A DNA stretch of 64,000 bases from Flavivirga eckloniae (GTDB taxonomy: Bacteria; Bacteroidota; Bacteroidia; Flavobacteriales; Flavobacteriaceae), in the NCBI RefSeq assembly GCF_002886045.1, contig NZ_CP025791.1, positions 4,231,001-4,295,000 on the forward strand, read 5' to 3'. Position 1 is the stretch's first letter; each line of letters starts with the position of its first letter. The notes under the pieces are model-generated. The model was not told the origin of the DNA. It did not search any database and was given only the letters and a program-made list of their open reading frames with translations. This document shows positions 1 through 64,000 of the stretch, piece after piece. Made by a program: the position numbers and the translations under genes.

Positions 1-18
1 CAATTGAATATTTAACTA

Positions 19-150
19 ATGAAGCAAGTTTACACTTTTAGCTTAACTTTATTATTTTCATCTTTTTTAAGTTTAAATACCCAAAGTCTTTTAGGGGTAG
101 ATACTTCTATTGATTTGGCACATGCAGGATTTCAGAATGATTTTGTTTAA
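19..150 (+). CDS. Possible 43-residue exported peptide or gene remnant
   Basis: A short open frame starts with a basic residue and a hydrophobic stretch (MKQVYTFSLTLLFSSFLS), which resembles a signal peptide, and stops after 43 residues. The mature part would be only about 20 residues, so it is more likely the degraded 5' end of an exported-protein gene than a working gene. A strong terminator lies about 190 bases downstream on the same strand. I do not recognise a family. Confidence 0.2.
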   Translation: MKQVYTFSLTLLFSSFLSLNTQSLLGVDTSIDLAHAGFQNDFV

Positions 151-340
151 AACAGGAGTAGTTGGTTTTTATATAAAGCTTTTCGAACGGAGAGATTGAT
201 TAAGCTAATTTAACCAATAATTATATTTAATTAAGTAACCTTATTTTGTGTCATACTTATTATTGTAAATCCTTAAGTTTAAACACAAAAAAAGCTAGTA
301 ATTGTAATTTAAGTAGGTTTTCTTTTACTGGGCTTTTATG

Positions 341-367
341 GCTGCTCGAATACGAGCAGCTTTTTTT
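341..367 (+). terminator. Intrinsic terminator
   Basis: A perfect 8-bp stem (GCTGCTCG / CGAGCAGC) with an AATA loop is followed by seven T. The T run lies only on the plus-strand side, so it ends a plus-strand transcript, yet no convincing gene precedes it inside the window. Confidence 0.8.
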
Positions 368-1004
368 ATGAACCTTAATTTTCATTAAAACTTTACAGCT
401 ATAGACTAATAACGAAATGCCCTTTTGGAGGTGTTTGGCCTTTTTTGGGGTTTAAAAGAGAAACTAGGTTGTCTGTTTTTGATAAAGTTTTAAGCCCTAA
501 TAGCGATAACTTAACATGATTTTGCTTGTGAGCCATCTTTTTGCTATGGCAAGAAAGCTATTTGATAGACAAATCACAGGAAATATGTCTTTAGCTAACG
601 CGGTTACATGCATTAAACCGAATGGATGCAAAATTATTAAGACATGGAGTTTTCTATTATAAATAATACCCAAAACGCTGTGTTCAACACAAAAAACTAG
701 TGGTTAATAAAAAGTGATCTTAAACTTGTAAACTAGTTTTAAAAGCTGTCATATTATTGACGTCTTTTTTTGTTAAAAATAGGTCGTTTTTTTTATTTAT
801 ACGATTAAAAAGATCTTGGTGTTAATTCAGAATATCGCTTTTAAAGGGCTTTATGTTTTTATGCGGGATTCAAAAGAAGAAAATAAGCTAAAATCTAATT
901 TAAGGTGCTTTTCATGCGATTTAAGGCATTTTTAAGAAATTAACAATTGTTGATAATTATTGTATAAAGTCTCAGAAATGCTTTTTAAAGGGGGGATGAT
1001 TTTG
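368..1004. other. Gene-free stretch upstream of gyrB
   Basis: I found no credible coding frame, RNA gene or large repeat in this roughly 640-base AT-rich stretch. It may hold decayed sequence or undetected regulatory DNA. Confidence 0.5.
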
Positions 1005-1012
1005 TATATTTG
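1005..1012 (+). promoter_or_regulatory. gyrB promoter, -7 element
   Basis: TATATTTG matches the Bacteroidota -7 consensus TAnnTTTG and sits 72 bases before the gyrB start. No good -33 TTG is visible at the standard distance, so the assignment rests on the -7 box and its position. Confidence 0.5.
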
Positions 1013-1025
1013 TTAGTAACCAAAC

Positions 1026-1050
1026 AATGATGCCTTTGCATCATTTTTTT
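1026..1050 (+). promoter_or_regulatory. Terminator-like hairpin in the gyrB 5' leader
   Basis: AATGATGC-CTTT-GCATCATT is a perfect 8-bp stem followed by a T run. It lies between the putative promoter and the gyrB start codon, so it would form in the gyrB leader RNA. It could act as an attenuator, or could end a transcript arriving from upstream. Confidence 0.55.
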
Positions 1051-1054
1051 ATGA

Positions 1055-3022
<1,968 letters not shown>

Positions 3023-3090
3023 GAAGGCTTTGTAGATTAGTAATAAAGAGTTTGGTTTATAACTTGAATATAAGGAATAAGCCTAAAAAA

Positions 3091-3131
3091 CAAGAGGTCT
3101 AAAAGTAATTTTAGACCTCTTGTTTCGTTTT
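3091..3131 (+). terminator. gyrB terminator
   Basis: A perfect 14-bp stem (CAAGAGGTCTAAAA and its complement) with a GTAA loop is followed by TTTCGTTTT. A run of A precedes it, so it could also work on the minus strand. Confidence 0.85.
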
Positions 3132-3344
3132 AAAAGCAAACAGATCAAACCTTAGCGTTATATGAACATGGCTTACTTCCAAAAGAGAACCCCCAGATTT
3201 ATAATCAGGTTTATTCAACAAAGCAATCTAAATTATACGTTTTTTAAGAGAAATAATAATAGGGTACAACCCAGATATCTATTAGTATTTGCCTTCATTT
3301 TCTGATAGAAATATCGTTCAAATGCATTTTTTTTCGACAAAAAG

Positions 3345-3374
3345 TTGTTTTGCGTAGTTTTTTTTATACTTTTG
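3345..3374 (+). promoter_or_regulatory. Promoter of the DUF6588-like gene
   Basis: TTG at 3345-3347, a 19-base spacer and TACTTTTG at 3367-3374 fit the Bacteroidota -33/-7 consensus. Transcription would start near 3381, which supports the ATG at 3398 and excludes an upstream in-frame ATG at 3350. Confidence 0.65.
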
Positions 3375-3397
3375 TTTCAACCAAATTTAATAAAAGG

Positions 3398-4399
3398 ATG
3401 AAAAAAATAACCTTATTATGTTTACTATTTTTAGTAACTCATGTATCTCGTTCGCAAGAACTTGAAAGTATTTTACTTGCAGCTAGAGATGACGCAAACA
3501 AATTAACAGCAGCTTATATCAGTCCTGCAATGAAAGGGTTGATTTATGGCATGAATAGTGGATGGTATCATACTGCCAAAGCCCATAAAAAATTAGGTTT
3601 CGATATTACAATTGGTCTAAACGCTTCAATGGTTCCATCAAAAGATGAATTATTTGATATTGCAAGTTTGGGATTAACGAGTATAAACGCACCGGGATCT
3701 ACTTTAACTCCAACAGTAGCTGGTTCAGGCGATGGTGTTATGTTAAATGTTGACGGAACCGTTCAAGGCCAAGTAGTAACAGCATCTTTTCAAATGCCCG
3801 AAGGTATAAATGATGATTTGCCTTTAGGAGCCGTACCAACGCCAACCATACAGGTGGGTGTAGGATTGCCTTATAAATTTGATGTTATGTTACGTGCCGT
3901 TCCTAAAGTAGGGAGCGACGATGTAAAAACTAGCCTTTTCGGGGTAGGTCTTAAAAAAGAAATAACCAGCATTTTTGGTCCCTTAGACAAATTGCCATTA
4001 CACGTTTCATTATTAGGAGCATTTACTACTATGAACTTAGATTATGGTATTGACGGTAACACTATACCTGGACAGAACCAAAATGCAGAGTTCAAATTAA
4101 ACTCATATACATTTCAAGCCATAGGTTCATTAAACTTTCCAGTTATTAATATTTATGGAGGACTTGGATATACCGGAGGTAGTTCAACATTAAAAATGTT
4201 AGGTACTTACGAGTTGCAATACGATAACATTCCAACTGTTATACCAGTAACAGACCCTATAAGCCTAGATTTTAATGCAGGTGGTTTTAGAACAACATTA
4301 GGTGTTAGACTAAGCCTAGGATTCTTTAAGCTTTTTGCAGATTATACCTTACAAGAGTATAATACATTATCTGCAGGAATGGCGTTTAGTTTTAGATAA
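3398..4399 (+). CDS. Exported beta-rich protein, DUF6588-like
   Basis: 333 residues. A signal peptide (about residues 1-20, ending VSRSQ) is followed by an N-terminal segment with the LLAARDDANKLTAAYISPAMKGL pattern, split here as 'LLAARDDANK' and 'YISPAMKGL', and a GWYHTAKAHK motif. Both are familiar from a flavobacterial family I recall as DUF6588. The rest consists of alternating short strands rich in Gly, Thr and aromatic residues and ends in an aromatic (FSFR), as expected for an outer-membrane beta-barrel. No enzymatic motif is visible. The start at 3398 was chosen because the longer frame begins inside the promoter. The gene is flanked by terminators and appears to be transcribed alone. 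The role is unknown. Confidence 0.75.
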   Translation: MKKITLLCLLFLVTHVSRSQELESILLAARDDANKLTAAYISPAMKGLIYGMNSGWYHTAKAHKKLGFDITIGLNASMVPSKDELFDIASLGLTSINAPGSTLTPTVAGSGDGVMLNVDGTVQGQVVTASFQMPEGINDDLPLGAVPTPTIQVGVGLPYKFDVMLRAVPKVGSDDVKTSLFGVGLKKEITSIFGPLDKLPLHVSLLGAFTTMNLDYGIDGNTIPGQNQNAEFKLNSYTFQAIGSLNFPVINIYGGLGYTGGSSTLKMLGTYELQYDNIPTVIPVTDPISLDFNAGGFRTTLGVRLSLGFFKLFADYTLQEYNTLSAGMAFSFR

Positions 4400-4455
4400 A
4401 AAAACATAACTAAAGTCATTCAGCTTTAGTTAGTTTATATTTCGTAGTTAGTTTT

Positions 4456-4487
4456 AAAAGTACAGGATTTAATCCTGTACTTTTTTT
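4456..4487 (+). terminator. Intrinsic terminator
   Basis: GTACAGGA / TCCTGTAC stem with a 5-base loop, flanked by A's upstream and seven T downstream. Confidence 0.85.
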
Positions 4488-4507
4488 ATTTAAAGTATAT
4501 TAATTCG

Positions 4508-4515
4508 TAGTTTTG
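4508..4515 (+). promoter_or_regulatory. Candidate mdh promoter, -7 element
   Basis: TAGTTTTG fits TAnnTTTG and lies about 113 bases before the mdh start. No clear -33 element is visible. Confidence 0.35.
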
Positions 4516-4628
4516 CATGATCAAAATCATATAATAAAGGCTTTAAAATTGCGAGATTTGCATAGTAAAGTTTTATTAAGATTAGGAATAATTAACGGAG
4601 TTATAAATAACTTAAAAAAATAGAATAA

Positions 4629-5561
4629 ATGAAAGTAACAGTTGTAGGAGCAGGAGCAGTAGGTGCCAGTTGTGCAGAATATATTGCTATCAAAGATTTT
4701 GCTTCAGAAGTCGTTTTATTAGATATTAAAGAGGGGTATGCAGAAGGAAAAGCCATGGATTTAATGCAATGTGCATCATTAAATGGTTTCGATACTAAAA
4801 TTACTGGTGTAACAAACGATTACAGTAAAACTGCAAATAGTGACATTTGTGTAATTACTTCAGGAATTCCTCGTAAACCAGGTATGACTCGTGAAGAATT
4901 AATAGGAATTAACGCTGGTATTGTAAAAACAGTATCTACAAGCTTAATAGAGCACTCGCCAAATACTATTCTTATAGTAGTGAGTAACCCTATGGATACT
5001 ATGACTTATTTAGCACATAAAGCAACTAACCTACCAAAAAACAGAATTATTGGTATGGGTGGTGCTTTAGATTCTGCTCGTTTTAAATACAGATTGGCTG
5101 AAGCTTTAGGAGCTCCTATTAGTGATGTAGATGGAATGGTTATTGGAGGCCATAGCGATGTTGGTATGGTGCCATTAACAAGCCATGCAACAAGAAACAG
5201 TGTTAGAGTATCTGAGTTTTTAAGTGAAGAACGATTAAATCAGGTAAAAGAAGATACAAAAGTAGGAGGTGCAACGCTTACCAAATTATTAGGAACTTCT
5301 GCGTGGTATGCACCAGGAGCAGCAGTTAGTGGTTTAGTACAAGCTATAGCTTGCGACCAGAAAAAAATGTTCCCATGTTCTACACTTTTAGAGGGGGAGT
5401 ATGGTTTAAATGATATTTGTATTGGTGTGCCTGTTATTTTAGGTAAGAATGGTATAGAAAGTATTGTTGATGTACCACTTAGCGATGCCGAAAAAGCACA
5501 TATGCAAACCAGTGCCGAAGGTGTTAGAAAAACAAATGGACTACTAGAGGTAGAAGTTTAA
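4629..5561 (+). CDS. mdh: Malate dehydrogenase
   Basis: NAD-dependent oxidation of malate to oxaloacetate in the TCA cycle; cytoplasmic. 310 residues, the length of the LDH-like MDH class. The Rossmann motif GAGAVG is at residues 7-12, and the acidic D32 at the end of beta-2 selects NAD. The active-site loop has R82 and R88 (IPRKPGMTREE), the substrate-binding N120 lies in VSNPMD, D148 and R151 in LDSAR, and the catalytic histidine H175 in GGHSD. The gyrB-mdh-secDF order is common in Flavobacteriaceae. A terminator-like hairpin follows within 30 bases of the stop. Confidence 0.96.
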   Translation: MKVTVVGAGAVGASCAEYIAIKDFASEVVLLDIKEGYAEGKAMDLMQCASLNGFDTKITGVTNDYSKTANSDICVITSGIPRKPGMTREELIGINAGIVKTVSTSLIEHSPNTILIVVSNPMDTMTYLAHKATNLPKNRIIGMGGALDSARFKYRLAEALGAPISDVDGMVIGGHSDVGMVPLTSHATRNSVRVSEFLSEERLNQVKEDTKVGGATLTKLLGTSAWYAPGAAVSGLVQAIACDQKKMFPCSTLLEGEYGLNDICIGVPVILGKNGIESIVDVPLSDAEKAHMQTSAEGVRKTNGLLEVEV

Positions 5562-5586
5562 AAGTTTATTCTTTTTAAATATATTT

Positions 5587-5616
5587 GAGGCTACCAAAAT
5601 TTGGTAGCCTCATTTA
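5587..5616 (+). terminator. Terminator-like hairpin after mdh
   Basis: GAGGCTACC / GGTAGCCTC, 9-bp perfect stem with an AAAATTT loop and a weak ATTTAATTT tail. The next gene's ATG (5628) lies just beyond it, so some read-through from mdh is plausible. Confidence 0.65.
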
Positions 5617-5627
5617 ATTTATACCTT

Positions 5628-6569
5628 ATGAAGATAACTTATGCCTATTTAATTTTTGCCTTGATTTTATTATCATGCGATGCTTTTAAAGAAAAGCATG
5701 AGCATTTGTTTATCTATGGATTTGAAAATAAAAAGACTTTTCCGCAGCAAGGCATATCCGAAACTATTCAAGTTTTAAAGAAAAGACTCGATGCATATGG
5801 AGTAAGCGATTTTGAAGTCAAGAGATATCAAGATAAAAATATAAGCGTAAAGATTAATGCGCATAATCTGGATAACGAAAGAGTTGATAGGTTACTTCTA
5901 AACCAAGGAAAACTTGAATTTTGGGAACTGCATATAGGGGAGGATTTTCATCCTTTTTTAGGAGAGGTTAATGATGAATTTGTCACTAAAGAAGATAATG
6001 ATAGTCTCAAAATAAACCCATTGTTTGATAGGATCGTTGGAGTTGGTTATTCTGGAGGACCAGTGCTTTTTCGGTCAAAATCGGAAGATACGGCTGCAGT
6101 TAATTCATTATTGAAAAGAAACGAAATTAAATTTCATTTGCCTTCAGAGTTTAAAAACACGAAGTTTTTATGGGGAATCGCAGACAGTGATGGTTTCCAT
6201 CCATTGTATGCCGCTAAATCCAATAGAGAAAATATGCCACCCCTTACCGGAGAATTTGTAAAAGAAGCACGTATGAATTATGATGTAGTTGGAAGACCAT
6301 GTATTTCTATGGTTATGAATGAAGAAGGCGCTTTACGTTGGGAAAGAATCACAGGAAATGCATATAGGAATAATACATGTATTGCTGTGACCTTAAATAA
6401 TTTGGTGCAATCTGCTCCAGGTGTTGTTTCTGGTCCGATAAAAGGAGGTAAAACAGAAATCTCTGGTAATTATACACTGGAAGAGGCTCAAGATTTGGCA
6501 ATTATTTTAACGTCTCAGAAACATATTCCTAAGTTAAATCTATTGCAATATTCAAAAAGCAAAAAATAG
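5628..6569 (+). CDS. Lipoprotein formed by a stand-alone SecD P1-like domain
   Basis: 313 residues. A lipoprotein signal (MKITYAYLIFALILLSC, lipid-bearing C17) precedes a region colinear with the periplasmic P1 domain of the SecDF encoded 1 kb downstream. Matching segments include KKRLDAYGV (KRIDEFGV in SecDF), LEFWE (LEFWD), NPLFD...GYSGGPV (NPIFD...GYQGGPI), MPPLTGE (TPPLSGS) and SAPGVVSGPIKGG (SAPGVTTGPIAGG). The transmembrane channel helices of SecD are absent. Known: SecD P1 binds emerging substrates at the outer face of the inner membrane. Inference: this protein arose by duplication of the secDF P1 region and may assist or modulate export. ATG 5628 was chosen over an in-frame TTG at 5601 inside the mdh terminator. 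Confidence 0.8.
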   Translation: MKITYAYLIFALILLSCDAFKEKHEHLFIYGFENKKTFPQQGISETIQVLKKRLDAYGVSDFEVKRYQDKNISVKINAHNLDNERVDRLLLNQGKLEFWELHIGEDFHPFLGEVNDEFVTKEDNDSLKINPLFDRIVGVGYSGGPVLFRSKSEDTAAVNSLLKRNEIKFHLPSEFKNTKFLWGIADSDGFHPLYAAKSNRENMPPLTGEFVKEARMNYDVVGRPCISMVMNEEGALRWERITGNAYRNNTCIAVTLNNLVQSAPGVVSGPIKGGKTEISGNYTLEEAQDLAIILTSQKHIPKLNLLQYSKSKK

Positions 6570-6605
6570 TTTAATATCCAATAGTTTAAACAGATATTTA
6601 TAAGT

Positions 6606-6636
6606 AAAGACAGTAGATATACTGTCTTTATTTTTT
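6606..6636 (+). terminator. Intrinsic terminator
   Basis: AAAGACAGTA / TACTGTCTTT, 10-bp perfect stem with a GATA loop, followed by ATTTTTT. The next promoter overlaps its tail. Confidence 0.85.
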
Positions 6637-6643
6637 ATATTTG
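6636..6643 (+). promoter_or_regulatory. Promoter -7 element before the reduced P1-like gene
   Basis: TATATTTG directly follows the terminator of the upstream gene and lies 88 bases before the ATG at 6731. Confidence 0.45.
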
Positions 6644-6730
6644 GGGCTTAAAACATCCAAAGTACCATTTCAACAATAAAGAAACGGTTTTTGTGGTGTT
6701 AACCCTTTGAAAAATAATAGATAAACGCGC

Positions 6731-7345
6731 ATGAAAGCGAAATGGTACTTTAGTACTTTAATTATAGCCCTTACATTATTGGGTGTTAGCCAGAAGCAAA
6801 TTTCTGTACCAAATCAGGAAATTGTTATGGAGTTTATCTATGATGAGGTTACTACAGACGATGTTCAAAATGCGATTGCAGTTGTAAAGAAACAGTTGCA
6901 AACACTGGGGATAGATAATGTAAAAGTAGGTGAGAAGGCAGATGGAAGACTGAAAATTACATATTACAGCGATGTTAATGTAGACCATGTAAAAAGAGTA
7001 CTTTCCAAAGAAAAGAATCTAGAACTAGATTACGCTTCACAGCAACAAGATAAAAAACACAATAAACTTCCAAACAACGAAAACACAAACGGTTATAACC
7101 TGAATGTGTATGAAATCCAAAAGGGTGCCGATAGCGATTCTAGCCTAAATGGAACCTATGTTGTAGAGTTAAAACATGAATATGATCGATCTTATAATCC
7201 TAATCTATACATAAGCATAATAGGTAGCGATGAAAAAGATCAAATTACAGAAGTAGCATATAGAGTTCGTAAAAATATTGCCATTGCAATAGATAATATG
7301 TCTCATTGTGTGCCAGATGTTAGGGCGGGGCCTTCTTTCATATAA
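6731..7345 (+). CDS. Small exported protein, reduced SecD P1-like fold
   Basis: 204 residues. An N-terminal hydrophobic signal (about residues 1-22) is followed by a segment with the beta-alpha-beta pattern of the SecD P1 base: a helix with VVKKQLQTLGI, then LKITYYSDVNVDHVKRVL and NLELDYA, which parallels KRIDEFGV...RILVELPGV...RAIRLLQNTAQLEFW in SecDF. Near the C-terminus IAIAIDNMSH...VPDVRAGP parallels IAIVLDDIVYSAPGVTTGP, and the protein then stops abruptly. A hydrophilic linker of about 40 residues lies between. I read it as a shrunken second derivative of the P1 domain, next to the larger lipoprotein copy and secDF. It has no lipobox. The function is unknown. Confidence 0.65.
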   Translation: MKAKWYFSTLIIALTLLGVSQKQISVPNQEIVMEFIYDEVTTDDVQNAIAVVKKQLQTLGIDNVKVGEKADGRLKITYYSDVNVDHVKRVLSKEKNLELDYASQQQDKKHNKLPNNENTNGYNLNVYEIQKGADSDSSLNGTYVVELKHEYDRSYNPNLYISIIGSDEKDQITEVAYRVRKNIAIAIDNMSHCVPDVRAGPSFI

Positions 7346-7563
7346 ATTCTTAAACCAATGCTTTTTACATAACTAATGGTTGCAAACCATTGAAAAAGAA
7401 ACACACCGTTTAAAAAGCATTTCCCAAAAAATAATATATAATAAGATTGTTTTTAATAGAAAATCATAACAATCTTGTTTAAAACTATAAAAAACCATTG
7501 TCAAATTATGAGGTGAAATATATACTCACCCATATTTAAAAATTTGACTTAAATAATAGAATA

Positions 7564-10554
7564 ATGCAAAATAAAGGACTAGTACAACTATTTGCTATTT
7601 TGTTCGGGTTGGTAAGTATTTACCAATTATCGTTTACATTTAAAGCAAATCGAATAGAGAGTAATGCCGAGGAGATGGCTATTAACAAAATTCCGGAATC
7701 GGAAGAAGATTATAGAGCCAAAAGAAGCCAAGAAGAGGTTGATTATTTAGAATCGATAGCAACCGATACTGTTTTTAATCTTGGTATAGCCAAGTTTACA
7801 TATAACGAGGTTAAAGAAAAAGCAATGCCTTTAGGTTTAGACCTTAAAGGTGGGGTTAGTGTGACTTTACAAATATCTGTAAGAGATATTTTGGAAGGGT
7901 TGGCAAATAAAAGTAAAGACCCAGCATTCAATAAAGCGTTAGATGACGCTATCGAGCTTCAAAAAGATGCACAGGAATCATATTTAGAATCTTTTTTCAG
8001 AGCTTTCGATGCTGTTAAAGGAGATACGAAATTAGCATCACCAGATATTTTTTATACAAAAGATTTAGATGGTGAAATTAATAGTAATATGTCTGACGAT
8101 GAGGTTAAGCAAGTTATTGAAAGAAAAGTAGATGAGTCTATCGTTTCTGCTTTTGAAGTATTACGTAAACGTATTGATGAATTTGGTGTAACACAACCAA
8201 CCATTCAACGTCTTGGTAATTCTGGTCGTATTTTAGTTGAACTACCAGGTGTTAAAGATAAAGAACGTGCTATAAGATTACTACAAAATACGGCACAGTT
8301 GGAATTTTGGGATGCTTATAAAGGAGAACAGTTTTTTGGCTTTTTAGCACAAGCAAACAATCTTTTAAAAGAATCTGTTAAGCCTAAAGCTACGGAAACA
8401 GAACAAGAGCCTCAAGATGGAGAAAGTACAGATGAGGACAACATTGATGAACTTTTAGGAGATGCTACTACAGATTCTACAGCAGTAGATACAGAGGTTA
8501 ATCCTATATTCGATTTATTAAAAGGACAAGGTTACCAAGGAGGTCCTATTATTGGAAGATTCGCACTTAAAGATAAAGCGACACTTTTAGATTACTTAAA
8601 CAAACCAGAGGTAAAAGCTTTACTACCTGTAGAACAACGTTATGCTAAATTTGTTTTTGGGAAACCAGATAAGGATAGCGAAATAGTAGATTTATATGCC
8701 TTAGTAGGTAATAGAGATAATACACCACCTTTAAGTGGATCTGTTATTGTAGATGCTCGTAATCAATTTGGACCAGCAGGTAAGCCAGAAGTTTCAATGC
8801 AGATGAATGCAAAGGGAGCTAAGATCTGGGAAGCTATGACGGGTAAAGCATACAATCAGCAAAGCCAAATAGCAATTGTTTTAGACGATATTGTATACTC
8901 TGCACCAGGCGTTACAACGGGACCTATTGCAGGCGGTAACTCTTCAATTTCTGGAAACTTTACATTAAATGAAGCTGTCGATTTAGCAAACGTATTACGT
9001 GCAGGTAAATTACCAGCATCTGCAGATATTATTCAAAGTGAAGTCGTAGGACCATCTTTAGGACAAGAAGCTATTGATAGTGGTACAATGTCATTCTTAA
9101 TCGCATTGGTATTAGTATTAATTTGGATGGTATTCTATTACGGTAAAGTTGGTGGCTTTGCAGATATTGCTATGCTATTAAACATTTTATTAATCTTTGG
9201 TATTCTATCTGGATTAGGAGCTGTATTAACGTTACCTGGTATTGCAGGTATCGTATTAACGATAGGTATGTCGGTGGATGCTAACGTACTTATATACGAG
9301 CGTGTTCGGGAAGAGTTAACCAAAGGAAAAGGGAAAAAAGAAGCTATTAAAGATGGTTTTGGTAATGCCTTGTCTTCTATTTTAGATGCGAATATTACAA
9401 CAGGTTTAACAGCATTAATACTATTCATATTTGGTTCAGGACCAATTAAAGGATTTGCAACGACCTTATTAATTGGTATTGGTACATCGCTATTTACAGC
9501 TATTTTCATTACCAGATTGTTAATTGATTGGTATGCAAATAAAGAAGGTAGATTAGATTTTTCTACAACGCTTACAAAAAACCTTTTCAGAAATATAAAT
9601 ATCAAATTCCTTGAAAAGCGAAAAATAGCTTATATCATTTCAGGGACTTTTATTGTTGTAAGTTTAGGATCATTATTTACTAATAGCTTAGATCAAGGTG
9701 TAGATTTTGTTGGAGGTAGAACATATCAAGTACGTTTTGCTCAAGATGTAAGTGCTTCAGAAATTACAGGCGTATTATCTAAGCCAGATGTTTTTGGTAG
9801 CGCAGATGCAAAAACTTTTGGAGATGCAAACCAATTGAAAATCACAACCAAATTTCAAGTAAATGAAACGGGAGCAGAAGTTGATGAAGCAATTAGAGTA
9901 TCATTATTTAATGCTTTACAACCATATTTAAACGGTATGTCTTACGAAGGTTTTATTAGTGATTCAGATACTAAGACTACTGGTTTAATGAAATCTTATA
10001 AAGTAAGTCCAACTATTGCAGATGATATTAAACAAGCATCATTCTGGGCGATTTTAGGATCTTTAATTGTAGTATTCCTTTATATCTTAATTCGTTTTAA
10101 AAGATGGCAATTCTCATTAGGTGCGGTTTCGGCAGTATTCCATGATGTATTAATTGTACTAGGTATATTCTCGTTAACTTATAAGTTTATGCCATTTAAC
10201 ATGGAAATAGATCAGGCATTTATTGCAGCTATTTTAACAGTTATTGGGTATTCGTTAAATGATACGGTGGTTGTGTTCGATAGAATTCGTGAATTCTTTA
10301 ACGAGCATGGTAACTGGGAATTCAATCGTGTTGTAAACGTATCACTTAGCAGTACATTAAGTAGAACGTTAAATACCTCATTAACTACTTTAGTAGTATT
10401 ATTGGCTATCTTTATTTTTGGTGGAGACTCAATTAGAGGCTTTATGTTTGCATTAATAGTAGGTGTTATAGTAGGTACTTATTCATCTTTGTTTATTGCA
10501 ACACCAATCATGTATGATACAGTTCAAAAGCTAGAAGCAAAGAAAAAGCAATAA
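7564..10554 (+). CDS. secDF: Protein translocase subunit SecDF (fused)
   Basis: 996-residue RND-type accessory motor of the Sec translocon that uses the proton gradient to complete protein export. TM1 is at residues 5-25. The SecD D1 signature GLDLKGGVSVTLQ lies near 90-103. The large periplasmic P1 domain follows and holds an acidic, Ser/Thr-rich insert around 275-318. SecD membrane helices follow from about 510, with GMSVDANVLIYERVREEL near 568. The SecF half begins near 680 and has VDFVGGRTYQVRF and, near 894, GYSLNDTVVVFDRIREF, the conserved Asp/Arg pairs linked to proton movement. Fusion of SecD and SecF is usual in Bacteroidota. The long AT-rich leader (7346-7563) shows no clear promoter. 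Confidence 0.96.
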   Translation: MQNKGLVQLFAILFGLVSIYQLSFTFKANRIESNAEEMAINKIPESEEDYRAKRSQEEVDYLESIATDTVFNLGIAKFTYNEVKEKAMPLGLDLKGGVSVTLQISVRDILEGLANKSKDPAFNKALDDAIELQKDAQESYLESFFRAFDAVKGDTKLASPDIFYTKDLDGEINSNMSDDEVKQVIERKVDESIVSAFEVLRKRIDEFGVTQPTIQRLGNSGRILVELPGVKDKERAIRLLQNTAQLEFWDAYKGEQFFGFLAQANNLLKESVKPKATETEQEPQDGESTDEDNIDELLGDATTDSTAVDTEVNPIFDLLKGQGYQGGPIIGRFALKDKATLLDYLNKPEVKALLPVEQRYAKFVFGKPDKDSEIVDLYALVGNRDNTPPLSGSVIVDARNQFGPAGKPEVSMQMNAKGAKIWEAMTGKAYNQQSQIAIVLDDIVYSAPGVTTGPIAGGNSSISGNFTLNEAVDLANVLRAGKLPASADIIQSEVVGPSLGQEAIDSGTMSFLIALVLVLIWMVFYYGKVGGFADIAMLLNILLIFGILSGLGAVLTLPGIAGIVLTIGMSVDANVLIYERVREELTKGKGKKEAIKDGFGNALSSILDANITTGLTALILFIFGSGPIKGFATTLLIGIGTSLFTAIFITRLLIDWYANKEGRLDFSTTLTKNLFRNINIKFLEKRKIAYIISGTFIVVSLGSLFTNSLDQGVDFVGGRTYQVRFAQDVSASEITGVLSKPDVFGSADAKTFGDANQLKITTKFQVNETGAEVDEAIRVSLFNALQPYLNGMSYEGFISDSDTKTTGLMKSYKVSPTIADDIKQASFWAILGSLIVVFLYILIRFKRWQFSLGAVSAVFHDVLIVLGIFSLTYKFMPFNMEIDQAFIAAILTVIGYSLNDTVVVFDRIREFFNEHGNWEFNRVVNVSLSSTLSRTLNTSLTTLVVLLAIFIFGGDSIRGFMFALIVGVIVGTYSSLFIATPIMYDTVQKLEAKKKQ

Positions 10555-10589
10555 AACTAGCTTAAACAACATATTTTTCTTCATAATGA

Positions 10590-10626
10590 AAGCCCATCAA
10601 CGTTTGTTGATGGGCTTCTTTATTTT
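10590..10626 (+). terminator. secDF terminator
   Basis: AAGCCCATCAAC / GTTGATGGGCTT, 12-bp perfect stem with a GTTT loop, followed by CTTTATTTT. Confidence 0.9.
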
Positions 10627-10806
10627 GCTATTCAAAGGTTAGAGGCAAGTGTTTCTCAGGTGTGTATTTATGTGGTGTTTGTAGCGTAGTCCTATCTTTT
10701 TCTATAGATTTATCTTAACATTTAATTCATTTTACTGCCTTAAACAGGTAACGAAAAATTAACTTTAAACTGAGAGAAAATTATCTTATAACTATATGAA
10801 AAGTAG

Positions 10807-10814
10807 TATATTTG
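10807..10814 (+). promoter_or_regulatory. Candidate distal promoter of the DUF1080 gene
   Basis: TATATTTG fits the -7 consensus. If used, it gives a leader of about 665 bases before the ATG at 11487. No gene lies in between. Confidence 0.35.
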
Positions 10815-11144
10815 CAAAATAATAATAAGGCTAAAAACTTCATTGTAAAATTAATAAGAAGCACATGAATTTTTAGAACAAGATGGAATTGGAAATTATT
10901 TCATGAACGTAAAAAAAGAATAATAAACCCCTAATCTAAATTGTTTTATTTAATAAAAATAAAGAACTATTTAACTTAATCCACTAACAGGTTGTATCTA
11001 ATTTCATTTCTGAGATAAGAGCATATCGAAACAATTGAAGAGAATAAAAGTAACTTCATTAACTTCTTAATAACCTATTAAGTATTAATTCAATTTAAAA
11101 ATTTCTTGAAACGGTATAGTAGCAATTATTCATTAAGGTCTGCC

Positions 11145-11468
11145 AAACTTATTTTGGTATAAGTTTTATTCAGAAAATATGATAGCGAGGGGCATTTATT
11201 CCTAATATAAATTTATCCCGACCAAACCATAGGAACATTTTAAGAAAAGCATTATTAAAATCTTAATGTTGGTTTAAAATGTATATCCTTAAGAACATTT
11301 TTGTTCTTAAGTGAACTACTTTGAAAAAACATGCAACCCCAGGCCGCGAATTTCATATGATATTCATTTTAAGAAATTATTCTAATTGAACAAGAAATAA
11401 TCAAACAAGTATAACAATTAAAAAAATAGGTCTGTGGCTTAAACAAAAATAAGAGGAAGCCTACAGAC
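11145..11468 (+). promoter_or_regulatory. Structured leader upstream of the DUF1080 gene
   Basis: The 930-base gap from 10555 to 11486 has no coding frame but holds three clear hairpins: AAACTTAT/ATAAGTTT at 11145-11166, CTTAAGAACA/TGTTCTTAAG at 11288-11311, and GTCTGTGGCTT/AAGCC(T)ACAGAC at 11430-11468, which ends 18 bases before the ATG. They could be regulatory RNA structures or DNA-binding palindromes. Confidence 0.4.
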
Positions 11469-11486
11469 TACTACAATATTATAAAA

Positions 11487-13772
11487 ATGAAAAACAAAAA
11501 TTATATATGCTACTTTATAGTGGCCCTATTAAGTATAAGTAGTTTAACTGCTCAGGAACAATTATGGAAAGGAACTTTCGACGGTTGGGAGTTTGGCTTT
11601 AGAGATGGTAGAGAAGGTAAAGGCACTCGAGACGATTTTTGGAAAATCGGTCCTAATGGAGAACTACATGCTACAGGAGGTAACAATTACTGGCAACAAA
11701 GCGGTATGCGTACCGTAAAAACTTATGGTGATTATGAGTTGACATTGGAGTATAAATGGATTACAACAGGTGAAGAAGTAGATGGAAATAGTGGTATTTA
11801 TATACACGGAGAAAATAATTTTGCTCAAGATAGAGGTGCATTTCCGAATTCTATAGAGGTTGAGTTAAAAAAAGGTAATGCGGGAGCCTTTATAAAAAAT
11901 GGGCTAGATATGACGGCAACGGGGCATAGACCTAGTATACCCGTTGATCCTAAAAGCAAAGAAGTACCTAGGGATCCCGGTAATAGTAATATTAAAATAA
12001 CAGAGTTTTTAGATGGTAACTGGAATTATCTGACCATACGAAGTATAGAAGGGAAAATTTCGGTTACACTTAATGGTATCGATGTTAATTCGGGTATCGT
12101 GCATAAAAACGGGAAGCGCATAACTTCTGGTTATATAACATTGCAATCTGCATTAAAGGATATCGCTTTTAGAAACATTCAAATAAAAGAGATAGATGCA
12201 TGTATTATTACTCCTTACTTGTATGATAAAAATCCTATTGTTAATGGTGCGATGAGACAAGATGATTATGCTGAGACCGAAATTGGAGGTACAGTGTATC
12301 TTAATCCAGCTTTTGGCGGTCTGGAAGGTACTGTGTCCTGGACAGGGCCTAATGGTTTTAGTCATGAAAAAGGACTTGTAATTATTAAAGATATTCAGGA
12401 AGATGACCTGGGAATTTACACCGTTACTTTTACTGGTAAAAGAGGATGTGTTGTTAGTCATGACTTTGAAGTAGGGTTTGGAAAAAAAATTGAGATCAAG
12501 AAAACAGCTTTTTTACTTTCAAGTAACTCATCAACAAAAGAACAATTATGGAAAGGAACTTTCGACGGTTGGGAGTTTGGCTTTAGAGATGGTAGAGAAG
12601 GTAAAGGCACTCGAGACGATTTTTGGAAAATCGGTCCTAATGGAGAACTACACGCTACAGGAGGTAATAATTACTGGCGACAAAGTGGTATGCGTACAGC
12701 AAAAACTTATAGTGATTATACATTAACATTTGAGTACAAATGGATAACTCTTGGTGATGGGGATAAAGATGGAAATAGCGGCATTTGGATTCATGGAGAA
12801 AACAATTGGAAGCAAGACAATGGGGGCTACCCAAACTCTATAGAAGTACAGCTTAAAAAAGGAGAAGCAGGAGACCTCCTTAGAAAAGGGCTTGAGGTAG
12901 CTGCAGAGCCAAACTATCCTAATGTGGGCAGCAGACCGGAACGATTACCTAAACGTTTTTATTCTGAGCAGCCTATACCAGAATATACAGATGGAACATG
13001 GAATAAAATGAGTATAACAGTTATAGAAGGTAAAATTAGTGTATATCTTAATGATAGATTGATTAATGCAGGTACCATAAGTAAAAATGGAGAGCGAGTT
13101 ACTTCAGGATATATCACATTTCAATCTGAATTAAAGGATTTAGCTTTTAAAAATGTTTATATTGAAGAGATAGAATCGTGCAAGGTTAATCCAGCCGTGT
13201 ATGATAAACATTCAATTGAGAGCAGTTCAACGAGACTAGGTGATTATGCAGAAGTAGAGATTGGAGGTTTTGCGTTATTGGCTCCACATAATTGGCTTGA
13301 AGGTATTTGGTCTTGGACAGGACCTAATGGTTTTAGTCATGAAGGAAAATATGTAAGAATTGAAAATGTTAAAGAAACTCAACTAGGAATTTATACAGTT
13401 ACTTTTACAGGTAAAAGAGGATGTACTGTTTCTCATGATTTTGAAATAGGTCTTAATAAAGAGCCAAATATTGAAACGGTTTCTGGTAAAGCTGCTCCGA
13501 AAAATATAGAAGGAAAGATAGTCGATAATAACAAGATTTTTGTTGCTAATGCAACCAATGATAAAGCTTTTACAGTTTATTTTAACGACCAGAAGTTATC
13601 AAGTATAGTCATTTATAATGCTGCCGGTCAGGAAGTATACAAAAACACTCTTAAGAATCAAGGTGCTGAGAAATCATTATTTGTAAACCAAAATTTCCTA
13701 CCGGGATTATATATACTACTAGCTACAGATTCCAAAGGTAATGCAACAAGTACCAAGTTCTTGGTTAACTAA
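11487..13772 (+). CDS. Secreted protein with two DUF1080 domains and a T9SS sorting domain
   Basis: 761 residues: signal peptide (1-22, ending SSLTAQ), DUF1080 / 3-keto-disaccharide hydrolase-like domain (about 25-220), a short Ig/PKD-like domain with WTGPNGFSHE and YTVTFTGKRGC motifs (about 240-330), then a second DUF1080 domain (about 351-560) and a second WTGPNGFSHE module. A C-terminal type A sorting domain (about 690-761: SIVIYNAAGQEVYKN, GLYILLATDSKG) would direct export through T9SS. The family has a concanavalin-like fold and is tied to carbohydrate binding or cleavage; the substrate is unknown. The starts of the two DUF1080 modules are identical over 113 bases (11556-11668 and 12540-12652), then diverge, a sign of recent duplication or gene conversion. 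Confidence 0.85.
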   Translation: MKNKNYICYFIVALLSISSLTAQEQLWKGTFDGWEFGFRDGREGKGTRDDFWKIGPNGELHATGGNNYWQQSGMRTVKTYGDYELTLEYKWITTGEEVDGNSGIYIHGENNFAQDRGAFPNSIEVELKKGNAGAFIKNGLDMTATGHRPSIPVDPKSKEVPRDPGNSNIKITEFLDGNWNYLTIRSIEGKISVTLNGIDVNSGIVHKNGKRITSGYITLQSALKDIAFRNIQIKEIDACIITPYLYDKNPIVNGAMRQDDYAETEIGGTVYLNPAFGGLEGTVSWTGPNGFSHEKGLVIIKDIQEDDLGIYTVTFTGKRGCVVSHDFEVGFGKKIEIKKTAFLLSSNSSTKEQLWKGTFDGWEFGFRDGREGKGTRDDFWKIGPNGELHATGGNNYWRQSGMRTAKTYSDYTLTFEYKWITLGDGDKDGNSGIWIHGENNWKQDNGGYPNSIEVQLKKGEAGDLLRKGLEVAAEPNYPNVGSRPERLPKRFYSEQPIPEYTDGTWNKMSITVIEGKISVYLNDRLINAGTISKNGERVTSGYITFQSELKDLAFKNVYIEEIESCKVNPAVYDKHSIESSSTRLGDYAEVEIGGFALLAPHNWLEGIWSWTGPNGFSHEGKYVRIENVKETQLGIYTVTFTGKRGCTVSHDFEIGLNKEPNIETVSGKAAPKNIEGKIVDNNKIFVANATNDKAFTVYFNDQKLSSIVIYNAAGQEVYKNTLKNQGAEKSLFVNQNFLPGLYILLATDSKGNATSTKFLVN

Positions 13773-13842
13773 TTTTAAAGTAATAAACAAGATTTTTCGT
13801 CCTTATTAGGATAAATGTTAAAAAGCCTTATTATTTAATCAT

Positions 13843-13876
13843 AAAACCCCTTAAAACCATGTTTTTAGGGGTTTTT
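13843..13876 (+). terminator. Intrinsic terminator
   Basis: AAAACCCCTTAAAA pairs with TTTTTAGGGGTTTT across a CCATG loop and ends in T's. It closes the DUF1080 gene. Confidence 0.85.
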
Positions 13877-14052
13877 ATATGCTTTGTATGAAACTAGTAT
13901 TTAAGCTATAGTGCCCCCAAAACTTTTTGCAATGTATTGTAAAATCACTATGTAATTGATTTTTGGGAATGACTTCAAAAGCCCTTATAGGTATTTACTA
14001 GTTTAAAGTTGAATTGTTTTTTGGGACTATAGGACAAAAGTAAAATATGGAC

Positions 14053-14319
14053 TTACTCTCTATACAAGAAATAACTATTAACCAAGTCTATATACAAGCG
14101 TTTAGCTTCATCTTCGCTAATGTTTTTAGCTTGAAATAACGCATTGGTTTTAAAAGCATTAATTATGGGTTTTTTGCTTCGAGGTCTACCATAATCGTTA
14201 GTAGCTTTTTTGTAGTATGCATATAATTTCAAAAGTGTATCAGCTGGAAATGGATCGGTATGAGCATTCACCCTGTCTACTGCTTTAAGAAACTCTATGT
14301 CTAAATCTTTTTCGCCCAT
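14053..14319 (-). CDS. Acyl-CoA-binding protein
   Basis: 88 residues, the size of a single ACBP domain. It shows the family pattern of four helices: FLKAVDRVN, then LLKLYAYYKKATNDYG, the YKKAT segment that contacts CoA, and AKRLYIDLV at the end. Such proteins bind and buffer long-chain acyl-CoA in the cytoplasm. The ATG lies 3 bases after the psd stop, so it is the last gene of a psd operon. An acyl-CoA buffer beside phospholipid synthesis fits that pathway. Confidence 0.9.
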   Translation of the reverse strand: MGEKDLDIEFLKAVDRVNAHTDPFPADTLLKLYAYYKKATNDYGRPRSKKPIINAFKTNALFQAKNISEDEAKRLYIDLVNSYFLYRE

Positions 14320-14322
14320 TCA

Positions 14323-14973
14323 TTAGATTTCTGCAATAACACTTTCGCCACCGCGAACTTTTTGGTTAAGTTGTACTTTTATATTGGTGTCCAGAGGTAA
14401 AAATAAATCTACTCTCGATCCAAATTTAATAAAACCACTATCGCCCCCTTGTTGGGCTTTATCATTTAGTTTGGCATAGTTTACAATGCGTTTTGCTAAA
14501 GCACCTGCAATCTGTCTGTAAAGCACTTTACCGTAGGTTTCATTTTCTACCACAACAGTTGTGCGTTCGTTTTCTTCGCTTGCTTTAGGGTGCCATGCCA
14601 CTAAATATTTGCCGGGATGATATTTGCTAAAAATAACATTTCCACCAATAGGGTAACGCGTAACATGTACATTTATTGGAGACATAAAAACGCTTACTTG
14701 CAAGCGTTTTTCTTTAAAGTATTCTTTTTCAAAAACTTCTTCAATAACAACAACTTTTCCATCAACAGGAGAAACCACTTGTTTACTATTAAGTGAGGTA
14801 TGTCGTTTAGGGTTTCTAAAAAACTGAAGTATAAGTATTAAAAATACAAGCAGTACAATTAGAATAAGCATTCTCAACCATCCAATTTGAATGAAATTAT
14901 CAACTAATAAAGAGGATGCAATTGTAAATACAAAAGTTATAATTATAATTTTATGGCCTTCTTTATGAAACAT
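14323..14973 (-). CDS. psd: Phosphatidylserine decarboxylase (short form)
   Basis: Makes phosphatidylethanolamine by decarboxylating phosphatidylserine at the inner membrane. 216 residues, the compact form found in many Bacteroidota. Two hydrophobic helices (about 8-28 and 34-51) anchor the N-terminus. FFRNPKR (51-57), SPVDGKV (68-74) and NVHVTRYPIGG (101-111) are family blocks. The self-cleavage site that generates the pyruvoyl group is G185-S186 in FIKFGSRVD. The start overlaps the end of cdsA by 11 bases, which implies translational coupling. Confidence 0.94.
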   Translation of the reverse strand: MFHKEGHKIIIITFVFTIASSLLVDNFIQIGWLRMLILIVLLVFLILILQFFRNPKRHTSLNSKQVVSPVDGKVVVIEEVFEKEYFKEKRLQVSVFMSPINVHVTRYPIGGNVIFSKYHPGKYLVAWHPKASEENERTTVVVENETYGKVLYRQIAGALAKRIVNYAKLNDKAQQGGDSGFIKFGSRVDLFLPLDTNIKVQLNQKVRGGESVIAEI

Positions 14974-15784
14974 ATTGTAAAAGTCTTAAAAATAAATATA
15001 TAAAAGGTGCTGCAAAAATAATACTGTCCAGTCGATCTAATAATCCACCGTGTCCAGGCATAATTACACCACTATCTTTAACATTGGCTTGTCTCTTAAA
15101 CTTAGACTCTATTAAATCTCCTAGAGTACCGAAAACACTTATTATAATGCTTAAAATTAGCCAACTTGTAAAGCCTAATAACCCCGTAAAGGTAGCAATA
15201 AAATAGCTTGCTACACACGAAAAAAATAATCCGCCAAGAAAACCTTCTACGGTTTTTTTAGGCGAAATCTTTTCAAAAAGCTTTTGTTTTCCAAAGTTTT
15301 TGCCAACTAAATAGGCAAATGTATCGTTTACCCAAACTAGAATAAAAGACCCTAATAAAATGTTCGGATCGTAGTCTTCGTTATAATTGGCTATTAAAAC
15401 TAAAAATACAAAAGCACTGGATATATAAAATGTTGTAAGTATAAACCGTTTAGAAGCAAAGAGCGGAATTGTTTTCTCCGAGAATAAATCTTTTATTAAA
15501 AACAGCTCGACAAAAATGGTAACCACCATAAGAATTTGAGTAGCTTCATCTAAACCCTTATCTGTATTTAAAACCGATTGCCAATAACCGAAAACAGCAT
15601 ACAGTATAATAAAAATAATGTAAGGGATAATACTTTTTAGGTGAATGAGTTTTTTAAACTCGCCCATACAAACCAATCCAAAACCAAAAAAAAGTACTAT
15701 TAATAATTGTTCGTAATTCAGGCATAGAATTAATAGCAAGACATAGAGTAGTCCAGAAAGTGACCGAATAAGAATTTCTTTCAT
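14963..15784 (-). CDS. cdsA: Phosphatidate cytidylyltransferase
   Basis: Forms CDP-diacylglycerol from phosphatidic acid and CTP, the entry step to phosphatidylserine and other phospholipids. 273 residues, highly hydrophobic with about eight membrane helices. The CDP-DAG synthase signature is near the C-terminus: GDLIESKFKRQANVKDSG, then MPGHGGLLDRLDS, with the conserved Asp residues. It sits one base downstream of the LUD gene and overlaps psd, so LUD-cdsA-psd-acbP read as one transcript. Confidence 0.95.
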   Translation of the reverse strand: MKEILIRSLSGLLYVLLLILCLNYEQLLIVLFFGFGLVCMGEFKKLIHLKSIIPYIIFIILYAVFGYWQSVLNTDKGLDEATQILMVVTIFVELFLIKDLFSEKTIPLFASKRFILTTFYISSAFVFLVLIANYNEDYDPNILLGSFILVWVNDTFAYLVGKNFGKQKLFEKISPKKTVEGFLGGLFFSCVASYFIATFTGLLGFTSWLILSIIISVFGTLGDLIESKFKRQANVKDSGVIMPGHGGLLDRLDSIIFAAPFIYLFLRLLQYVS

Positions 15785-15785
15785 T

Positions 15786-16394
15786 CTATAAATCTTCTAA
15801 GAGTAGTAGGTAAAGATTTTTTGCACTACTACCATAACTTAAGAAATCTTTTTCGTCCCCAGATTTAAAATGTTTAATGGTTGTAATATTTGTTGGGATT
15901 TTTTGCCTGTTTTTAGATTTTATACCACGTAAACCTTCCCCGATATTTTCAACAATTTGGCTTGTGGTAGCATACACGATAAAGTTTACTGGTAATTCAG
16001 GAAGCTTTTTTTCGAATATTTGTTTTGAAGTGATAAGTAATGATCCATCATTAGCTATAAGGTTCTCACAGGTTGTTAAAAAGAACGTTGAATCACTTAC
16101 CTTATTAGTATCTTTTAAATTTGAATTTGTAAACCTATCTTTTAAATTATCGTCGAATAACAGCGCCTTTTTTTCTTTCCAGTCATTCTCTTCAAGAATA
16201 TATTCTAAGTTGGAATATATTTCGTTTAAATTTTCGCAATACAAGAACTTACCACCATTGGCTTTAAAGTTTATAGTAAACCTTTCGTCAATTGGTATTT
16301 TTATTTCCGGCATATATTTGCCTCTATCGTCAGATTTCAACTCTTCGCCTGAACGGCTAGATTTGGAACCAAAAATTTTTCTAAAAAGGCTCAT
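15786..16394 (-). CDS. LUD domain protein (LutC/YkgG-like)
   Basis: 202 residues. The C-terminal two thirds fits the LUD (DUF162) fold: FFLTTCENLIANDGSLLITS, split as 'TTCENLIANDGSLL' and 'ITSKQIFEKKLPELP', then VIVYATTSQIV-like and LRGIKSKNRQKIPTNITTIKHFKSGDEKD, seen at 'LRGIKSKNRQ'. LUD proteins are linked to lactate oxidation in LutABC systems, but this one has no lutA or lutB beside it. It leads the cdsA-psd-acbP cluster. Its role there is unknown. Confidence 0.8.
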   Translation of the reverse strand: MSLFRKIFGSKSSRSGEELKSDDRGKYMPEIKIPIDERFTINFKANGGKFLYCENLNEIYSNLEYILEENDWKEKKALLFDDNLKDRFTNSNLKDTNKVSDSTFFLTTCENLIANDGSLLITSKQIFEKKLPELPVNFIVYATTSQIVENIGEGLRGIKSKNRQKIPTNITTIKHFKSGDEKDFLSYGSSAKNLYLLLLEDL

Positions 16395-16514
16395 TTAGGT
16401 GCAGCTATTAACAGAATTTTTTTAGAGGTTTATCAAATATAAAAAATCTTAAATTAACCATACGATTAATTTAAGATTTTTACTAAAAGCTTAACAAAAT
16501 ATACGATTAACTGT

Positions 16515-18455
16515 TTATTTATCTAAATTTTCCTGCTCTTCTTTTTCGAAAGCACGTTTTCCAAATATTTTTTCCAAGTTATCCTTAAAGATCACTTCTT
16601 TTTCCAGAAGTTCTTCTGCCAGCTCTGTTAGCTTGTCTTTATTGTCTTCAAGCAATTTAACGGCACGTCGGTATTGCTTTTCTATGATATCTGAAATCTC
16701 TTTATCAATCAATTCTGCAGTTTGCTCACTATAAGGTTTTGTAAAACCATATTCGCTTTGTCCTGAGTCGTAATACGTTAAATTACCAACTTTATCGCTT
16801 AGTCCGTAAATGGTAACCATGGCTCTGGCCTGTTTGGTTACTTTTTCCAGATCGCTAAGCGCTCCGGTAGATATTTTATCGAAAATTACTTTCTCGGCAG
16901 CACGACCACCAAGAGCAGCACACATTTCATCCAGCATTTGCTCTGGTCGAACAATTAAGCGCTCTTCAGGTAAGTACCATGCGGCTCCTAACGAGCGACC
17001 ACGAGGAACAATAGTTACTTTTACTAGAGGTGCAGCATGCTCAAGCATCCAGCTTACTGTAGCATGACCAGCTTCGTGGTAGGCAACAGCTTTTTTCTCA
17101 CTTGGTGTTATTATTTTGTTTTTCTTTTCTAAACCACCAATAATTCTATCTACAGCATCAAGAAAATCTTGTTTGTCTACCGCTTTCTTACCATTTCTGG
17201 CAGCTATCAAAGCAGCTTCGTTACAAACATTAGCTATATCTGCACCAGAGAATCCTGGAGTTTGTTTTGAAAGAAAATCGGTATCTAAATCTTTTGCCTT
17301 TTTTAGAGGTCTTAAATGCACCTCAAAAATTTCTTTACGCTCTCTAATGTCTGGTAAATCAACAAATATTTGTCTGTCAAAACGTCCAGCACGCATTAAG
17401 GCTTTATCTAAAATATCGGCTCTATTGGTTGCAGCAATTACAATAACATTAGTGTTGGTACCAAAACCATCCATCTCTGTTAGTAACTGGTTCAAGGTGT
17501 TTTCACGTTCGTCATTACTTCCAGACATAGCGTTTTTTCCTCTAGCACGTCCAATAGCATCTATCTCGTCAATAAAAATGATAGAAGGTGATTTTTCCTT
17601 GGCTTGCTTAAACAAGTCTCTTACACGAGATGCACCAACCCCAACAAACATTTCGACAAAATCTGAACCTGATAGTGAGAAGAACGGTACTTTAGCTTCA
17701 CCTGCAACAGCTCTGGCTAACAACGTCTTTCCTGTTCCCGGAGGGCCTACAAGTAAGGCGCCTTTTGGAATTTTACCACCTAGTGTTGTATATTTTTCTG
17801 GAAATTTAAGAAAGTCTACAATCTCCTGTACTTCTTCTTTAGCACCTTCTAAACCAGCAACATCCTTAAACGTTGTTTTTACTTCGGTGTTTTGGTCGAA
17901 AAGTTTTGCTTTGGATTTTCCAATATTGAAAATTTGTCCACCAGCACCTCCACCGGCACCACCAGACATACGTCGCATAATAAAGATCCAAACCCCAATA
18001 AGTAAAATAAAAGGTAGAATACCCATTAAAAGATTTCCCCAATCGTTGGTTTCGGTATCGAAAGTAATAATTGGTTTTGTGGCTAAGTCTTTAGTAACCT
18101 CGTTTAAACGGTTCTCAAAATTTTGAAGATCACCAAATTCAAATTTATAGTTTGGTAATCTTGTGGCAGAAGGTATAAGTGTTGTAGGTTTAGAGTTTTT
18201 ATGAACCTCCTTAGCCTCAGCTTCTCGGGTTAAATAAACTCTAGCAACACGTGTATTTTTTATAATATCGACCTTTTCAATATCGCCATCTTCCAAGAAA
18301 TGAAAGAAGTCTGAAGGCGTGGTAATGTTACCATCTTCGTAGCTTCCATTACTAAATAATTGAAAGCCCAAGAATACGGCTATTAATATACCATAAATCC
18401 AATATGGACTAAATTTAGGCTTTTTATCCTTTATATTTTTTTTATCGTTTGCCAT
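16515..18455 (-). CDS. ftsH: ATP-dependent zinc metalloprotease FtsH
   Basis: Membrane-bound AAA+ protease that extracts and degrades misfolded membrane proteins and some regulators. 646 residues: TM1 about 19-35, periplasmic domain 36-140, TM2 about 143-160, then a Gly-rich hinge. The AAA domain has Walker A GPPGTGKT at 237-244, Walker B IIFIDEID at 292-299 and the arginine-finger region near 357-361. The protease domain has the zinc site HEAGH at 460-464. It follows rsfS by 9 bases and is probably co-transcribed with it. Confidence 0.97.
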   Translation of the reverse strand: MANDKKNIKDKKPKFSPYWIYGILIAVFLGFQLFSNGSYEDGNITTPSDFFHFLEDGDIEKVDIIKNTRVARVYLTREAEAKEVHKNSKPTTLIPSATRLPNYKFEFGDLQNFENRLNEVTKDLATKPIITFDTETNDWGNLLMGILPFILLIGVWIFIMRRMSGGAGGGAGGQIFNIGKSKAKLFDQNTEVKTTFKDVAGLEGAKEEVQEIVDFLKFPEKYTTLGGKIPKGALLVGPPGTGKTLLARAVAGEAKVPFFSLSGSDFVEMFVGVGASRVRDLFKQAKEKSPSIIFIDEIDAIGRARGKNAMSGSNDERENTLNQLLTEMDGFGTNTNVIVIAATNRADILDKALMRAGRFDRQIFVDLPDIRERKEIFEVHLRPLKKAKDLDTDFLSKQTPGFSGADIANVCNEAALIAARNGKKAVDKQDFLDAVDRIIGGLEKKNKIITPSEKKAVAYHEAGHATVSWMLEHAAPLVKVTIVPRGRSLGAAWYLPEERLIVRPEQMLDEMCAALGGRAAEKVIFDKISTGALSDLEKVTKQARAMVTIYGLSDKVGNLTYYDSGQSEYGFTKPYSEQTAELIDKEISDIIEKQYRRAVKLLEDNKDKLTELAEELLEKEVIFKDNLEKIFGKRAFEKEEQENLDK

Positions 18456-18464
18456 CTGATTTTT

Positions 18465-18836
18465 TTAGTAGCTAGTTTCTATAAGTGTTGTTTTTGCATC
18501 GCCCCAAAGACTTTCAATATCATAATACTCACGAATGTGTTTTTGAAACACATGCACTACAACATTTACATAATCTATTAAAACCCACTCAGCGTTGTCT
18601 ACACCTTCTGTGTGCCAAGGATTATCTTTAAGTTCTTTGCTTACTTTTTTTTGTACTGAATTAACTATGGCGTTTACTTGAGTGTTTGAAGTACCTTCAC
18701 AAATTATAAAGTAATCGCAAACCGTATTTTCAATTTCTCTTAAGTCTAGAATATTTATTCCTTTTCCTTTAACATCTTCGATACCATTAATTATTACGGA
18801 TATTAGTTGATCTGCGCTTATATTTTCTTTCGCCAT
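18465..18836 (-). CDS. rsfS: Ribosomal silencing factor RsfS
   Basis: 123 residues, the normal length. RsfS binds ribosomal protein L14 (uL14) and blocks subunit joining when nutrients are short. Family blocks seen: KGINILDLREIENTVCDYFIIC (seen as 'ILDLREIENTVCDYFII'), GTSNTQVNAI, PWHTEGVDNAEWVLIDY and VVHVFQKHIREYYDIESLW. It starts the rsfS-ftsH pair. Confidence 0.96.
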   Translation of the reverse strand: MAKENISADQLISVIINGIEDVKGKGINILDLREIENTVCDYFIICEGTSNTQVNAIVNSVQKKVSKELKDNPWHTEGVDNAEWVLIDYVNVVVHVFQKHIREYYDIESLWGDAKTTLIETSY

Positions 18837-18855
18837 TAATTTTATTTAATTTATG

Positions 18856-18863
18856 CAAAGTTA
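18856..18863 (-). promoter_or_regulatory. Promoter -7 element for rsfS-ftsH
   Basis: Read on the minus strand this is TAACTTTG, a match to TAnnTTTG, 20 bases before the rsfS ATG. A good -33 element is not visible. Confidence 0.45.
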
Positions 18864-18929
18864 TTATTTTTTTAGTTCTTTATACTTTAAAATAATCATA
18901 AGATTTAAGAGAGCCACAATAACTTCAAT

Positions 18930-19661
18930 ATGCTTATAGTCAAACTTAATGCCATCGATTCTACAAATAGCTATTTACGAAAGCTTAGTGCTGAGGAAAT
19001 AGTAGAAGATTACACGACTATTATCGCAGAAAAACAGACGCAAGGGCGCGGACAAATGGGAACTGTGTGGGATTCGCAACCATCTAAAAATCTAACGTTT
19101 AGCGTATTTAAAGATGTTTCTAGAACTCAATTAGAAGACCCTTTTTATATTAGTATTGTTACTTCTTTAGCTTTACTAAAAACGCTTCAGTTTTTTTCAA
19201 TTTCTCGATTAAGTGTAAAGTGGCCGAACGACATTTTGTCAGAAGACAAGAAAATATGTGGCATATTAATAGAAAATGTCATAAAACAAAATAAGATTAA
19301 TGCCTCAATTATTGGTATTGGATTAAATGTAAATCAAACCAAATTCGAAAATTTACCTAAAGCATCGTCTTTAAAAATTATATCTGGAAAAGTTTTTAAC
19401 TTGGATGAAATAGTTCACGTCATTTTAAAAAACCTGGAGTTTTACTTTGACCTAATGGAAAAGGAACAATATGATATTTTAAAGAGTGAGTATGAAGCTT
19501 ATTTGTTTAGAAAAAATAAACCTTCAACATTTAAAGATGAAGAAGGTCTTGTGTTTTCTGGTTTTATAAAAGGTGTTTCCGAGTCTGGAAATCTTCAGGT
19601 CTTGCTTGAAGATGATATTATGGAAGAGTTCGACTTAAAAACAATTACTCTTTTGTATTAA
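18930..19661 (+). CDS. birA: Biotin--[acetyl-CoA-carboxylase] ligase
   Basis: Activates biotin as biotinyl-AMP and attaches it to the biotin carboxyl carrier protein, needed for fatty acid synthesis. 243 residues, the class I form without a DNA-binding domain. Motifs: DSTNSYLRKL near the N-terminus, QTQGRGQMGTVWDS (the biotin/ATP-binding GRGxxG loop), LTFSV, and LSVKWPNDI, with the catalytic-region lysine. A short C-terminal SH3-like domain follows. It is divergent from rsfS and convergent with the SRPBCC gene, overlapping it by 4 bases at the stops. Confidence 0.94.
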   Translation: MLIVKLNAIDSTNSYLRKLSAEEIVEDYTTIIAEKQTQGRGQMGTVWDSQPSKNLTFSVFKDVSRTQLEDPFYISIVTSLALLKTLQFFSISRLSVKWPNDILSEDKKICGILIENVIKQNKINASIIGIGLNVNQTKFENLPKASSLKIISGKVFNLDEIVHVILKNLEFYFDLMEKEQYDILKSEYEAYLFRKNKPSTFKDEEGLVFSGFIKGVSESGNLQVLLEDDIMEEFDLKTITLLY

Positions 19662-20053
19662 ATAGCGTTTGGTACACTAGTAGCAAGGGTTTCTATAAAT
19701 TTACTAATAGGTCCTTTTATCATCATTGCCATCATTGGATTAAAGTCGCCCGTAAATTTTAACTGTACTTCGCTGGAAGTTTCGTCAACTTCTGAAATAT
19801 TACCCTCTAATGAAAAATCTAATTTTCCACCGGCTGCACCCAAAACGACTTTGTTTGGAGCTATAGCTTCTTTCTTTTCTAGAACAATTTCTGGCATGCC
19901 TTTTAAGGCAAATAAGAACTTGTCGTTTTCTAAAACCTCAAATTTGCTAATATTTTCGGGCATTAAAGCTTCAAAGTTTTTAACATCTGATAAGAAATCG
20001 AATACCTCTTGCGATGATTTTTTAACGTTAACTTTTGGTGATTCTAAATTCAT
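19658..20053 (-). CDS. SRPBCC family protein
   Basis: 131 residues, the length of a single START/SRPBCC ligand-binding domain. Seen: KKSSQEVFDFLSDVKNFEALMPENI at the start (as 'EVFDFLSDVKNFEALMP'), a beta-rich middle, and a C-terminal helix after KFTGDFNPMMAMMIKGP. These proteins bind small hydrophobic molecules; the ligand here is unknown. It lies next to pyrE on the same strand and may be co-transcribed with it. Confidence 0.8.
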   Translation of the reverse strand: MNLESPKVNVKKSSQEVFDFLSDVKNFEALMPENISKFEVLENDKFLFALKGMPEIVLEKKEAIAPNKVVLGAAGGKLDFSLEGNISEVDETSSEVQLKFTGDFNPMMAMMIKGPISKFIETLATSVPNAI

Positions 20054-20132
20054 TCCTTTACTGTTTTTTGTTTGTTGTTATTTGTAAAGCTGTTTTTTTT
20101 ATTGTCGCAACTAAATAACAACAGTTGTCTTA

Positions 20133-20777
20133 TCAATTAGCGTTCCATTCTGCTGGATTGCTATTCCATTCGGATAATGCTTTTAATTCTTTTTCAGAAA
20201 TATAATTAGTGTCTAAAGCTTGTTCCAATAAGCTATCGTAATTGCTTAGTGTTTGAAGATCAATGTCTTCTTTGGCAAAATTTTCTGTAGCCACTTCAAA
20301 ACCATAAGTAAAAATAGCGATCATGCCTTTTACTTTTATATTCGCTTCTTTTAAAGCTTTTACAGCATTTAAACTGCTTTTGCCCGTACTAATTAAATCT
20401 TCAACAACTACAACATTTTGTCCGCTTTCAATAAAGCCTTCTATTTGGTTTTTTCTACCATGTCCTTTAGCATCTGGTCTTACATATATAAAAGGTAATC
20501 CCAAATAGTCTGCAACGAGCATCCCTATACCTATGGCGCCAGTTGCTACACCAGCAATAACATCTGGTTTGCCATACTTTGCTTCAAGTTGCTTGGCCAT
20601 GGCTTCAGAAATATAATTACGAATTGGTGGAAATGACAATAGGATACGGTTATCGCAATAAATTGGAGATTTCCATCCCGATGCCCAGGTAAATGGTTCG
20701 CTAGGACTAAGTTTTATTGCATTGATTTGTAATAAAACTTCGGCCGTTTTTTTGGCGGTTTCTTTGTTAAAAATCAT
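20133..20777 (-). CDS. pyrE: Orotate phosphoribosyltransferase
   Basis: Converts orotate and PRPP to OMP in pyrimidine synthesis. 214 residues from the chosen ATG at 20777 (MIFNKETAKKTAEVLLQINA), which matches the usual N-terminus; the longer frame to 20822 adds 15 poorly conserved residues. The PRPP-binding motif VVVVEDLISTGKSS is clear, as are GWKSPIYCDNR, GVATGAIGIG and FIYVRPDAKGHGRKN. A TAATTTTG box on the minus strand ends 5 bases before the ATG, so the message might be nearly leaderless. It is divergent from a NUDIX gene, a common pairing in Flavobacteriaceae. Confidence 0.94.
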   Translation of the reverse strand: MIFNKETAKKTAEVLLQINAIKLSPSEPFTWASGWKSPIYCDNRILLSFPPIRNYISEAMAKQLEAKYGKPDVIAGVATGAIGIGMLVADYLGLPFIYVRPDAKGHGRKNQIEGFIESGQNVVVVEDLISTGKSSLNAVKALKEANIKVKGMIAIFTYGFEVATENFAKEDIDLQTLSNYDSLLEQALDTNYISEKELKALSEWNSNPAEWNAN

Positions 20778-20907
20778 GGAAACAAAATTACACATAAATT
20801 TAATTTTACCTAATCGTAACATTATGAATAAAAAATATTTTTCAACAATGAGTAGATTGTGCCCAAAAATGATATTTTTACGACATTGTAATTGCTAGCG
20901 GTAACAT

Positions 20908-21489
20908 ATGTATAAAGTTTTTGTTGGGGATAAACCTATCATTTTAACAACTAAAGTTGAGCAGGAAATCGATTTTAAAAATTACTTGCTCGATACTGTA
21001 AACATTGGAAAGGTTATTAAAGAGTTAAACACGACTTCTTTAAAAGAGGTACGCCTTATTCATAAGAATGAAGAAAAGCTGCTGAAAAAATTCTTAAAAA
21101 AGCTACCCAACGTAATAGCTGGTGGCGGAAAAGTATATAACGAGAAAAAGGACATCTTATTTATATACAGAAATGATAAATGGGATTTACCAAAGGGTAA
21201 AGTAGAAGGCAACGAAACTATTGAAAGAACAGCTATTCGTGAAGTTTCTGAAGAAACAGGAGTTGGCGGACTGGAAATTACTAAGCCTTTAGAAACTACT
21301 TACCATATTTTTAAGCGCAACGGACGTCATAAAATTAAAATTACCTATTGGTTTGAAATGAAAACCAGCTTTAATGGTAATTTGTATGCCCAAGAGGAAG
21401 AAGGCATTACAAAAGTTGAATGGTTAAACCCAAACCAAGCAAAAAAAGCCCTTGAAAACTCTTACGCTAATATAAAGCTGTTGGTGTAA
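20908..21489 (+). CDS. NUDIX hydrolase
   Basis: 193 residues. The NUDIX box at about residues 97-119 is complete (GKVEGNETIERTAIREVSEETGV, seen as 'GKVEGNETIE' plus 'REVSEETGV'), with the metal-binding Glu residues of REVSEE. It is preceded by KWDLPKG. The N-terminal 70 residues form a separate small domain with LPNVIAGGGKV at its end. These enzymes cleave nucleoside diphosphate-linked substrates; the exact one is not evident. Its place beside pyrE may reflect nucleotide metabolism or cleanup. Confidence 0.9.
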   Translation: MYKVFVGDKPIILTTKVEQEIDFKNYLLDTVNIGKVIKELNTTSLKEVRLIHKNEEKLLKKFLKKLPNVIAGGGKVYNEKKDILFIYRNDKWDLPKGKVEGNETIERTAIREVSEETGVGGLEITKPLETTYHIFKRNGRHKIKITYWFEMKTSFNGNLYAQEEEGITKVEWLNPNQAKKALENSYANIKLLV

Positions 21490-21639
21490 AATTTCTCAAA
21501 TTAATCTGTTACAGATACTTACCTGTATTTTTCATTTTACAAAACACTCTATTTTTTATTTAATTATTTAAAATTGAAGAAATTAGCTACAATTATTGTT
21601 GTTCTCTAGCTTTTTTTCGATAAACCGTATTATTTTTTT

Positions 21640-21708
21640 GTTTAAATAATGTTGAAATATGTTAAACAAAAATCTATTTTGTTTAACTTTGTTTAAAATA
21701 AATTAAAC
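21640..21708 (+). promoter_or_regulatory. Promoter with clustered inverted repeats upstream of the large T9SS repeat protein
   Basis: TAACTTTG at 21684-21691 fits the -7 consensus. It is overlapped by a perfect inverted repeat, GTTAAACAAAA (21661-21671) and TTTTGTTTAAC (21677-21687). A second inverted pair, GTTTAA (21691-21696) and TTAAAC (21703-21708), follows, and another GTTTAA lies at 21640-21645. Five half-sites in 70 bases suggest a repressor or activator site, allowing for the AT-rich background. Confidence 0.5.
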
Positions 21709-21717
21709 AAAAGTATT

Positions 21718-24700
21718 ATGAAACCAGAACTACGAAACCAAATTCCCAAATCTAACTACCTACTTGTTTCATTTTTTTTATTTCTATTCTTTCAATCTTT
21801 TGCAAATAATAATTGTGGAACTATTGAAGGTTTTGAATTTACGAACGGTCACGAATCTGTAGTTTTATCAGATGGTAAAACGTATAGTATCGAAGAATTG
21901 CCAAATAATTTTTATCTTAATTCTCATGTTAGCGGATATTCCCAAAGTATACGCTATGTTATTGAAAATTTAAATACTGGTAAAAAACACAAAGTCACCG
22001 AAAATTTATTGCCATATACTTTTCCTGCTGGAAATAATTCATGGCATTTGGGGAATGGTACATTTAAGTTAACTGCTACTTTATATAAGTATGACTACGG
22101 GTATGGAAAATGTGACTCCAAATCTGTAACATTTACTTTAGGAGAAGTTTGCAGTGCAGATGCAGGTACTTTGCAGGTGGATGCCCCCACGGTGGTATTG
22201 AGCGGAGGAGAGGCGATGCTTAGCGCAACGCCATCTGGCGACATCAACGTACCGGAGGGTTACAGCAGCATCTATGTGCTGACCTCGGGATCTGGCCTGG
22301 TGATCGAACAGGTGAACACGGAATACCCGAAATTCACTGTGGACTCGGCCGGACTATACACGATCCATACGCTTGTGTACGATGGTAACGAAGTGAGCCC
22401 AAACTTCCTGGACCTTGGTGTCGTGGTTCCTGGCACTACCACTGGTGTGGACGTACTGAACATAGTGACGGGTAACGGACTGTGCGCCAGCCTCGACGTA
22501 ACGGGCGCACCGATCAATGTAGAGGACTGCAGTGCTAACGCAGGCACCCTTCAAGCGGACGAGCCCATTGTGGTATTGAGCAATGGCTCAGCCATGCTGA
22601 GCGCAACGCCATCTGGAGATATTCATATTCCTGAGGGATACAGCAGCATCTACGTGCTGACCTCGGGATCTGGCCTGGTGATCGAACAGGTGAACACGGA
22701 ATACCCGAAGTTCACGGTAGACGAAGCTAGACTGTACACGATCCATACGCTTGTGTACGATGGGAACGAAGGGAGCCCAAACTTCCTGGACCTTGGTGTC
22801 GTGGTTCCTGGCACTACCACCGGTGTGGACGTACTGAACGTAGTAACGGGTAACGGACTGTGTGCCAGTCTTGACGTAACGGGCGCACCGATCACGGTGG
22901 AGGGCTGCAGTGCTGACGCAGGCACCCTGGAGGCGGACGAGCCCACTGTGGTATTGAGCGGAGGAGAGGCGATGCTTAGCGCAACGCCATCTGGCGACAT
23001 CAACGTACCGGAGGGTTACAGCAGCATCTACGTGCTGACCTCGGGATCTGGCCTGGTGATCGAACAGGTGAACACGGAATACCCGAAATTCACTGTGGAC
23101 GCGGCCGGACTGTACACGATCCATACGCTTGTTTACGATGGCAACGAAGGGAGCCCAAACTTCCTGGACCTTGGTGTCGTAGTTCCTGGTACTACCACTG
23201 GTGTGGACGTATTGAACATAGTAACAGGGAACGGACTGTGTGCCAGTCTCGACGTAACGGGAGCACCGATCACGGTGGAGGACTGCAGTGCTGACGCAGG
23301 CACCCTTCAAGCGGACGAGCCCACTGTGGTATTGAGTGGAGGAGAGGCGATGCTGAGCGCAACACCATCTGGTAATATCAACGTACCGGAGGGGTACAGC
23401 AGCATCTACGTGCTGACCTCGGGATCTGGCCTGGTGATCGAACAGGTGAACACGGAATACCCGAAATTCACTGTGGACGCGGCCGGATTGTACACGATCC
23501 ATACACTGGTATACGATGGTAACGAAGGGAGCCCAAACTTCCTGGATCTTGGTGTCGTGGTTCCTGGCACTACTACCGGGGTGGACGTACTGAACATAGT
23601 AACAGGGAACGGACTCTGTGCCAGTCTCGACGTAACGGGCGCACCGATCACGGTTGAGGACTGCAGTGCTGACGCAGGGACCCTTCAAGCGGATGCCCCC
23701 AATGTGGTATTGAGCGGAGGAGAGGCGATGCTGAGCGCAACACCATCTGGCGATATCAACGTACCGGAGGGGTATAGCAGCATCTACGTGCTGACCTCGG
23801 GGTCTGGCCTGGTGATCGAACAGGTGAACGCAGAATACCCGAAGTTCACTGTGGACGCGGCCGGACTGTACACGATCCATACGCTGGTATACGATGGCAA
23901 CGAAGGGAGTCCAAACTTCCTGGACCTTGGTGTCGTGGTTCCTGGCACTACTACCGGGGTGGACGTACTGAACATAGTAACGGGTAACGGGCTCTGTGCC
24001 AGTCTTGACGTAACGGGCGCACCGATCATGGTGGAGGGCTGCAGTGCTAACGCAGGCACCCTTCAAGCGGATGAGCCCACTGTGGTATTGAGCGGAGGAG
24101 AGGCGATGCTGAGCGCAACGCCATCTGGAGATATTCATATTCCTGAGGGATACAGCAGCATCTACGTGCTGACCTCGGGGTCTGGCCTGGTGATCGAACA
24201 GGTGAACACGGAATACCCGAAATTCACTGTGGACGCGGTCGGACTGTACACGATCCATACGCTGGTATACGATGGCAACGAAGGGAGTCCAAACTTCCTG
24301 GATCTTGGTGTCGTAGTTCCTGGTACTACCACTGGTGTGGACGTATTGAACATAGTGACGGGTAACGGACTCTGTGCCAGTCTCGACGTAACGGGAGCAC
24401 CGATCAATGTAGAGGATTGCAGTGCAGACGCAGGCACCCTGCAAGCGGACGAGCCCACTGTGGTATTAAGCAAAGGCTCAGCCATGCTGAGCGCAACGCC
24501 ATTTGGTGACATCAACGTACCGGATGGATACAGCAGCATCTACGTGCTGACCTCGGGATCTGGGCTGGTGATCGAACAGGTGAATGCGGAATACCCGAAA
24601 TTCACTGTGGACGCGGCCGGATTGTACACGATCCATACACTGGTATACGATGGCAACGAAGGGAGTCCAAACTTCCTGGACCTTGGTGTCGTGGTTCCTG

Positions 24701-26334
24701 GTACTACCACCGGGGTGGACGTACTGAACATAGTGACGGGTAACGGACTCTGTGCCAGTCTCGACGTAACGGGCGCACCGATCACGGTTGAGGACTGCAG
24801 TGCAGACGCAGGCACCCTGCAAGCGGACGAGCCCACTGTGGTATTAAGCAAAGGCTCAGCCATGCTGAGCGCAACGCCATTTGGTGACATCAACGTACCG
24901 GATGGATACAGCAGCATCTACGTGCTGACCTCGGGATCTGGGCTGGTGATCGAACAGGTGAATGCGGAATACCCGAAATTCACTGTGGACGCGGCCGGAT
25001 TGTACACGATCCATACACTGGTATACGATGGCAACGAAGGGAGTCCAAACTTCCTGGACCTTGGTGTCGTGGTTCCTGGTACTACCACCGGGGTGGACGT
25101 ACTGAACATAGTGACGGGTAACGGACTCTGTGCCAGTCTCGACGTAACGGGCGCACCGATCACGGTTGAGGACTGCAGTGCTGACGCAGGCACCCTTCAA
25201 GCGGACGAGCCCACTGTGGTATTGAGCAAAGGTTTAGCCATGCTGAGCGCAACGCCATCTGGTGACATCAACGTACCGGATGGGTATAGCAGCATCTACG
25301 TGCTGACCTCGGGGTCTGGCCTGGTGATCGAACAGGTGAACGCAGAATACCCGAAGTTCACTGTGGACGCGGCCGGACTGTACACGATCCATACGCTTGT
25401 TTACGATGGCAACGAAGGGAGTCCAAACTTCCTGGACCTTAGTGTCGTAGTACCGGGCACAACCACAGGTGTGGACGTATTGAACATAGTAACGAGTAAC
25501 GGACTGTGTGCCAGTCTTGACGTTGCAGGAGCACCAATTACCGTAGAAGAAGTCGATATATGTAATGCTTTTTCTGGAACTATGTATTCTGGGAATTCTA
25601 TAAATTGTCTAAGTAATGGGGTAACAACGATTTCAGCTAAGGTTGGAAAATCACCAGTTATTCCTGTTGGTTATAACCAATTGTATGTTTTAACGGAGGC
25701 TTTTTCACTAACAATTTTAAATGTATCAGAAACGCCTAGTTTTGAAGTTAACCATAGAGGTTTTTATAGAATCCATAGCCTTGTTTATAATCCCGATACT
25801 TTAGATTTAAGTATCGTAGTTCCTGGGCAAACAACAGGATTTGATGTGGTTAATCTTATTTCGGAAAATCAAATATGTGCTTCTTTAGATGTTAAAGGGG
25901 CTATAAATTTGGTCATAGGATCTCGTTGGTTTTGTTATTTCTTTAATAAGTATTTCAATAGAGGAAATAATAGTAGCAAGAATAGTGATTCCGGTAAAGA
26001 GTTTAATGATTATGCTAGTTTAGAGGATTTTGTAAATAGCTATAATAATTATGAGGCATTTAAGAGTGACTTTATTACTGCGAACGGTAAAACGCAATTC
26101 TTTCCAAACCCTGTAGTTAATACTTTAAATGTTGAAGTGCAATTAATTGATGACGAGGTGATGAATTACAGCATTGTAGATGTGAGTGGTAGAAGAGTAA
26201 TTTCTGGTATTGCTGAAGATTTGGAAAATGGTTTGCAAACAATTAATACAAGTAATCTTAATGCGGGAATGTACTTAGTGCAATTTGTGTCAGATTATAG
26301 AACGATAACAAAGAAGATAGTAGTTAGAGAATAA
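21718..26334 (+). CDS. Large T9SS-exported protein with nine near-identical 126-residue repeats
   Basis: 1538 residues. Signal peptide about 1-30 (ending FFQSFANN); a 115-residue unique N-terminal domain; nine repeats of 126 residues that each begin C-S-A-(D/N)-A-G-T-L and contain YSSIYVLTSGSGLVIEQVN, YTIHTLVYDGNE and VVVPGTTTGVDVLN; a tenth degenerate copy (ICNAFSGTM...); a low-complexity Asn/Ser linker; and a C-terminal sorting domain (about 1460-1538: FFPNPVVNTLNVEVQ, SIVDVSGRRVISG, AGMYLVQFVSD). The module recurs in secreted flavobacterial proteins without an assigned function. It is probably a stalk- or adhesin-like surface protein. The repeat DNA is far more GC-rich than the ends of the gene. 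The repeat number could vary or be misassembled. Confidence 0.85.
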   Translation: MKPELRNQIPKSNYLLVSFFLFLFFQSFANNNCGTIEGFEFTNGHESVVLSDGKTYSIEELPNNFYLNSHVSGYSQSIRYVIENLNTGKKHKVTENLLPYTFPAGNNSWHLGNGTFKLTATLYKYDYGYGKCDSKSVTFTLGEVCSADAGTLQVDAPTVVLSGGEAMLSATPSGDINVPEGYSSIYVLTSGSGLVIEQVNTEYPKFTVDSAGLYTIHTLVYDGNEVSPNFLDLGVVVPGTTTGVDVLNIVTGNGLCASLDVTGAPINVEDCSANAGTLQADEPIVVLSNGSAMLSATPSGDIHIPEGYSSIYVLTSGSGLVIEQVNTEYPKFTVDEARLYTIHTLVYDGNEGSPNFLDLGVVVPGTTTGVDVLNVVTGNGLCASLDVTGAPITVEGCSADAGTLEADEPTVVLSGGEAMLSATPSGDINVPEGYSSIYVLTSGSGLVIEQVNTEYPKFTVDAAGLYTIHTLVYDGNEGSPNFLDLGVVVPGTTTGVDVLNIVTGNGLCASLDVTGAPITVEDCSADAGTLQADEPTVVLSGGEAMLSATPSGNINVPEGYSSIYVLTSGSGLVIEQVNTEYPKFTVDAAGLYTIHTLVYDGNEGSPNFLDLGVVVPGTTTGVDVLNIVTGNGLCASLDVTGAPITVEDCSADAGTLQADAPNVVLSGGEAMLSATPSGDINVPEGYSSIYVLTSGSGLVIEQVNAEYPKFTVDAAGLYTIHTLVYDGNEGSPNFLDLGVVVPGTTTGVDVLNIVTGNGLCASLDVTGAPIMVEGCSANAGTLQADEPTVVLSGGEAMLSATPSGDIHIPEGYSSIYVLTSGSGLVIEQVNTEYPKFTVDAVGLYTIHTLVYDGNEGSPNFLDLGVVVPGTTTGVDVLNIVTGNGLCASLDVTGAPINVEDCSADAGTLQADEPTVVLSKGSAMLSATPFGDINVPDGYSSIYVLTSGSGLVIEQVNAEYPKFTVDAAGLYTIHTLVYDGNEGSPNFLDLGVVVPGTTTGVDVLNIVTGNGLCASLDVTGAPITVEDCSADAGTLQADEPTVVLSKGSAMLSATPFGDINVPDGYSSIYVLTSGSGLVIEQVNAEYPKFTVDAAGLYTIHTLVYDGNEGSPNFLDLGVVVPGTTTGVDVLNIVTGNGLCASLDVTGAPITVEDCSADAGTLQADEPTVVLSKGLAMLSATPSGDINVPDGYSSIYVLTSGSGLVIEQVNAEYPKFTVDAAGLYTIHTLVYDGNEGSPNFLDLSVVVPGTTTGVDVLNIVTSNGLCASLDVAGAPITVEEVDICNAFSGTMYSGNSINCLSNGVTTISAKVGKSPVIPVGYNQLYVLTEAFSLTILNVSETPSFEVNHRGFYRIHSLVYNPDTLDLSIVVPGQTTGFDVVNLISENQICASLDVKGAINLVIGSRWFCYFFNKYFNRGNNSSKNSDSGKEFNDYASLEDFVNSYNNYEAFKSDFITANGKTQFFPNPVVNTLNVEVQLIDDEVMNYSIVDVSGRRVISGIAEDLENGLQTINTSNLNAGMYLVQFVSDYRTITKKIVVRE
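22150..25551 (+). repeat. Nine tandem 378-bp repeats (126 codons each)
   Basis: Unit starts are at 22150, 22528, 22906, 23284, 23662, 24040, 24418, 24796 and 25174, exactly 378 bases apart. Units 7 and 8 (24418-24795, 24796-25173) look identical throughout. Two versions of one segment alternate: ATCAACGTACCGGAG and ATTCATATTCCTGAG (units 2 and 6). A sampled 60-base stretch in unit 3 is 53% GC, against 32% for a matching stretch in the degenerate tenth unit. Confidence 0.95.
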
Positions 26335-26356
26335 GAAAAGGGAAATTGAATTTATC

Positions 26357-26510
26357 AAAGAGGCTGCCTAAGAAGTGTCATTCAAAACGTAGAGAACCTG
26401 CCTGCCGAAGGCAGGGAATCTCATAAGAATTAAATGGTTTATTAATATCTTGAGATTTTTCAACTGCTCACTCAAAATAACAATTTGAGAACTTTTTAGA
26501 CGGCCTCTTT
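26357..26510. repeat. Palindromic repeat element with imperfect 19-bp terminal inverted repeats
   Basis: AAAGAGGCTGCCTAAGAAG at 26357-26375 pairs with the sequence at 26492-26510 at 16 of 19 positions. It encloses a copy of the dispersed GTCATTC...GGGAATCTC repeat (26377-26425). The right arm ends in a T run, so it may also serve as terminator between the convergent T9SS and TonB receptor genes. Confidence 0.65.
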
Positions 26511-26547
26511 TTTATCTAATTTTTTAAATGTGGAATTATAAATTACC

Positions 26548-28962
26548 CTATTGAAACTTAAAATTATAGGTTAATGAAAACAAAGGGCTGTTAAAAGCTG
26601 AAATACTGAATGCTCCTAATGGGCTATCTAAAAATACAGAAGCATTTTCTGTACTGCTGTTACGTTGCACATAAAAAATATTAAATGGGTTTTTACGAGC
26701 ATATAAATTATAAACTGTGAATGTCCAGTCGTTTAGCCACCGTTTATTTTTTTTGTATTTGTTAAAATTTATGTTCCAGGAAAAATCTAATCTATGATAA
26801 AGTGGCAGACGGGCATTATTACGTTCTAAAAATATTGGGATTTCCACTTCATCTATTTTAACAATATTGCTGGCTATACTGTAAGGCCTTCCAGATTGCA
26901 TGGTAAAATTGAAACTAAAAGTGTGGTGTTTGGTACCTTCAAAATTAATAGTACTATTAAACACATGTGGCCTATCAAAATCTGAAGGGTACCATTCATT
27001 ACGATTTATTCTATCGCCTAACGTTTCATTGTTGGATCGTAACAGGCTTTTAGACCATGTATAATTGAACCATCCGTTTACTTTTCCGTTAGGCTTTTTC
27101 AAACTGAATTCGATACCATAAGATTTTCCTTGGCCTTGAATAACATCACGTTCTAAGAATTCTTCAAGAAAAAAGTCGGCTCCGGGTTTATAGGCAAGAA
27201 CATTATTTGTTTTTCTATAATAGCCCTCCATGCTCATTTCTATGTTGTTATTGTTAAGGTTTTTGTATAGACCTAAACCATAGGTGTCTCCTGTTTGGGG
27301 TTTAATATTTCGATCTGCTGTTTTCCATCTGGAGGTTGGTAACGGTGTGGTACTGTTATAAACATTTTGGAGGTATTGCGTTAGTTTAGCATAACTAGCT
27401 TTTACAGAGGTGCTTTTGTTTATTTTATATGATAATCCTACTCTGGGTTCAATATTATTGTAGGATTTAACTTTTTTCCCTTTTTCAAAGAACTCTGTTT
27501 CAATAATGTTGCCCAATTCATCATATTTTGCCAGATTATAGGGACCTACAAACAGCGAATAATTGTATCGCAATCCTGTTGATATTGATAAGGCGTTATT
27601 AGGTTTCCAGTTCGTATTAATGTACCCAGACAGCTCATAATTGGTTTCGGGAAGTAATGAAACAGGTCTTATATTGGTAGCACTTCCGGGGTCTAAACTA
27701 CCAGGTTCTACTTTATAACGATTTGCTTGTATACCTGCGTAATAGTCAAAGTTGTTTGTGACTTTTTTGGAAAGCTCCGAGATGAGACTTAAATAGTTAA
27801 TTCTGGACTGGTATACAATTTCATTATCACTTTCAAATTCAGGGAAAATAATTTTTGGCGTATATCTGCTACTAACTAATACTGTTTTTAGGTTTGTGTT
27901 TTCATTGAATGTATGAATCCAATTAAGCGTTCCGTTTATAATTCCAAAATCGTACTGGTTGTTTTCTGCGTTAACGTTTTCAACTTTTGAAACGAGATCT
28001 AATTGATAGAAATCTTTACTAAAAAAACCGGTAAAAGAAATCTGGTCTTTTTCGGTAGGAAGGTATAGTAGTTTTAAGGTGGCATCTCCGAATTTTGCCT
28101 TTGTGTTTTTAAGCCTTTTAGAAACTATGGGCAGTAAAAAATCTGAAAGACCGACTCTGGCTCCAGCCATAACCATGAGTTTGTCTTTTACAATAGGTGT
28201 TTCTACCAGCAGTCTGCTGGAAACAAGGCCTAGTCCTCCACTTAATTTAAATGTATTGGTAAAAGGTTGTTTCGATTTTATATCGATTACAGAGGCTACC
28301 CTGCCACCGTATCTTGAAGGAATATTGGCCCTGTATAAGTTTACAGAAGAAATAGCATCTGGTGTAAAAACAGAGAATAATCCAAAAAGATGGGTGGGAT
28401 TAAAAACCGGCGCATAGTCGTAAAGTATTAAGTTTTGATCCAGAGAGCCTCCTCTTACCGAAAGTCCGTTACTAATATCTCCTGCATTGCTTACACCTGC
28501 TAATAATGTCATGCCCTTTAGCACATCAATTTCCCCCAGAGCTGTTGGTAATTTTTTTAAGTCTTTTGAATCCAGTTTTAGAGCACCCATTTGCGGTGAC
28601 TCTATATTTTCGTTTGCCCTTTTTGCTAAGACGACTATTTGTGATAGCTTTTCTTTGTCTTCAGAAAGAACTATTTCAAAAGAACTATCCTTATTTAATA
28701 TAACTTGTTCACTATGCTCTTTATATCCTATGTGCGAGAATTTAACAGAATACGTGTTACTTGGTAGTGTTATAGAAAATATACCTTTATTATTGGTTAT
28801 GCCCCCACAGTTACATGGCGTAATTGAAATTTGTGTGTTTTCAATAGGGGTTCTGGTATTTTTATCTAAAACTTTATAAGTTAAGTTATACTTGGGGTTT
28901 TGTCCGTTAGCCGTTGAAAAGAACAACAAGCAAAATAAAAAAACGGGATATACTATTTTCAT
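26548..28962 (-). CDS. TonB-dependent receptor
   Basis: 804 residues. Signal peptide 1-20 (ending STANG); a carboxypeptidase-regulatory-like beta-sandwich (about 25-105; VLDKNTRTPIENTQISI, FSHIGYKEH) typical of Bacteroidota receptors; a plug domain (about 125-235; LKGMTLLAGVSNAGDISNGLSVRGGSLDQNL, seen as 'SNGLSVRGGSLDQNLILYD'); and a 22-strand barrel ending in an aromatic-rich strand (SLTYNFKFQ). Such receptors import large substrates using TonB energy. The next gene is a DUF4249-type lipoprotein, a pairing I know from Bacteroidota; the ligand is unknown. No SusD is present. Confidence 0.92.
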   Translation of the reverse strand: MKIVYPVFLFCLLFFSTANGQNPKYNLTYKVLDKNTRTPIENTQISITPCNCGGITNNKGIFSITLPSNTYSVKFSHIGYKEHSEQVILNKDSSFEIVLSEDKEKLSQIVVLAKRANENIESPQMGALKLDSKDLKKLPTALGEIDVLKGMTLLAGVSNAGDISNGLSVRGGSLDQNLILYDYAPVFNPTHLFGLFSVFTPDAISSVNLYRANIPSRYGGRVASVIDIKSKQPFTNTFKLSGGLGLVSSRLLVETPIVKDKLMVMAGARVGLSDFLLPIVSKRLKNTKAKFGDATLKLLYLPTEKDQISFTGFFSKDFYQLDLVSKVENVNAENNQYDFGIINGTLNWIHTFNENTNLKTVLVSSRYTPKIIFPEFESDNEIVYQSRINYLSLISELSKKVTNNFDYYAGIQANRYKVEPGSLDPGSATNIRPVSLLPETNYELSGYINTNWKPNNALSISTGLRYNYSLFVGPYNLAKYDELGNIIETEFFEKGKKVKSYNNIEPRVGLSYKINKSTSVKASYAKLTQYLQNVYNSTTPLPTSRWKTADRNIKPQTGDTYGLGLYKNLNNNNIEMSMEGYYRKTNNVLAYKPGADFFLEEFLERDVIQGQGKSYGIEFSLKKPNGKVNGWFNYTWSKSLLRSNNETLGDRINRNEWYPSDFDRPHVFNSTINFEGTKHHTFSFNFTMQSGRPYSIASNIVKIDEVEIPIFLERNNARLPLYHRLDFSWNINFNKYKKNKRWLNDWTFTVYNLYARKNPFNIFYVQRNSSTENASVFLDSPLGAFSISAFNSPLFSLTYNFKFQ

Positions 28963-28981
28963 AATTACTGTTTAAAGCTTA

Positions 28982-30124
28982 TTACTCTTGCCATCCTTCG
29001 GGCATAAAGGCCGTTCGAAATCTGTTTTCTGTACAAGGTGCACTTTTAACAGGTTCGCAGGTCATATCTTCACACTCTTGTGGGGTACAAGTAGATATTA
29101 GGCATGTTTCCCGAAATACTTCACGGGGCAAAGGTTCTATTTGACTTTCGGTTATATTTGAGCGGTCAATAAATAAACGTTTTGTTGTTGTAGAAGCAGC
29201 TGTAAAACGGCCTAAAACAATTTCATTTTTGTCATCCGGGTTGAATACATTACCAATTAAGGCAGCGGGAGGCGGTGCATTAATGCCACTGCTATTATCT
29301 AAGATATCTTTTAGAACTTTAAAGTATTTGTATGCAGCCTCAGATAAGGAATATTGCTGGATTTCTACCAGAATATTGCCTTTTTTGTAATAAGGAATAT
29401 CGGCCACTTCTAGTGCATTTATAACCTCTCCATTAGTGAATTCATCAGAAAAGATTTTAATGTTTTCGTTAAACCGTATTTTCCAACAGTCCGTTTCACA
29501 ACGATAGTGAACTATTAGCCCTTGTGCTTTGCCAATGGTGTGATCGCATATTCCGTTTCTAAAAATAGAATTTTCACATTTTTCACAATCCGCTAATTTT
29601 TCAAAAGTACGATACCTCCAGTGGTAAAAATTTTTTTCATCGGCTGGATCGTGAACATCAACAGATATAAAATGCCCCGGTACAAAATCGTTAGCACTTT
29701 CTCTAAAAAGTAGTTCAGGGTCGTAGTTTGCTTTTATATCTGTGAAATTAACCGGTTGGATAATATTTTCGGGTAGCGATTGGTAATGCCGCCCGTCTGC
29801 CAACGTAATTAGAAGTTCCCAGGAGTCTCCTACAGCAGCATTAAAATTGTCTGGAGGTAAATAGATTTCGTTTTGTTCGAAAAGTTGTACCGTGGTATTC
29901 GTTTCTGTATTTCTAAACCGAACATTTGCACCTGGAAGAAACTCGTTTAGAAACTTGTTGAATTTATAACCAGATTCAGAAATTATCACAAAAGATTCCC
30001 CCTGGGCAGTAGATGCATAGGCGTCAATATATATCATCCCTTCTTCGAATTTGAATTTTGGGGACTCTGGCTCTACACAACAAACAAGAAATACAAATAA
30101 GAAATAATAATACGTTTTTTTCAT
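28982..30124 (-). CDS. DUF4249-type lipoprotein
   Basis: 380 residues with a short lipoprotein signal (MKKTYYYFLFVFLVCC, lipidated Cys about 15-16). The body matches the family I recall as DUF4249: IDAYAS near the start, GANVRFRNTETNTTVQL, the YLPPDNFNAAVGDSWELLITLADGRHYQS region and a Cys-rich C-terminus (CLISTCTPQECEDMTC), which may hold disulfides. Such proteins are usually encoded next to TonB receptors, as here (19 bases apart), and probably act as a surface partner for substrate capture. Confidence 0.85.
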   Translation of the reverse strand: MKKTYYYFLFVFLVCCVEPESPKFKFEEGMIYIDAYASTAQGESFVIISESGYKFNKFLNEFLPGANVRFRNTETNTTVQLFEQNEIYLPPDNFNAAVGDSWELLITLADGRHYQSLPENIIQPVNFTDIKANYDPELLFRESANDFVPGHFISVDVHDPADEKNFYHWRYRTFEKLADCEKCENSIFRNGICDHTIGKAQGLIVHYRCETDCWKIRFNENIKIFSDEFTNGEVINALEVADIPYYKKGNILVEIQQYSLSEAAYKYFKVLKDILDNSSGINAPPPAALIGNVFNPDDKNEIVLGRFTAASTTTKRLFIDRSNITESQIEPLPREVFRETCLISTCTPQECEDMTCEPVKSAPCTENRFRTAFMPEGWQE

Positions 30125-30149
30125 AATTAGGTTCTTTAATTCAATACTC

Positions 30150-30416
30150 CTAATGGTGCGTTAGAAGTTGTAAATCGATTTCTGTGCATAATGTTAATTC
30201 TATAAATGGGTGTTGAAAAGGAGAGAATAATCCTGTAGCGTTTTCGGTAATGTTTTGCCAGGCAGCAAAAATATGTTTGGTAGTTTTAGAAGGAGAAGTA
30301 AATCTGCTCTGTGCAAGTTTATCTCTATTTTTTGGGGTCATCTGAAAAGGAAAGTTGTAAAAAACCAATACACTTATCTTCTCAAAAATAGAATACGCAT
30401 CGTAAATATTTTTCAC
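30150..30416 (-). CDS. Doubtful 88-residue hypothetical protein
   Basis: An ATG-started frame 25 bases upstream of the DUF4249 gene on the same strand. It has no signal peptide, membrane helix or motif I recognise. Its only support is position and length. It might instead be leader DNA of the receptor operon. Confidence 0.25.
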   Translation of the reverse strand: MKNIYDAYSIFEKISVLVFYNFPFQMTPKNRDKLAQSRFTSPSKTTKHIFAAWQNITENATGLFSPFQHPFIELTLCTEIDLQLLTHH

Positions 30417-30733
30417 TGTGATTAATGATTTAATTCTTATTTGAAAAATGCTCTAAACTTTTGATTTTAAGTTAGATAAAATTTCGAATAAGGTTACGTT
30501 GCAATTTAGTATGTGTTTCTTTGAGAAATAAGAAAGTTGTTGTTTTTCAGTATGTTACAATGGTCGTTGTTGACCATTTGAGATGTTTTTTGTTCAATTT
30601 GTTGTATAATTCTCTCTTTTTTTAAGCTGTTTAGCTAAGCTTGTGTAGTTTATTACTTACTTGATTTTATTAGCTACAAGATATTTTATGATAAAACCAG
30701 TGAGAAAATTATTAAAATTGATTGTAAATGTAA
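30417..30733. other. Intergenic stretch with a small palindrome
   Basis: No gene seen. AATGGTC-GTTGTT-GACCATT at 30559-30578 is a perfect 7-bp inverted repeat that could be an operator for the minus-strand receptor operon. The rest is AT-rich and unremarkable. Confidence 0.4.
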
Positions 30734-32476
30734 TTAGTTGTTTATTCTAAATATAGGATATTGCATATGTGCCTTTTCGTAATGACTACTTTGTTTGTAA
30801 ATCCAATCTAATTGCATATACCAGTCTTTGTTAAACTTGTCCGATTCTTTTTTACGCTGGTTAAACGCTTCTTTTAATTTGGGGTTGTTATTCAATATTT
30901 CCAAAGCCTTATCTTCCCAAACATATGGTGAAAACCCTTCTTTTTGTTGTAAAATAGTGTCAAAGAAATTCCAATTAAAAAAAGAGTCTGGTGCTTGTGG
31001 TTCTAAGGTTTCAAGTATATATCTAAATGCATTTTGGGGTGTGTAAATAATAAAATCTCCAGATTCAAAGTTTACTTCCTTTTCTGTTTTAGTTATTGCA
31101 GTGTTGTAATGTAGGTAATGGCCTTCGTAAGGTGTTTGTCTTGTTTCGTAACCGCTAATTTTATAGGATTCTACTTTTATAACTGAATCTCTTTTTAGTT
31201 GATGCATTTCTACCTGATTCAGTTTTAATAAATCAATTACATTATACCAGCTTTGTGGTATGATATAGGCTTTTGGTATCTTGACTTCTACTTTAGGTTT
31301 AAAATAGTTTTGATAGTTAACTTTTTTGGTGAATGGTTTGTTTCTATCGTATTTTAAACGTTGGGATCCGGTTACATTACTACCAATAAAATGGCCTTCG
31401 AAACCTTTAAAGTTTAAAGTCGAGGTTTTTGTCGTGTCTATTTCCCAGTCGAGCGTATAAGTTTTAGCCTCGCTAAGATGTTTTTTTTCTGAATCTATTT
31501 GTTTTTGTTTTATGGTTGCATGATCTTCTTCTGTGATTTCAATCATACTTTTCATAAGTTCGTAAGTACCTTCAACACGTTGTTTATAAGGTTTTAACAT
31601 ATGGGTTTCTACCATCATGCCAAGTGTGTTGAACAAGGTTGTATAGCCTGTTGAATATCTTGGGGAATCCATAAATTGAGAAAATCCTTTTTCAGGAATG
31701 TTGTTAAAAACATTTACGTACGGCGTAATGTCCCAATTTTTAGAAGCCAGTTTTTGTTCGAGCTTAGGCATCATATCATTATGAAGATAATTTCCTAAAG
31801 CTCCTCCTAGTTTGTTGTGTTGTGTAAATAAATGGGTAAGTGTGTATTGATAATCTGCGCCGTTACTTACATGGTTGTCAATAAAAACATCCGGTTTAAC
31901 CAAGTGAAAAATTTGGGTAAAGGTTTTAGCGTTTTTTGTGTCGCATTTAATAAAGTCGCGATTTAAATCATAGTTTCTTGCATTCCCTCTAAAACCGTAG
32001 CTTTTTGGTCCATTTTGATTTGTACGCGAGGTTGAATTTCTGTTTAAACTACCGCCAATGTTATAAATGGGTATGGTTACTAATACGGTTTCTTTAGGTG
32101 CTTTAATTTTACCTTGAACAATATCCCTAAAAAGCATCATGGTAGCATCGATGCCATCACTTTCTCCGGGGTGAATACCATTGTTTATTAGTAAAATGTT
32201 TTTTTTGTTTTCACGTATTTTAGGAAAATCAAAAATTCCGTTTGGATTAAGGGTCACTATATGCAAGGGCATACCAGAATCTGTATCTCCAATAGTTTGA
32301 ATAGAAACCTCTGAATAAACTTCAGCCAAATGTGTGTAAAATTCAATAGTTTGCTGGTACGTTGCTGTTTCTAAACCTTTCGATTTTTCGAAGTGTGTTT
32401 CAAAATTATAGTCTGGTTTTTTATGCGAATTTGTACAAGAAAAAAATAAAATAAGTATTATAAGGGATAGTCTCAT
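30734..32476 (-). CDS. M14-family zinc carboxypeptidase lipoprotein
   Basis: 580 residues. Lipoprotein signal MRLSLIILILFFSC (C14). The M14 zinc ligands H102 and E105 lie in NNGIHPGESDG, followed by NYDLNRDF with the substrate-binding Asn-Arg pair and a third-ligand region FIDNHVSNGADYQ. The C-terminal half (about 330-580) is an uncharacterised extension common in Bacteroidota relatives. It probably trims peptides in the periplasm or at the surface. Start and signal agree well. Confidence 0.9.
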   Translation of the reverse strand: MRLSLIILILFFSCTNSHKKPDYNFETHFEKSKGLETATYQQTIEFYTHLAEVYSEVSIQTIGDTDSGMPLHIVTLNPNGIFDFPKIRENKKNILLINNGIHPGESDGIDATMMLFRDIVQGKIKAPKETVLVTIPIYNIGGSLNRNSTSRTNQNGPKSYGFRGNARNYDLNRDFIKCDTKNAKTFTQIFHLVKPDVFIDNHVSNGADYQYTLTHLFTQHNKLGGALGNYLHNDMMPKLEQKLASKNWDITPYVNVFNNIPEKGFSQFMDSPRYSTGYTTLFNTLGMMVETHMLKPYKQRVEGTYELMKSMIEITEEDHATIKQKQIDSEKKHLSEAKTYTLDWEIDTTKTSTLNFKGFEGHFIGSNVTGSQRLKYDRNKPFTKKVNYQNYFKPKVEVKIPKAYIIPQSWYNVIDLLKLNQVEMHQLKRDSVIKVESYKISGYETRQTPYEGHYLHYNTAITKTEKEVNFESGDFIIYTPQNAFRYILETLEPQAPDSFFNWNFFDTILQQKEGFSPYVWEDKALEILNNNPKLKEAFNQRKKESDKFNKDWYMQLDWIYKQSSHYEKAHMQYPIFRINN

Positions 32477-32638
32477 TTTTACAATAGATCTAGAATTATT
32501 CTGTAGGAATGTTTTTTAAAAACTTTAAAATTAGAAAAAATTAATTAACTTCGACTTGTAAGTAATGTTACTTATTTTTATTGAAATGTCGTCTTTTTTG
32601 ACTTTCAGTGATTTAACAGACCTCTCAAAAAGAATTGT

Positions 32639-33007
32639 ATGAAAAGTTGTAAGTTATCATTTGCCACTATTTTTGCTGTGCAGAATAATTTAGCAGAATT
32701 AATAGTAAATGAAGGTATTGAAATCGATGAAATTAAGGTTGATGAACTTCACGATGCATTGTTGAACAGTTTTGAAACCCCTATCTCATTATTAATCAAC
32801 AAGAGACATTCTTTTAGTTATACTTTTCAAGCCCAAATAAAAATTACCCAATTAAAAGAACTTAAAGCTATAGCCATTGTTATTGGTACTAATGGTGCGT
32901 TAATGTCTACCCAAACTTTAATGAGTGTTAACAAAAATGTTTTTGATGACATTGAATTGTTTCAAGAAAGGGAAGAAGCTTTAACATGGTTGGGGGAGAG
33001 TAACTAG
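32639..33007 (+). CDS. Small STAS/SpoIIAA-like protein
   Basis: 122 residues, cytoplasmic, no signal. The alternating beta-alpha pattern, a central LKELKAIAIVIGTNGALMST strand-helix (seen as 'LKAIAIVIGTNGALM') and the ending FQEREEALTWL are typical of small flavobacterial STAS/SpoIIAA-like proteins; this is a fold-level judgement, not a firm family match. It lies 113 bases upstream of a SulP transporter that has its own STAS domain. The intervening SulP promoter indicates separate transcription as well. Confidence 0.6.
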   Translation: MKSCKLSFATIFAVQNNLAELIVNEGIEIDEIKVDELHDALLNSFETPISLLINKRHSFSYTFQAQIKITQLKELKAIAIVIGTNGALMSTQTLMSVNKNVFDDIELFQEREEALTWLGESN

Positions 33008-33070
33008 CTGGTATTCAAAATTCTACTCAATCGTTTTCGTGCCGTTACATGTCAAAATAAAGATTACATG

Positions 33071-33100
33071 TTGCTCGTCAATATTTTAAATGTAAATTTG
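33071..33100 (+). promoter_or_regulatory. SulP gene promoter
   Basis: TTG at 33071-33073, a 19-base spacer and TAAATTTG at 33093-33100 match the Bacteroidota consensus. The ATG is 20 bases downstream. Confidence 0.75.
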
Positions 33101-33120
33101 CACCTTCAAAAAAATAGACC

Positions 33121-34743
33121 ATGACAGAATTTATTAGAAAGCGTACGGCAAATGCTAAAAACGATATATTAAGTGGATTAACAGTAGCGTTGGCATTGGT
33201 GCCAGAAGCTGTTGCCTTTGCTTTTGTGGCGGGTGTAGATCCTTTAGTGGGACTTTATGCTGCTTTTATGATTGGTATAATTACGGCTATTTTTGGTGGA
33301 CGGCCCGGGATGATTAGTGGTGCAACTGGTGCTTTAGCAGTTGTTATGGTAAGTTTGGTTGCCGAAGGAAATGCTTTTGGGGCTGAAGGGGAGAACCTAG
33401 GTCTTTATTATTTGTTTGCTACGGTTATTTTAATGGGAATTATACAAATGCTTGCGGGTGTTTTTAAACTTGGAAAGTTTGTAAGGTTGATTCCGCATCC
33501 AGTTATGATGGGCTTTGTAAATGGACTGGCCATCGTGATTTTTTTAGCACAGTTAAAAATGTTTAAGGATGCCAATGGCGACTGGTTTACCGGTTCTCAA
33601 ATGTGGATTATGTTAGGTCTTGTATTGTTAACTATGGGGATTATGTTTTTTCTACCTAAGTTGACTAAAAAATTACCAGAAGCCTTGATTGCTATCCTAG
33701 TAGTGTCTGCTATAGCAATTTTTGGTGATTTAGATGTGGCCTCAGTTAAGTCTTTTATTATAGATGGAAGTGGAGGGGAGTCTCAAGGCTTAAAAGGTGG
33801 TTTGCCACAATTTCAAACAGATATATTTAGTAAAGTGCCTTTTAATTGGCAAACTATAAGGTTTATTGGTCCTTACGCTTTAATATTGGCTGCGATTGGT
33901 TTAATAGAGTCTTTAATGACATTGAATCTTGTTGATGAATTAACCGATACTAGAGGAAATGCCAACAGAGAATGTATGGCGCAAGGGGGTGCTAACATTA
34001 TTACCGGATTTTTTGGAGGTATGGGAGGTTGTGCCATGATCGGGCAATCGCTTATTAATATTAAAGGTGGCGGACGTGGCAGGTTATCTGGTATTGTAGC
34101 TGCTATGGCTTTATTGATTTTTGTGTTATTCGCCTCTGGACTTATTGAGCAAATACCAATAGCTGCGTTAGTTGGAGTTATGTTTATGGTTGTTATCGGT
34201 ACATTTGCTTGGAGTAGTTTTAGGATCTTAAATAAAATTCCGGTTACAGATGTTATTGTTTTAATTGCTGTATCGGCATTAACTGTAATTTATGATTTAG
34301 CTGTTGCCGTTATTGCTGGTGTAATAATAAGTGCTCTAGTATTTTCTTGGGAAAATGCGAAGCGTATTAGAGCACGTAAGCGTATGCGCGAAGATGGTAC
34401 TAAGGTATACGAAATTTGGGGTCCATTATTTTTCGGTTCTATAATAGCGTTTAATGAAAAGTTTGATGCAAAAAATGATCCGCAACACATTGAAGTAGAC
34501 TTTGTAGAGTCTCGTATTAGCGATCATTCTGCTATAGAAGCTATTTTTAATTTAGTTAATAAATATGAAGCTGAAGGGAAATCTATTAAACTGAAGCACT
34601 TAAGTGAAGATTGTAAAATTTTATTATACAAATCCAGTCCGAAGTTTAGAGAGGTTATTGTTGAGGATATTGACGACCCTCGTTACCATTTAGCTGAAAA
34701 CCCTGAGGCATTTACCAAAGGGCTTGCTGAGTATAAGCTTTAG
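33121..34743 (+). CDS. SulP-family anion transporter with STAS domain
   Basis: 540 residues: about 10-14 membrane helices (to about residue 415) with the SulP pattern LSGLTVALALVPEAVAFAFVAGVDPLVGLYAAF, seen at 'LVPEAVAFAFVAGVDPLVG', followed by GGRPGMISGATGA and NIKGGGRGRLSG, and a C-terminal STAS domain (about 435-525; HIEVDFVESRISDHSAIEAI). The family moves sulfate, bicarbonate or other anions; the substrate cannot be read from the sequence. It has its own clear promoter. Confidence 0.93.
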   Translation: MTEFIRKRTANAKNDILSGLTVALALVPEAVAFAFVAGVDPLVGLYAAFMIGIITAIFGGRPGMISGATGALAVVMVSLVAEGNAFGAEGENLGLYYLFATVILMGIIQMLAGVFKLGKFVRLIPHPVMMGFVNGLAIVIFLAQLKMFKDANGDWFTGSQMWIMLGLVLLTMGIMFFLPKLTKKLPEALIAILVVSAIAIFGDLDVASVKSFIIDGSGGESQGLKGGLPQFQTDIFSKVPFNWQTIRFIGPYALILAAIGLIESLMTLNLVDELTDTRGNANRECMAQGGANIITGFFGGMGGCAMIGQSLINIKGGGRGRLSGIVAAMALLIFVLFASGLIEQIPIAALVGVMFMVVIGTFAWSSFRILNKIPVTDVIVLIAVSALTVIYDLAVAVIAGVIISALVFSWENAKRIRARKRMREDGTKVYEIWGPLFFGSIIAFNEKFDAKNDPQHIEVDFVESRISDHSAIEAIFNLVNKYEAEGKSIKLKHLSEDCKILLYKSSPKFREVIVEDIDDPRYHLAENPEAFTKGLAEYKL

Positions 34744-34747
34744 GTTT

Positions 34748-34789
34748 GTTTAAAGTTTAAAGTTTAAAGTTCAAAGTTCTGAGTTTCGA
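34748..34789. repeat. Heptamer tandem repeat
   Basis: Six 7-base units: GTTTAAA three times, then GTTCAAA, GTTCTGA and GTTTCGA. A short inverted repeat (GAGTTTCG at 34781-34788, CGAAACTC at 34801-34808) overlaps its end. It lies between convergent genes and may help terminate them. Confidence 0.75.
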
Positions 34790-34819
34790 AATCCTGAACC
34801 CGAAACTCGGAATTCGAAA

Positions 34820-35266
34820 CTACCTCATAGGTCTTTTTAGCTGTTCTTTTACGCGTTCAAAGGATTTTTTGCTGGAACGTTCCCATACATAAATCTTATA
34901 TTTTTTGTTTTTGTTGGCTTCACGTTTTGCTTCTTTTTCGCGTTTGTTTTTTACCCAGTTAAACCTTTTATTAATAATAGTAGTTCCCAACTCGTCTGTA
35001 CAGCCAATCATTTCGAGTGCATTCAAGGCTGCAATGGAAACGTTGTGAACATTGTCGTTTATGGCCCTAAAAAGGATTGGGATTGAGGAAGAATAACCTA
35101 TTTCTCCAAGCGCTTCAGCTGCTAATTTTCTGGTTTTGTAATTGCCATGCTCTAACACATACTCTAATTTTTCAGCTTGTTTTGCTTTTGTCCATTTATG
35201 AATGTCCTGGGCAGAAGGCTGAATGAGTTTTAGTTTAATGAGTATGTATTTAATATTTTGTAGCAT
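34820..35266 (-). CDS. HEAT-repeat protein
   Basis: 148 residues. Two to three HEAT-like helical repeats are visible: KLEYVLEHGNYKTRKLAAEALGEIG, seen at 'NYKTRKLAAEALGEIG', and SSIPILFRAINDNVHNVSIAALNALEMIG at 'SIAALNALEMIG'. A strongly basic tail follows (KNKREKEAKREANKNKKYK), which could contact nucleic acid or membrane. Probably a small scaffold; partner unknown. Confidence 0.75.
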   Translation of the reverse strand: MLQNIKYILIKLKLIQPSAQDIHKWTKAKQAEKLEYVLEHGNYKTRKLAAEALGEIGYSSSIPILFRAINDNVHNVSIAALNALEMIGCTDELGTTIINKRFNWVKNKREKEAKREANKNKKYKIYVWERSSKKSFERVKEQLKRPMR

Positions 35267-35341
35267 GAACTGTTTAAAGTAATTGTTTACTTATTAGTAT
35301 AGAATAAGTGAAAATTGTTACTTGTTAGCAGTTGCTCAGGA

Positions 35342-35815
35342 TTACTGTAAGTTTCTTGATTGACCGTTTAGGAATTTCCAGCCGTCCTCACGTTTAATCA
35401 ATGTTCCGGATTCAATGAGTTTAAACGTTAAAGGATCGTGGTTGGTGACAGTTTGAACGCATTTTACAACCCCCGAATAGTTTGCTATATTTTTTGTTAG
35501 TGGGTATATTTTAATATTTTCCCAAGAGAACTCAATAAAGTTGACTTTTTTTGAATTATCTATTAGAATCTTTTTTACGGTATCGTAATCCAATGTTTCT
35601 TTATACCCAGGAGGTACCCAAAAAAAGTCTGAAGAATCATCTAGATATTTAAACTCGCTTGTTAAACCGTTTTTTTTAATATCGTTATGAAAGTTTTCAA
35701 ACATTTGTTTGATTTCAAGTTTTATGGCTTCTTTGCCATCATGACTTAAAGCCTTTTGGCCGTAAGTGTTAAAAATTACTATAAAAAGTAAACTAGTTGT
35801 CCAGGTTAGTTTCAT
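35342..35815 (-). CDS. Exported NTF2/SnoaL-like protein
   Basis: 157 residues with a signal peptide (about 1-19, ending NTYG). The mature part has the NTF2-like pattern: an N-terminal helix pair EAIKLEIKQMFENFHNDI, an FFWVPPGY segment, and a final LIKREDGWKFLNGQSR strand pair. The start overlaps the coaD stop (ATGA, bases 35812-35815), which implies translational coupling, although no functional link to CoA synthesis is evident. Confidence 0.75.
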   Translation of the reverse strand: MKLTWTTSLLFIVIFNTYGQKALSHDGKEAIKLEIKQMFENFHNDIKKNGLTSEFKYLDDSSDFFWVPPGYKETLDYDTVKKILIDNSKKVNFIEFSWENIKIYPLTKNIANYSGVVKCVQTVTNHDPLTFKLIESGTLIKREDGWKFLNGQSRNLQ

Positions 35816-36267
35816 TTTATCTTTACGCTTTTAGGTACAAGTTTAGTATAATCGCCTTTGTTTCTTATAACATCTCTTACTATAGATGATGCAATGTATG
35901 ATGTATCTGCCGATGTTAAAAGAAAAACAGTTTCAATAGGAGCTAAGTCACGGTTAGTATGAGCAATAGCTTTTTCAAATTCAAAATCTGCCGGATTTCG
36001 GAGCCCTCGTAAAATAAATTTCACTCCAATTTGTTTGCAAAAGTCTACCGTTAATCCTTTATAAGCAACAACCTTTATTTTAGGTTCGTCTGCAAAGGCT
36101 TCTTCAATAAATTGAATACGTTCATCTAGAGAGAACATATATTTTTTGTCGGCATTTACGCCTATAGCCACAATAATTTCATCAAAAAGAGTAACCCCCC
36201 GTTTAATAATATCGTAATGCCCCAGAGTAAGAGGATCAAAAGATCCCGGGAATATGGCTCGTTTCAT
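35812..36267 (-). CDS. coaD: Phosphopantetheine adenylyltransferase
   Basis: Fourth step of CoA synthesis: adenylates 4'-phosphopantetheine. 151 residues, normal length. The N-terminal FPGSFDPLTLGH holds the nucleotidyltransferase (T/H)xGH motif at 14-17; RGLRNPADFEFE and the C-terminal SSIVRDVIRNKGD segment are family blocks. It lies downstream of ddl and is coupled to the NTF2-like gene. Confidence 0.96.
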   Translation of the reverse strand: MKRAIFPGSFDPLTLGHYDIIKRGVTLFDEIIVAIGVNADKKYMFSLDERIQFIEEAFADEPKIKVVAYKGLTVDFCKQIGVKFILRGLRNPADFEFEKAIAHTNRDLAPIETVFLLTSADTSYIASSIVRDVIRNKGDYTKLVPKSVKIK

Positions 36268-36342
36268 GTTTTTAAAGTTACAAATTTTATTTAATCTGAA
36301 TGCATGTACTAATTTTAATTTACTCTATAGTAAATATTTAGT

Positions 36343-37323
36343 TTACTTCAACGCTTCATTAATAGCATTGTCAAATAATTCAACTAACGAAATACCAGCT
36401 GCGGCCGCTTGTTGAGGCAAAATACTTTCTTTGGTTAACCCCGGTATAGTATTCATTTCCAATAAGTGGGGCTCACCATCCTTAAAAATATACTCGGTAC
36501 GGGAGAAACCTTTCATTTTTAAAATCTCATAGACCTTTTTGGCAAGAATGGTTACCTTGTCTTCTTGCTCTTTGCTTAATCGGGCAGGCGTTATTTCTTG
36601 CGATTTCCCTAAATATTTGGCTTCGTAATCAAAAAAGTCATTCTCGCTTACAATTTCTGTAATAGGCAATACTTTGGTTTCCCTTTTATAGGTAATCACC
36701 CCAACAGAAACTTCTGTGCCATCTAAAAACGCTTCAATAATAATTTCGTCATCCTCTTTAAAAGCAACATCTATTGCCTTTTGTAAATCTTCTTTTTTGT
36801 GCACTTTACTAACGCCAAAACTACTACCAGCCTTATTCGCTTTTACAAAGCAGGGTAAGCCTACCTTGTTAATAATAGCATCTTCATTAATTGGGTCGCC
36901 CAGATTTAGATAAAAAGATTCAGCTGTTTTAATGTTATAAGGTTTTAAAACGCTAAGGCAGTCACGTTTATTAAAAGTTAAGGCAGCCTGATACATACCG
37001 CAACTGGTATGCGGCATATTAAGCAGATCAAAATACCCCTGCATAAAACCATCTTCTCCGGGAGAACCATGAATAGCATTAAATACACAGTCGAAAGTAA
37101 TAACACGATGGGCTACTTGAACAGAGAAATTATCCTTATTAACAGGGAATTCGTCATTATTATCATCTACATAAACCCATTTGTCTTTAAAAATGTGAAT
37201 ACGGTATGCGTTATATTTTGTGTTATCTAATGTTTCGTAAACAACATTGCCACTTTTCAAGGAGATTTCATATTCACTTGAAAAACCACCCATAATTATG
37301 GCTATATTCTTTTTTGTGTGCAT
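36343..37323 (-). CDS. ddl: D-alanine--D-alanine ligase
   Basis: Makes the D-Ala-D-Ala end of peptidoglycan precursors. 326 residues, ATP-grasp fold. Blocks seen: MGGFSSEYEISLKSG near the start, NAIHGSPGEDG (the HGxxGEDG motif), LPCFVKANKAGSSFGVSKV, IIEAFLDGTEVSVGV and the C-terminal LEMNTIPGLTKES with metal ligands. A copy of the dispersed GGAAT-type repeat sits directly upstream of the ATG. coaD follows at 75 bases. Confidence 0.96.
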   Translation of the reverse strand: MHTKKNIAIIMGGFSSEYEISLKSGNVVYETLDNTKYNAYRIHIFKDKWVYVDDNNDEFPVNKDNFSVQVAHRVITFDCVFNAIHGSPGEDGFMQGYFDLLNMPHTSCGMYQAALTFNKRDCLSVLKPYNIKTAESFYLNLGDPINEDAIINKVGLPCFVKANKAGSSFGVSKVHKKEDLQKAIDVAFKEDDEIIIEAFLDGTEVSVGVITYKRETKVLPITEIVSENDFFDYEAKYLGKSQEITPARLSKEQEDKVTILAKKVYEILKMKGFSRTEYIFKDGEPHLLEMNTIPGLTKESILPQQAAAAGISLVELFDNAINEALK

Positions 37324-37329
37324 ATTTCT

Positions 37330-37354
37330 TTTATTCCCGCGAAGCCGGAAATTC
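37330..37354 (-). repeat. Dispersed palindromic repeat at the ddl start
   Basis: On the minus strand it reads GAATTTCCGGCTTCGCGGGA followed by ATAAAAG, 6 bases before the ATG. It is a variant of the GATTCC...GGAATGACA family that also abuts trpG, trpD, trpA and the gene at 46651. The rest of the 37355-37608 gap shows no gene. Confidence 0.55.
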
Positions 37355-37608
37355 TTTTTTATTTTAATTTATATCAGTCCAAAAATGTATCATAAAACGT
37401 ATCTATTTGAAAGCAGGTACCTATTTAAGTATAAATAAACTCATGTTTACTTAAGTGTAAACTTTGTTTACTTTGAAGTGATACTTTTATGCAAAATCAT
37501 ACGTTTTGTGCTTAAAATAACATCGGTTATCAAACAGCATTTTATTCCTTTAATTGGTATAGGCTAAAATATCATATATATTGCAAAAGAAAAAACAGTT
37601 GTGTTTTA

Positions 37609-37616
37609 TATATTTG
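37609..37616 (+). promoter_or_regulatory. Promoter -7 element of the PASTA gene
   Basis: TATATTTG, 20 bases before the ATG at 37637. Confidence 0.5.
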
Positions 37617-37636
37617 CCTTAATGAAAAAATTATAA

Positions 37637-38191
37637 ATGAACCTAATTAAATTTCTTACCAGTAAAACATTTTTAAAACAAATTGTGTTAGCCCTAGTCG
37701 CTGTAGTTGTCTTGTGTTTTATCATGCTTAAATGGCTAAAGGTTTCTACAAATCATGGCGATTTTGAAACGGTTCCAGATTTAACAGGTAAATCCATAAG
37801 TGTTGCAGATATTGAATTAAAGCAGAATAATTTGGTACTCCAAATTCAGGATTCTGCGAATTATAATCCGAAATATCCTAAGTTTTCCGTTATAGAACAA
37901 GAACCACCAGCAGGAACCAAGGTTAAGGAAAACAGAAAGATATATTTAACGCTTAACCGATCTGGGTACAGAAAAATAGCTGTTCCAGATTTAAGGGAAC
38001 AAACTTTTAGGCAAGCTAAACCTATGTTAGAAGCTTTAGGGTTTCAGATTGGTAAAATAACTTACGAAAATAATATAGGTAAAGATCTTGTGCTTAAGAT
38101 GCGTCATAAAGGAAAATCTATTAAAAAAGGCGATAAGCTTGCAAAAACTTCGAAAATAGATTTGGTTTTAGGGAATGGAAAAAGACCTTAA
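37637..38191 (+). CDS. Membrane-anchored PASTA-domain protein
   Basis: 184 residues: a short cytoplasmic N-terminus, one membrane helix (about 15-34) and two PASTA domains (about 42-110 and 112-182) marked by VPDLTGKSISVADIEL and VPDLREQTFRQAKPMLEALGF, split here as 'VPDLTGKSIS' and 'VPDLREQTFRQAKPML'. PASTA domains sense or bind peptidoglycan, but no kinase domain is attached. Between ddl (divergent) and rluD it fits a cell-wall context, and the gene pair PASTA-rluD is common in Bacteroidota. Confidence 0.88.
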   Translation: MNLIKFLTSKTFLKQIVLALVAVVVLCFIMLKWLKVSTNHGDFETVPDLTGKSISVADIELKQNNLVLQIQDSANYNPKYPKFSVIEQEPPAGTKVKENRKIYLTLNRSGYRKIAVPDLREQTFRQAKPMLEALGFQIGKITYENNIGKDLVLKMRHKGKSIKKGDKLAKTSKIDLVLGNGKRP

Positions 38192-38231
38192 GGTCCAGAC
38201 CATTTTGCTTATTTATACTTAGTTTTGCCAT

Positions 38232-39269
38232 ATGGACGATTATACACCGCAATTACCTGATGAAGATAGTCTTTATGAGCATCATGCCTTTATTGTTGAT
38301 AAGGGGCAGGCACCTTTACGCATAGATAAATATTTAATGAATTTTGTTGAAAATGCTACTAGAAACAAAATTCAGGCAGCAGCAAAAAACGGAAGTATTT
38401 TTGTTAATAACCAAGCTGTAAAATCCAGTTATAAGGTAAAGCCATTAGATAGTATTCGTGTTTTATTTACGCATCCGCCTCATGAAAACTTATTGGTTGG
38501 GGAGGATATCCCTATTGATGTGATTTATGAAGATGATGAACTACTGGTTGTAAATAAACCTGCTGGTATGGTGGTGCATCCGGGGCATGGTAATTATTCG
38601 GGTACATTAATAAATGCTTTGATTTACCGTTTTGATAATTTACCTAATAATTCTAGTGAACGTCCAGGACTAGTACATAGAATCGATAAGGATACCAGCG
38701 GACTTTTAGTGGTTGCTAAAACCGAAAAGGCAATGGCAGATTTATCGTTACAGTTTGCTGAAAAAACAAGTGAACGGGAGTATGTGGCTATTGTTTGGGG
38801 GCATATTGAAGCAGACGAAGGTACTGTAGAGGGCAATATTGGCCGTCACCCTAAAAACAGGTTGCAAAACACCGTTTTTTTAGATGATGAAGCCGATAAA
38901 GGAAAACCGGCTGTAACCCATTATAAGGTTCTGGAACGATTGGGTTATGTTACATTGGTGTCTTGCAAGCTAGAAACGGGACGTACGCACCAGATACGTG
39001 TGCATATGAAGCATATTGGACATACCTTGTTTAATGATGAACGTTATGGTGGTGAAAGAATATTAAAAGGAACTACTTTTACTAAATACAAGCAATTTGT
39101 AGAGAATTGTTTTAAGGTACTACCAAGACAGGCATTACATGCCAAAACATTAGGTTTTAAGCATCCAAAAACGGGTGAGTTTATGCGATTCGATACACCT
39201 ATTCCAGATGATATGCAGCAGTGTATTGAAAAATGGAAAGCTTATACTAAGAATCAGGAGTTGGATTAA
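38232..39269 (+). CDS. rluD: RluA-family 23S rRNA pseudouridine synthase
   Basis: 345 residues: N-terminal S4 RNA-binding domain (about 18-80; RIDKYLMNFVENATRNKIQ) and the catalytic domain with HRIDKDTSGLLVVAKT, where the Asp is the nucleophile, and LETGRTHQIRVHMKHIGH. The length and S4 domain point to RluD (helix 69 of 23S rRNA), though RluC-type specificity cannot be excluded. It follows the PASTA gene by 40 bases and is probably co-transcribed with it. Confidence 0.9.
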   Translation: MDDYTPQLPDEDSLYEHHAFIVDKGQAPLRIDKYLMNFVENATRNKIQAAAKNGSIFVNNQAVKSSYKVKPLDSIRVLFTHPPHENLLVGEDIPIDVIYEDDELLVVNKPAGMVVHPGHGNYSGTLINALIYRFDNLPNNSSERPGLVHRIDKDTSGLLVVAKTEKAMADLSLQFAEKTSEREYVAIVWGHIEADEGTVEGNIGRHPKNRLQNTVFLDDEADKGKPAVTHYKVLERLGYVTLVSCKLETGRTHQIRVHMKHIGHTLFNDERYGGERILKGTTFTKYKQFVENCFKVLPRQALHAKTLGFKHPKTGEFMRFDTPIPDDMQQCIEKWKAYTKNQELD

Positions 39270-39332
39270 CTGGGGTTTGTCGTTTAGAAATTAGATACAA
39301 AATTATCTAGTGTATAAAATAACGTTATTGAG

Positions 39333-39791
39333 TGTCATTCAGAAGCCTGCCTGTCGGCAGACAGAGTGGCACGACTGAAGAATCTCTTTAACTTAAAAGA
39401 TTCCCCGCCTATGGCAGCTGCGGTGTACCCACAAATATAGCTGCATATCAAATAATAATTTTACAAAGAAAGATAGACACTAATTTCACGAATTATCACA
39501 AATGGTTCTAAATATAAATTATTTACAAATAAGTAATTCGGGTTTGTTTATTAATAAATTATAGTGCAGAAATATAATAGAATTAAATCGAGTTTGGGTT
39601 GTAAAAACAGACTGAAAGTCTGATTCGTGATTATGAATAGTATAGAGAGCTATCCATCATATTGAGGTTTTATTCGTGTAAATCTGTGTAATTCGTGGCT
39701 TGATTAAAAAGATGAGGGTACACCATAGCTATGGCTGGCAGGTTCACTTGCTTCGACTACGCTCCTTTAGCACGAGCCGCTCTGAATGACA
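39333..39791. repeat. Composite inverted-repeat element
   Basis: The outer ends are inverted copies: TGTCATTCAG at 39333-39342 against CTGAATGACA at 39782-39791, and GTGTACCC at 39423-39430 against GGGTACAC at 39716-39723. Inside, CACGAATTATCACA and, inverted, TGTGTAATTCGTGG form a second pair. No coding frame is present in the 530-base gap. The structure resembles a nested miniature element beside the toxin-antitoxin genes. Confidence 0.6.
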
Positions 39792-39802
39792 AATAGGTTA
39801 GT

Positions 39803-40102
39803 TTACTCAATTATCCGCTTTTTTAAATCCATTCTTTCGTGAAGAATCCTTGTAATTTCAACATGATCTTTATCAATGATTCTGTAAAAAATAATATGGC
39901 GATAGGCTTTTATTCCTAGTAGATTTTTGGCTATGCCTTCGTACTCTTTTCCTAAACTAGGAGTATTGGCAATTTCCTGACAATTAGAAATTAGCATTTT
40001 ATAGTATTCGTCGGCTTGCTTTTCCGACCACATTTCGAAAGAGTACTCCCATATTTTTGATAAATCCTCAACAGCTTTATGTGTGAGTTTGTATTTAGCC
40101 AT
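39803..40102 (-). CDS. parE: ParE/RelE-type toxin
   Basis: 99 residues, the usual size. ParE family marks: YKLTHKAVEDLSKIWEYS, seen as 'LTHKAVEDLSKIWEYS', then LGKEYEGI...LLGIKAYRHIIFYRI and ILHERMD at the end. ParE toxins usually inhibit gyrase; RelE members cleave mRNA, and sequence alone does not decide. It overlaps the antitoxin by 8 bases. The toxin looks intact. Confidence 0.92.
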   Translation of the reverse strand: MAKYKLTHKAVEDLSKIWEYSFEMWSEKQADEYYKMLISNCQEIANTPSLGKEYEGIAKNLLGIKAYRHIIFYRIIDKDHVEITRILHERMDLKKRIIE

Positions 40103-40346
40103 TCAAATGTTTTTTTGCTTTTAGAGATTCGAGATGTTTTTCGGGGTCAAAATCATCAGCAATTCCGCTATCAATACCTTCATGAATAGCCTTTTTTAAT
40201 GCAATAATTTTACTTTCTTCTTCCTCTAAAAGCCTTAATCCAGCTCTTATAACTTCACTTACATTTTTAAATCGTCCTTCGTTTATCCTACTTTGAATAA
40301 ATTGGTCAAAGTAATTCCCAAGAGATACAGATGTGTTTTTCCCCAT
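40095..40346 (-). CDS. parD: ParD-type antitoxin
   Basis: 83 residues. Ribbon-helix-helix N-terminus with NTSVSLGNYFDQFIQSRI and GRFKNVSEVIRAGLRLLEEEE, followed by an acidic disordered tail that would wrap the toxin. It is first in the operon with parE. ParD proteins bind their own promoter; a palindrome overlapping the promoter 17 bases upstream fits this. Confidence 0.93.
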   Translation of the reverse strand: MGKNTSVSLGNYFDQFIQSRINEGRFKNVSEVIRAGLRLLEEEESKIIALKKAIHEGIDSGIADDFDPEKHLESLKAKKHLNG

Positions 40347-40362
40347 TTTGTTTTAGTTTATT

Positions 40363-40383
40363 CAAATATACCAAAAATTGGTA
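40363..40383 (-). promoter_or_regulatory. parDE promoter and operator
   Basis: The minus strand reads TATATTTG at 40370-40363 (-7 element). It is immediately upstream-overlapped by the palindrome TACCAA-AAA-TTGGTA (40369-40383), a likely ParD binding site for autorepression. Confidence 0.6.
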
Positions 40384-40506
40384 AAAACGCAAATTTTAGA
40401 ACAGAGCATATGGTTTATAGGTGTCATAATTAACACGTTATCAGCGTTTTGTAAGAAATGTCGTTATGCAATTTTGATTGATTCAAAATAGCAGTCTATC
40501 AATGAC

Positions 40507-41064
40507 TTAATCTCTTATTTCAACAATAGCTTCAATTTCACAGGCAAGGTTAAAGGGTAATGAACCCATTCCAACTGCGGAACGCGCGTGTTTACCTCTT
40601 TCTCCAAATACTTCTACCATTAAATCGGTATAGCCATTAATAACTTTAGGATGATCTGTAAATGTAGGATCGCAATTAACCATGCCCAATACCTTTACAA
40701 CTTTTACAATTTTGTTTAAATCTCCGATGTGCTCTTTTAAAATGGATAAATGATTTATAGCGGTTAATCTTGCAGCATCATAGCCCTGTTCGGTGGTTAA
40801 ATCGGTACCTACTTTCCCAACGGTTCGCTCACCATTTGGAGTAATAGGACCGTTGCCTGATAAAAAGATGAGGTTGTTAGTGCGTACAGCTCTTTCAATT
40901 TTTATTCCAAGTGGAAGTTTTGGGACGTTTAACTCAATTCCCATTTCAGATATTTTTTGTTCTATGTCGTAATCGTAAAGTGGGGTGTCGTTTTTTACTT
41001 CTTTAGCTTTTGAGGTACAGCTCGATAATATGATAAAAAATAAAAAGTATAAGTAAGGTTTCAT
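40507..41064 (-). CDS. RidA-family lipoprotein
   Basis: 185 residues. Lipoprotein signal MKPYLYFLFFIILSSC (C16), then a RidA/YjgF-like domain of the longer YjgF-YER057c-UK114 group: RTNNLIFLSGNGPI, GYDAARLTAINHLSILKEHIG and the C-terminal GMGSLPFNLACEIEAIVEI. Cytoplasmic RidA hydrolyses reactive enamines, but a lipidated periplasmic copy is a different setting and its substrate is unknown. Transcribed alone. Confidence 0.85.
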   Translation of the reverse strand: MKPYLYFLFFIILSSCTSKAKEVKNDTPLYDYDIEQKISEMGIELNVPKLPLGIKIERAVRTNNLIFLSGNGPITPNGERTVGKVGTDLTTEQGYDAARLTAINHLSILKEHIGDLNKIVKVVKVLGMVNCDPTFTDHPKVINGYTDLMVEVFGERGKHARSAVGMGSLPFNLACEIEAIVEIRD

Positions 41065-41285
41065 GATCTTGATTTTTTGAATAAGTTAAACTTTTTTTGG
41101 CAAAATCAAGTAACTAATTTATAAAAGTACCTTCTTATTTTAAAGCATATTTATAGGGAAAGGTGAAGTTTTCTGTTATATATTGTTTAATGGTTTGTTA
41201 TTAGGATAAATACAGCTTATTTGAAGATAAGTTTTATCATTTTGAAATACTAAGATGATAATGGTTTCTGTATTATATTTGAGAT

Positions 41286-41942
41286 ATGAAAATAAAAGAG
41301 ATTACCCTTTTTACTACTAATATTAAAAAACAAAAGCAGTTTTACCGTGACGTTTTGGGCTTTGAATTGGTTCTAGATTCCGATGAAATGGTTACGTTTA
41401 AAGCAGGGGTAAGTCTATTGTCTTTTAAGTATAACAAAGGAACTGTTAATACTTCGCATTTTGCGTTTAATATACCATCAAATCAAGAACAGGATGCATT
41501 GTTGTGGTTGCAAAAGCGTGTGCAAATATTGCATGAGGATGATAATCTCATATCGGATTTTGTAAGTTGGAATGCCAAGGCTATTTATTTTTACGATGCC
41601 GATAATAATATTGTAGAGTTTATAGCGAGAAAAAATTTAGATATTAATCTTGATACACCGTTTTCTTCAAAAAGTATTTTATCAATAAGCGAAATAGGTA
41701 TTGTTACCACAGAAATAGAAGCCGTTTACAAGTCGATAAACAGCATAAAGAATATTCCTGTTTTTGATGGCAATTTTGAGCGTTTTTGTGCTTTGGGAAA
41801 TGATGAAGGCTTATTTATTTTAATAAACAGAACCGTAAAAAAATGGTATCCTACCCAAGAGGAAGCTTTTATTTCAGGTTTTATAATTAAGGGCGACTAT
41901 AACTTTAGTTATGAAAATGGAGAAATAAAAGAATTATCGTAA
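41286..41942 (+). CDS. VOC-family (glyoxalase-fold) protein
   Basis: 218 residues. The first half is a clear VOC module (ITLFTTNIKKQKQFYRDVLGFEL ... IYFYDADNNIVEFIAR, seen as 'KQKQFYRDVLGFEL' and 'FYDADNNIVEFIA'), with the C-terminal Glu metal-ligand position. The second half resembles a degenerate second module. The metal set looks incomplete, so enzyme activity is uncertain. A TATATTTG box ends 4 bases before the ATG. yaaA follows at 27 bases. Confidence 0.82.
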   Translation: MKIKEITLFTTNIKKQKQFYRDVLGFELVLDSDEMVTFKAGVSLLSFKYNKGTVNTSHFAFNIPSNQEQDALLWLQKRVQILHEDDNLISDFVSWNAKAIYFYDADNNIVEFIARKNLDINLDTPFSSKSILSISEIGIVTTEIEAVYKSINSIKNIPVFDGNFERFCALGNDEGLFILINRTVKKWYPTQEEAFISGFIIKGDYNFSYENGEIKELS

Positions 41943-41969
41943 TTTAGTTAACTTAAAAAAATAGCTTTA

Positions 41970-42728
41970 ATGAAATTAGTACTGTCACCTGCAAAGTCCC
42001 TAGATTTTGAAAGTCAATTACCAACCACAAAAGCCTCCGAGGCTCAGTTTTTAAAACAATCGGAGCGTTTAAACAAGTTACTTAAAAAGAAATCTGCAAA
42101 AAGTTTATCGAAACTTATGAGTATTTCTGACGCTTTGGGGCAGTTAAACTATCAACGTAATCAAGACTGGCACTTACCTTTTACAGCAGATAATGCCAGG
42201 CCGGCAATTTATTCGTTTAGTGGTGATGTATATAGGGGTTTTGATGCTTATAATATTCCGGAAGAGAAAATAGATACGTTGCAAAATACGGTTCGCATTA
42301 TTTCGGGTTTATACGGATTGTTAAAACCTACGGACTTAATTCAGCCGTATCGTTTAGAGATGGGAACAAAATTTCCGGTAGGAAAAAATAAAAACCTCTA
42401 TGAGTTTTGGAAAAAGGAAATAACCAAAGCCTTAAATGAAGAATTGGAAGATGGCGAATTGTTTTTAAACCTTGCCAGTAACGAATATTTTAAGGCAATA
42501 GATACTAAAACGTTAAAAGTTCCGGTAATTACAGCGAATTTTAAAGACTTTAAAAACGGCGAATATAAAACCATTATGACTTTTGCTAAACTGGCACGAG
42601 GTTATATGGCCCGTTATGTTATCGACACGAATGCTAATACACTAGACCATATAAAAGGTTTTAATTATGAGGGGTATAATTTTAGTGAACCCATGTCTAC
42701 AGAAACCGAATTAGTTTTTATTAGATAA
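41970..42728 (+). CDS. yaaA: Peroxide stress protein YaaA
   Basis: 252 residues, normal length. YaaA limits intracellular free iron under peroxide stress and binds DNA. Family blocks: LVLSPAKSLDFES at the start, PAIYSFSGDVYRGFDAYN, LRIISGLYGLLKP-like (seen as 'VRIISGLYGLLKPTDLIQPY'), RLEMGTKFP and FAKLARGYMARYVI. It is probably co-transcribed with the VOC gene. Confidence 0.94.
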   Translation: MKLVLSPAKSLDFESQLPTTKASEAQFLKQSERLNKLLKKKSAKSLSKLMSISDALGQLNYQRNQDWHLPFTADNARPAIYSFSGDVYRGFDAYNIPEEKIDTLQNTVRIISGLYGLLKPTDLIQPYRLEMGTKFPVGKNKNLYEFWKKEITKALNEELEDGELFLNLASNEYFKAIDTKTLKVPVITANFKDFKNGEYKTIMTFAKLARGYMARYVIDTNANTLDHIKGFNYEGYNFSEPMSTETELVFIR

Positions 42729-42737
42729 TATAGTTTT

Positions 42738-42785
42738 GTTATTCCTGCAACATGTGCTGAACTTATATCGGTAAGGCGGGAATCC
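42738..42785. repeat. Dispersed GTTATTCC...GGGAATCC repeat
   Basis: GTTATTCCTGC and GGCGGGAATCC ends are separated by about 26 bases. It belongs to the same dispersed family seen elsewhere in the window and lies 21 bases before the TPR gene. Confidence 0.5.
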
Positions 42786-42806
42786 ACTTTTAAAAATTAA
42801 GTCCAA

Positions 42807-43529
42807 ATGTACTTCTACTTAATAATTGCTCTTCAAGCTTACTGTTTATATCATCTTTACAAAAATAGAAACCCTTATTACTGGGCGTTTTTAATATTTT
42901 TTATTCCGCTTGTTGGATGTATTATTTATTTAATCACCCAAGTTTATAATAAAAGAGATGCTGAGAAAATTACTGCCGAAATTACGCATATTATAAATCC
43001 AACTAAAAAGGTTAAGGATTTAGAAAAGCAGCTTCAATTCTCGGAATCGTATCAAAACAGGGTTGATCTAGCCGATGCTTATTTAGAAATAAAAGATTAT
43101 AACAATGCCATTCCTCATTATTTGGAAGCTTTAGAAGATAGCTCGCAAAATGATTTTTATGTGACTAAGCAGCTTATTGAAGCCTATTTCAATATAGAGG
43201 ATTGTGACAGTGTTATTTTGTATGTTGAAAAAATAAAGGGGCATCCAGAGTTTAAAAAATCCAGGGCTCAGTTTTTATATGGACTTGCTTTAGAGCGAGT
43301 AGGTCGATTAGAGGAAGCCGAAGATAATTTAAAACAAATAGATATACGATATTCTTTTTACGAAGAGCGTTTAATTTACGCTAAGTTTTTATTGAGTAGG
43401 GATAAAAAAGATGAAGCCAAGGACGTGTTGGAAGATGTTTACAACGAATCTCAACATATGACGAAGCCTAATAAACGGATTTATAGAGGAACTATATCGG
43501 AGGTTGAGAAGCTATTGGCTGATTTTTAA
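42807..43529 (+). CDS. Membrane-anchored TPR protein
   Basis: 240 residues: two N-terminal membrane helices (about 2-16 and 24-45; PYYWAFLIFFIPLVGCIIYLI), a pattern like the N-terminus of PLD-type proteins, then about four tetratricopeptide repeats (about 70-220; LADAYLEIKDYNNAIPHYLEAL is the clearest, seen as 'YLEIKDYNNAIPHYLEAL'). Probably a scaffold for membrane complexes; no partner is evident. Confidence 0.82.
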   Translation: MYFYLIIALQAYCLYHLYKNRNPYYWAFLIFFIPLVGCIIYLITQVYNKRDAEKITAEITHIINPTKKVKDLEKQLQFSESYQNRVDLADAYLEIKDYNNAIPHYLEALEDSSQNDFYVTKQLIEAYFNIEDCDSVILYVEKIKGHPEFKKSRAQFLYGLALERVGRLEEAEDNLKQIDIRYSFYEERLIYAKFLLSRDKKDEAKDVLEDVYNESQHMTKPNKRIYRGTISEVEKLLADF

Positions 43530-43606
43530 TTATTGAAAGAGATACCTATATTTAAATAGAAAGGACTAAAGTAAATTTATATTTCAACAATCTATTAAAT
43601 GAATAT

Positions 43607-43645
43607 AAAAACGGGTTGTGCTTTATAAAGTACAACCCGTTTTTT
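43607..43645. terminator. Bidirectional terminator between convergent genes
   Basis: ACGGGTTGT / ACAACCCGT stem (43611-43619, 43632-43640) with an inner CTTTATAAAG, A's on the left and T's on the right, so it can serve both the TPR gene (+) and the M64 gene (-). Confidence 0.85.
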
Positions 43646-43658
43646 AGATGTTTCTTAT

Positions 43659-45302
43659 CTATTCTTTTATAAGTTTTCTGGTTATAGTAGAACCATTGTT
43701 ATGCTTTATAACTACCATGTAGGTACCTGTTTTTAACGTAGAAACGTCTATTGTTAATTTCTTAGTTTCAAACTTCTCTTCCAAGATTAATTCTCCAGAT
43801 ATAGAGAAAATCGAAACGATTCCAGTATCTTGACTCGCTAGTCCTTGTATGTGTAATTCACGAGTCATTGGATTCGGAAATAATATAAATTCCGATTTTG
43901 TTTCTTCTAAGCTTGGCAAGTTTACCTTTTTCTTATATGCTGAAGCTTTTGAGGCTATAAGGGTAATAGTAATATAGTCGGTATAACTACTTACACCATT
44001 CTCATTTTTACTTCTAATTCTAACATATTGCGTACTGCCTGAAGGTAGGTCGTATAAATAGTAATAATAACTATTTGTGTTACCATGATTCTCCCATCTA
44101 TCCTTGCTTTCGTTCCACAGTTGAATATCATATGATGTTGCATCATCCACAGTTGTCCAATGAATTCCAAAATACGTCGAATTTACATTGTAAGAATCCA
44201 AGTCTGTAGGTTCTGAAGGGGGACCAGAATTGGTGTTGTCGAGTTTAACGGTAATATGATTTGTCCAGCTACTTGAGCCGTCGGCATTGGTTGCGCGAAC
44301 TCTTGTATATTCTGTGCCATTGGCTGTCAAGCCTGAAAATGAAAACGAATTCTTGCTTGTACTGCCCTTATCGACCCATGTATCTCCTTCTTCATCCCAA
44401 AGCTGTACATCGTAAGACGTTGCATCTGATACTTTAGACCAGGTGATTTCGAAAGAGGTCTCCTTAATGTTTTTTGGCTTTAAGCTAGTGGGCGTGGCTG
44501 GGCCTTGACCTACATCAACCAAGCCATCAGTGACTTTACGTATGTGACTTCTGCAGACTAAACAAAAATTGGCCGACAGGTAACGCATTTTACAATTTTG
44601 ATGTGGTCTGTAGTAATTACTTCCAGGGCTTTCATAACGGTAAATCCCTACTTGTTCTCTACCTATAAATTTACGCCATCTGTTGGTAGATGAGTTGCCA
44701 TCTGCTGTCTGGTTTGCTTTTTCTTGAGCTCTATACCAGTATTCGTCTGCTAAATCGGCATAGCTATGCCCTAATTCATGTACACAAAGGTCTGGTGCCG
44801 AACTATGCGTTGAAAGTGCAGCATAATGACCACCCGATCCACCGTATCGGGAATCGTTAACGATAACTATTCCTTGATCGGATTGTGGGAATGAATTATT
44901 GATTACGCTAGAAATTCTTCCACTTCTTGTTGCTACCAAAAGTCTTTGAATACCACCGTAATTAAAAGTACTACCGAAATAATTATCGATTAGGTAGTTA
45001 GGTGAATCAGCTGCTCCTTCTGCATTAGATGGTACTTTAATCGCAATAACATTAAAACTGTTTTTAAGAGATTTGAAAGGCTCTATTTTAAACATCTCCC
45101 TTGTTGTGGCGGTAACATCCGAAATGTATTTGTTCATTTGACTGGGACGGTAACCATCACCAACGAATACGATGTTTATTTTTGAAGAAGGACTACCATT
45201 CTGCATGATGTAAACATGAGGAAAGGTTTGTGCATTGACTACTTGAAATCCAATCAATATTGGAAGTATAAATAAAATAATGTGTAGAAATTGTTTTTTC
45301 AT
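43659..45302 (-). CDS. Secreted M64-family metallopeptidase with fibronectin-like domains
   Basis: 547 residues: signal peptide 1-24 (ending QVVNA), catalytic domain to about 260 with the zinc motif HELGH at 175-179 followed by ADLADEYW (third ligand region), two fibronectin type III-like domains (about 268-355 and 362-450; SFEITWSKVSDATSYDVQLWDE in the first, seen as 'VSDATSYDVQLWDE'), and a type A T9SS sorting domain (about 470-547; LFPNPMTRELHIQG, GTYMVVIKHNNG). M64 is the family of Clostridium IgA protease; the natural target here is unknown. A lipoprotein gene lies 41 bases upstream. Confidence 0.9.
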   Translation of the reverse strand: MKKQFLHIILFILPILIGFQVVNAQTFPHVYIMQNGSPSSKINIVFVGDGYRPSQMNKYISDVTATTREMFKIEPFKSLKNSFNVIAIKVPSNAEGAADSPNYLIDNYFGSTFNYGGIQRLLVATRSGRISSVINNSFPQSDQGIVIVNDSRYGGSGGHYAALSTHSSAPDLCVHELGHSYADLADEYWYRAQEKANQTADGNSSTNRWRKFIGREQVGIYRYESPGSNYYRPHQNCKMRYLSANFCLVCRSHIRKVTDGLVDVGQGPATPTSLKPKNIKETSFEITWSKVSDATSYDVQLWDEEGDTWVDKGSTSKNSFSFSGLTANGTEYTRVRATNADGSSSWTNHITVKLDNTNSGPPSEPTDLDSYNVNSTYFGIHWTTVDDATSYDIQLWNESKDRWENHGNTNSYYYYLYDLPSGSTQYVRIRSKNENGVSSYTDYITITLIASKASAYKKKVNLPSLEETKSEFILFPNPMTRELHIQGLASQDTGIVSIFSISGELILEEKFETKKLTIDVSTLKTGTYMVVIKHNNGSTITRKLIKE

Positions 45303-45343
45303 ATGCTTAAAAATTTGGGGGTTACAATTGAAAATGTGAAATA

Positions 45344-45871
45344 TTATTGATTGATTTTGAAGAGCTTGGTTACAGCAGGATTACCTGCCGGGTTAGTCTT
45401 CTCCATTAAAATAAATTTCATGTCGGAAGAATATCTTGCACGCACTGTTAATGTTGCCTTTTCGAGCTGCATTTCAACATGCTCCAGTTTGGCATCATCT
45501 CCTTCACCGCTCAGGTATTCATGCTCGGCAATCAATGGATCATCAATTAGTGTATTTTTAATTAGTTCATGATCTGCGTTTAGAAAGGATAGCATCCATT
45601 TTCCAGGAATGTGTTTAGGTACTGGTTCGATGTCTTTTTTTAAAAACCCATCTGCAACGCTGATTTCATAAAGCGTTAAAGAGTCTTTATCTTTAATGGA
45701 AGACTTATGCACGTTCATGATAATCGAAATAATCATGTTTTCAGTGCTTTTTTGCTCCTCATTTTCTGTATTAGTACTGGGGTTCAATTTAGTAGACAGG
45801 CAAGAGAAACTTGTTGAAAGTATAAACGCTAAAAACAAAAGTTTTAGCGGTTTAAATAAATGGCTGGTCAT
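45344..45871 (-). CDS. Lipoprotein upstream of the M64 peptidase
   Basis: 175 residues with a lipoprotein signal (about 1-24; lipidated Cys in STSFSC). The mature part is hydrophilic with an acidic region near HEYLSGEGDDAKLEHVE and ends in beta-rich segments. I do not recognise a domain. Its tight spacing to the M64 gene suggests co-transcription and a shared job, for instance as chaperone, inhibitor or anchor for the protease; this is inference from position only. Confidence 0.75.
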   Translation of the reverse strand: MTSHLFKPLKLLFLAFILSTSFSCLSTKLNPSTNTENEEQKSTENMIISIIMNVHKSSIKDKDSLTLYEISVADGFLKKDIEPVPKHIPGKWMLSFLNADHELIKNTLIDDPLIAEHEYLSGEGDDAKLEHVEMQLEKATLTVRARYSSDMKFILMEKTNPAGNPAVTKLFKINQ

Positions 45872-46620
45872 ATTCAGATTGATTTGGGGGTTATTTTTTA
45901 GAGGCTAAAATAGTAAGTAGGGCAGAAGAAACGGTAAGCTTTTAGGGTTGCCCTGAACCAAAATATTGCATTTTGTTTTTTTCATTTTAAAGACCAAATT
46001 TTTTGTTTGGTGTTGTTTGTAAATGGTGTAACTTTCCGTAAACAACCGAAAATCAAACGTAAAAGACTGTAGTCTCCTTAAATGAGTTTTTTATTGAAAT
46101 AAAATTGTAACCTCTCTAAATACCAACATAAAGTCGATTTTAATATCCATCGGCACCAAAAAAACTTTTATTAAGTTTTACTGTCTTTTTGCCAAGGTTA
46201 ATTAATGCGGGCATTCAAAAAGTTCCCTTGAAGATTTTTGTGTTATTCTTATAAGCAAACATCTTTAAGATGCTTATTTCGCTTATAGATACAAATGTAA
46301 TTTTATTCTTAAAAAGATGTCCTAAAAATTATAAGGATTTTATGGTTTTTAATAACTAATATGGGTGCGGAATTAATAAGTATTTAATAATGTTTTAGTT
46401 AAGTGTTTTGGGTGAAAATCGACGAATGACATGGTTATTATACTTTAACTAAATGCCTGAAAAACGCCCAATATAATTTACTTTGAATTTTAAGTTTTTT
46501 CAAGATAAATAAGAACGAAAACCCGGAACATATAAATGTTTATGGGCTATCATAATTAAATACAAAATATGAAGTTGAGGTGTGGCGCGGAATTATTAAA
46601 TTTGGATTAGAATAATAATT
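45872..46620. other. Long gene-free AT-rich stretch
   Basis: No credible coding frame, RNA gene or strong terminator was found in about 750 bases. The last part precedes the gene at 46651. Confidence 0.5.
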
Positions 46621-46625
46621 AAAAA

Positions 46626-46650
46626 GATTCCCATCTTCGGGGGAATAACC
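46626..46650 (+). repeat. Dispersed palindromic repeat abutting a start codon
   Basis: GATTCCCATCTTCGGGGGAA then TAACC, directly followed by the ATG at 46651. Same family and orientation as the copies at trpG, trpD, trpA and ddl. Confidence 0.6.
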
Positions 46651-47352
46651 ATGTTTAAACACAAGCATCCTTACAAACCATTCATACAAAGCGATACTAA
46701 AAAGTTAATCGTTGGAACGTTACCGCCACCAAGATTTTCAACAGGGGAACTTTTAGAAAAGGATGTCGATTTTTGTTATGGAAGTTATTATAATTCGCTC
46801 TGGCTATTTATTGATAAAATTCACAATTTGAATTTGCGTTTCGATAACTCACAGGAAGCTGTGGAGCAGCGCAAACAGTTTTTAATAGCACACAAAATTG
46901 GGGTTTGCGACATTGTTGAAAGTGCCGAACGCGAAAAGATTGATGCTTCAGATTTAGGAATGAAAAACATAAAACTACGGGATGTTATTGGCTATTTAAA
47001 ACAGTATCCAAGTATAGATACGTTGTTGTTTACAGGAGGGAATAGTAAAAACGGGCCAGAATATTTTTTTAGAAAACATATTAAGGATTATAATATAAAG
47101 CTAGCATTGGTTTCGAACGAAATCCCTAGAATTCATGAGTTTGTTATTCCGAATACTCACCTGTCAGACAGACAAAAAACGCAGGAATCTGTTCAATCGA
47201 AACGTATCATTAAAACTGTGTCTTTAACCTCAGGATCGGGTGCTGCTAATATTTCAATAAGTAGAATTCCTTTATATAAGCAATTAAAAGCTAAAAACCC
47301 CAAATTCAATACGTTTGATTTTAGGGTGATGCAGTATCGTGAGTTTTTTTAA
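46651..47352 (+). CDS. Uracil-DNA-glycosylase-family protein
   Basis: 233 residues, cytoplasmic. The opening KLIVGTLPPPRFSTGE and DVDFCYGS, the GVCDIVESAEREKIDASDLGM segment (seen as 'GVCDIVESAEREKIDASDLG'), and LLFTGGNSKNGPEYFF match a flavobacterial group I recall as UDG-superfamily. The expected catalytic Asp/His residues of classical UDGs are not obvious, so activity on uracil is uncertain. A dispersed repeat replaces its usual leader. Confidence 0.7.
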   Translation: MFKHKHPYKPFIQSDTKKLIVGTLPPPRFSTGELLEKDVDFCYGSYYNSLWLFIDKIHNLNLRFDNSQEAVEQRKQFLIAHKIGVCDIVESAEREKIDASDLGMKNIKLRDVIGYLKQYPSIDTLLFTGGNSKNGPEYFFRKHIKDYNIKLALVSNEIPRIHEFVIPNTHLSDRQKTQESVQSKRIIKTVSLTSGSGAANISISRIPLYKQLKAKNPKFNTFDFRVMQYREFF

Positions 47353-47372
47353 GAGCTCTATCTAACTTCTAA

Positions 47373-47439
47373 TGTCATTCCGAACGCAGTGAGGAATCTC
47401 ATAATTAATAGAGTCTTATATAATCCCCCACTGCGTTCT
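47373..47439. repeat. Dispersed GTCATTCC...GGAATCTC repeat with inverted arms
   Basis: TGTCATTCCGAACGCAGTGA and GGAATCTC at 47373-47400, then an inverted copy of the centre (GAACGCAGTG at 47382-47391 against CACTGCGTTC at 47429-47438). It lies between convergent genes and may fold as a hairpin in both transcripts. Confidence 0.7.
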
Positions 47440-47455
47440 AAATAACATTTAAACC

Positions 47456-49309
47456 TTAATCTTGTTTAAACCCCAGCATATCATCAATAGTATTAGCAGT
47501 TACTGAATGATAATTTGATCTTGCTTTGTTATAAATAGCCAAGGCGGCATCTGTTTTATTATTTCGTTTAAAAGCTTTGTATAAGGTAGAAACATACCAA
47601 CGTCTGCCAACCCTAATTAAAAAATCTTCAATTTTAGTATCTACATCATTTCCGTGATAATCATGATTAATGGCTTGTTCATACCAAACCATAGCAATGT
47701 ATGAATTGTTTGAGTTGGTTAAATTGAAAGCCTCATCAATCATGGCTAAATGTTCTGTTTTAATATCCTCAGGGAAATTTCTAACAAAGTGAACCCATTC
47801 CTGAACCGTCCAATCTTTAGTAAGCGTTTTATCTACTTTATTGGTTTTTACAAATTGCTGAATTGTTTTTTCAACGGTTTCGAATTTATCGGATGCAATA
47901 ATGGCCTGGTTATCTGGAATGCCTGAGTTATAAATCCATTCGTTAGTATTAAACGTTATGTTATGCTTTTCTAATAAGTTTTCATTTAAATAAGTAACGA
48001 ATTCTTCAGTACTGATTGTTGAAAAGGCATGTTTTTTAAAATAGTTCTTTAGAAATACATCAAATTTTTCACGACCAGCAGTTTCTTCTAAGGTTCTTAA
48101 AAAAAGATAACCTTTATCGTATGCAATACTGTTCATGCCGTCATCGGGGTTACGATCTTTTAAATTTAGCTTTAGTTTGGTATCGTCTGGTGTATCTTTA
48201 AAGCCTTCTATTTCCTCTTCTAAATCCTGTCTTCCAATGTGTGCTAACATATTAGCTCTGTCTTTGCCATAAAGCGCTTCCATAATACGCATTTCAAAAT
48301 ATACCGTGAAGCCTTCGTTAAGCCAAAAGTCATTCCACGTAGCGTTGGTTACTAGGTTTCCAGACCAAGAGTGTGCTAATTCATGAGCAATAAGTGATGT
48401 TAAACTTTTATCGCCTGCAATTACAGTTGGTGTGGCAAAGGTTAACCGCGGATTCTCCATGCCTCCAAAAGGAAAGCTTGGTGGTAACACAATCACGTCG
48501 AATTGATCCCATGCGTATGTCCCGTATAATGCTTCGGCAGAAGCCACCATGTTTTCCATATCCGAAAACTCATAATGCGCTTTTTCTACCATAGATTTTT
48601 CAGCATAAATCCCTGTTCGATCACTAATGGCTTTGTATTCAATGTCTCCAACGGCTAGAGCAATTAGGTAAGGAGAAATCGGTTGCTCCATTTTAAAGGT
48701 ATATAGGCCATCTTGTGTTTTGGTTTTTGGATTTTCGGCACTCATTACTGCCATTAATTGAGAGGGTACTTGTACTTTGGCGTTATACGTAATTCTAACT
48801 TGAGGACTATCTTGAATGGGAATCCAGGTTCGTGTTAAAATAGCTTGTCCTTGTGTAAACAAAAAAGGGTGCTTTTTATCTGCGGTTTGCTGAGGTTTTA
48901 ACCATTGTAAAGCTTCTGTTTTATGTGTGGTTTTGTAAAAAACAGTAATTTGTTTGGTGTCATCGTTAATATCAATCTTTAAAGGATTTCCTAGTTGTTC
49001 ATCAAAATCACCTAAAGAAAATGTTGTGTCTTTGCCATCTGCCTGCACATTTTCAATGGTTAAGAATTTAGAATCAAGAATGATTTGTGATGCCTTGTTG
49101 TTTTTAATTAAATAAGAGGCTTTACCGTTTATAATTTCATTTTCAAAATCTACATTAATATCTAAATCGAGGTGGGTAATAATAGCTTCGTTAGGTTTGG
49201 AAAAAGAATGAGGTTCTTCAATATAACTTGGTATAGATTGGGCTTGTTTATTTGAACAACTTGAAGCAATAAGGATTATGCACCCTAGTAGTAACGTGAT
49301 TTTTTTCAT
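47456..49309 (-). CDS. M1-family aminopeptidase lipoprotein
   Basis: 617 residues. Lipoprotein signal (MKKITLLLGCIILIASSC, C18). The M1 exopeptidase motif GGMENP precedes the zinc site HELAH at 309-313 and the downstream Glu in WLNEGFTVYFE. The C-terminal helical domain resembles leukotriene A4 hydrolase. It cleaves N-terminal residues from peptides in the periplasm or at the cell surface. Start and signal agree. Transcribed alone. Confidence 0.94.
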   Translation of the reverse strand: MKKITLLLGCIILIASSCSNKQAQSIPSYIEEPHSFSKPNEAIITHLDLDINVDFENEIINGKASYLIKNNKASQIILDSKFLTIENVQADGKDTTFSLGDFDEQLGNPLKIDINDDTKQITVFYKTTHKTEALQWLKPQQTADKKHPFLFTQGQAILTRTWIPIQDSPQVRITYNAKVQVPSQLMAVMSAENPKTKTQDGLYTFKMEQPISPYLIALAVGDIEYKAISDRTGIYAEKSMVEKAHYEFSDMENMVASAEALYGTYAWDQFDVIVLPPSFPFGGMENPRLTFATPTVIAGDKSLTSLIAHELAHSWSGNLVTNATWNDFWLNEGFTVYFEMRIMEALYGKDRANMLAHIGRQDLEEEIEGFKDTPDDTKLKLNLKDRNPDDGMNSIAYDKGYLFLRTLEETAGREKFDVFLKNYFKKHAFSTISTEEFVTYLNENLLEKHNITFNTNEWIYNSGIPDNQAIIASDKFETVEKTIQQFVKTNKVDKTLTKDWTVQEWVHFVRNFPEDIKTEHLAMIDEAFNLTNSNNSYIAMVWYEQAINHDYHGNDVDTKIEDFLIRVGRRWYVSTLYKAFKRNNKTDAALAIYNKARSNYHSVTANTIDDMLGFKQD

Positions 49310-49462
49310 ATGATGTTTTAGTGTTTTGTATAGAAAACGAAGGTAGTTGTTTTTTCTTTTAAAATTTAGAATTAAAAGATTGTGGAGAAAATTAGATGTA
49401 CATTTATACCCTTAACTAAAGAGAATACTTGATTTTAAATTGTTGTCTATATACAGAATGTT

Positions 49463-49672
49463 ATGCAGAAAGTTTTAAGGGATAAAATTATTGAGGTTTG
49501 CAATAAAAAGATAAAAGAAAAAGGAGATAATGTAGGCGTGTCTTTCTATGCTTTTTTTGCTAATAAAAATGATAACCCAGAGTTGCTTATGGAAGCAGCA
49601 ACTTGGTGGATTATGGAGCATAAGCTGGATCATTTTGAAAAGGCTGTAAAAGTTAAGAGCTTAGTGGAATAA
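49463..49672 (+). CDS. Small conserved protein, DUF6500-like
   Basis: 69 residues, no signal. A compact mixed helix protein with [25 protein letters not shown], seen at '[19 protein letters not shown]', which I recall from a small family named DUF6500. Only 4 bases separate it from the next gene, so the two are co-transcribed. Function unknown. Confidence 0.7.
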
Positions 49673-49676
49673 ATTT

Positions 49677-49910
49677 ATGGAATCTCAACCTAATAACCCA
49701 TTACATGGCATAAAATTGGAACAGATCATTAACGATTTGGTAGCTCATTATGGCTGGGAGTATATGGGATATACCGTTAATATTAAATGCTTTACTAGTA
49801 ATCCTTCGGTGAAATCGAGTTTGAAGTTTTTACGTCGTACACCTTGGGCTAGAACAAAAGTTGAGGCTATGTATTTGCAAATGTTGCAAAATAGAAAAAA
49901 CAAAGAATGA
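49677..49910 (+). CDS. VF530-type DNA-binding protein (DUF2132)
   Basis: 77 residues. The whole protein matches the VF530 pattern: [22 protein letters not shown] (seen as '[16 protein letters not shown]'), then [22 protein letters not shown], seen at '[17 protein letters not shown]'. The family has been described as small DNA-binding proteins of unknown biological role. Second gene of a two-gene unit. Confidence 0.9.
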
Positions 49911-50011
49911 TTTTTTCATATTAGTTTAATGGTTTAGTAATGGTGCATAAAGAATGGCCATTACCTTAGTTGACTGGCGCCTTTTCCAATTTAAAATGGT
50001 TCATAGTAATA

Positions 50012-50464
50012 CTATGATAATTGTCTTAATCCTTCATAAACTAAAATACTAACAGCATTGGCTATGTTTAAACTTCTAACATGTTTGCTGTATAATGGGA
50101 TTTTGAAGAGTTTGTCTTTATGTGCTTCGATCATAGATTTGGGTAAGCCAACTGATTCTTTTCCAAAGATTAAAAAGAGGTTGTCTTCAAAAGGGATATC
50201 CCAATGATTTTTCGTTCCATGACTGGAAAGAAACACCATGTTTTGACCTTTGTTTTTTTCGAAAAATTCGTCAACATTATCGTAATAGGTAACCGATAGG
50301 TGTTGCCAATAGTCTAAACCTGCACGTTTCAATCTGGTATCATCAATCTTAAAACCAAAGGGTTTTACTAGGTGCAATTGCGAACCAGATGCTAACGCTA
50401 ATCTGCCTATATTACCTGTGTTATTGGGTATTTCGGGTTCTATCAATACAATATTTAAAGGCAT
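50012..50464 (-). CDS. trmL: tRNA (cytidine(34)-2'-O)-methyltransferase
   Basis: Methylates the wobble ribose of certain leucine tRNAs using SAM. 150 residues, the minimal SPOUT fold. Motifs: PEIPNNTGNIGRLALASG near the start, LIFGKESVGLPKSMIE, and SLNIANAVSILVYEGLRQL, the trefoil-knot region. It lies just past trpA on the same strand. Confidence 0.93.
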   Translation of the reverse strand: MPLNIVLIEPEIPNNTGNIGRLALASGSQLHLVKPFGFKIDDTRLKRAGLDYWQHLSVTYYDNVDEFFEKNKGQNMVFLSSHGTKNHWDIPFEDNLFLIFGKESVGLPKSMIEAHKDKLFKIPLYSKHVRSLNIANAVSILVYEGLRQLS

Positions 50465-50544
50465 GGTTTAACTGTTTAAAAGAGGTTTTCCTATATCGTC
50501 AATTTCATCAGTGTTAGGAGCTTTTAAATACCGTGTCATAGTAT

Positions 50545-51309
50545 CTAGTTTAATATGGATTTTACAAATTTATCGATGCTGTTAATGCCTTCGTTGGTAA
50601 CATGTTTTACAAATGCACTTCCAATAATAGCTCCTTTAGCATATTGTGTTGCTTGGGTAAAGGTTTGATTGTTACTTATTCCAAATCCAACGATTTGAGG
50701 GTTTTTGAGATCCATGTTTCCTATACGTTCAAAATATTGGGTTTGTTCGTCTCCAAAACCTTCTTGAGCTCCTGTGGTACTAGCGCTACTAACCATATAA
50801 ATGAAACCGTTGGAAATGGAGTCTATATAGCCAATACGCTCATCACTGGTTTGTGGTGTTATTAAAAACACATTTATTAAACCGTAGGTTTCAAAAATGG
50901 TTTGGTATTTTTCGTGGTATACATCTACGGGCAAGTCTGGTATTATTAAACCATCTATACCAATCTCTTGACACCTTTTACAAAAAGCTTCTACACCATA
51001 TTGGTATATGGGGTTGAAGTATCCCATGATGATTAATGGGATATTAACAGATTGCCTAATATCTTTTAATTGATTAAAAAGAATTTCGGATGTCATCCCA
51101 TTTTTTAATGCTTGAGTGGAACTGGCTTGAATGGTAGGACCGTCTGCCAGAGGGTCGCTAAAAGGCAGACCTATTTCGATCATGTCTACACCATTTTTTT
51201 CTAAATCTTGTATGATTGAAACGGTATCGTTAATACTAGGGTAGCCTGCTGTGAAGTATATGGAGAGTAACTTCTTATCTTCTTGTAGTTTGTTATTTAT
51301 TCTATTCAT
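50545..51309 (-). CDS. trpA: Tryptophan synthase alpha chain
   Basis: Splits indole-3-glycerol phosphate into indole and glyceraldehyde 3-phosphate. 254 residues from the ATG at 51309 (MNRINNKLQEDKKLLSIYF), the standard N-terminus. The catalytic Glu E45 (DMIEIGLPFSDP) and Asp D56 (LADGP) are present; GFGISNN and the phosphate-binding end are intact. An in-frame extension up to 51501 is spurious: it reads through a repeat element whose 3' edge abuts this ATG. Last gene of the trp operon. Confidence 0.95.
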   Translation of the reverse strand: MNRINNKLQEDKKLLSIYFTAGYPSINDTVSIIQDLEKNGVDMIEIGLPFSDPLADGPTIQASSTQALKNGMTSEILFNQLKDIRQSVNIPLIIMGYFNPIYQYGVEAFCKRCQEIGIDGLIIPDLPVDVYHEKYQTIFETYGLINVFLITPQTSDERIGYIDSISNGFIYMVSSASTTGAQEGFGDEQTQYFERIGNMDLKNPQIVGFGISNNQTFTQATQYAKGAIIGSAFVKHVTNEGINSIDKFVKSILN

Positions 51310-51540
51310 TTTTTTGTCATTCCTGAGAAGGCAGGAATCTATTTTTTTAGTTAAATTTTTATTTTGTTCATTTTTTGCTTGTCCAAAAAACGAACCAAAA
51401 AAGGACATCCAAGCCAAGGAATTTTCAGTTTTAAAAACTGAAAACCGATTTAAAAACTCCGCGTCGAACTGTGTTCTCCTGTTCTCGGAGCTTTTCTTCA
51501 TCTATTCTGTGCCTTGGCAGGTCAATTCTGCGAATTGATT
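51310..51540 (-). repeat. Dispersed repeat block in the trpB-trpA gap
   Basis: The palindromic core (51316-51339; minus strand GATTCCTGCCTTCTCAGGAA then TGAC) ends six A before the trpA ATG. The rest is related to the longer elements at trpD and trpG in its opening part, then diverges. It contains a short CAGTTTTAAAAACTG palindrome. No gene. Confidence 0.65.
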
Positions 51541-51605
51541 AGGGGCTTAACTATCTATAATGTTCTATTTCTAATTTCAGACTTAAGTCCTTTTTTTAGT
51601 ATAAT

Positions 51606-52787
51606 TTATATTTTAAAGTATTCTATGTAATTCTCCAAATCTTTATCACCGCGACCAGATAAGCTCACTACAACAACATCATCGGGTTTAAATGTTTTTT
51701 GTTCGAATATAGCCAGTGCGTGAGAGCTTTCTATTGCCGGAATAATGCCTTCTAATTCACATAACTTTAATCCGGCTTTCATAGCATCGTCGTCTGTGAT
51801 TGCCATAAATTCAGCTCGTCCAGTTTTGCATAAATGAGAATGCATAGGACCAACACCGGGGTAGTCTAGACCAGCCGAAATGGAATAAGGTTCGGTTATT
51901 TGACCATCGTTTGTCTGCATCAATAAGGTTTTGCATCCGTGAATAATACCTTCTTTTCCTAATACTGATGTTGCTGCACTTTCTCCAGAATCAACTCCTA
52001 AACCAGCTGCTTCAACTGCAATAATATTTACTTGGTCTTCATGTAAAAAATGGTAGTAGGTTCCGGCTGCATTACTTCCTCCTCCAATACATGCAACAAC
52101 ATAATCGGGGTTTTCTCTGCCTTCATGTTCTTTTAACTGCCATTTGATTTCTTCTGAAATCACCGATTGAAATCTAGTTACCATATCGGGATAGGGATGA
52201 GGCCCAATAGCAGACCCTATAATGTAATGGGTGTTTACTGGATTGTTGATCCAATCTCGAATGGCTTCGTTAGTGGCATCTTTTAGGGTACGACTTCCTG
52301 AAAGTGCAGGTACTACTTTAGCTCCTAACATTTTCATTCTGGCAACGTTTGGCGCTTGTCTTTTAATGTCGATTTCGCCCATATAAACGATACACTCTAA
52401 GCCCATTAGGGCACAAACGGTAGCGGTTGCTACACCATGTTGTCCTGCGCCGGTTTCTGCAATAATCCTGCGCTTTCCTAATCGTTTGGCCATTAATATC
52501 TGACCAATGGTATTGTTTATTTTGTGCGCTCCGGTATGGTTTAAATCCTCTCGTTTTAAATAAATTTTGGTGTTGTATTTTTCAGAAAGGCGTTTTGCAA
52601 AATAGAGCGGGGACGGGCGTCCAACATAATCTTTTAAGAGTTGGTTAAACTCTTTTTGAAATTCTGGTTCTGCCATAACTTTTAGGTAGTTTTGGCGTAA
52701 CTCTTCTACATTAGGATAAAGCATTTCAGGAATGTATGCACCTCCAAATTCGCCGTAATATCCTTTTTCGTCTACGTTATAATTCAT
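51606..52787 (-). CDS. trpB: Tryptophan synthase beta chain
   Basis: Condenses indole with serine using PLP. 393 residues from ATG 52787 ([20 protein letters not shown]), chosen over an upstream ATG at 52817 that adds ten unrelated residues. The PLP lysine is K89 in HTGAHKINN; the phosphate loop GGGSNAAG, and SGRGDKDL near the C-terminus, are conserved. Upstream lies another dispersed repeat. Confidence 0.96.
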
Positions 52788-52792
52788 TTTAT

Positions 52793-52900
52793 CTTCCTTT
52801 TTGTTATTTTGAATCACGCTTTTGGGCGTGATGTGACAATCTGCTTCTTTTGTAGGCGTTACTTCGGTCGTTTACCTTCGACTGCGCTCAGACTGACACG
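52793..52900 (-). repeat. Repeat-derived spacer between trpF and trpB
   Basis: It contains a TGTTATTTTGAATCACGC edge like the GTCATTC...GAATC family, a small CACGC..GCGTG palindrome, and the TTCGACTGCGCTCAGACTGA stretch, a type of sequence often dispersed in flavobacterial genomes. No gene. Confidence 0.45.
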
Positions 52901-53632
52901 CTACTTAATAACATTATTTTTAAATTCTTTTAATTGTTCAATATTTTTTAATCCGGGTTCTATTTCGAATTTGCTGTTCACATCTAAGGCATAGCAATAC
53001 TTTGATGCTTCACTTCGTTTAAATTTTTTAATGTCTTCTATTTGGTCTAAACCTATACCTCCACTTAAAAAGAAAGGTTTTGTTGAGGGGTAGTTGCTTA
53101 AAACATTCCAATCGAATGTATACCCATTACCCCCTGGTAATTTACCTTTTGTATCGAATAAATAATAATCGCAAACGGTTTCATAAGGCTTTAAGACCTC
53201 AAAATTAAACTCGTCTTTGATTGAGAATACTTTGATGATCTCAACCTGAACTTGTTTCAGGTTCTTATTTTGAGATGCTGAAACAAGTTCGTCATGACGA
53301 CGACGCAAAGCACCACAATACTCGGGTGATTCTTTGCCATGTAATTGAACGGCTTGTAAGTGATGCGTTTTTATTTGTTCAATAACATATTCCAAACTTT
53401 CATCTACAAAAACACCTGTTTTTTTAATGGATCCTGGCAATTCCGGAATATTGGTATTAAAATGTCTTGCAGATTTTTCATAAAATATAAACCCAAGATA
53501 ATCCGGTTGCAAATCAGCAACCTGAGCTATGTTGTCTTTATATTTCATACCACAAACTTTTAGCTTTAACCCAGCTTTCTCTAGAGAGGTTGTTTTGTTA
53601 GTTTGTGATATGTTTTTTTCTTCTTTTTTCAT
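52901..53632 (-). CDS. trpF: Phosphoribosylanthranilate isomerase with an in-frame insertion
   Basis: Isomerises N-(5-phosphoribosyl)anthranilate (TIM barrel). 243 residues, longer than the usual 200-220. The first strand KVCGMKYKDNI starts only at residue 25, so there is a 22-residue extension (MKKEEKNISQTNKTTSLEKA), and ATG 53632 is the only usable start. Between ESPEYCGAL and EIIKVFS lie about 21 extra residues (110-130) encoded by a palindromic repeat. FFLSGGIG and LDVNSKFEIEPG at the phosphate-binding end are intact, so the enzyme is probably active. Confidence 0.92.
   Translation of the reverse strand: MKKEEKNISQTNKTTSLEKAGLKLKVCGMKYKDNIAQVADLQPDYLGFIFYEKSARHFNTNIPELPGSIKKTGVFVDESLEYVIEQIKTHHLQAVQLHGKESPEYCGALRRRHDELVSASQNKNLKQVQVEIIKVFSIKDEFNFEVLKPYETVCDYYLFDTKGKLPGGNGYTFDWNVLSNYPSTKPFFLSGGIGLDQIEDIKKFKRSEASKYCYALDVNSKFEIEPGLKNIEQLKEFKNNVIK
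53243..53305 (-). repeat. Palindromic repeat inserted in frame inside trpF
   Basis: Two perfect 13-bp arms, GAACTTGTTTCAG at 53248-53260 and CTGAAACAAGTTC at 53278-53290, with a 17-base loop, inside coding sequence. The GAACTTGTTTCAGCATCTC-type core resembles a repeat I recall as dispersed between genes in Flavobacteriaceae. Confidence 0.75.
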
Positions 53633-53662
53633 TCGAGTAAGTGTTCTCCTCCTTTGGATGAG

Positions 53663-54445
53663 TTAGAGGAGACTCTCTATAAATTGTTTAGCGCTTTCGC
53701 CTGCGTTATCGGTTTTCATAAAGTTTTCGCCTATTAAAAAGCCTTGATATCCATAAGGTTTTAATTCTTTAATGGCTTCAATATTACTAATGCCGCTTTC
53801 TGAAACTTTTACAAAATCATTAGGAATAAGTTGGCTTAATGTTTTACTGGTTTCTAAGCTAACATCGAAGGTTTTTAAATTCCTGTTATTTACGCCTAAC
53901 ATATCTAATGAAGGCATAACGGATTTATGTAATTCTTCTTCGTTGTGAACTTCTAACAGAACATCTAAATTTAAACGTTTTGCAAATTCTGAAAACTGTT
54001 TTATTTCTTCACGGGTTAAAATAGCTGCTATCAATAATATGACATCGGCACCGTAGGCTTTGGCTTCAAGTAGCTGATATTCGTCTATAATAAACTCTTT
54101 ACGGAGTAATGGTAAATTACAGCTTGCTCTGGCAAGCAACAGATCGTCTAACGACCCTCCAAAGTATTTTCCGTCTGTTAAAACGGACATGCCACAAACA
54201 CCAGCATCTTCATAACCTTTTGCAACATCTTGAACGTTAAATCCTTGATTGATTACCGATTTTGATGGGGAACGCCTTTTGTGCTCTGCAATAATTCCTG
54301 TATTGCTATGGCGTAACTTATCGGCAAGCGAAATAGTCGCTCTTTCAAATAAAACGGATTGTTCTAGTTGCGATACTGGAATTAAGCCTTTGCGTAGTGC
54401 GACTTCTTCTCGTTTATCTTTTACTATTTTATCTAGTATGGTCAT
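53663..54445 (-). CDS. trpC: Indole-3-glycerol-phosphate synthase
   Basis: Ring closure step to indole-3-glycerol phosphate. 260 residues. Catalytic blocks: IAEHKRRSPSKSVIN, VLTDGKYFGGSLDDL, LLRKEFIIDEYQLLEAKAYGAD (seen as 'LLRKEFIIDEYQLLEA'), LLEVHNEEEL, GVNNRNLKTF and VSESGI. Stand-alone, not fused to trpF. Separated from trpD by the heptamer minisatellite. Confidence 0.96.
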   Translation of the reverse strand: MTILDKIVKDKREEVALRKGLIPVSQLEQSVLFERATISLADKLRHSNTGIIAEHKRRSPSKSVINQGFNVQDVAKGYEDAGVCGMSVLTDGKYFGGSLDDLLLARASCNLPLLRKEFIIDEYQLLEAKAYGADVILLIAAILTREEIKQFSEFAKRLNLDVLLEVHNEEELHKSVMPSLDMLGVNNRNLKTFDVSLETSKTLSQLIPNDFVKVSESGISNIEAIKELKPYGYQGFLIGENFMKTDNAGESAKQFIESLL

Positions 54446-54451
54446 TTTTAG

Positions 54452-54583
54452 TGTTCGTATTCAGTGTTCAGTGTTCAGTTCTCAGTATTCAGTGTTCGGT
54501 ATTCAGTGTTCAGTGTTCAGTATTCAGTGTTCAGTATTCAGTGTTCAGTGTTCAGTGTTCGGTGTTCAGTGTTCGGTGTGCAA
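54452..54583. repeat. Heptamer minisatellite between trpD and trpC
   Basis: About 19 units of 7 bases, mostly AGTGTTC with AGTATTC and GGTGTTC variants and one 6-base unit. A degenerate ACTG-rich tail follows to about 54625. It lies in the trp transcript between the trpD stop and the trpC start. Because 7 is not a multiple of 3 it gives open but meaningless frames on the plus strand. Confidence 0.92.
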
Positions 54584-54626
54584 CTGCTTACTGCCACTGT
54601 ATACTGATCACTGCGACTGCGTACTA

Positions 54627-55619
54627 TCATCTACTCATTTCTATTAATTTATCTAAACTTGCTTTTGCTTTTCCAGAAAGTAAGGATTCTTTTGCTTGCT
54701 CAAATCCTTCTTTATGGCTAATCTGTTTTGTTGTTGCAATGGCTAATCCTGCATTGGCACAAACGACATGGTTCTGTGGTTCGGTACCTTTTCCTTCGAT
54801 AACATTTATAAAAATTTTAGCAGCATCTTCTACAGTGTTTCCTCCAAAAATAGATTCTTGGGTAATTGTTGATATTCCTAAATCTTCTGGTGAAAACATG
54901 GTTTCGGAATTGTTGGAAATGACTTTGGTATTTCCGGTTAATGAGATTTCGTCGTAACCGTCTAATGCGTGAACGATACTGTAATTTTTATCTGTATTTT
55001 GATATAAATAGCCGTATAATCGTAATAGCTCTAAGTTAAAAACGCCTACCATCTGGTTTTTAGGAAACGATGGGTTTACCATTGGGCCTAGCATGTTGAA
55101 AAATGTTTTTACGCCTAATTCGCGACGAATTGGTGCTACATTCTTCATAGCTGGGTGAAATAATGGTGCATGTAACACACAAATCCCTGCTTTATCTATG
55201 GATCGTTTTAAAAAGTCTTCATCATTAGAAAATTTAATGCCTAAATATTCCATAACGTTTGAAGATCCGCAAGCAGAAGATACTCCATAATTACCGTGTT
55301 TTGCTACTTTAATACCTGCCCCGGCTGATACAAATGATGACAGGGTAGAAATATTAAAAGTGTCTTTTCCATCACCGCCGGTTCCGCATAAATCAATGGC
55401 ATTGAAATCTTTTAAATCTATGGCAATACACAATTCCAATAAGGCATCTCTAAAGCCTCTTAATTCCTCTAGAGTGATGCTTCTCATCATAAAAACGGTT
55501 AGGAAAGAAGCTATCTGACTTTGGTTGTACATCCCATTGGAAATGTTTACCAATACTTGTTTAGCTTCTTCGCTTGAGATGTTTTCGTGATTTATAAGTC
55601 TGTTTAATAAGTTTTTCAT
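54627..55619 (-). CDS. trpD: Anthranilate phosphoribosyltransferase
   Basis: Transfers phosphoribose from PRPP to anthranilate. 330 residues. Motif CGTGGDG at 78-84, then KDTFNIST; KHGNYGVSSACGSSNVMEYLG (seen as 'GNYGVSSACGSSNVMEYLG') and the NMLGPMVNP segment are typical. A dispersed repeat begins directly upstream of its ATG. Confidence 0.97.
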   Translation of the reverse strand: MKNLLNRLINHENISSEEAKQVLVNISNGMYNQSQIASFLTVFMMRSITLEELRGFRDALLELCIAIDLKDFNAIDLCGTGGDGKDTFNISTLSSFVSAGAGIKVAKHGNYGVSSACGSSNVMEYLGIKFSNDEDFLKRSIDKAGICVLHAPLFHPAMKNVAPIRRELGVKTFFNMLGPMVNPSFPKNQMVGVFNLELLRLYGYLYQNTDKNYSIVHALDGYDEISLTGNTKVISNNSETMFSPEDLGISTITQESIFGGNTVEDAAKIFINVIEGKGTEPQNHVVCANAGLAIATTKQISHKEGFEQAKESLLSGKAKASLDKLIEMSR

Positions 55620-55869
55620 TTTTTGTCATTCCTGCATAGACAGGGATCTTTTTAATTTTACTTTCTATTTTGCTTTAGTTCATATTACCTTGATATAATA
55701 CCCTTACTACGCTCAGGATAAACCAAGTCAAAAAATCATATCAAAATTAGAAAATTGCTAAAGCACCATTTACTTTCGGAATTATGTGCTTGAGGCTCCG
55801 CTTCGCATCTCTATGCCTTTGTTCATTATTTTTGAATTTTGATGATTCCGACTGTGTCGGAAATTCAAG
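55620..55869 (-). repeat. Extended dispersed repeat upstream of trpD (copy A)
   Basis: About 250 bases that align along their length with the element upstream of trpG (56515-56772). Its palindromic core (55625-55648; minus strand GATCCCTGTCTATGCAGGAA then TGAC) ends five A before the trpD ATG. It contains CCGACTGTGTCGG near the far end. Bases 55870-55947 are an ACTG-rich spacer to trpG. Confidence 0.75.
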
Positions 55870-55947
55870 TTCGATTTAAATGTCATTATCTAATTTTTAG
55901 TTATAGTTTTTTCAGCTGAGTAAGCACTGCTTACTGCCCACTGTTAA

Positions 55948-56514
55948 CTAATGTGCTAACCAGTTCTCTAATATTTTTTTTCCGTTTGGTGTTAAAACCG
56001 ATTCTGGATGGTACTGTACACCTTTTACATCGTAAACTTTATGACGTAGCGACATCACTTGTCCGTTTTCATCAAACGACGTGGCTTCCAGGCTATCTGG
56101 TAAATCTGGATTAACAACCCAAGAGTGGTAGCGACCTACTTCTATGTTTTTATCTAAACCTTTAAAGATAGGTTCGTCATCAACACTAATGGTTACATTT
56201 GTTGAAACGCCGTGATATACTTCGTCTAAATTAATTAACGATCCGCCAAAAACTTCGCCTATTGCTTGTTGCCCCAGGCAGACGCCTAAAATACTTTTAG
56301 TAGGCGCATACTTTTCAATAATTGGTTTTAATAAACCAGCTTCGTCTGGAATACCTGGCCCTGGTGATAATACAATTTTATCGAACGGTTCTACATCTTC
56401 TAAAACCAATTTATCATTCCTTACTACTGTAACATCACAATTTAAATCTTCAAGATAGTGGACTAAATTGTATGTAAAACTATCGTAATTATCTATAACT
56501 AGTACTTTCGTCAT
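55948..56514 (-). CDS. trpG: Anthranilate synthase glutamine amidotransferase component
   Basis: Supplies ammonia from glutamine to TrpE. 188 residues, class I amidotransferase: IDNYDSFTYNLVHYL at the start, oxyanion region LSPGPGIPDEAG, nucleophile C79 in GVCLGQQAIGEVFGG, and the His-Glu pair in GVQYHPESVLTP. Could also serve folate synthesis, but its operon place makes the trp role primary. Confidence 0.96.
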   Translation of the reverse strand: MTKVLVIDNYDSFTYNLVHYLEDLNCDVTVVRNDKLVLEDVEPFDKIVLSPGPGIPDEAGLLKPIIEKYAPTKSILGVCLGQQAIGEVFGGSLINLDEVYHGVSTNVTISVDDEPIFKGLDKNIEVGRYHSWVVNPDLPDSLEATSFDENGQVMSLRHKVYDVKGVQYHPESVLTPNGKKILENWLAH

Positions 56515-56772
56515 TTTTTTATCATTCCGGTGAAAACAGGAATCTATATTTAATTAAAATTCATTATTCTTTTTTATTTGCTCATTTTGTTTTGATACAA
56601 AACCCTTCGACTACGATCAGGATAAACCAAGCCAAAAATCATGTCAAAATTAGGAAATTGCTAAGGCACCATTCATTTTCGGAATTACGTGCTTAAAGCT
56701 TCGCTTTGCATCTCCATTCCTTCATTCATTATTTCTGAATTTTGACTTTTCCGACTGCGTCGGAATTTCAAG
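56515..56772 (-). repeat. Extended dispersed repeat upstream of trpG (copy B)
   Basis: Same layout as copy A: palindromic core at 56521-56544 (minus strand GATTCCTGTTTTCACCGGAA then TGAT) next to the trpG ATG, a shared middle (AGGATAAACCAAG, AAATTGCTAA, TTTCGGAATTA) and a CCGACTGCGTCGG palindrome at the far end. Confidence 0.78.
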
Positions 56773-56824
56773 ATTGATTTATATTTTAAGTTTCTTTTGA
56801 TACTTCTGTTGTTTAATTTTATTC

Positions 56825-58228
56825 CTAAATCTCCTCCGCCAGTTTTATGGCTTTCGTTAATGCTCCTAACTTATTATATACTTCTTGCAATTCGTTTTCT
56901 GAATTGGATTTTGAAACCAATCCTGCGCCAGCCTGCCAATGTAATTTGTGATTCTTACTTAAAAAGGTTCTAATCATAATGGCATGGTTAAAGTTGCCTT
57001 CAAAATCCATAAAGCCAATAGCACCTCCGTAAAATGAGCGGCTCGTTTTCTCGTATTGTTCTATAAGTTGCATGGCTCTGTGTTTAGGCGCGCCGCTTAA
57101 CGTACCGGCAGGGAATGTGTCGGCAACCACTTGCATGGTAGATGTGCTATCATGTTTTTGCCCTGTAACTTTACTTACTAAATGGATAACATGGGAAAAA
57201 AATTGAACTTCTCGATAGGTGTCTACTGTAACCCGACTTCCGTGTCTGCTTAAATCGTTTCTAGCTAAATCAACCAGCATGACATGCTCGGCATTTTCCT
57301 TATCGTCTTTAACGAGTTGTTTTGCTAATTCGGCATCTTTTGAATCGTTTCCGGTGCGTTTAAATGTTCCAGCAATAGGGTGGATTTCGGCTTTACCATC
57401 GCTTACAATAAGTTGGGCTTCGGGCGAACTTCCGAAAATTTTAAAGTTACCATAGTCGAAATAAAATAGGTAAGGAGAGGGGTTTATGCTTCGCAAGGCA
57501 CGGTATACATTAAATTCATCTCCTTTAAATTCTTGCGAAAAGTTTTTAGATAGTACCAATTGAAACACATCACCACGCGCGCAATGCTTTTTTGCCAATT
57601 CTACATGGTTTTTATACTCATCGTCTGTTAGATTAGAAGTAATATCTCCTTTAGAGTAGAAATCGTAAGAGGCAAAGTTTTTAACTTTGATTAAATGATC
57701 GATTTCATCAATATTACTTTCAGTATCATGGCAATGCGCAAAAATATAGGCTTCGTTTTTATGATGGTTTATGGCTATGATATTTTGGTACACAGCATAA
57801 TGAACATCTGGGATATTGATGGAGTTATCCTTTTTTGAAATTTCAATATCTTCAAAATATCTTACGGCATCGTAAGCGATATAACCAAAAATACCATTAT
57901 TTATAAACTTAAATTCGGTATCTGAATTAACATTGAATCGTTTGGTGAATTGATGAATTTCTTCTGAAACATCTATAGTATCTGTTATTTCTTTTTCTAA
58001 AGCTGTTCCGTCTGGAAAGGTCTGGCTAATAGTTTCATTTTCAACCTTAATTGACGCTATAGGATTAAAGCATATATAGGAAAAACTATTGTCGTTGGCA
58101 TGGTAATCGCTACTTTCGAGTAGTATGCTATTCGGGTACTTATCCCTAATTTTTAAGTAGATACTTACCGGAGTAATGGTGTCTGCCAGAATTTTTTTGT
58201 AATGCGTGTATAAATTATATTTTGTCAT
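56825..58228 (-). CDS. trpE: Anthranilate synthase component I
   Basis: Converts chorismate to anthranilate, the first committed step. 467 residues. Chorismate-binding core: FQLVLSKNFSQEF, SPSPYLFYF-like (NPSPYLFYFDYGNF), IFGSSPEAQL, IHPIAGTFKRTG, LVDLARNDLSRHG, GTLSGAPKHRAMQLI and YGGAIGFMDFEG. The N-terminal LLESSD motif, part of the Trp feedback site, is present, so allosteric control is likely in addition to attenuation. First structural gene of trpEGDCFBA. Confidence 0.97.
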   Translation of the reverse strand: MTKYNLYTHYKKILADTITPVSIYLKIRDKYPNSILLESSDYHANDNSFSYICFNPIASIKVENETISQTFPDGTALEKEITDTIDVSEEIHQFTKRFNVNSDTEFKFINNGIFGYIAYDAVRYFEDIEISKKDNSINIPDVHYAVYQNIIAINHHKNEAYIFAHCHDTESNIDEIDHLIKVKNFASYDFYSKGDITSNLTDDEYKNHVELAKKHCARGDVFQLVLSKNFSQEFKGDEFNVYRALRSINPSPYLFYFDYGNFKIFGSSPEAQLIVSDGKAEIHPIAGTFKRTGNDSKDAELAKQLVKDDKENAEHVMLVDLARNDLSRHGSRVTVDTYREVQFFSHVIHLVSKVTGQKHDSTSTMQVVADTFPAGTLSGAPKHRAMQLIEQYEKTSRSFYGGAIGFMDFEGNFNHAIMIRTFLSKNHKLHWQAGAGLVSKSNSENELQEVYNKLGALTKAIKLAEEI

Positions 58229-58260
58229 TATGCTGAATTTATTTCAGTAAATTTTTAATT

Positions 58261-58294
58261 AAAAAAGGCTTGTCGTGAATGACAAGCCTTTTTT
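58261..58294 (-). terminator. trp attenuator terminator (3:4 hairpin)
   Basis: On the minus strand a 14-bp stem (AAAAAAGGCTTGTC / GACAAGCCTTTTTT) with a 6-base loop ends in a T run, 33 bases before the trpE ATG. Its loop and inner arm contain TTCACGA (58273-58279), which can instead pair with TCGTGAA at 58327-58333 in the leader. Confidence 0.9.
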
Positions 58295-58325
58295 GATATT
58301 TTGAGTTTTAAATATACTAGGTTTT

Positions 58326-58349
58326 CTTCACGAACGTAAGTTTCTGAAG
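58326..58349 (-). promoter_or_regulatory. trp leader 1:2 hairpin and antiterminator segment
   Basis: The minus strand can fold as CTTCA-GAA...TTC-G-TGAAG, 8 bp with one bulge. Its 3' half contains TCGTGAA, the partner of TTCACGA in the terminator, so 1:2 and 2:3 pairings exclude each other. It starts just after the Trp codons of the leader peptide and overlaps its stop. Confidence 0.8.
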
Positions 58350-58384
58350 CTCCACCACCAAGTATTATTTAAAATTGTGTTCAT
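58328..58384 (-). CDS. trpL: trp operon leader peptide
   Basis: An 18-residue frame on the minus strand, MNTILNNTWWWSFRNLRS, with three consecutive TGG codons (58352-58360) and a TGA stop. It lies between a good promoter and a terminator hairpin ahead of trpE. Known mechanism: a ribosome stalled on Trp codons when charged tRNA-Trp is scarce lets the antiterminator form, whereas smooth translation lets the terminator form. Every part needed for that is visible here. Confidence 0.92.
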   Translation of the reverse strand: MNTILNNTWWWSFRNLRS

Positions 58385-58405
58385 TATTATTTTTTAATGT
58401 TGGTT

Positions 58406-58436
58406 CAAATATAGAAATGAAAATATAAATACACAA
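58406..58436 (-). promoter_or_regulatory. trp operon promoter
   Basis: On the minus strand: TTG (58436-58434), a 20-base spacer and TATATTTG (58413-58406), a close match to the Bacteroidota consensus. The start would lie near 58399, about 15 bases before the leader-peptide ATG. Confidence 0.8.
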
Positions 58437-58512
58437 TAGTTTAAAACATTTTTTATATAAAAGTTTGTTAAACTATAATATATACAGTGAAGTATTAATT
58501 AATTTTAGAACC

Positions 58513-59058
58513 ATGAAATTAAAACTATTAATTATTGCAATTTTAATAATAACAGGTTGCAAGCAAGAGAAGAAAGAAGTCGCGGTGACTACGAATACTG
58601 TTAGTAATGAGGTTGGTAATAATGTTGATTTGGACTCTGTTGAATTAGAGGTTTACGATTATGAAGGCTTTAAGAAATTCTTAAACAAGAAAGATGGTAA
58701 GGTATATGTTATTAATTTTTGGGCTACATGGTGTGCGCCATGTGTAAAAGAGTTACCTTATTTTGAAAAATTGAATACGCAATATCGCGATAAGAATGTT
58801 GAGGTTATTTTAGTGACTTTAGATTTTCCGCATTTATATGAAACTAAACTGAAACCATTTATTAAAGACAGAAAATTGGAATCTAAGGTTATTGCTTTAG
58901 ACGATGTGGATATGGATACATGGATTCCCCAAGTAAACAAAGATTGGTCTGGTGCTATACCGGCAACGATTATATATAAGAATGATACTAATAAGTTTTT
59001 TGAGGGATCATTTACTTATGAAGGATTAGAGAAAGAGGTTAAACAATTTTTAAATTAA
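58513..59058 (+). CDS. TlpA-like thioredoxin-fold lipoprotein
   Basis: 181 residues from ATG 58513; the longer frame to 58465 would bury the signal. Lipoprotein signal with C16 (LIITGC). Thioredoxin fold with WATWCAPC, the redox pair C74 and C77, and a cis-Pro region AIPATII. Periplasmic thiol reductase, possibly for cytochrome c or protein disulfide repair. It is followed 5 bases later by another thioredoxin-fold gene. Confidence 0.9.
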   Translation: MKLKLLIIAILIITGCKQEKKEVAVTTNTVSNEVGNNVDLDSVELEVYDYEGFKKFLNKKDGKVYVINFWATWCAPCVKELPYFEKLNTQYRDKNVEVILVTLDFPHLYETKLKPFIKDRKLESKVIALDDVDMDTWIPQVNKDWSGAIPATIIYKNDTNKFFEGSFTYEGLEKEVKQFLN

Positions 59059-59063
59059 ATATT

Positions 59064-59687
59064 ATGAAAAAAGCAGTCCAAATAATTTCAGTTGCATTTG
59101 TTGTACTTTTTATTAGCGCATTTGTAGTAAACGAAAGCAGTACTTTAGGAGAAGGGTACAAGATAGGTGATGTTGCAGAAGATTTTTCTCTTAAGAATAT
59201 AGACGGTAATATGGTGTCTTTGTCAGATTATAAAGATGCTAAAGGCTATATTGTAATATTTACATGTAATACGTGCCCATATGCAGTGATGTACGAGGAT
59301 AGAATTATTGCTCTAAACGAAAAGTATGCTTCGCAGGGGTATCCAGTAATTGCCATTATGCCAAATAACACCGATGTTAAACCGGGAGATAATATGGAAG
59401 CTATGAAAAACCGAGCGAAAAGCAAAGGTTTTACTTTTCCTTATTTAATAGATAAGAAACAAAGTGTATATCCTAAATATGGAGCTACTAAAACACCACA
59501 TGTATTTATTTTGAAGAAAACGGATGGGGGTAATGTTGTAAAATATATTGGGGCTATTGATGATAATTATAAAGATGCTTCGGCGGTAAAAACCAAATAT
59601 GTTGAGAATGCTGTTGATGCACTTTTAAAGGGAAAGGAAGTTAAACAAACGGAAACCAAAGCTATTGGTTGTAGTATTAAAGTTTAA
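59064..59687 (+). CDS. Exported thioredoxin/peroxiredoxin-like protein
   Basis: 207 residues. N-terminal membrane segment or signal (about 1-22). Redoxin domain with IGDVAEDFSLKNIDGNMVSL (start of the fold) and a C68-N-T-C71 pair in FTCNTCPYAVMYEDR, an unusual spacing that differs from CPxC; cis-Pro in TKTPHVFIL. A third cysteine is near the C-terminus (IGCSIKV). Co-transcribed with the TlpA-like gene, so the two may form a redox pair. Confidence 0.9.
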   Translation: MKKAVQIISVAFVVLFISAFVVNESSTLGEGYKIGDVAEDFSLKNIDGNMVSLSDYKDAKGYIVIFTCNTCPYAVMYEDRIIALNEKYASQGYPVIAIMPNNTDVKPGDNMEAMKNRAKSKGFTFPYLIDKKQSVYPKYGATKTPHVFILKKTDGGNVVKYIGAIDDNYKDASAVKTKYVENAVDALLKGKEVKQTETKAIGCSIKV

Positions 59688-59713
59688 CCAAAAGCTCTTA
59701 TAGAACAGGTATA

Positions 59714-59744
59714 AAAAAACTGAAGCATTGCGCTTCAGTTTTTT
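59714..59744 (+). terminator. Intrinsic terminator
   Basis: CTGAAGC / GCTTCAG stem with an ATTGC loop, A's before and six T after. It closes the thioredoxin gene pair. Confidence 0.85.
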
Positions 59745-59799
59745 ATTGGCTATAATGCCAAGTTATGAAAAAAACCTATTATTGAAATTTTAAAGCCTA

Positions 59800-60105
59800 T
59801 TACTCTGGCTTTATAAATTTTTTTCGGGTGGTTTTATCACCACTTATATGAATGTTTTCTAAAACAATAATTTGATTCATAGCAACTTTAATAATGTCAT
59901 TTTTTCTATCTGCATAAAAGTCACCAAAAGCAATCATATCTCTAGTTGTAACTCTATTAGTTGTATTGTGAATGGTGGTAATCTCTCTTGGTTTAGTAAA
60001 ATCATTTGTATTAAAGTTTTGTGAATGAATCGAAAGTAGGCTAAGTTGAAATGTTAAAAAAGCTATTAAAAAACCACTTTTTTTCGATTTGGTTAATATT
60101 TTCAT
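59800..60105 (-). CDS. Small exported protein of unknown function
   Basis: 101 residues from ATG 60105; a start at 60132 would add nine residues. A basic N-terminus and hydrophobic segment (GFLIAFLTFQLSLLSIHSQ) form a signal peptide. The mature part of about 75 residues is basic and lacks recognised motifs. A direct repeat lies upstream (60159-60190) that may bind a regulator. Confidence 0.6.
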   Translation of the reverse strand: MKILTKSKKSGFLIAFLTFQLSLLSIHSQNFNTNDFTKPREITTIHNTTNRVTTRDMIAFGDFYADRKNDIIKVAMNQIIVLENIHISGDKTTRKKFIKPE

Positions 60106-60158
60106 CTTTTTGGGGTTGGTTAATTTTTTCAAACGTACAAAAAAGATTACTAAAAAAC

Positions 60159-60190
60159 TAGATGAAATACGTATTTTTTAGATGAAATAC
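60159..60190 (-). promoter_or_regulatory. Tandem 12-bp direct repeat, 20-bp period
   Basis: TAGATGAAATAC occurs at 60159-60170 and again at 60179-60190 (GTATTTCATCTA on the minus strand). Two copies spaced about two helical turns apart, 54-85 bases upstream of the small exported protein, suggest binding sites for a dimeric regulator. The remainder of 60106-60354 shows no gene. Confidence 0.45.
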
Positions 60191-60354
60191 ATTTTAAGTA
60201 AGTTAATGATTACTTTTTAAATGGTGTTTACAAAGGTTGTTTTACTCAGAAGGATTATTGAATAATTTAGAAAGGTGAGTCTATACAGTGTTGTGTTTTA
60301 AATATTTTATGAAATTAAACAATATTTATTTTAGTCAATAAATGATATATATAT

Positions 60355-60362
60355 TAATTTTG
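60355..60362 (+). promoter_or_regulatory. Promoter -7 element of the rhodanese pair
   Basis: TAATTTTG, 23 bases before the ATG at 60386. Confidence 0.45.
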
Positions 60363-60385
60363 TACACACTAATATATTTAAAGAC

Positions 60386-60703
60386 ATGGAAGATTTAACA
60401 CAAGAAGAGTGGGCATCGCAATTAGCAAATGATGCAAGTGCTATAGTTTTAGACGTAAGAACGGATGCCGAAGTGGCTGAAGGAATTATACCTAATGCTA
60501 TACATATAGATATTTACAAGGGACAGGAATTTATCTCGGAAATTGAAGCTTTAGATAAAGACAAAAGCTATTATATTTATTGTCGTTCTGGTAACAGAAG
60601 TGGTCAAGCATGCTCTATTATGGAAGAGTTGGATTTTGAAAATGTTTATAATCTTGAAGGAGGTATTTTAGAGTGGGAAGGCGATTTAGTTGATATGGAA
60701 TAA
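60386..60703 (+). CDS. Cytoplasmic rhodanese-like protein
   Basis: 105 residues, a single rhodanese domain without signal. Active-site loop CRSGNRSG with C66; VLDVRTDAEV and GGILEWEG are family marks. Likely sulfurtransferase or persulfide carrier. It is followed 8 bases later by an exported homologue. Confidence 0.92.
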   Translation: MEDLTQEEWASQLANDASAIVLDVRTDAEVAEGIIPNAIHIDIYKGQEFISEIEALDKDKSYYIYCRSGNRSGQACSIMEELDFENVYNLEGGILEWEGDLVDME

Positions 60704-60711
60704 TATACTAA

Positions 60712-61110
60712 ATGAAGCGATTATTAATATTTTTATGTTCTGTATTTAGTATTGGCACTACCAGTTGTAAAGACTCATCAGTTAAAGGAGAGATAGAATT
60801 GGTTTCTCCTAAGGTTGTACAAACACTTTTAGCTCACGATTCTGTACAACTGGTAGATGTTAGAACACCAAAAGAATTTAGTGAAGGTCGTATTGCTGAG
60901 GCGCAGAATGTAGATTTTCACTCACCTGAATTTGATTCTGAAATTAAAAAGTTAGATCAAAACAAACCTGTTGTTTTATATTGTAGATCTGGTAAGCGCA
61001 GTGCTAAAAGTGGTAAAAAGTTACTAAGTTTTGGCTTTACTAAAGTGTACGATTTAGAAGGGGGCATTCTTATGTGGAAAAAAGAAGGTTTTAAGGTTAC
61101 CATTGAATAA
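60712..61110 (+). CDS. Rhodanese-like lipoprotein
   Basis: 132 residues. Lipoprotein signal with C19 (SIGTTSC), then a rhodanese domain with LVDVRTPKEFSEGRI, active-site C91 in YCRSGKRS and GGILMWKKEG. The same fold as the preceding gene but periplasmic. The two may move sulfur on either side of the membrane; this is inference. Confidence 0.92.
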   Translation: MKRLLIFLCSVFSIGTTSCKDSSVKGEIELVSPKVVQTLLAHDSVQLVDVRTPKEFSEGRIAEAQNVDFHSPEFDSEIKKLDQNKPVVLYCRSGKRSAKSGKKLLSFGFTKVYDLEGGILMWKKEGFKVTIE

Positions 61111-61320
61111 CAGATATTTAGTTTACTTCGGTTTATTTTTTTATGTATAATTAGATCATTCAACTGCTTTTTAAGTACTTCACCTTTTTTATTTTTAAGG
61201 GAGGAACCATTTTTTTTATATTTATAATAAGTTTACTGTTTTTAATGTTTTAAGCAGTTACTTTTTAAGGGTTTAACTAGCCACCAAGGTTTAAGCTTTA
61301 AATTATTTATTCTAAAAAAA

Positions 61321-61590
61321 ATGGAAAACGGTTACGTAATATTAGGTATAGTAGCATTATTGTTTTTAAGTATGTATGGTTACTCATATGCTTCGGTAGC
61401 TTTTGAGAATTTTAAGATGAAAAGAGAAAAGAAACGAGAGGCTCAAAAGGAAGAACTAAGACGCCAACAGCGTATTAAAAATCAGGAAGTCAGAGACGAA
61501 AAGTTTCGAAAGTCTAATAAGCGAAAAGAAGAAATTCAACACGAACTTATGTTGTTGAAAAAAATGAAAGAAAAGCAAAAAGCAGGATAA
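61321..61590 (+). CDS. Small membrane protein with charged coiled coil
   Basis: 89 residues: one N-terminal membrane helix (about 5-25; VILGIVALLFLSMYGYSY) and a highly charged Lys/Glu/Arg-rich helix (about 35-86) that probably forms a coiled coil in the cytoplasm. No family recognised. Own terminator downstream. Confidence 0.7.
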   Translation: MENGYVILGIVALLFLSMYGYSYASVAFENFKMKREKKREAQKEELRRQQRIKNQEVRDEKFRKSNKRKEEIQHELMLLKKMKEKQKAG

Positions 61591-61613
61591 TTAAAGTTCC
61601 ACTCATAATACTT

Positions 61614-61650
61614 AAAAACCCTTTTGAATATGTTTCAAAAGGGTTTTTTA
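61614..61650 (+). terminator. Intrinsic terminator
   Basis: AAAACCCTTTTGAA pairs with TTCAAAAGGGTTTT, followed by T's. It closes the small membrane protein gene. Confidence 0.85.
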
Positions 61651-61773
61651 ATTGTGTTATGAAAGGAGGTTTACAATCTACTATTTCATACAGTACTTTT
61701 AGTTTCTACACTTTTATATTTGGTTTTAAACATAAAAACTCACGTTACATATAATTTTGTAATTCTTCCCAGA

Positions 61774-61850
61774 TGTCATTCATTATTTTGAAGTATGTAT
61801 TCCTACGTGGTCAACTTCAACTTTGTTCAGCGAACCACGCAGGTTAACAA
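61774..61850. repeat. Dispersed GTCATTC-type repeat
   Basis: TGTCATTCAT at the left and an imperfect inverted pair (CTACGTGG...CCACGCAGG) within it. It lies just beyond the sugar transporter stop and belongs to the loose family seen across the window. Confidence 0.4.
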
Positions 61851-61867
61851 CTTCTATTTAAAAGATT

Positions 61868-63253
61868 TTATTCTTTGTTCCAAAGATTATCCATCTCTTC
61901 TAATGTTTTTCCTTTAGTTTCAGGAACAAACTTCCAAATAAATATTGCAGAAATAACACTCATTATCCCATAAAACAGGTAAGTACCTCCACTACTAAAT
62001 TCCATCATTGGAGGATATGTAGATGAAATAAAGAAATTGGCAGCCCATTGAGCAGCTACCGCAATGGCTACCGCCTGACTTCTAATTTTATTCGGAAATA
62101 TTTCTGAAATAAGCACCCAACATATTGGTCCCCAACTCATCATAAAAGAAGCGGTATAGATAATTATAAATACTAATGTAGCCATACCTATAATATCCAT
62201 AAACGCTAAGACCGAAATAGCAATCATACCAATAGCCATTCCAATAGAACCGGTAATTAATAAAGGTTTTCTTCCCCATTTATCTACAGTTAATATGGCA
62301 ACAACAGTAAAAATAACATTTACAAGTCCCATAATAATAGTTTGTAGCATAGAGGCATCTTTAGCCGCTCCCATACTTTCAAATATTCGTGGCGCATAAT
62401 ATAGAGCCACATTAATACCTACAAACTGTTGGAAGACTGATAACAATATACCTACTATAATTACTTTTTTCCCATAAGAGAATATTTTGGCTTTGGTAGC
62501 CGAAGCCTGTACCGTACTTTTTATGTCTTCAAATACCTGTTTCGCTTTTTCGGCGCCGTTAATGCGTGTAAGAATGGATAGTGCTTTGTCATTTTTTTGT
62601 TTTAATGCTAAATATCTGGGCGATTCAGGCATAAAAAACATAAGTATAGAGAATATAGAAGCAGGTATTGCTTCAGATACGAACATTCTTCTCCAACCAA
62701 TTTTATTAATCCATTCGATTGTTTGTCCTTCAGCTATACCCCAATTCACAAAATAAACAACCAGCATCCCGAAAATAATCGCAAATTGATTTAACGAAAC
62801 AAGTTTCCCTCTAATTTCTGCTGGAGCAATTTCACCAATATACATAGGGCATACAGCTGATGCTAAACCAACCCCAATACCTCCTATAATACGATAAAAG
62901 TTAAACATCCAAAGCAGCCCCATAGTAGGTGTATCTTTTTCGAAAAATAAAAATTCGGGATTTCCAGATCCTAAAGCAGATAATAAAAACAAAATACCTG
63001 CAATAATCAAGGCGTTTTTTCTACCGTACTTAGCCGATAAAATACCAGATATTATGCCGCCAATAATACAACCGATCAAAGCTGAAGAAACGGTAATACC
63101 ATGTAAAAAAGAACTCAACCCTTGACTATCGATTAAAAAAGCCTGGATCGATTTTTCTGCACCAGATATTACTGCAGTGTCATAACCAAATAATAACCCC
63201 CCTAATGTTGCAACAAGTGTTACCACATAAATAAATGCTGTATTTTGTTTCAT
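61868..63253 (-). CDS. Sugar:proton symporter, MFS (XylE-like)
   Basis: 461 residues, 12 membrane helices. Sugar porter signatures: GGLLFGYDTAVISGAEK near the start, GRKNALIIAG after helix 2, PESPRYLALK before the central loop, QQFVGINVALYYAP (the sugar-binding QQxxGxN of helix 7), DKWGRKPLL and C-terminal PETKGKTLEEM. Beside xylose isomerase it most likely imports xylose, though related hexose porters look alike. Confidence 0.93.
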   Translation of the reverse strand: MKQNTAFIYVVTLVATLGGLLFGYDTAVISGAEKSIQAFLIDSQGLSSFLHGITVSSALIGCIIGGIISGILSAKYGRKNALIIAGILFLLSALGSGNPEFLFFEKDTPTMGLLWMFNFYRIIGGIGVGLASAVCPMYIGEIAPAEIRGKLVSLNQFAIIFGMLVVYFVNWGIAEGQTIEWINKIGWRRMFVSEAIPASIFSILMFFMPESPRYLALKQKNDKALSILTRINGAEKAKQVFEDIKSTVQASATKAKIFSYGKKVIIVGILLSVFQQFVGINVALYYAPRIFESMGAAKDASMLQTIIMGLVNVIFTVVAILTVDKWGRKPLLITGSIGMAIGMIAISVLAFMDIIGMATLVFIIIYTASFMMSWGPICWVLISEIFPNKIRSQAVAIAVAAQWAANFFISSTYPPMMEFSSGGTYLFYGIMSVISAIFIWKFVPETKGKTLEEMDNLWNKE

Positions 63254-63280
63254 ATCTTATTTTAGTTTAGTTAAAAAAAT

Positions 63281-63334
63281 TATAAAAGCACTTAATCGTA
63301 ACCGGTACTTAAATTATGATTAAGCACTTTTATA
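63281..63334 (-). terminator. Hairpin between xylA and the sugar symporter
   Basis: TATAAAAGCACTTAATC (63281-63297) and GATTAAGCACTTTTATA (63318-63334) pair except for two central positions. On the minus strand it is followed by ATTTTTTT, so it looks like a leaky terminator or processing site that could lower transporter output relative to xylA. Confidence 0.5.
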
Positions 63335-63347
63335 GTTAAAGTGTATT

Positions 63348-64000
63348 TTAAATATATTGATTAATAATGTTTTCGAACAATTCCTGTTTTCCACTTTTTA
63401 AAGGTAATTCACCATTTTCCATAGCGATTTTATAAAGGTCTTCCAGGTTTAGGTTTCCTTTTTCGAACTCTAAGCCTTTTCCAGAATCGAAAGAACTATA
63501 ACGCTCTGTTTTTAGTTTTTCGTAAGGTGAAGAAGTCATGATTTTATCAGCTATTAATAATGCTCGAGCAAACGTATCGGCACCGCCAATATGAGCAAGG
63601 AAAACATCATCTAAATCTGTTGAATTTCTTCTAATCTTTGCGTCAAAATTAACGCCTCCACCTTGTAAACCACCAGCTTTTAAGAAAACTAACATGGCTT
63701 CGGTAGTTTCTTGGATGTTGTTCGGGAACTGATCTGTATCCCATCCATTTTGGTAATCGCCGCGATTAGCGTCTACGCTTCCTAACATACCTGCCTTAGC
63801 TGCAACCTCTAATTCGTGTTGGAATGTATGTTGTGCTAAAGTGGCGTGGTTTACTTCAATATTGATTTTAAAGTCTTTGTCTAATCCATATTCTTTTAAG
63901 AATCCGATAGCAGTCGCAGTATCAAAATCGTATTGATGCTTAGAAGGCTCCATTGGTTTTGGCTCAATAAAGAAGTTTCCTTTAAATCCATTAGCACGGG
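63348..64000 (-). CDS. xylA: Xylose isomerase, 5' part missing at the window edge
   Basis: Converts D-xylose to D-xylulose. The frame continues in phase through the window end: [19 protein letters not shown], so the ATG at 63953 is an internal Met and the true N-terminus lies outside. The visible 217 residues hold conserved blocks: [17 protein letters not shown] (the metal-ligand NHATLA...H), [31 protein letters not shown] and DTFARAL. The symporter follows on the same strand. Confidence 0.96.

Follow-up and report, generated by a model that had tools for sequence, protein, structure and literature searches.

The DNA in front of trpE in Flavivirga eckloniae raises the question of how a flavobacterium adjusts the expression of its tryptophan operon to the supply of tryptophan. 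The analysed window is a stretch of 64,000 nucleotides, in which ORFs and family models give the operon order trpE-G-D-C-F-B-A on the minus strand. The first gene, trpE (56825..58228), matches the NCBIfam model TIGR00564 (trpE_most) with 429.9 bits, below the curated cut-off of 517.7, and the TrpE hits of all 46 genomes examined in the two lots described below (20 + 26) are likewise under this cut-off. The rest of the operon (50545..56514) consists of trpG (55948-56514), trpD (54627-55619), trpC (53663-54445), trpF (52901-53632), trpB (51606-52817) and trpA (50545-51501), all on the minus strand and assigned by ORF and family model, except for trpF, an ORF which matches only models below their cut-offs. 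Several further features were observed in the window. The gaps between trpE and trpG (310 nt, 56515-56824) and between trpG and trpD (328 nt, 55620-55947) are long for one transcript, and the gap between trpD and trpC holds 18.7 copies of the 7-bp tandem repeat AGTGTTC (54450-54579). An in-frame palindromic repeat in trpF (53274-53296, minus strand; HDELVSAS) resembles a mobile repeat that has landed in the gene. Far from the operon, at 22186-25523, a 378-bp unit is repeated 8.8 times with 91% matches.

The region upstream of trpE is best read as a ribosome-mediated transcription attenuator of the trp operon and a member of the Rfam family RF01692, with a probability of roughly 0.93. This reading is based on the parts of the sequence, their conservation and in silico folds, from which we infer the stalling of the ribosome, the timing and the response to Trp. 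On the minus strand, positions 58436 to 58261 contain a promoter, a leader ORF, alternative stems and a terminator in this order, followed by trpE. The promoter (58406..58436) consists of TTG (58436-58434), 20 nucleotides of spacer and TATATTTG (58413-58406), which fits the Bacteroidetes -7 box TAnnTTTG and places the expected transcription start at about 58401-58400. Both the consensus and the spacing of 4-5 nt between box and start are those described in PMC6847099. The putative leader peptide ORF (58328..58384) encodes 18 amino acids, MNTILNNTWWWSFRNLRS, and reads ATG AAC ACA ATT TTA AAT AAT ACT TGG TGG TGG AGC TTC AGA AAC TTA CGT TCG TGA, with the stop codon UGA at 58330-58328 and three tandem Trp codons at 58352..58360 as the candidate sensor. 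The intrinsic terminator AAAAAAGGCUUGUC(AUUCAC)GACAAGCCUUUUUU (58261..58294) combines a 14-bp stem, the loop AUUCAC (58280-58275) and a T run, and lies 32 nt before the ATG of trpE. The promoter, the leader peptide with three consecutive Trp codons (58384-58328) and the terminator with its T run had been named in an earlier sequence-only reading of this DNA and are all present on the minus strand, as is the antiterminator pairing TCGTGAA/TTCACGA, found as UCGUGAA at 58333-58327 and UUCACGA at 58279-58273.

The predicted folds correct this picture in one respect. A hairpin that starts directly after the Trp codons, as the earlier reading had it, does exist (58326..58349, arms 58349-58345 and 58330-58326), but it is merely an inner hairpin, and the main 1:2 stem (P1) begins upstream of it. 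In the MFE structure, this stem is formed by a 5' strand at 58357..58374 and a 3' strand at 58306..58322, and the GGU at the inner end of the 5' strand, which spans the first two Trp codons, is paired with ACC at 58322-58320. The stop codon lies in the 3' arm of the inner hairpin, together with a portion of the antiterminator strand. According to folding with a modelled ribosome and the comparative tests, the antiterminator consists of a 5' strand UCGUGAAGAAAACCU (58319..58333), which includes the leader stop codon, and a 3' strand AGGCUUGUCAUUCACGA (58273..58289), which is made up of the terminator 5' arm, the loop and the first two bases of the 3' arm. Folding gave a z of -7.1, and 0 of 200 shuffles were equally stable. 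The leader/terminator duplex of the window itself is modestly better than chance, with 7 of 200 shuffles as low, and the comparative tests carry this point.

For the ribosome model, the RNA was counted as free from 15 nt behind the first base of the A-site codon. With the ribosome placed on the Trp codons, the RNA folds into the UCGUGAAGAAAACCU/AGGCUUGUCAUUCACGA pairing with -10.3 kcal/mol once the loop has emerged, and the same in silico folding did not form the antiterminator in free RNA or in RNA with the ribosome at the stop codon. In all computed states, the terminator is the most stable structure of the full-length RNA, with -20.0 at full length versus -10.8 for the antiterminator (three bases after the loop). 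Therefore, the switch would have to be kinetic, and the antiterminator would act by being first.

The proposed mechanism starts with RNA polymerase making the leader and a ribosome translating the 18-codon peptide. If Trp-tRNA is scarce, the ribosome would wait on the three Trp codons, thereby opening the 1:2 stem and covering the 5' arm of the inner hairpin. This would free the antiterminator 5' strand, which begins 18 nt downstream of the last Trp codon, for pairing with the emerging 3' strand, so that the terminator 5' arm and loop would be tied up and the polymerase would continue into trpE. If Trp-tRNA is ample, a ribosome at the UGA within UCGUGAA would cover the strand, allowing the terminator to form and transcription to stop near 58261. 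If the leader is not translated, the 1:2 stem and the inner hairpin would hold the strand, and the terminator would form as well. The locus contains the parts that define such an attenuator: a putative leader ORF with tandem Trp codons, an intrinsic terminator before the first gene, and an antiterminator that is mutually exclusive with it as judged by in silico folding and partner permutation.

The affiliation with RF01692 (Bacteroid-trp) is based on a full-length match at 58281..58404 on the minus strand, which covers model positions 1-131 with 61.5 bits (E 1.7e-6), above the gathering score of 49, and on its position upstream of a trp operon in a member of the Bacteroidota. It is the single match at E <= 0.001 in the whole genome. 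The Rfam scan of positions 57000-59500 of the window returned 5 matches at E up to 10, and only RF01692 exceeded its gathering score. Other RNA families were considered and rejected because they stayed below gathering in this part of the window, namely Thr_leader (28.7 of 55) and Atu_C9 (25.6 of 40, on the opposite strand over the terminator). RF00513 Trp_leader had no match there at E up to 10. Within Flavivirga, all 12 genomes of the genus, including that of the studied strain, contain an RF01692 match. A family sample of Flavobacteriaceae gave matches at E <= 0.001 in 275 of 397 genomes, 241 of them over the cut-off, and a phylum sample gave matches in 42 of 395 genomes, 35 of which are Flavobacteriaceae. 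In a pattern scan of named genomes, records of Paludibacter, Prevotellaceae and Paraprevotella were also among the matches listed.

This kind of attenuator is already known, and it is this locus alone that is new. The novelty implied by the sequence-only reading is not borne out: the motif has been listed among the probable cis-regulatory RNAs of Bacteroidetes (Weinberg 2010, PMC2864571, Table 1), a trp-leader or attenuator-like role was proposed in a paper on F. psychrophilum elastase (2019, PMC6414381), and the F. psychrophilum transcriptome (2021, PMC9723704) reported strong indications of attenuation by leader peptides upstream of amino-acid operons and named a 5' element of hisG common to the family. 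Leader-peptide-like short ORFs in long 5' UTRs have also been reported in the B. thetaiotaomicron transcriptome (PMC7366714). The F. psychrophilum attenuators share the family, the proposed mechanism and the -7 box with the locus studied here, and their anatomy is absent from the section of PMC9723704 devoted to them. In the literature searched, supplements apart, a published description of this antiterminator or of its spacing was not found. What is added here is the probable working of the element, a mechanistic refinement of a known kind.

For the comparative analysis, 172 loci were used, comprising 145 RF01692 loci and 27 loci anchored on trpE, with WW and a terminator required by the parsing rule. 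The underlying 146 RF01692 loci are a non-random selection that, besides the genus, consists mostly of the best-scoring matches of the family and phylum samples. Left out were L064 (no WW leader with terminator parsed), L299 (the same genome as L142), L314 (no terminator parsed) and L265, the terminator of which was misparsed and reads UUGUGAAG/CUUCACGA by eye. The leader start was parsed as GTG or TTG in 4 of the 172 loci. A short ORF with tandem Trp codons and a terminator was found in 145 of the 146 RF01692 loci, WW being required by the rule, and the longest Trp run among these 145 is three in 142 and two in 3 loci. The conserved WW/WWW leader frames that the sequence-only reading had called for are thus found. 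Of the 172 loci, 164 have a TAnnTTTG box in the 80 nt preceding the leader start, 134 of these with TTG 17-23 nt before the box, compared to 8.8% of random 80-nt stretches from the same loci.

In 141 of 145 loci, the segment behind the Trp codons can form a helix of 6 bp or more with the terminator loop plus the start of the 3' arm, and in 158 of 172 loci the best helix begins at a distance of 15-20 nt from the last Trp codon; both counts use the best helix per locus and include chance helices. The commonest pairings are UCGUGAA/UUCACGA (60) and GUCGUGA/UCACGAC (46). A spacing of 15-20 nt fits the edge of a waiting ribosome, as it corresponds to about the reach of a ribosome given its size. 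The reading-frame place of UCGUGA is variable: in 85 of the 172 loci the UGA of this motif serves as the leader stop codon, in 25 the motif falls within the ORF in a different frame, in 28 it follows the stop codon, and 34 loci lack it. Retention of the motif regardless of frame points to selection acting on the RNA and not on the peptide. Terminator loops usually vary freely, whereas the loop of the trp terminator is held across the loci. The terminator stem itself covaries in 20 diverse loci, with 100% of the cells paired and 9 pairs in which both bases had changed (0 of 500 shuffles). For the 1:2 stem, 99 of 172 loci have a duplex that outperforms 95% or more of 60 shuffles, whereas only 33 of 172 pass the same threshold against 60 foreign partners, so the conservation of this stem is partly due to shared sequence.

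Further evidence for the antiterminator comes from loci with other letters, in many of which the two strands still fit each other. Among the 133 loci with UCGUGA/UCACGA, 116 by duplex energy and 120 by helix score beat 95% of shuffles, compared to only 18 and 15, respectively, of the 39 loci with other letters when these are taken singly. The replaced pairings include GUGAGA/UCUCAC (L100), GUCGAU/AUCGAC (L104), GCGAUGA/UCAUCGC (L266), GGAUUCAG/CUGAAUCC (L273), GUGAACAGC/GCUGUUCAC (L294), GAUUCAG/CUGAAUC (L301), CGCUGUGA/UCACAGCG (L305) and CUUGCCGGGU/ACCCGGCAAG (L313). Column covariation of the 7-bp antiterminator was examined in a MAFFT alignment of 20 loci, in which L100, L104, L266 and L273 were out of register. 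There, 79.1% of the cells were paired (33 of 500 shuffles as high), and both bases had changed in 3 pairs (39 of 500 shuffles), with several loci misregistered. Since MAFFT misregisters the loci with other letters, partner permutation was relied on instead, in which every leader segment is paired with every terminator of the set. The duplexes with the own partner sum to -610.5 kcal/mol versus -491.4 +/- 18.6 for permuted partners, with 0 of 20,000 permutations as low (40 loci, including the misparsed L265). After removal of row and column means from the 39 loci without L265, the z is -7.9 with 0 of 50,000 permutations as good, and the own partner is better than the mean foreign partner in 35 of 39 loci. 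A set of 32 loci, left after the removal of 7 near-duplicates, five of them from the weakest-pairing family with ..NWWWLSNS.SGLK.. leaders, gave a z of -7.5 (0 of 50,000, row and column means subtracted), and the rerun with 39 loci restores all of these. The 16 loci from L294 on gave a z of -5.7, again with 0 of 50,000 permutations. Pairing is weak in the ..NWWWLSNS.SGLK.. loci, which lie outside the family Flavobacteriaceae: L309, L311 and L312 rank 26-29 of 40, and the six loci of this group alone reach a z of -2.1 with 1017 of 50,000 permutations as good. The covarying alternative pairings expected by the sequence-only reading are supported in so far as the leader-terminator pairing (2:3) is kept by sequence or matched change (0 of 50,000) and the terminator stem (3:4) covaries, while the single-locus and column counts are weaker. 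On conservation, the sequence half of the refutation test set by that reading, ribosome-mediated trp attenuation is supported as the best explanation.

Three other explanations have to be weighed against this. The leader could be an arrest peptide of the TnaC kind, which senses free tryptophan in the ribosome instead of working through slow reading of the Trp codons, and a short Trp-containing peptide before a Trp-related operon does agree with this. However, the tandem Trp codons are what is kept, the part of the peptide behind them is not conserved, with varying ends and UCGUGA in different frames or unread, and TnaC regulation has a sign opposite to what a biosynthetic operon needs, which makes such a peptide very unlikely. 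The least probable explanations are the two that treat the ORF as incidental. In one of them, Trp would be sensed by another device, either on the leader RNA (T-box, TRAP or riboswitch) or at the promoter (TrpR), as is the case for trp genes in other phyla. Against this, no T-box was among the 5 Rfam matches at E up to 10 in window positions 57000-59500, and TrpR (PF01371) and TRAP (PF02081) had 0 matches each in the genome, although PF01371 was found in the E. coli and B. subtilis controls and PF02081 in B. subtilis; in addition, the WW ORF accompanies 145 of 146 RF01692 loci.

The other, equally improbable, is a constitutive partial terminator behind a chance ORF, leaving the operon unregulated. 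The stability of the terminator in all computed states would be expected from such an element, but the Trp codons, the ribosome-sized spacing and the alternative pairing would not be expected to be kept across the family and beyond. Attenuation by a translating ribosome accounts for these conserved parts and remains the preferred reading.

The match to RF01692 does not delimit this layout. From the 122 genomes of the family sample without an RF01692 match, 20 were examined, and 14 of them have a strong TrpE. The best hits of the 6 genomes without one (85-276 bits) are probably related enzymes such as PabB. Loss of the attenuator in the RF01692-negative genomes was considered and rejected, as 12 of the 14 with strong TrpE keep the same layout, with a leader (WW or WWW) and a terminator immediately upstream of trpE; of the remaining two, L275 is cut by its contig and L277 lacks a WW leader. 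A second lot of 26 genomes, 5 from Flavobacteriaceae and the others from the same order or class, an RF01692 match being present in 7 and absent in 19, yielded 22 strong TrpE loci. A WW leader precedes trpE in 18 of these, including 15 of 15 RF01692-negative ones. The loci L295, L296, L298 and L306 have no WW leader before trpE and carry an RF01692 match about 1.3 kb further upstream; in the one case looked at (L141), such an upstream match precedes trpB. In control stretches, the same rule found WW leaders in 1 of 28 hisG upstream stretches and in 38 of 700 random stretches of trpE loci. No Rfam family reached its gathering score in the 18 RF01692-negative loci that were scanned. In the examined genomes, a missing Rfam match is therefore mostly a missing gene or a limit of the model. 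The RF01692 model as matched stops in the terminator 5' arm (GGCUUGUC) and omits the loop and hence this antiterminator, and 12 family loci with the same layout before trpE fall below its gathering score. For annotation, this suggests an extension of RF01692 that takes in the terminator loop, and it suggests that the present model misses similarly arranged loci. In another family of the class, two genomes contain two separate Trp leaders each (L143, L144 and L303, L304), one before trpE and the other on another contig before a trpD-like gene.

The F. eckloniae genome carries further candidate leaders of this type. At hisG (L324:1183), a His leader peptide MNFIQLHHHHFHICSQAK is followed by a terminator, and an HHH leader with a terminator was found in 28 of 29 parsed family loci (30 fetched), the 29th being cut by a contig end. 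With a ribosome modelled on the His codons of the own hisG leader, UCUCAAGCG pairs with CGUUUGAGA at -17.6 kcal/mol. This leader is below the Rfam His_leader cut-off (31.6 of 49) and differs from the trp leader in its His codons and in its antiterminator, which uses the terminator 5' arm and two loop bases. Upstream of ilvD (L325:1028), an Ile/Val-rich leader peptide MKKQILNIVSIIVIVIISQR precedes a terminator, Rfam Phe_leader stays below its cut-off (38.3 of 55), and a SAM-II riboswitch match just below its cut-off (42.8 of 44) lies at L325:919-791 on the minus strand, opposite to ilvD. A Thr/Ile-rich short ORF MNHLNQNTVVRIASLTEGTTAIFGTTTIITTLWGC, which resembles the enteric thrL, was observed upstream of the aspartokinase-homoserine dehydrogenase gene (L328:984), where no clear intrinsic terminator was seen by eye.

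In its general logic, the trp leader is like the trpL attenuator of E. coli, which also has a short leader peptide with tandem Trp codons, alternative 1:2, 2:3 and 3:4 pairings and an intrinsic terminator before trpE. It is unlike trpL in that the antiterminator strand contains the leader stop codon and reaches via the terminator loop into the 3' arm, and in that TrpR was not found in this genome. Features of the E. coli element are described in PMC1183508. In 29 of the 172 trp leaders (e.g. L018, L266 and L307), 4-5 nt separate the end of TAnnTTTG from the leader start. Should transcription begin at this distance of 4-5 nt from the box, as it does in F. johnsoniae, the leader mRNA would be leaderless in these loci.

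A broader interpretation, for which the chances appear evenly balanced, is that the trp attenuators of the Bacteroidota represent an old, phylum-wide design of their own. In this design, a strand located one ribosome length behind the Trp codons would invade the terminator loop, its place relative to the stop codon would be free, and its letters would have been exchanged repeatedly along with the matching loop, at a constant spacing. About one sixth of the loci would be leaderless, with the first ribosome loading on a 5'-end AUG. Flavobacterial translation has been reported to start without Shine-Dalgarno pairing (PMC6847099). If a conserved switch depends on a ribosome that closely follows RNA polymerase over the first 60 nt of a transcript, transcription would be coupled to translation in flavobacteria as well, and the spacing of 15-20 nt offers a direct handle on this coupling at the bench.
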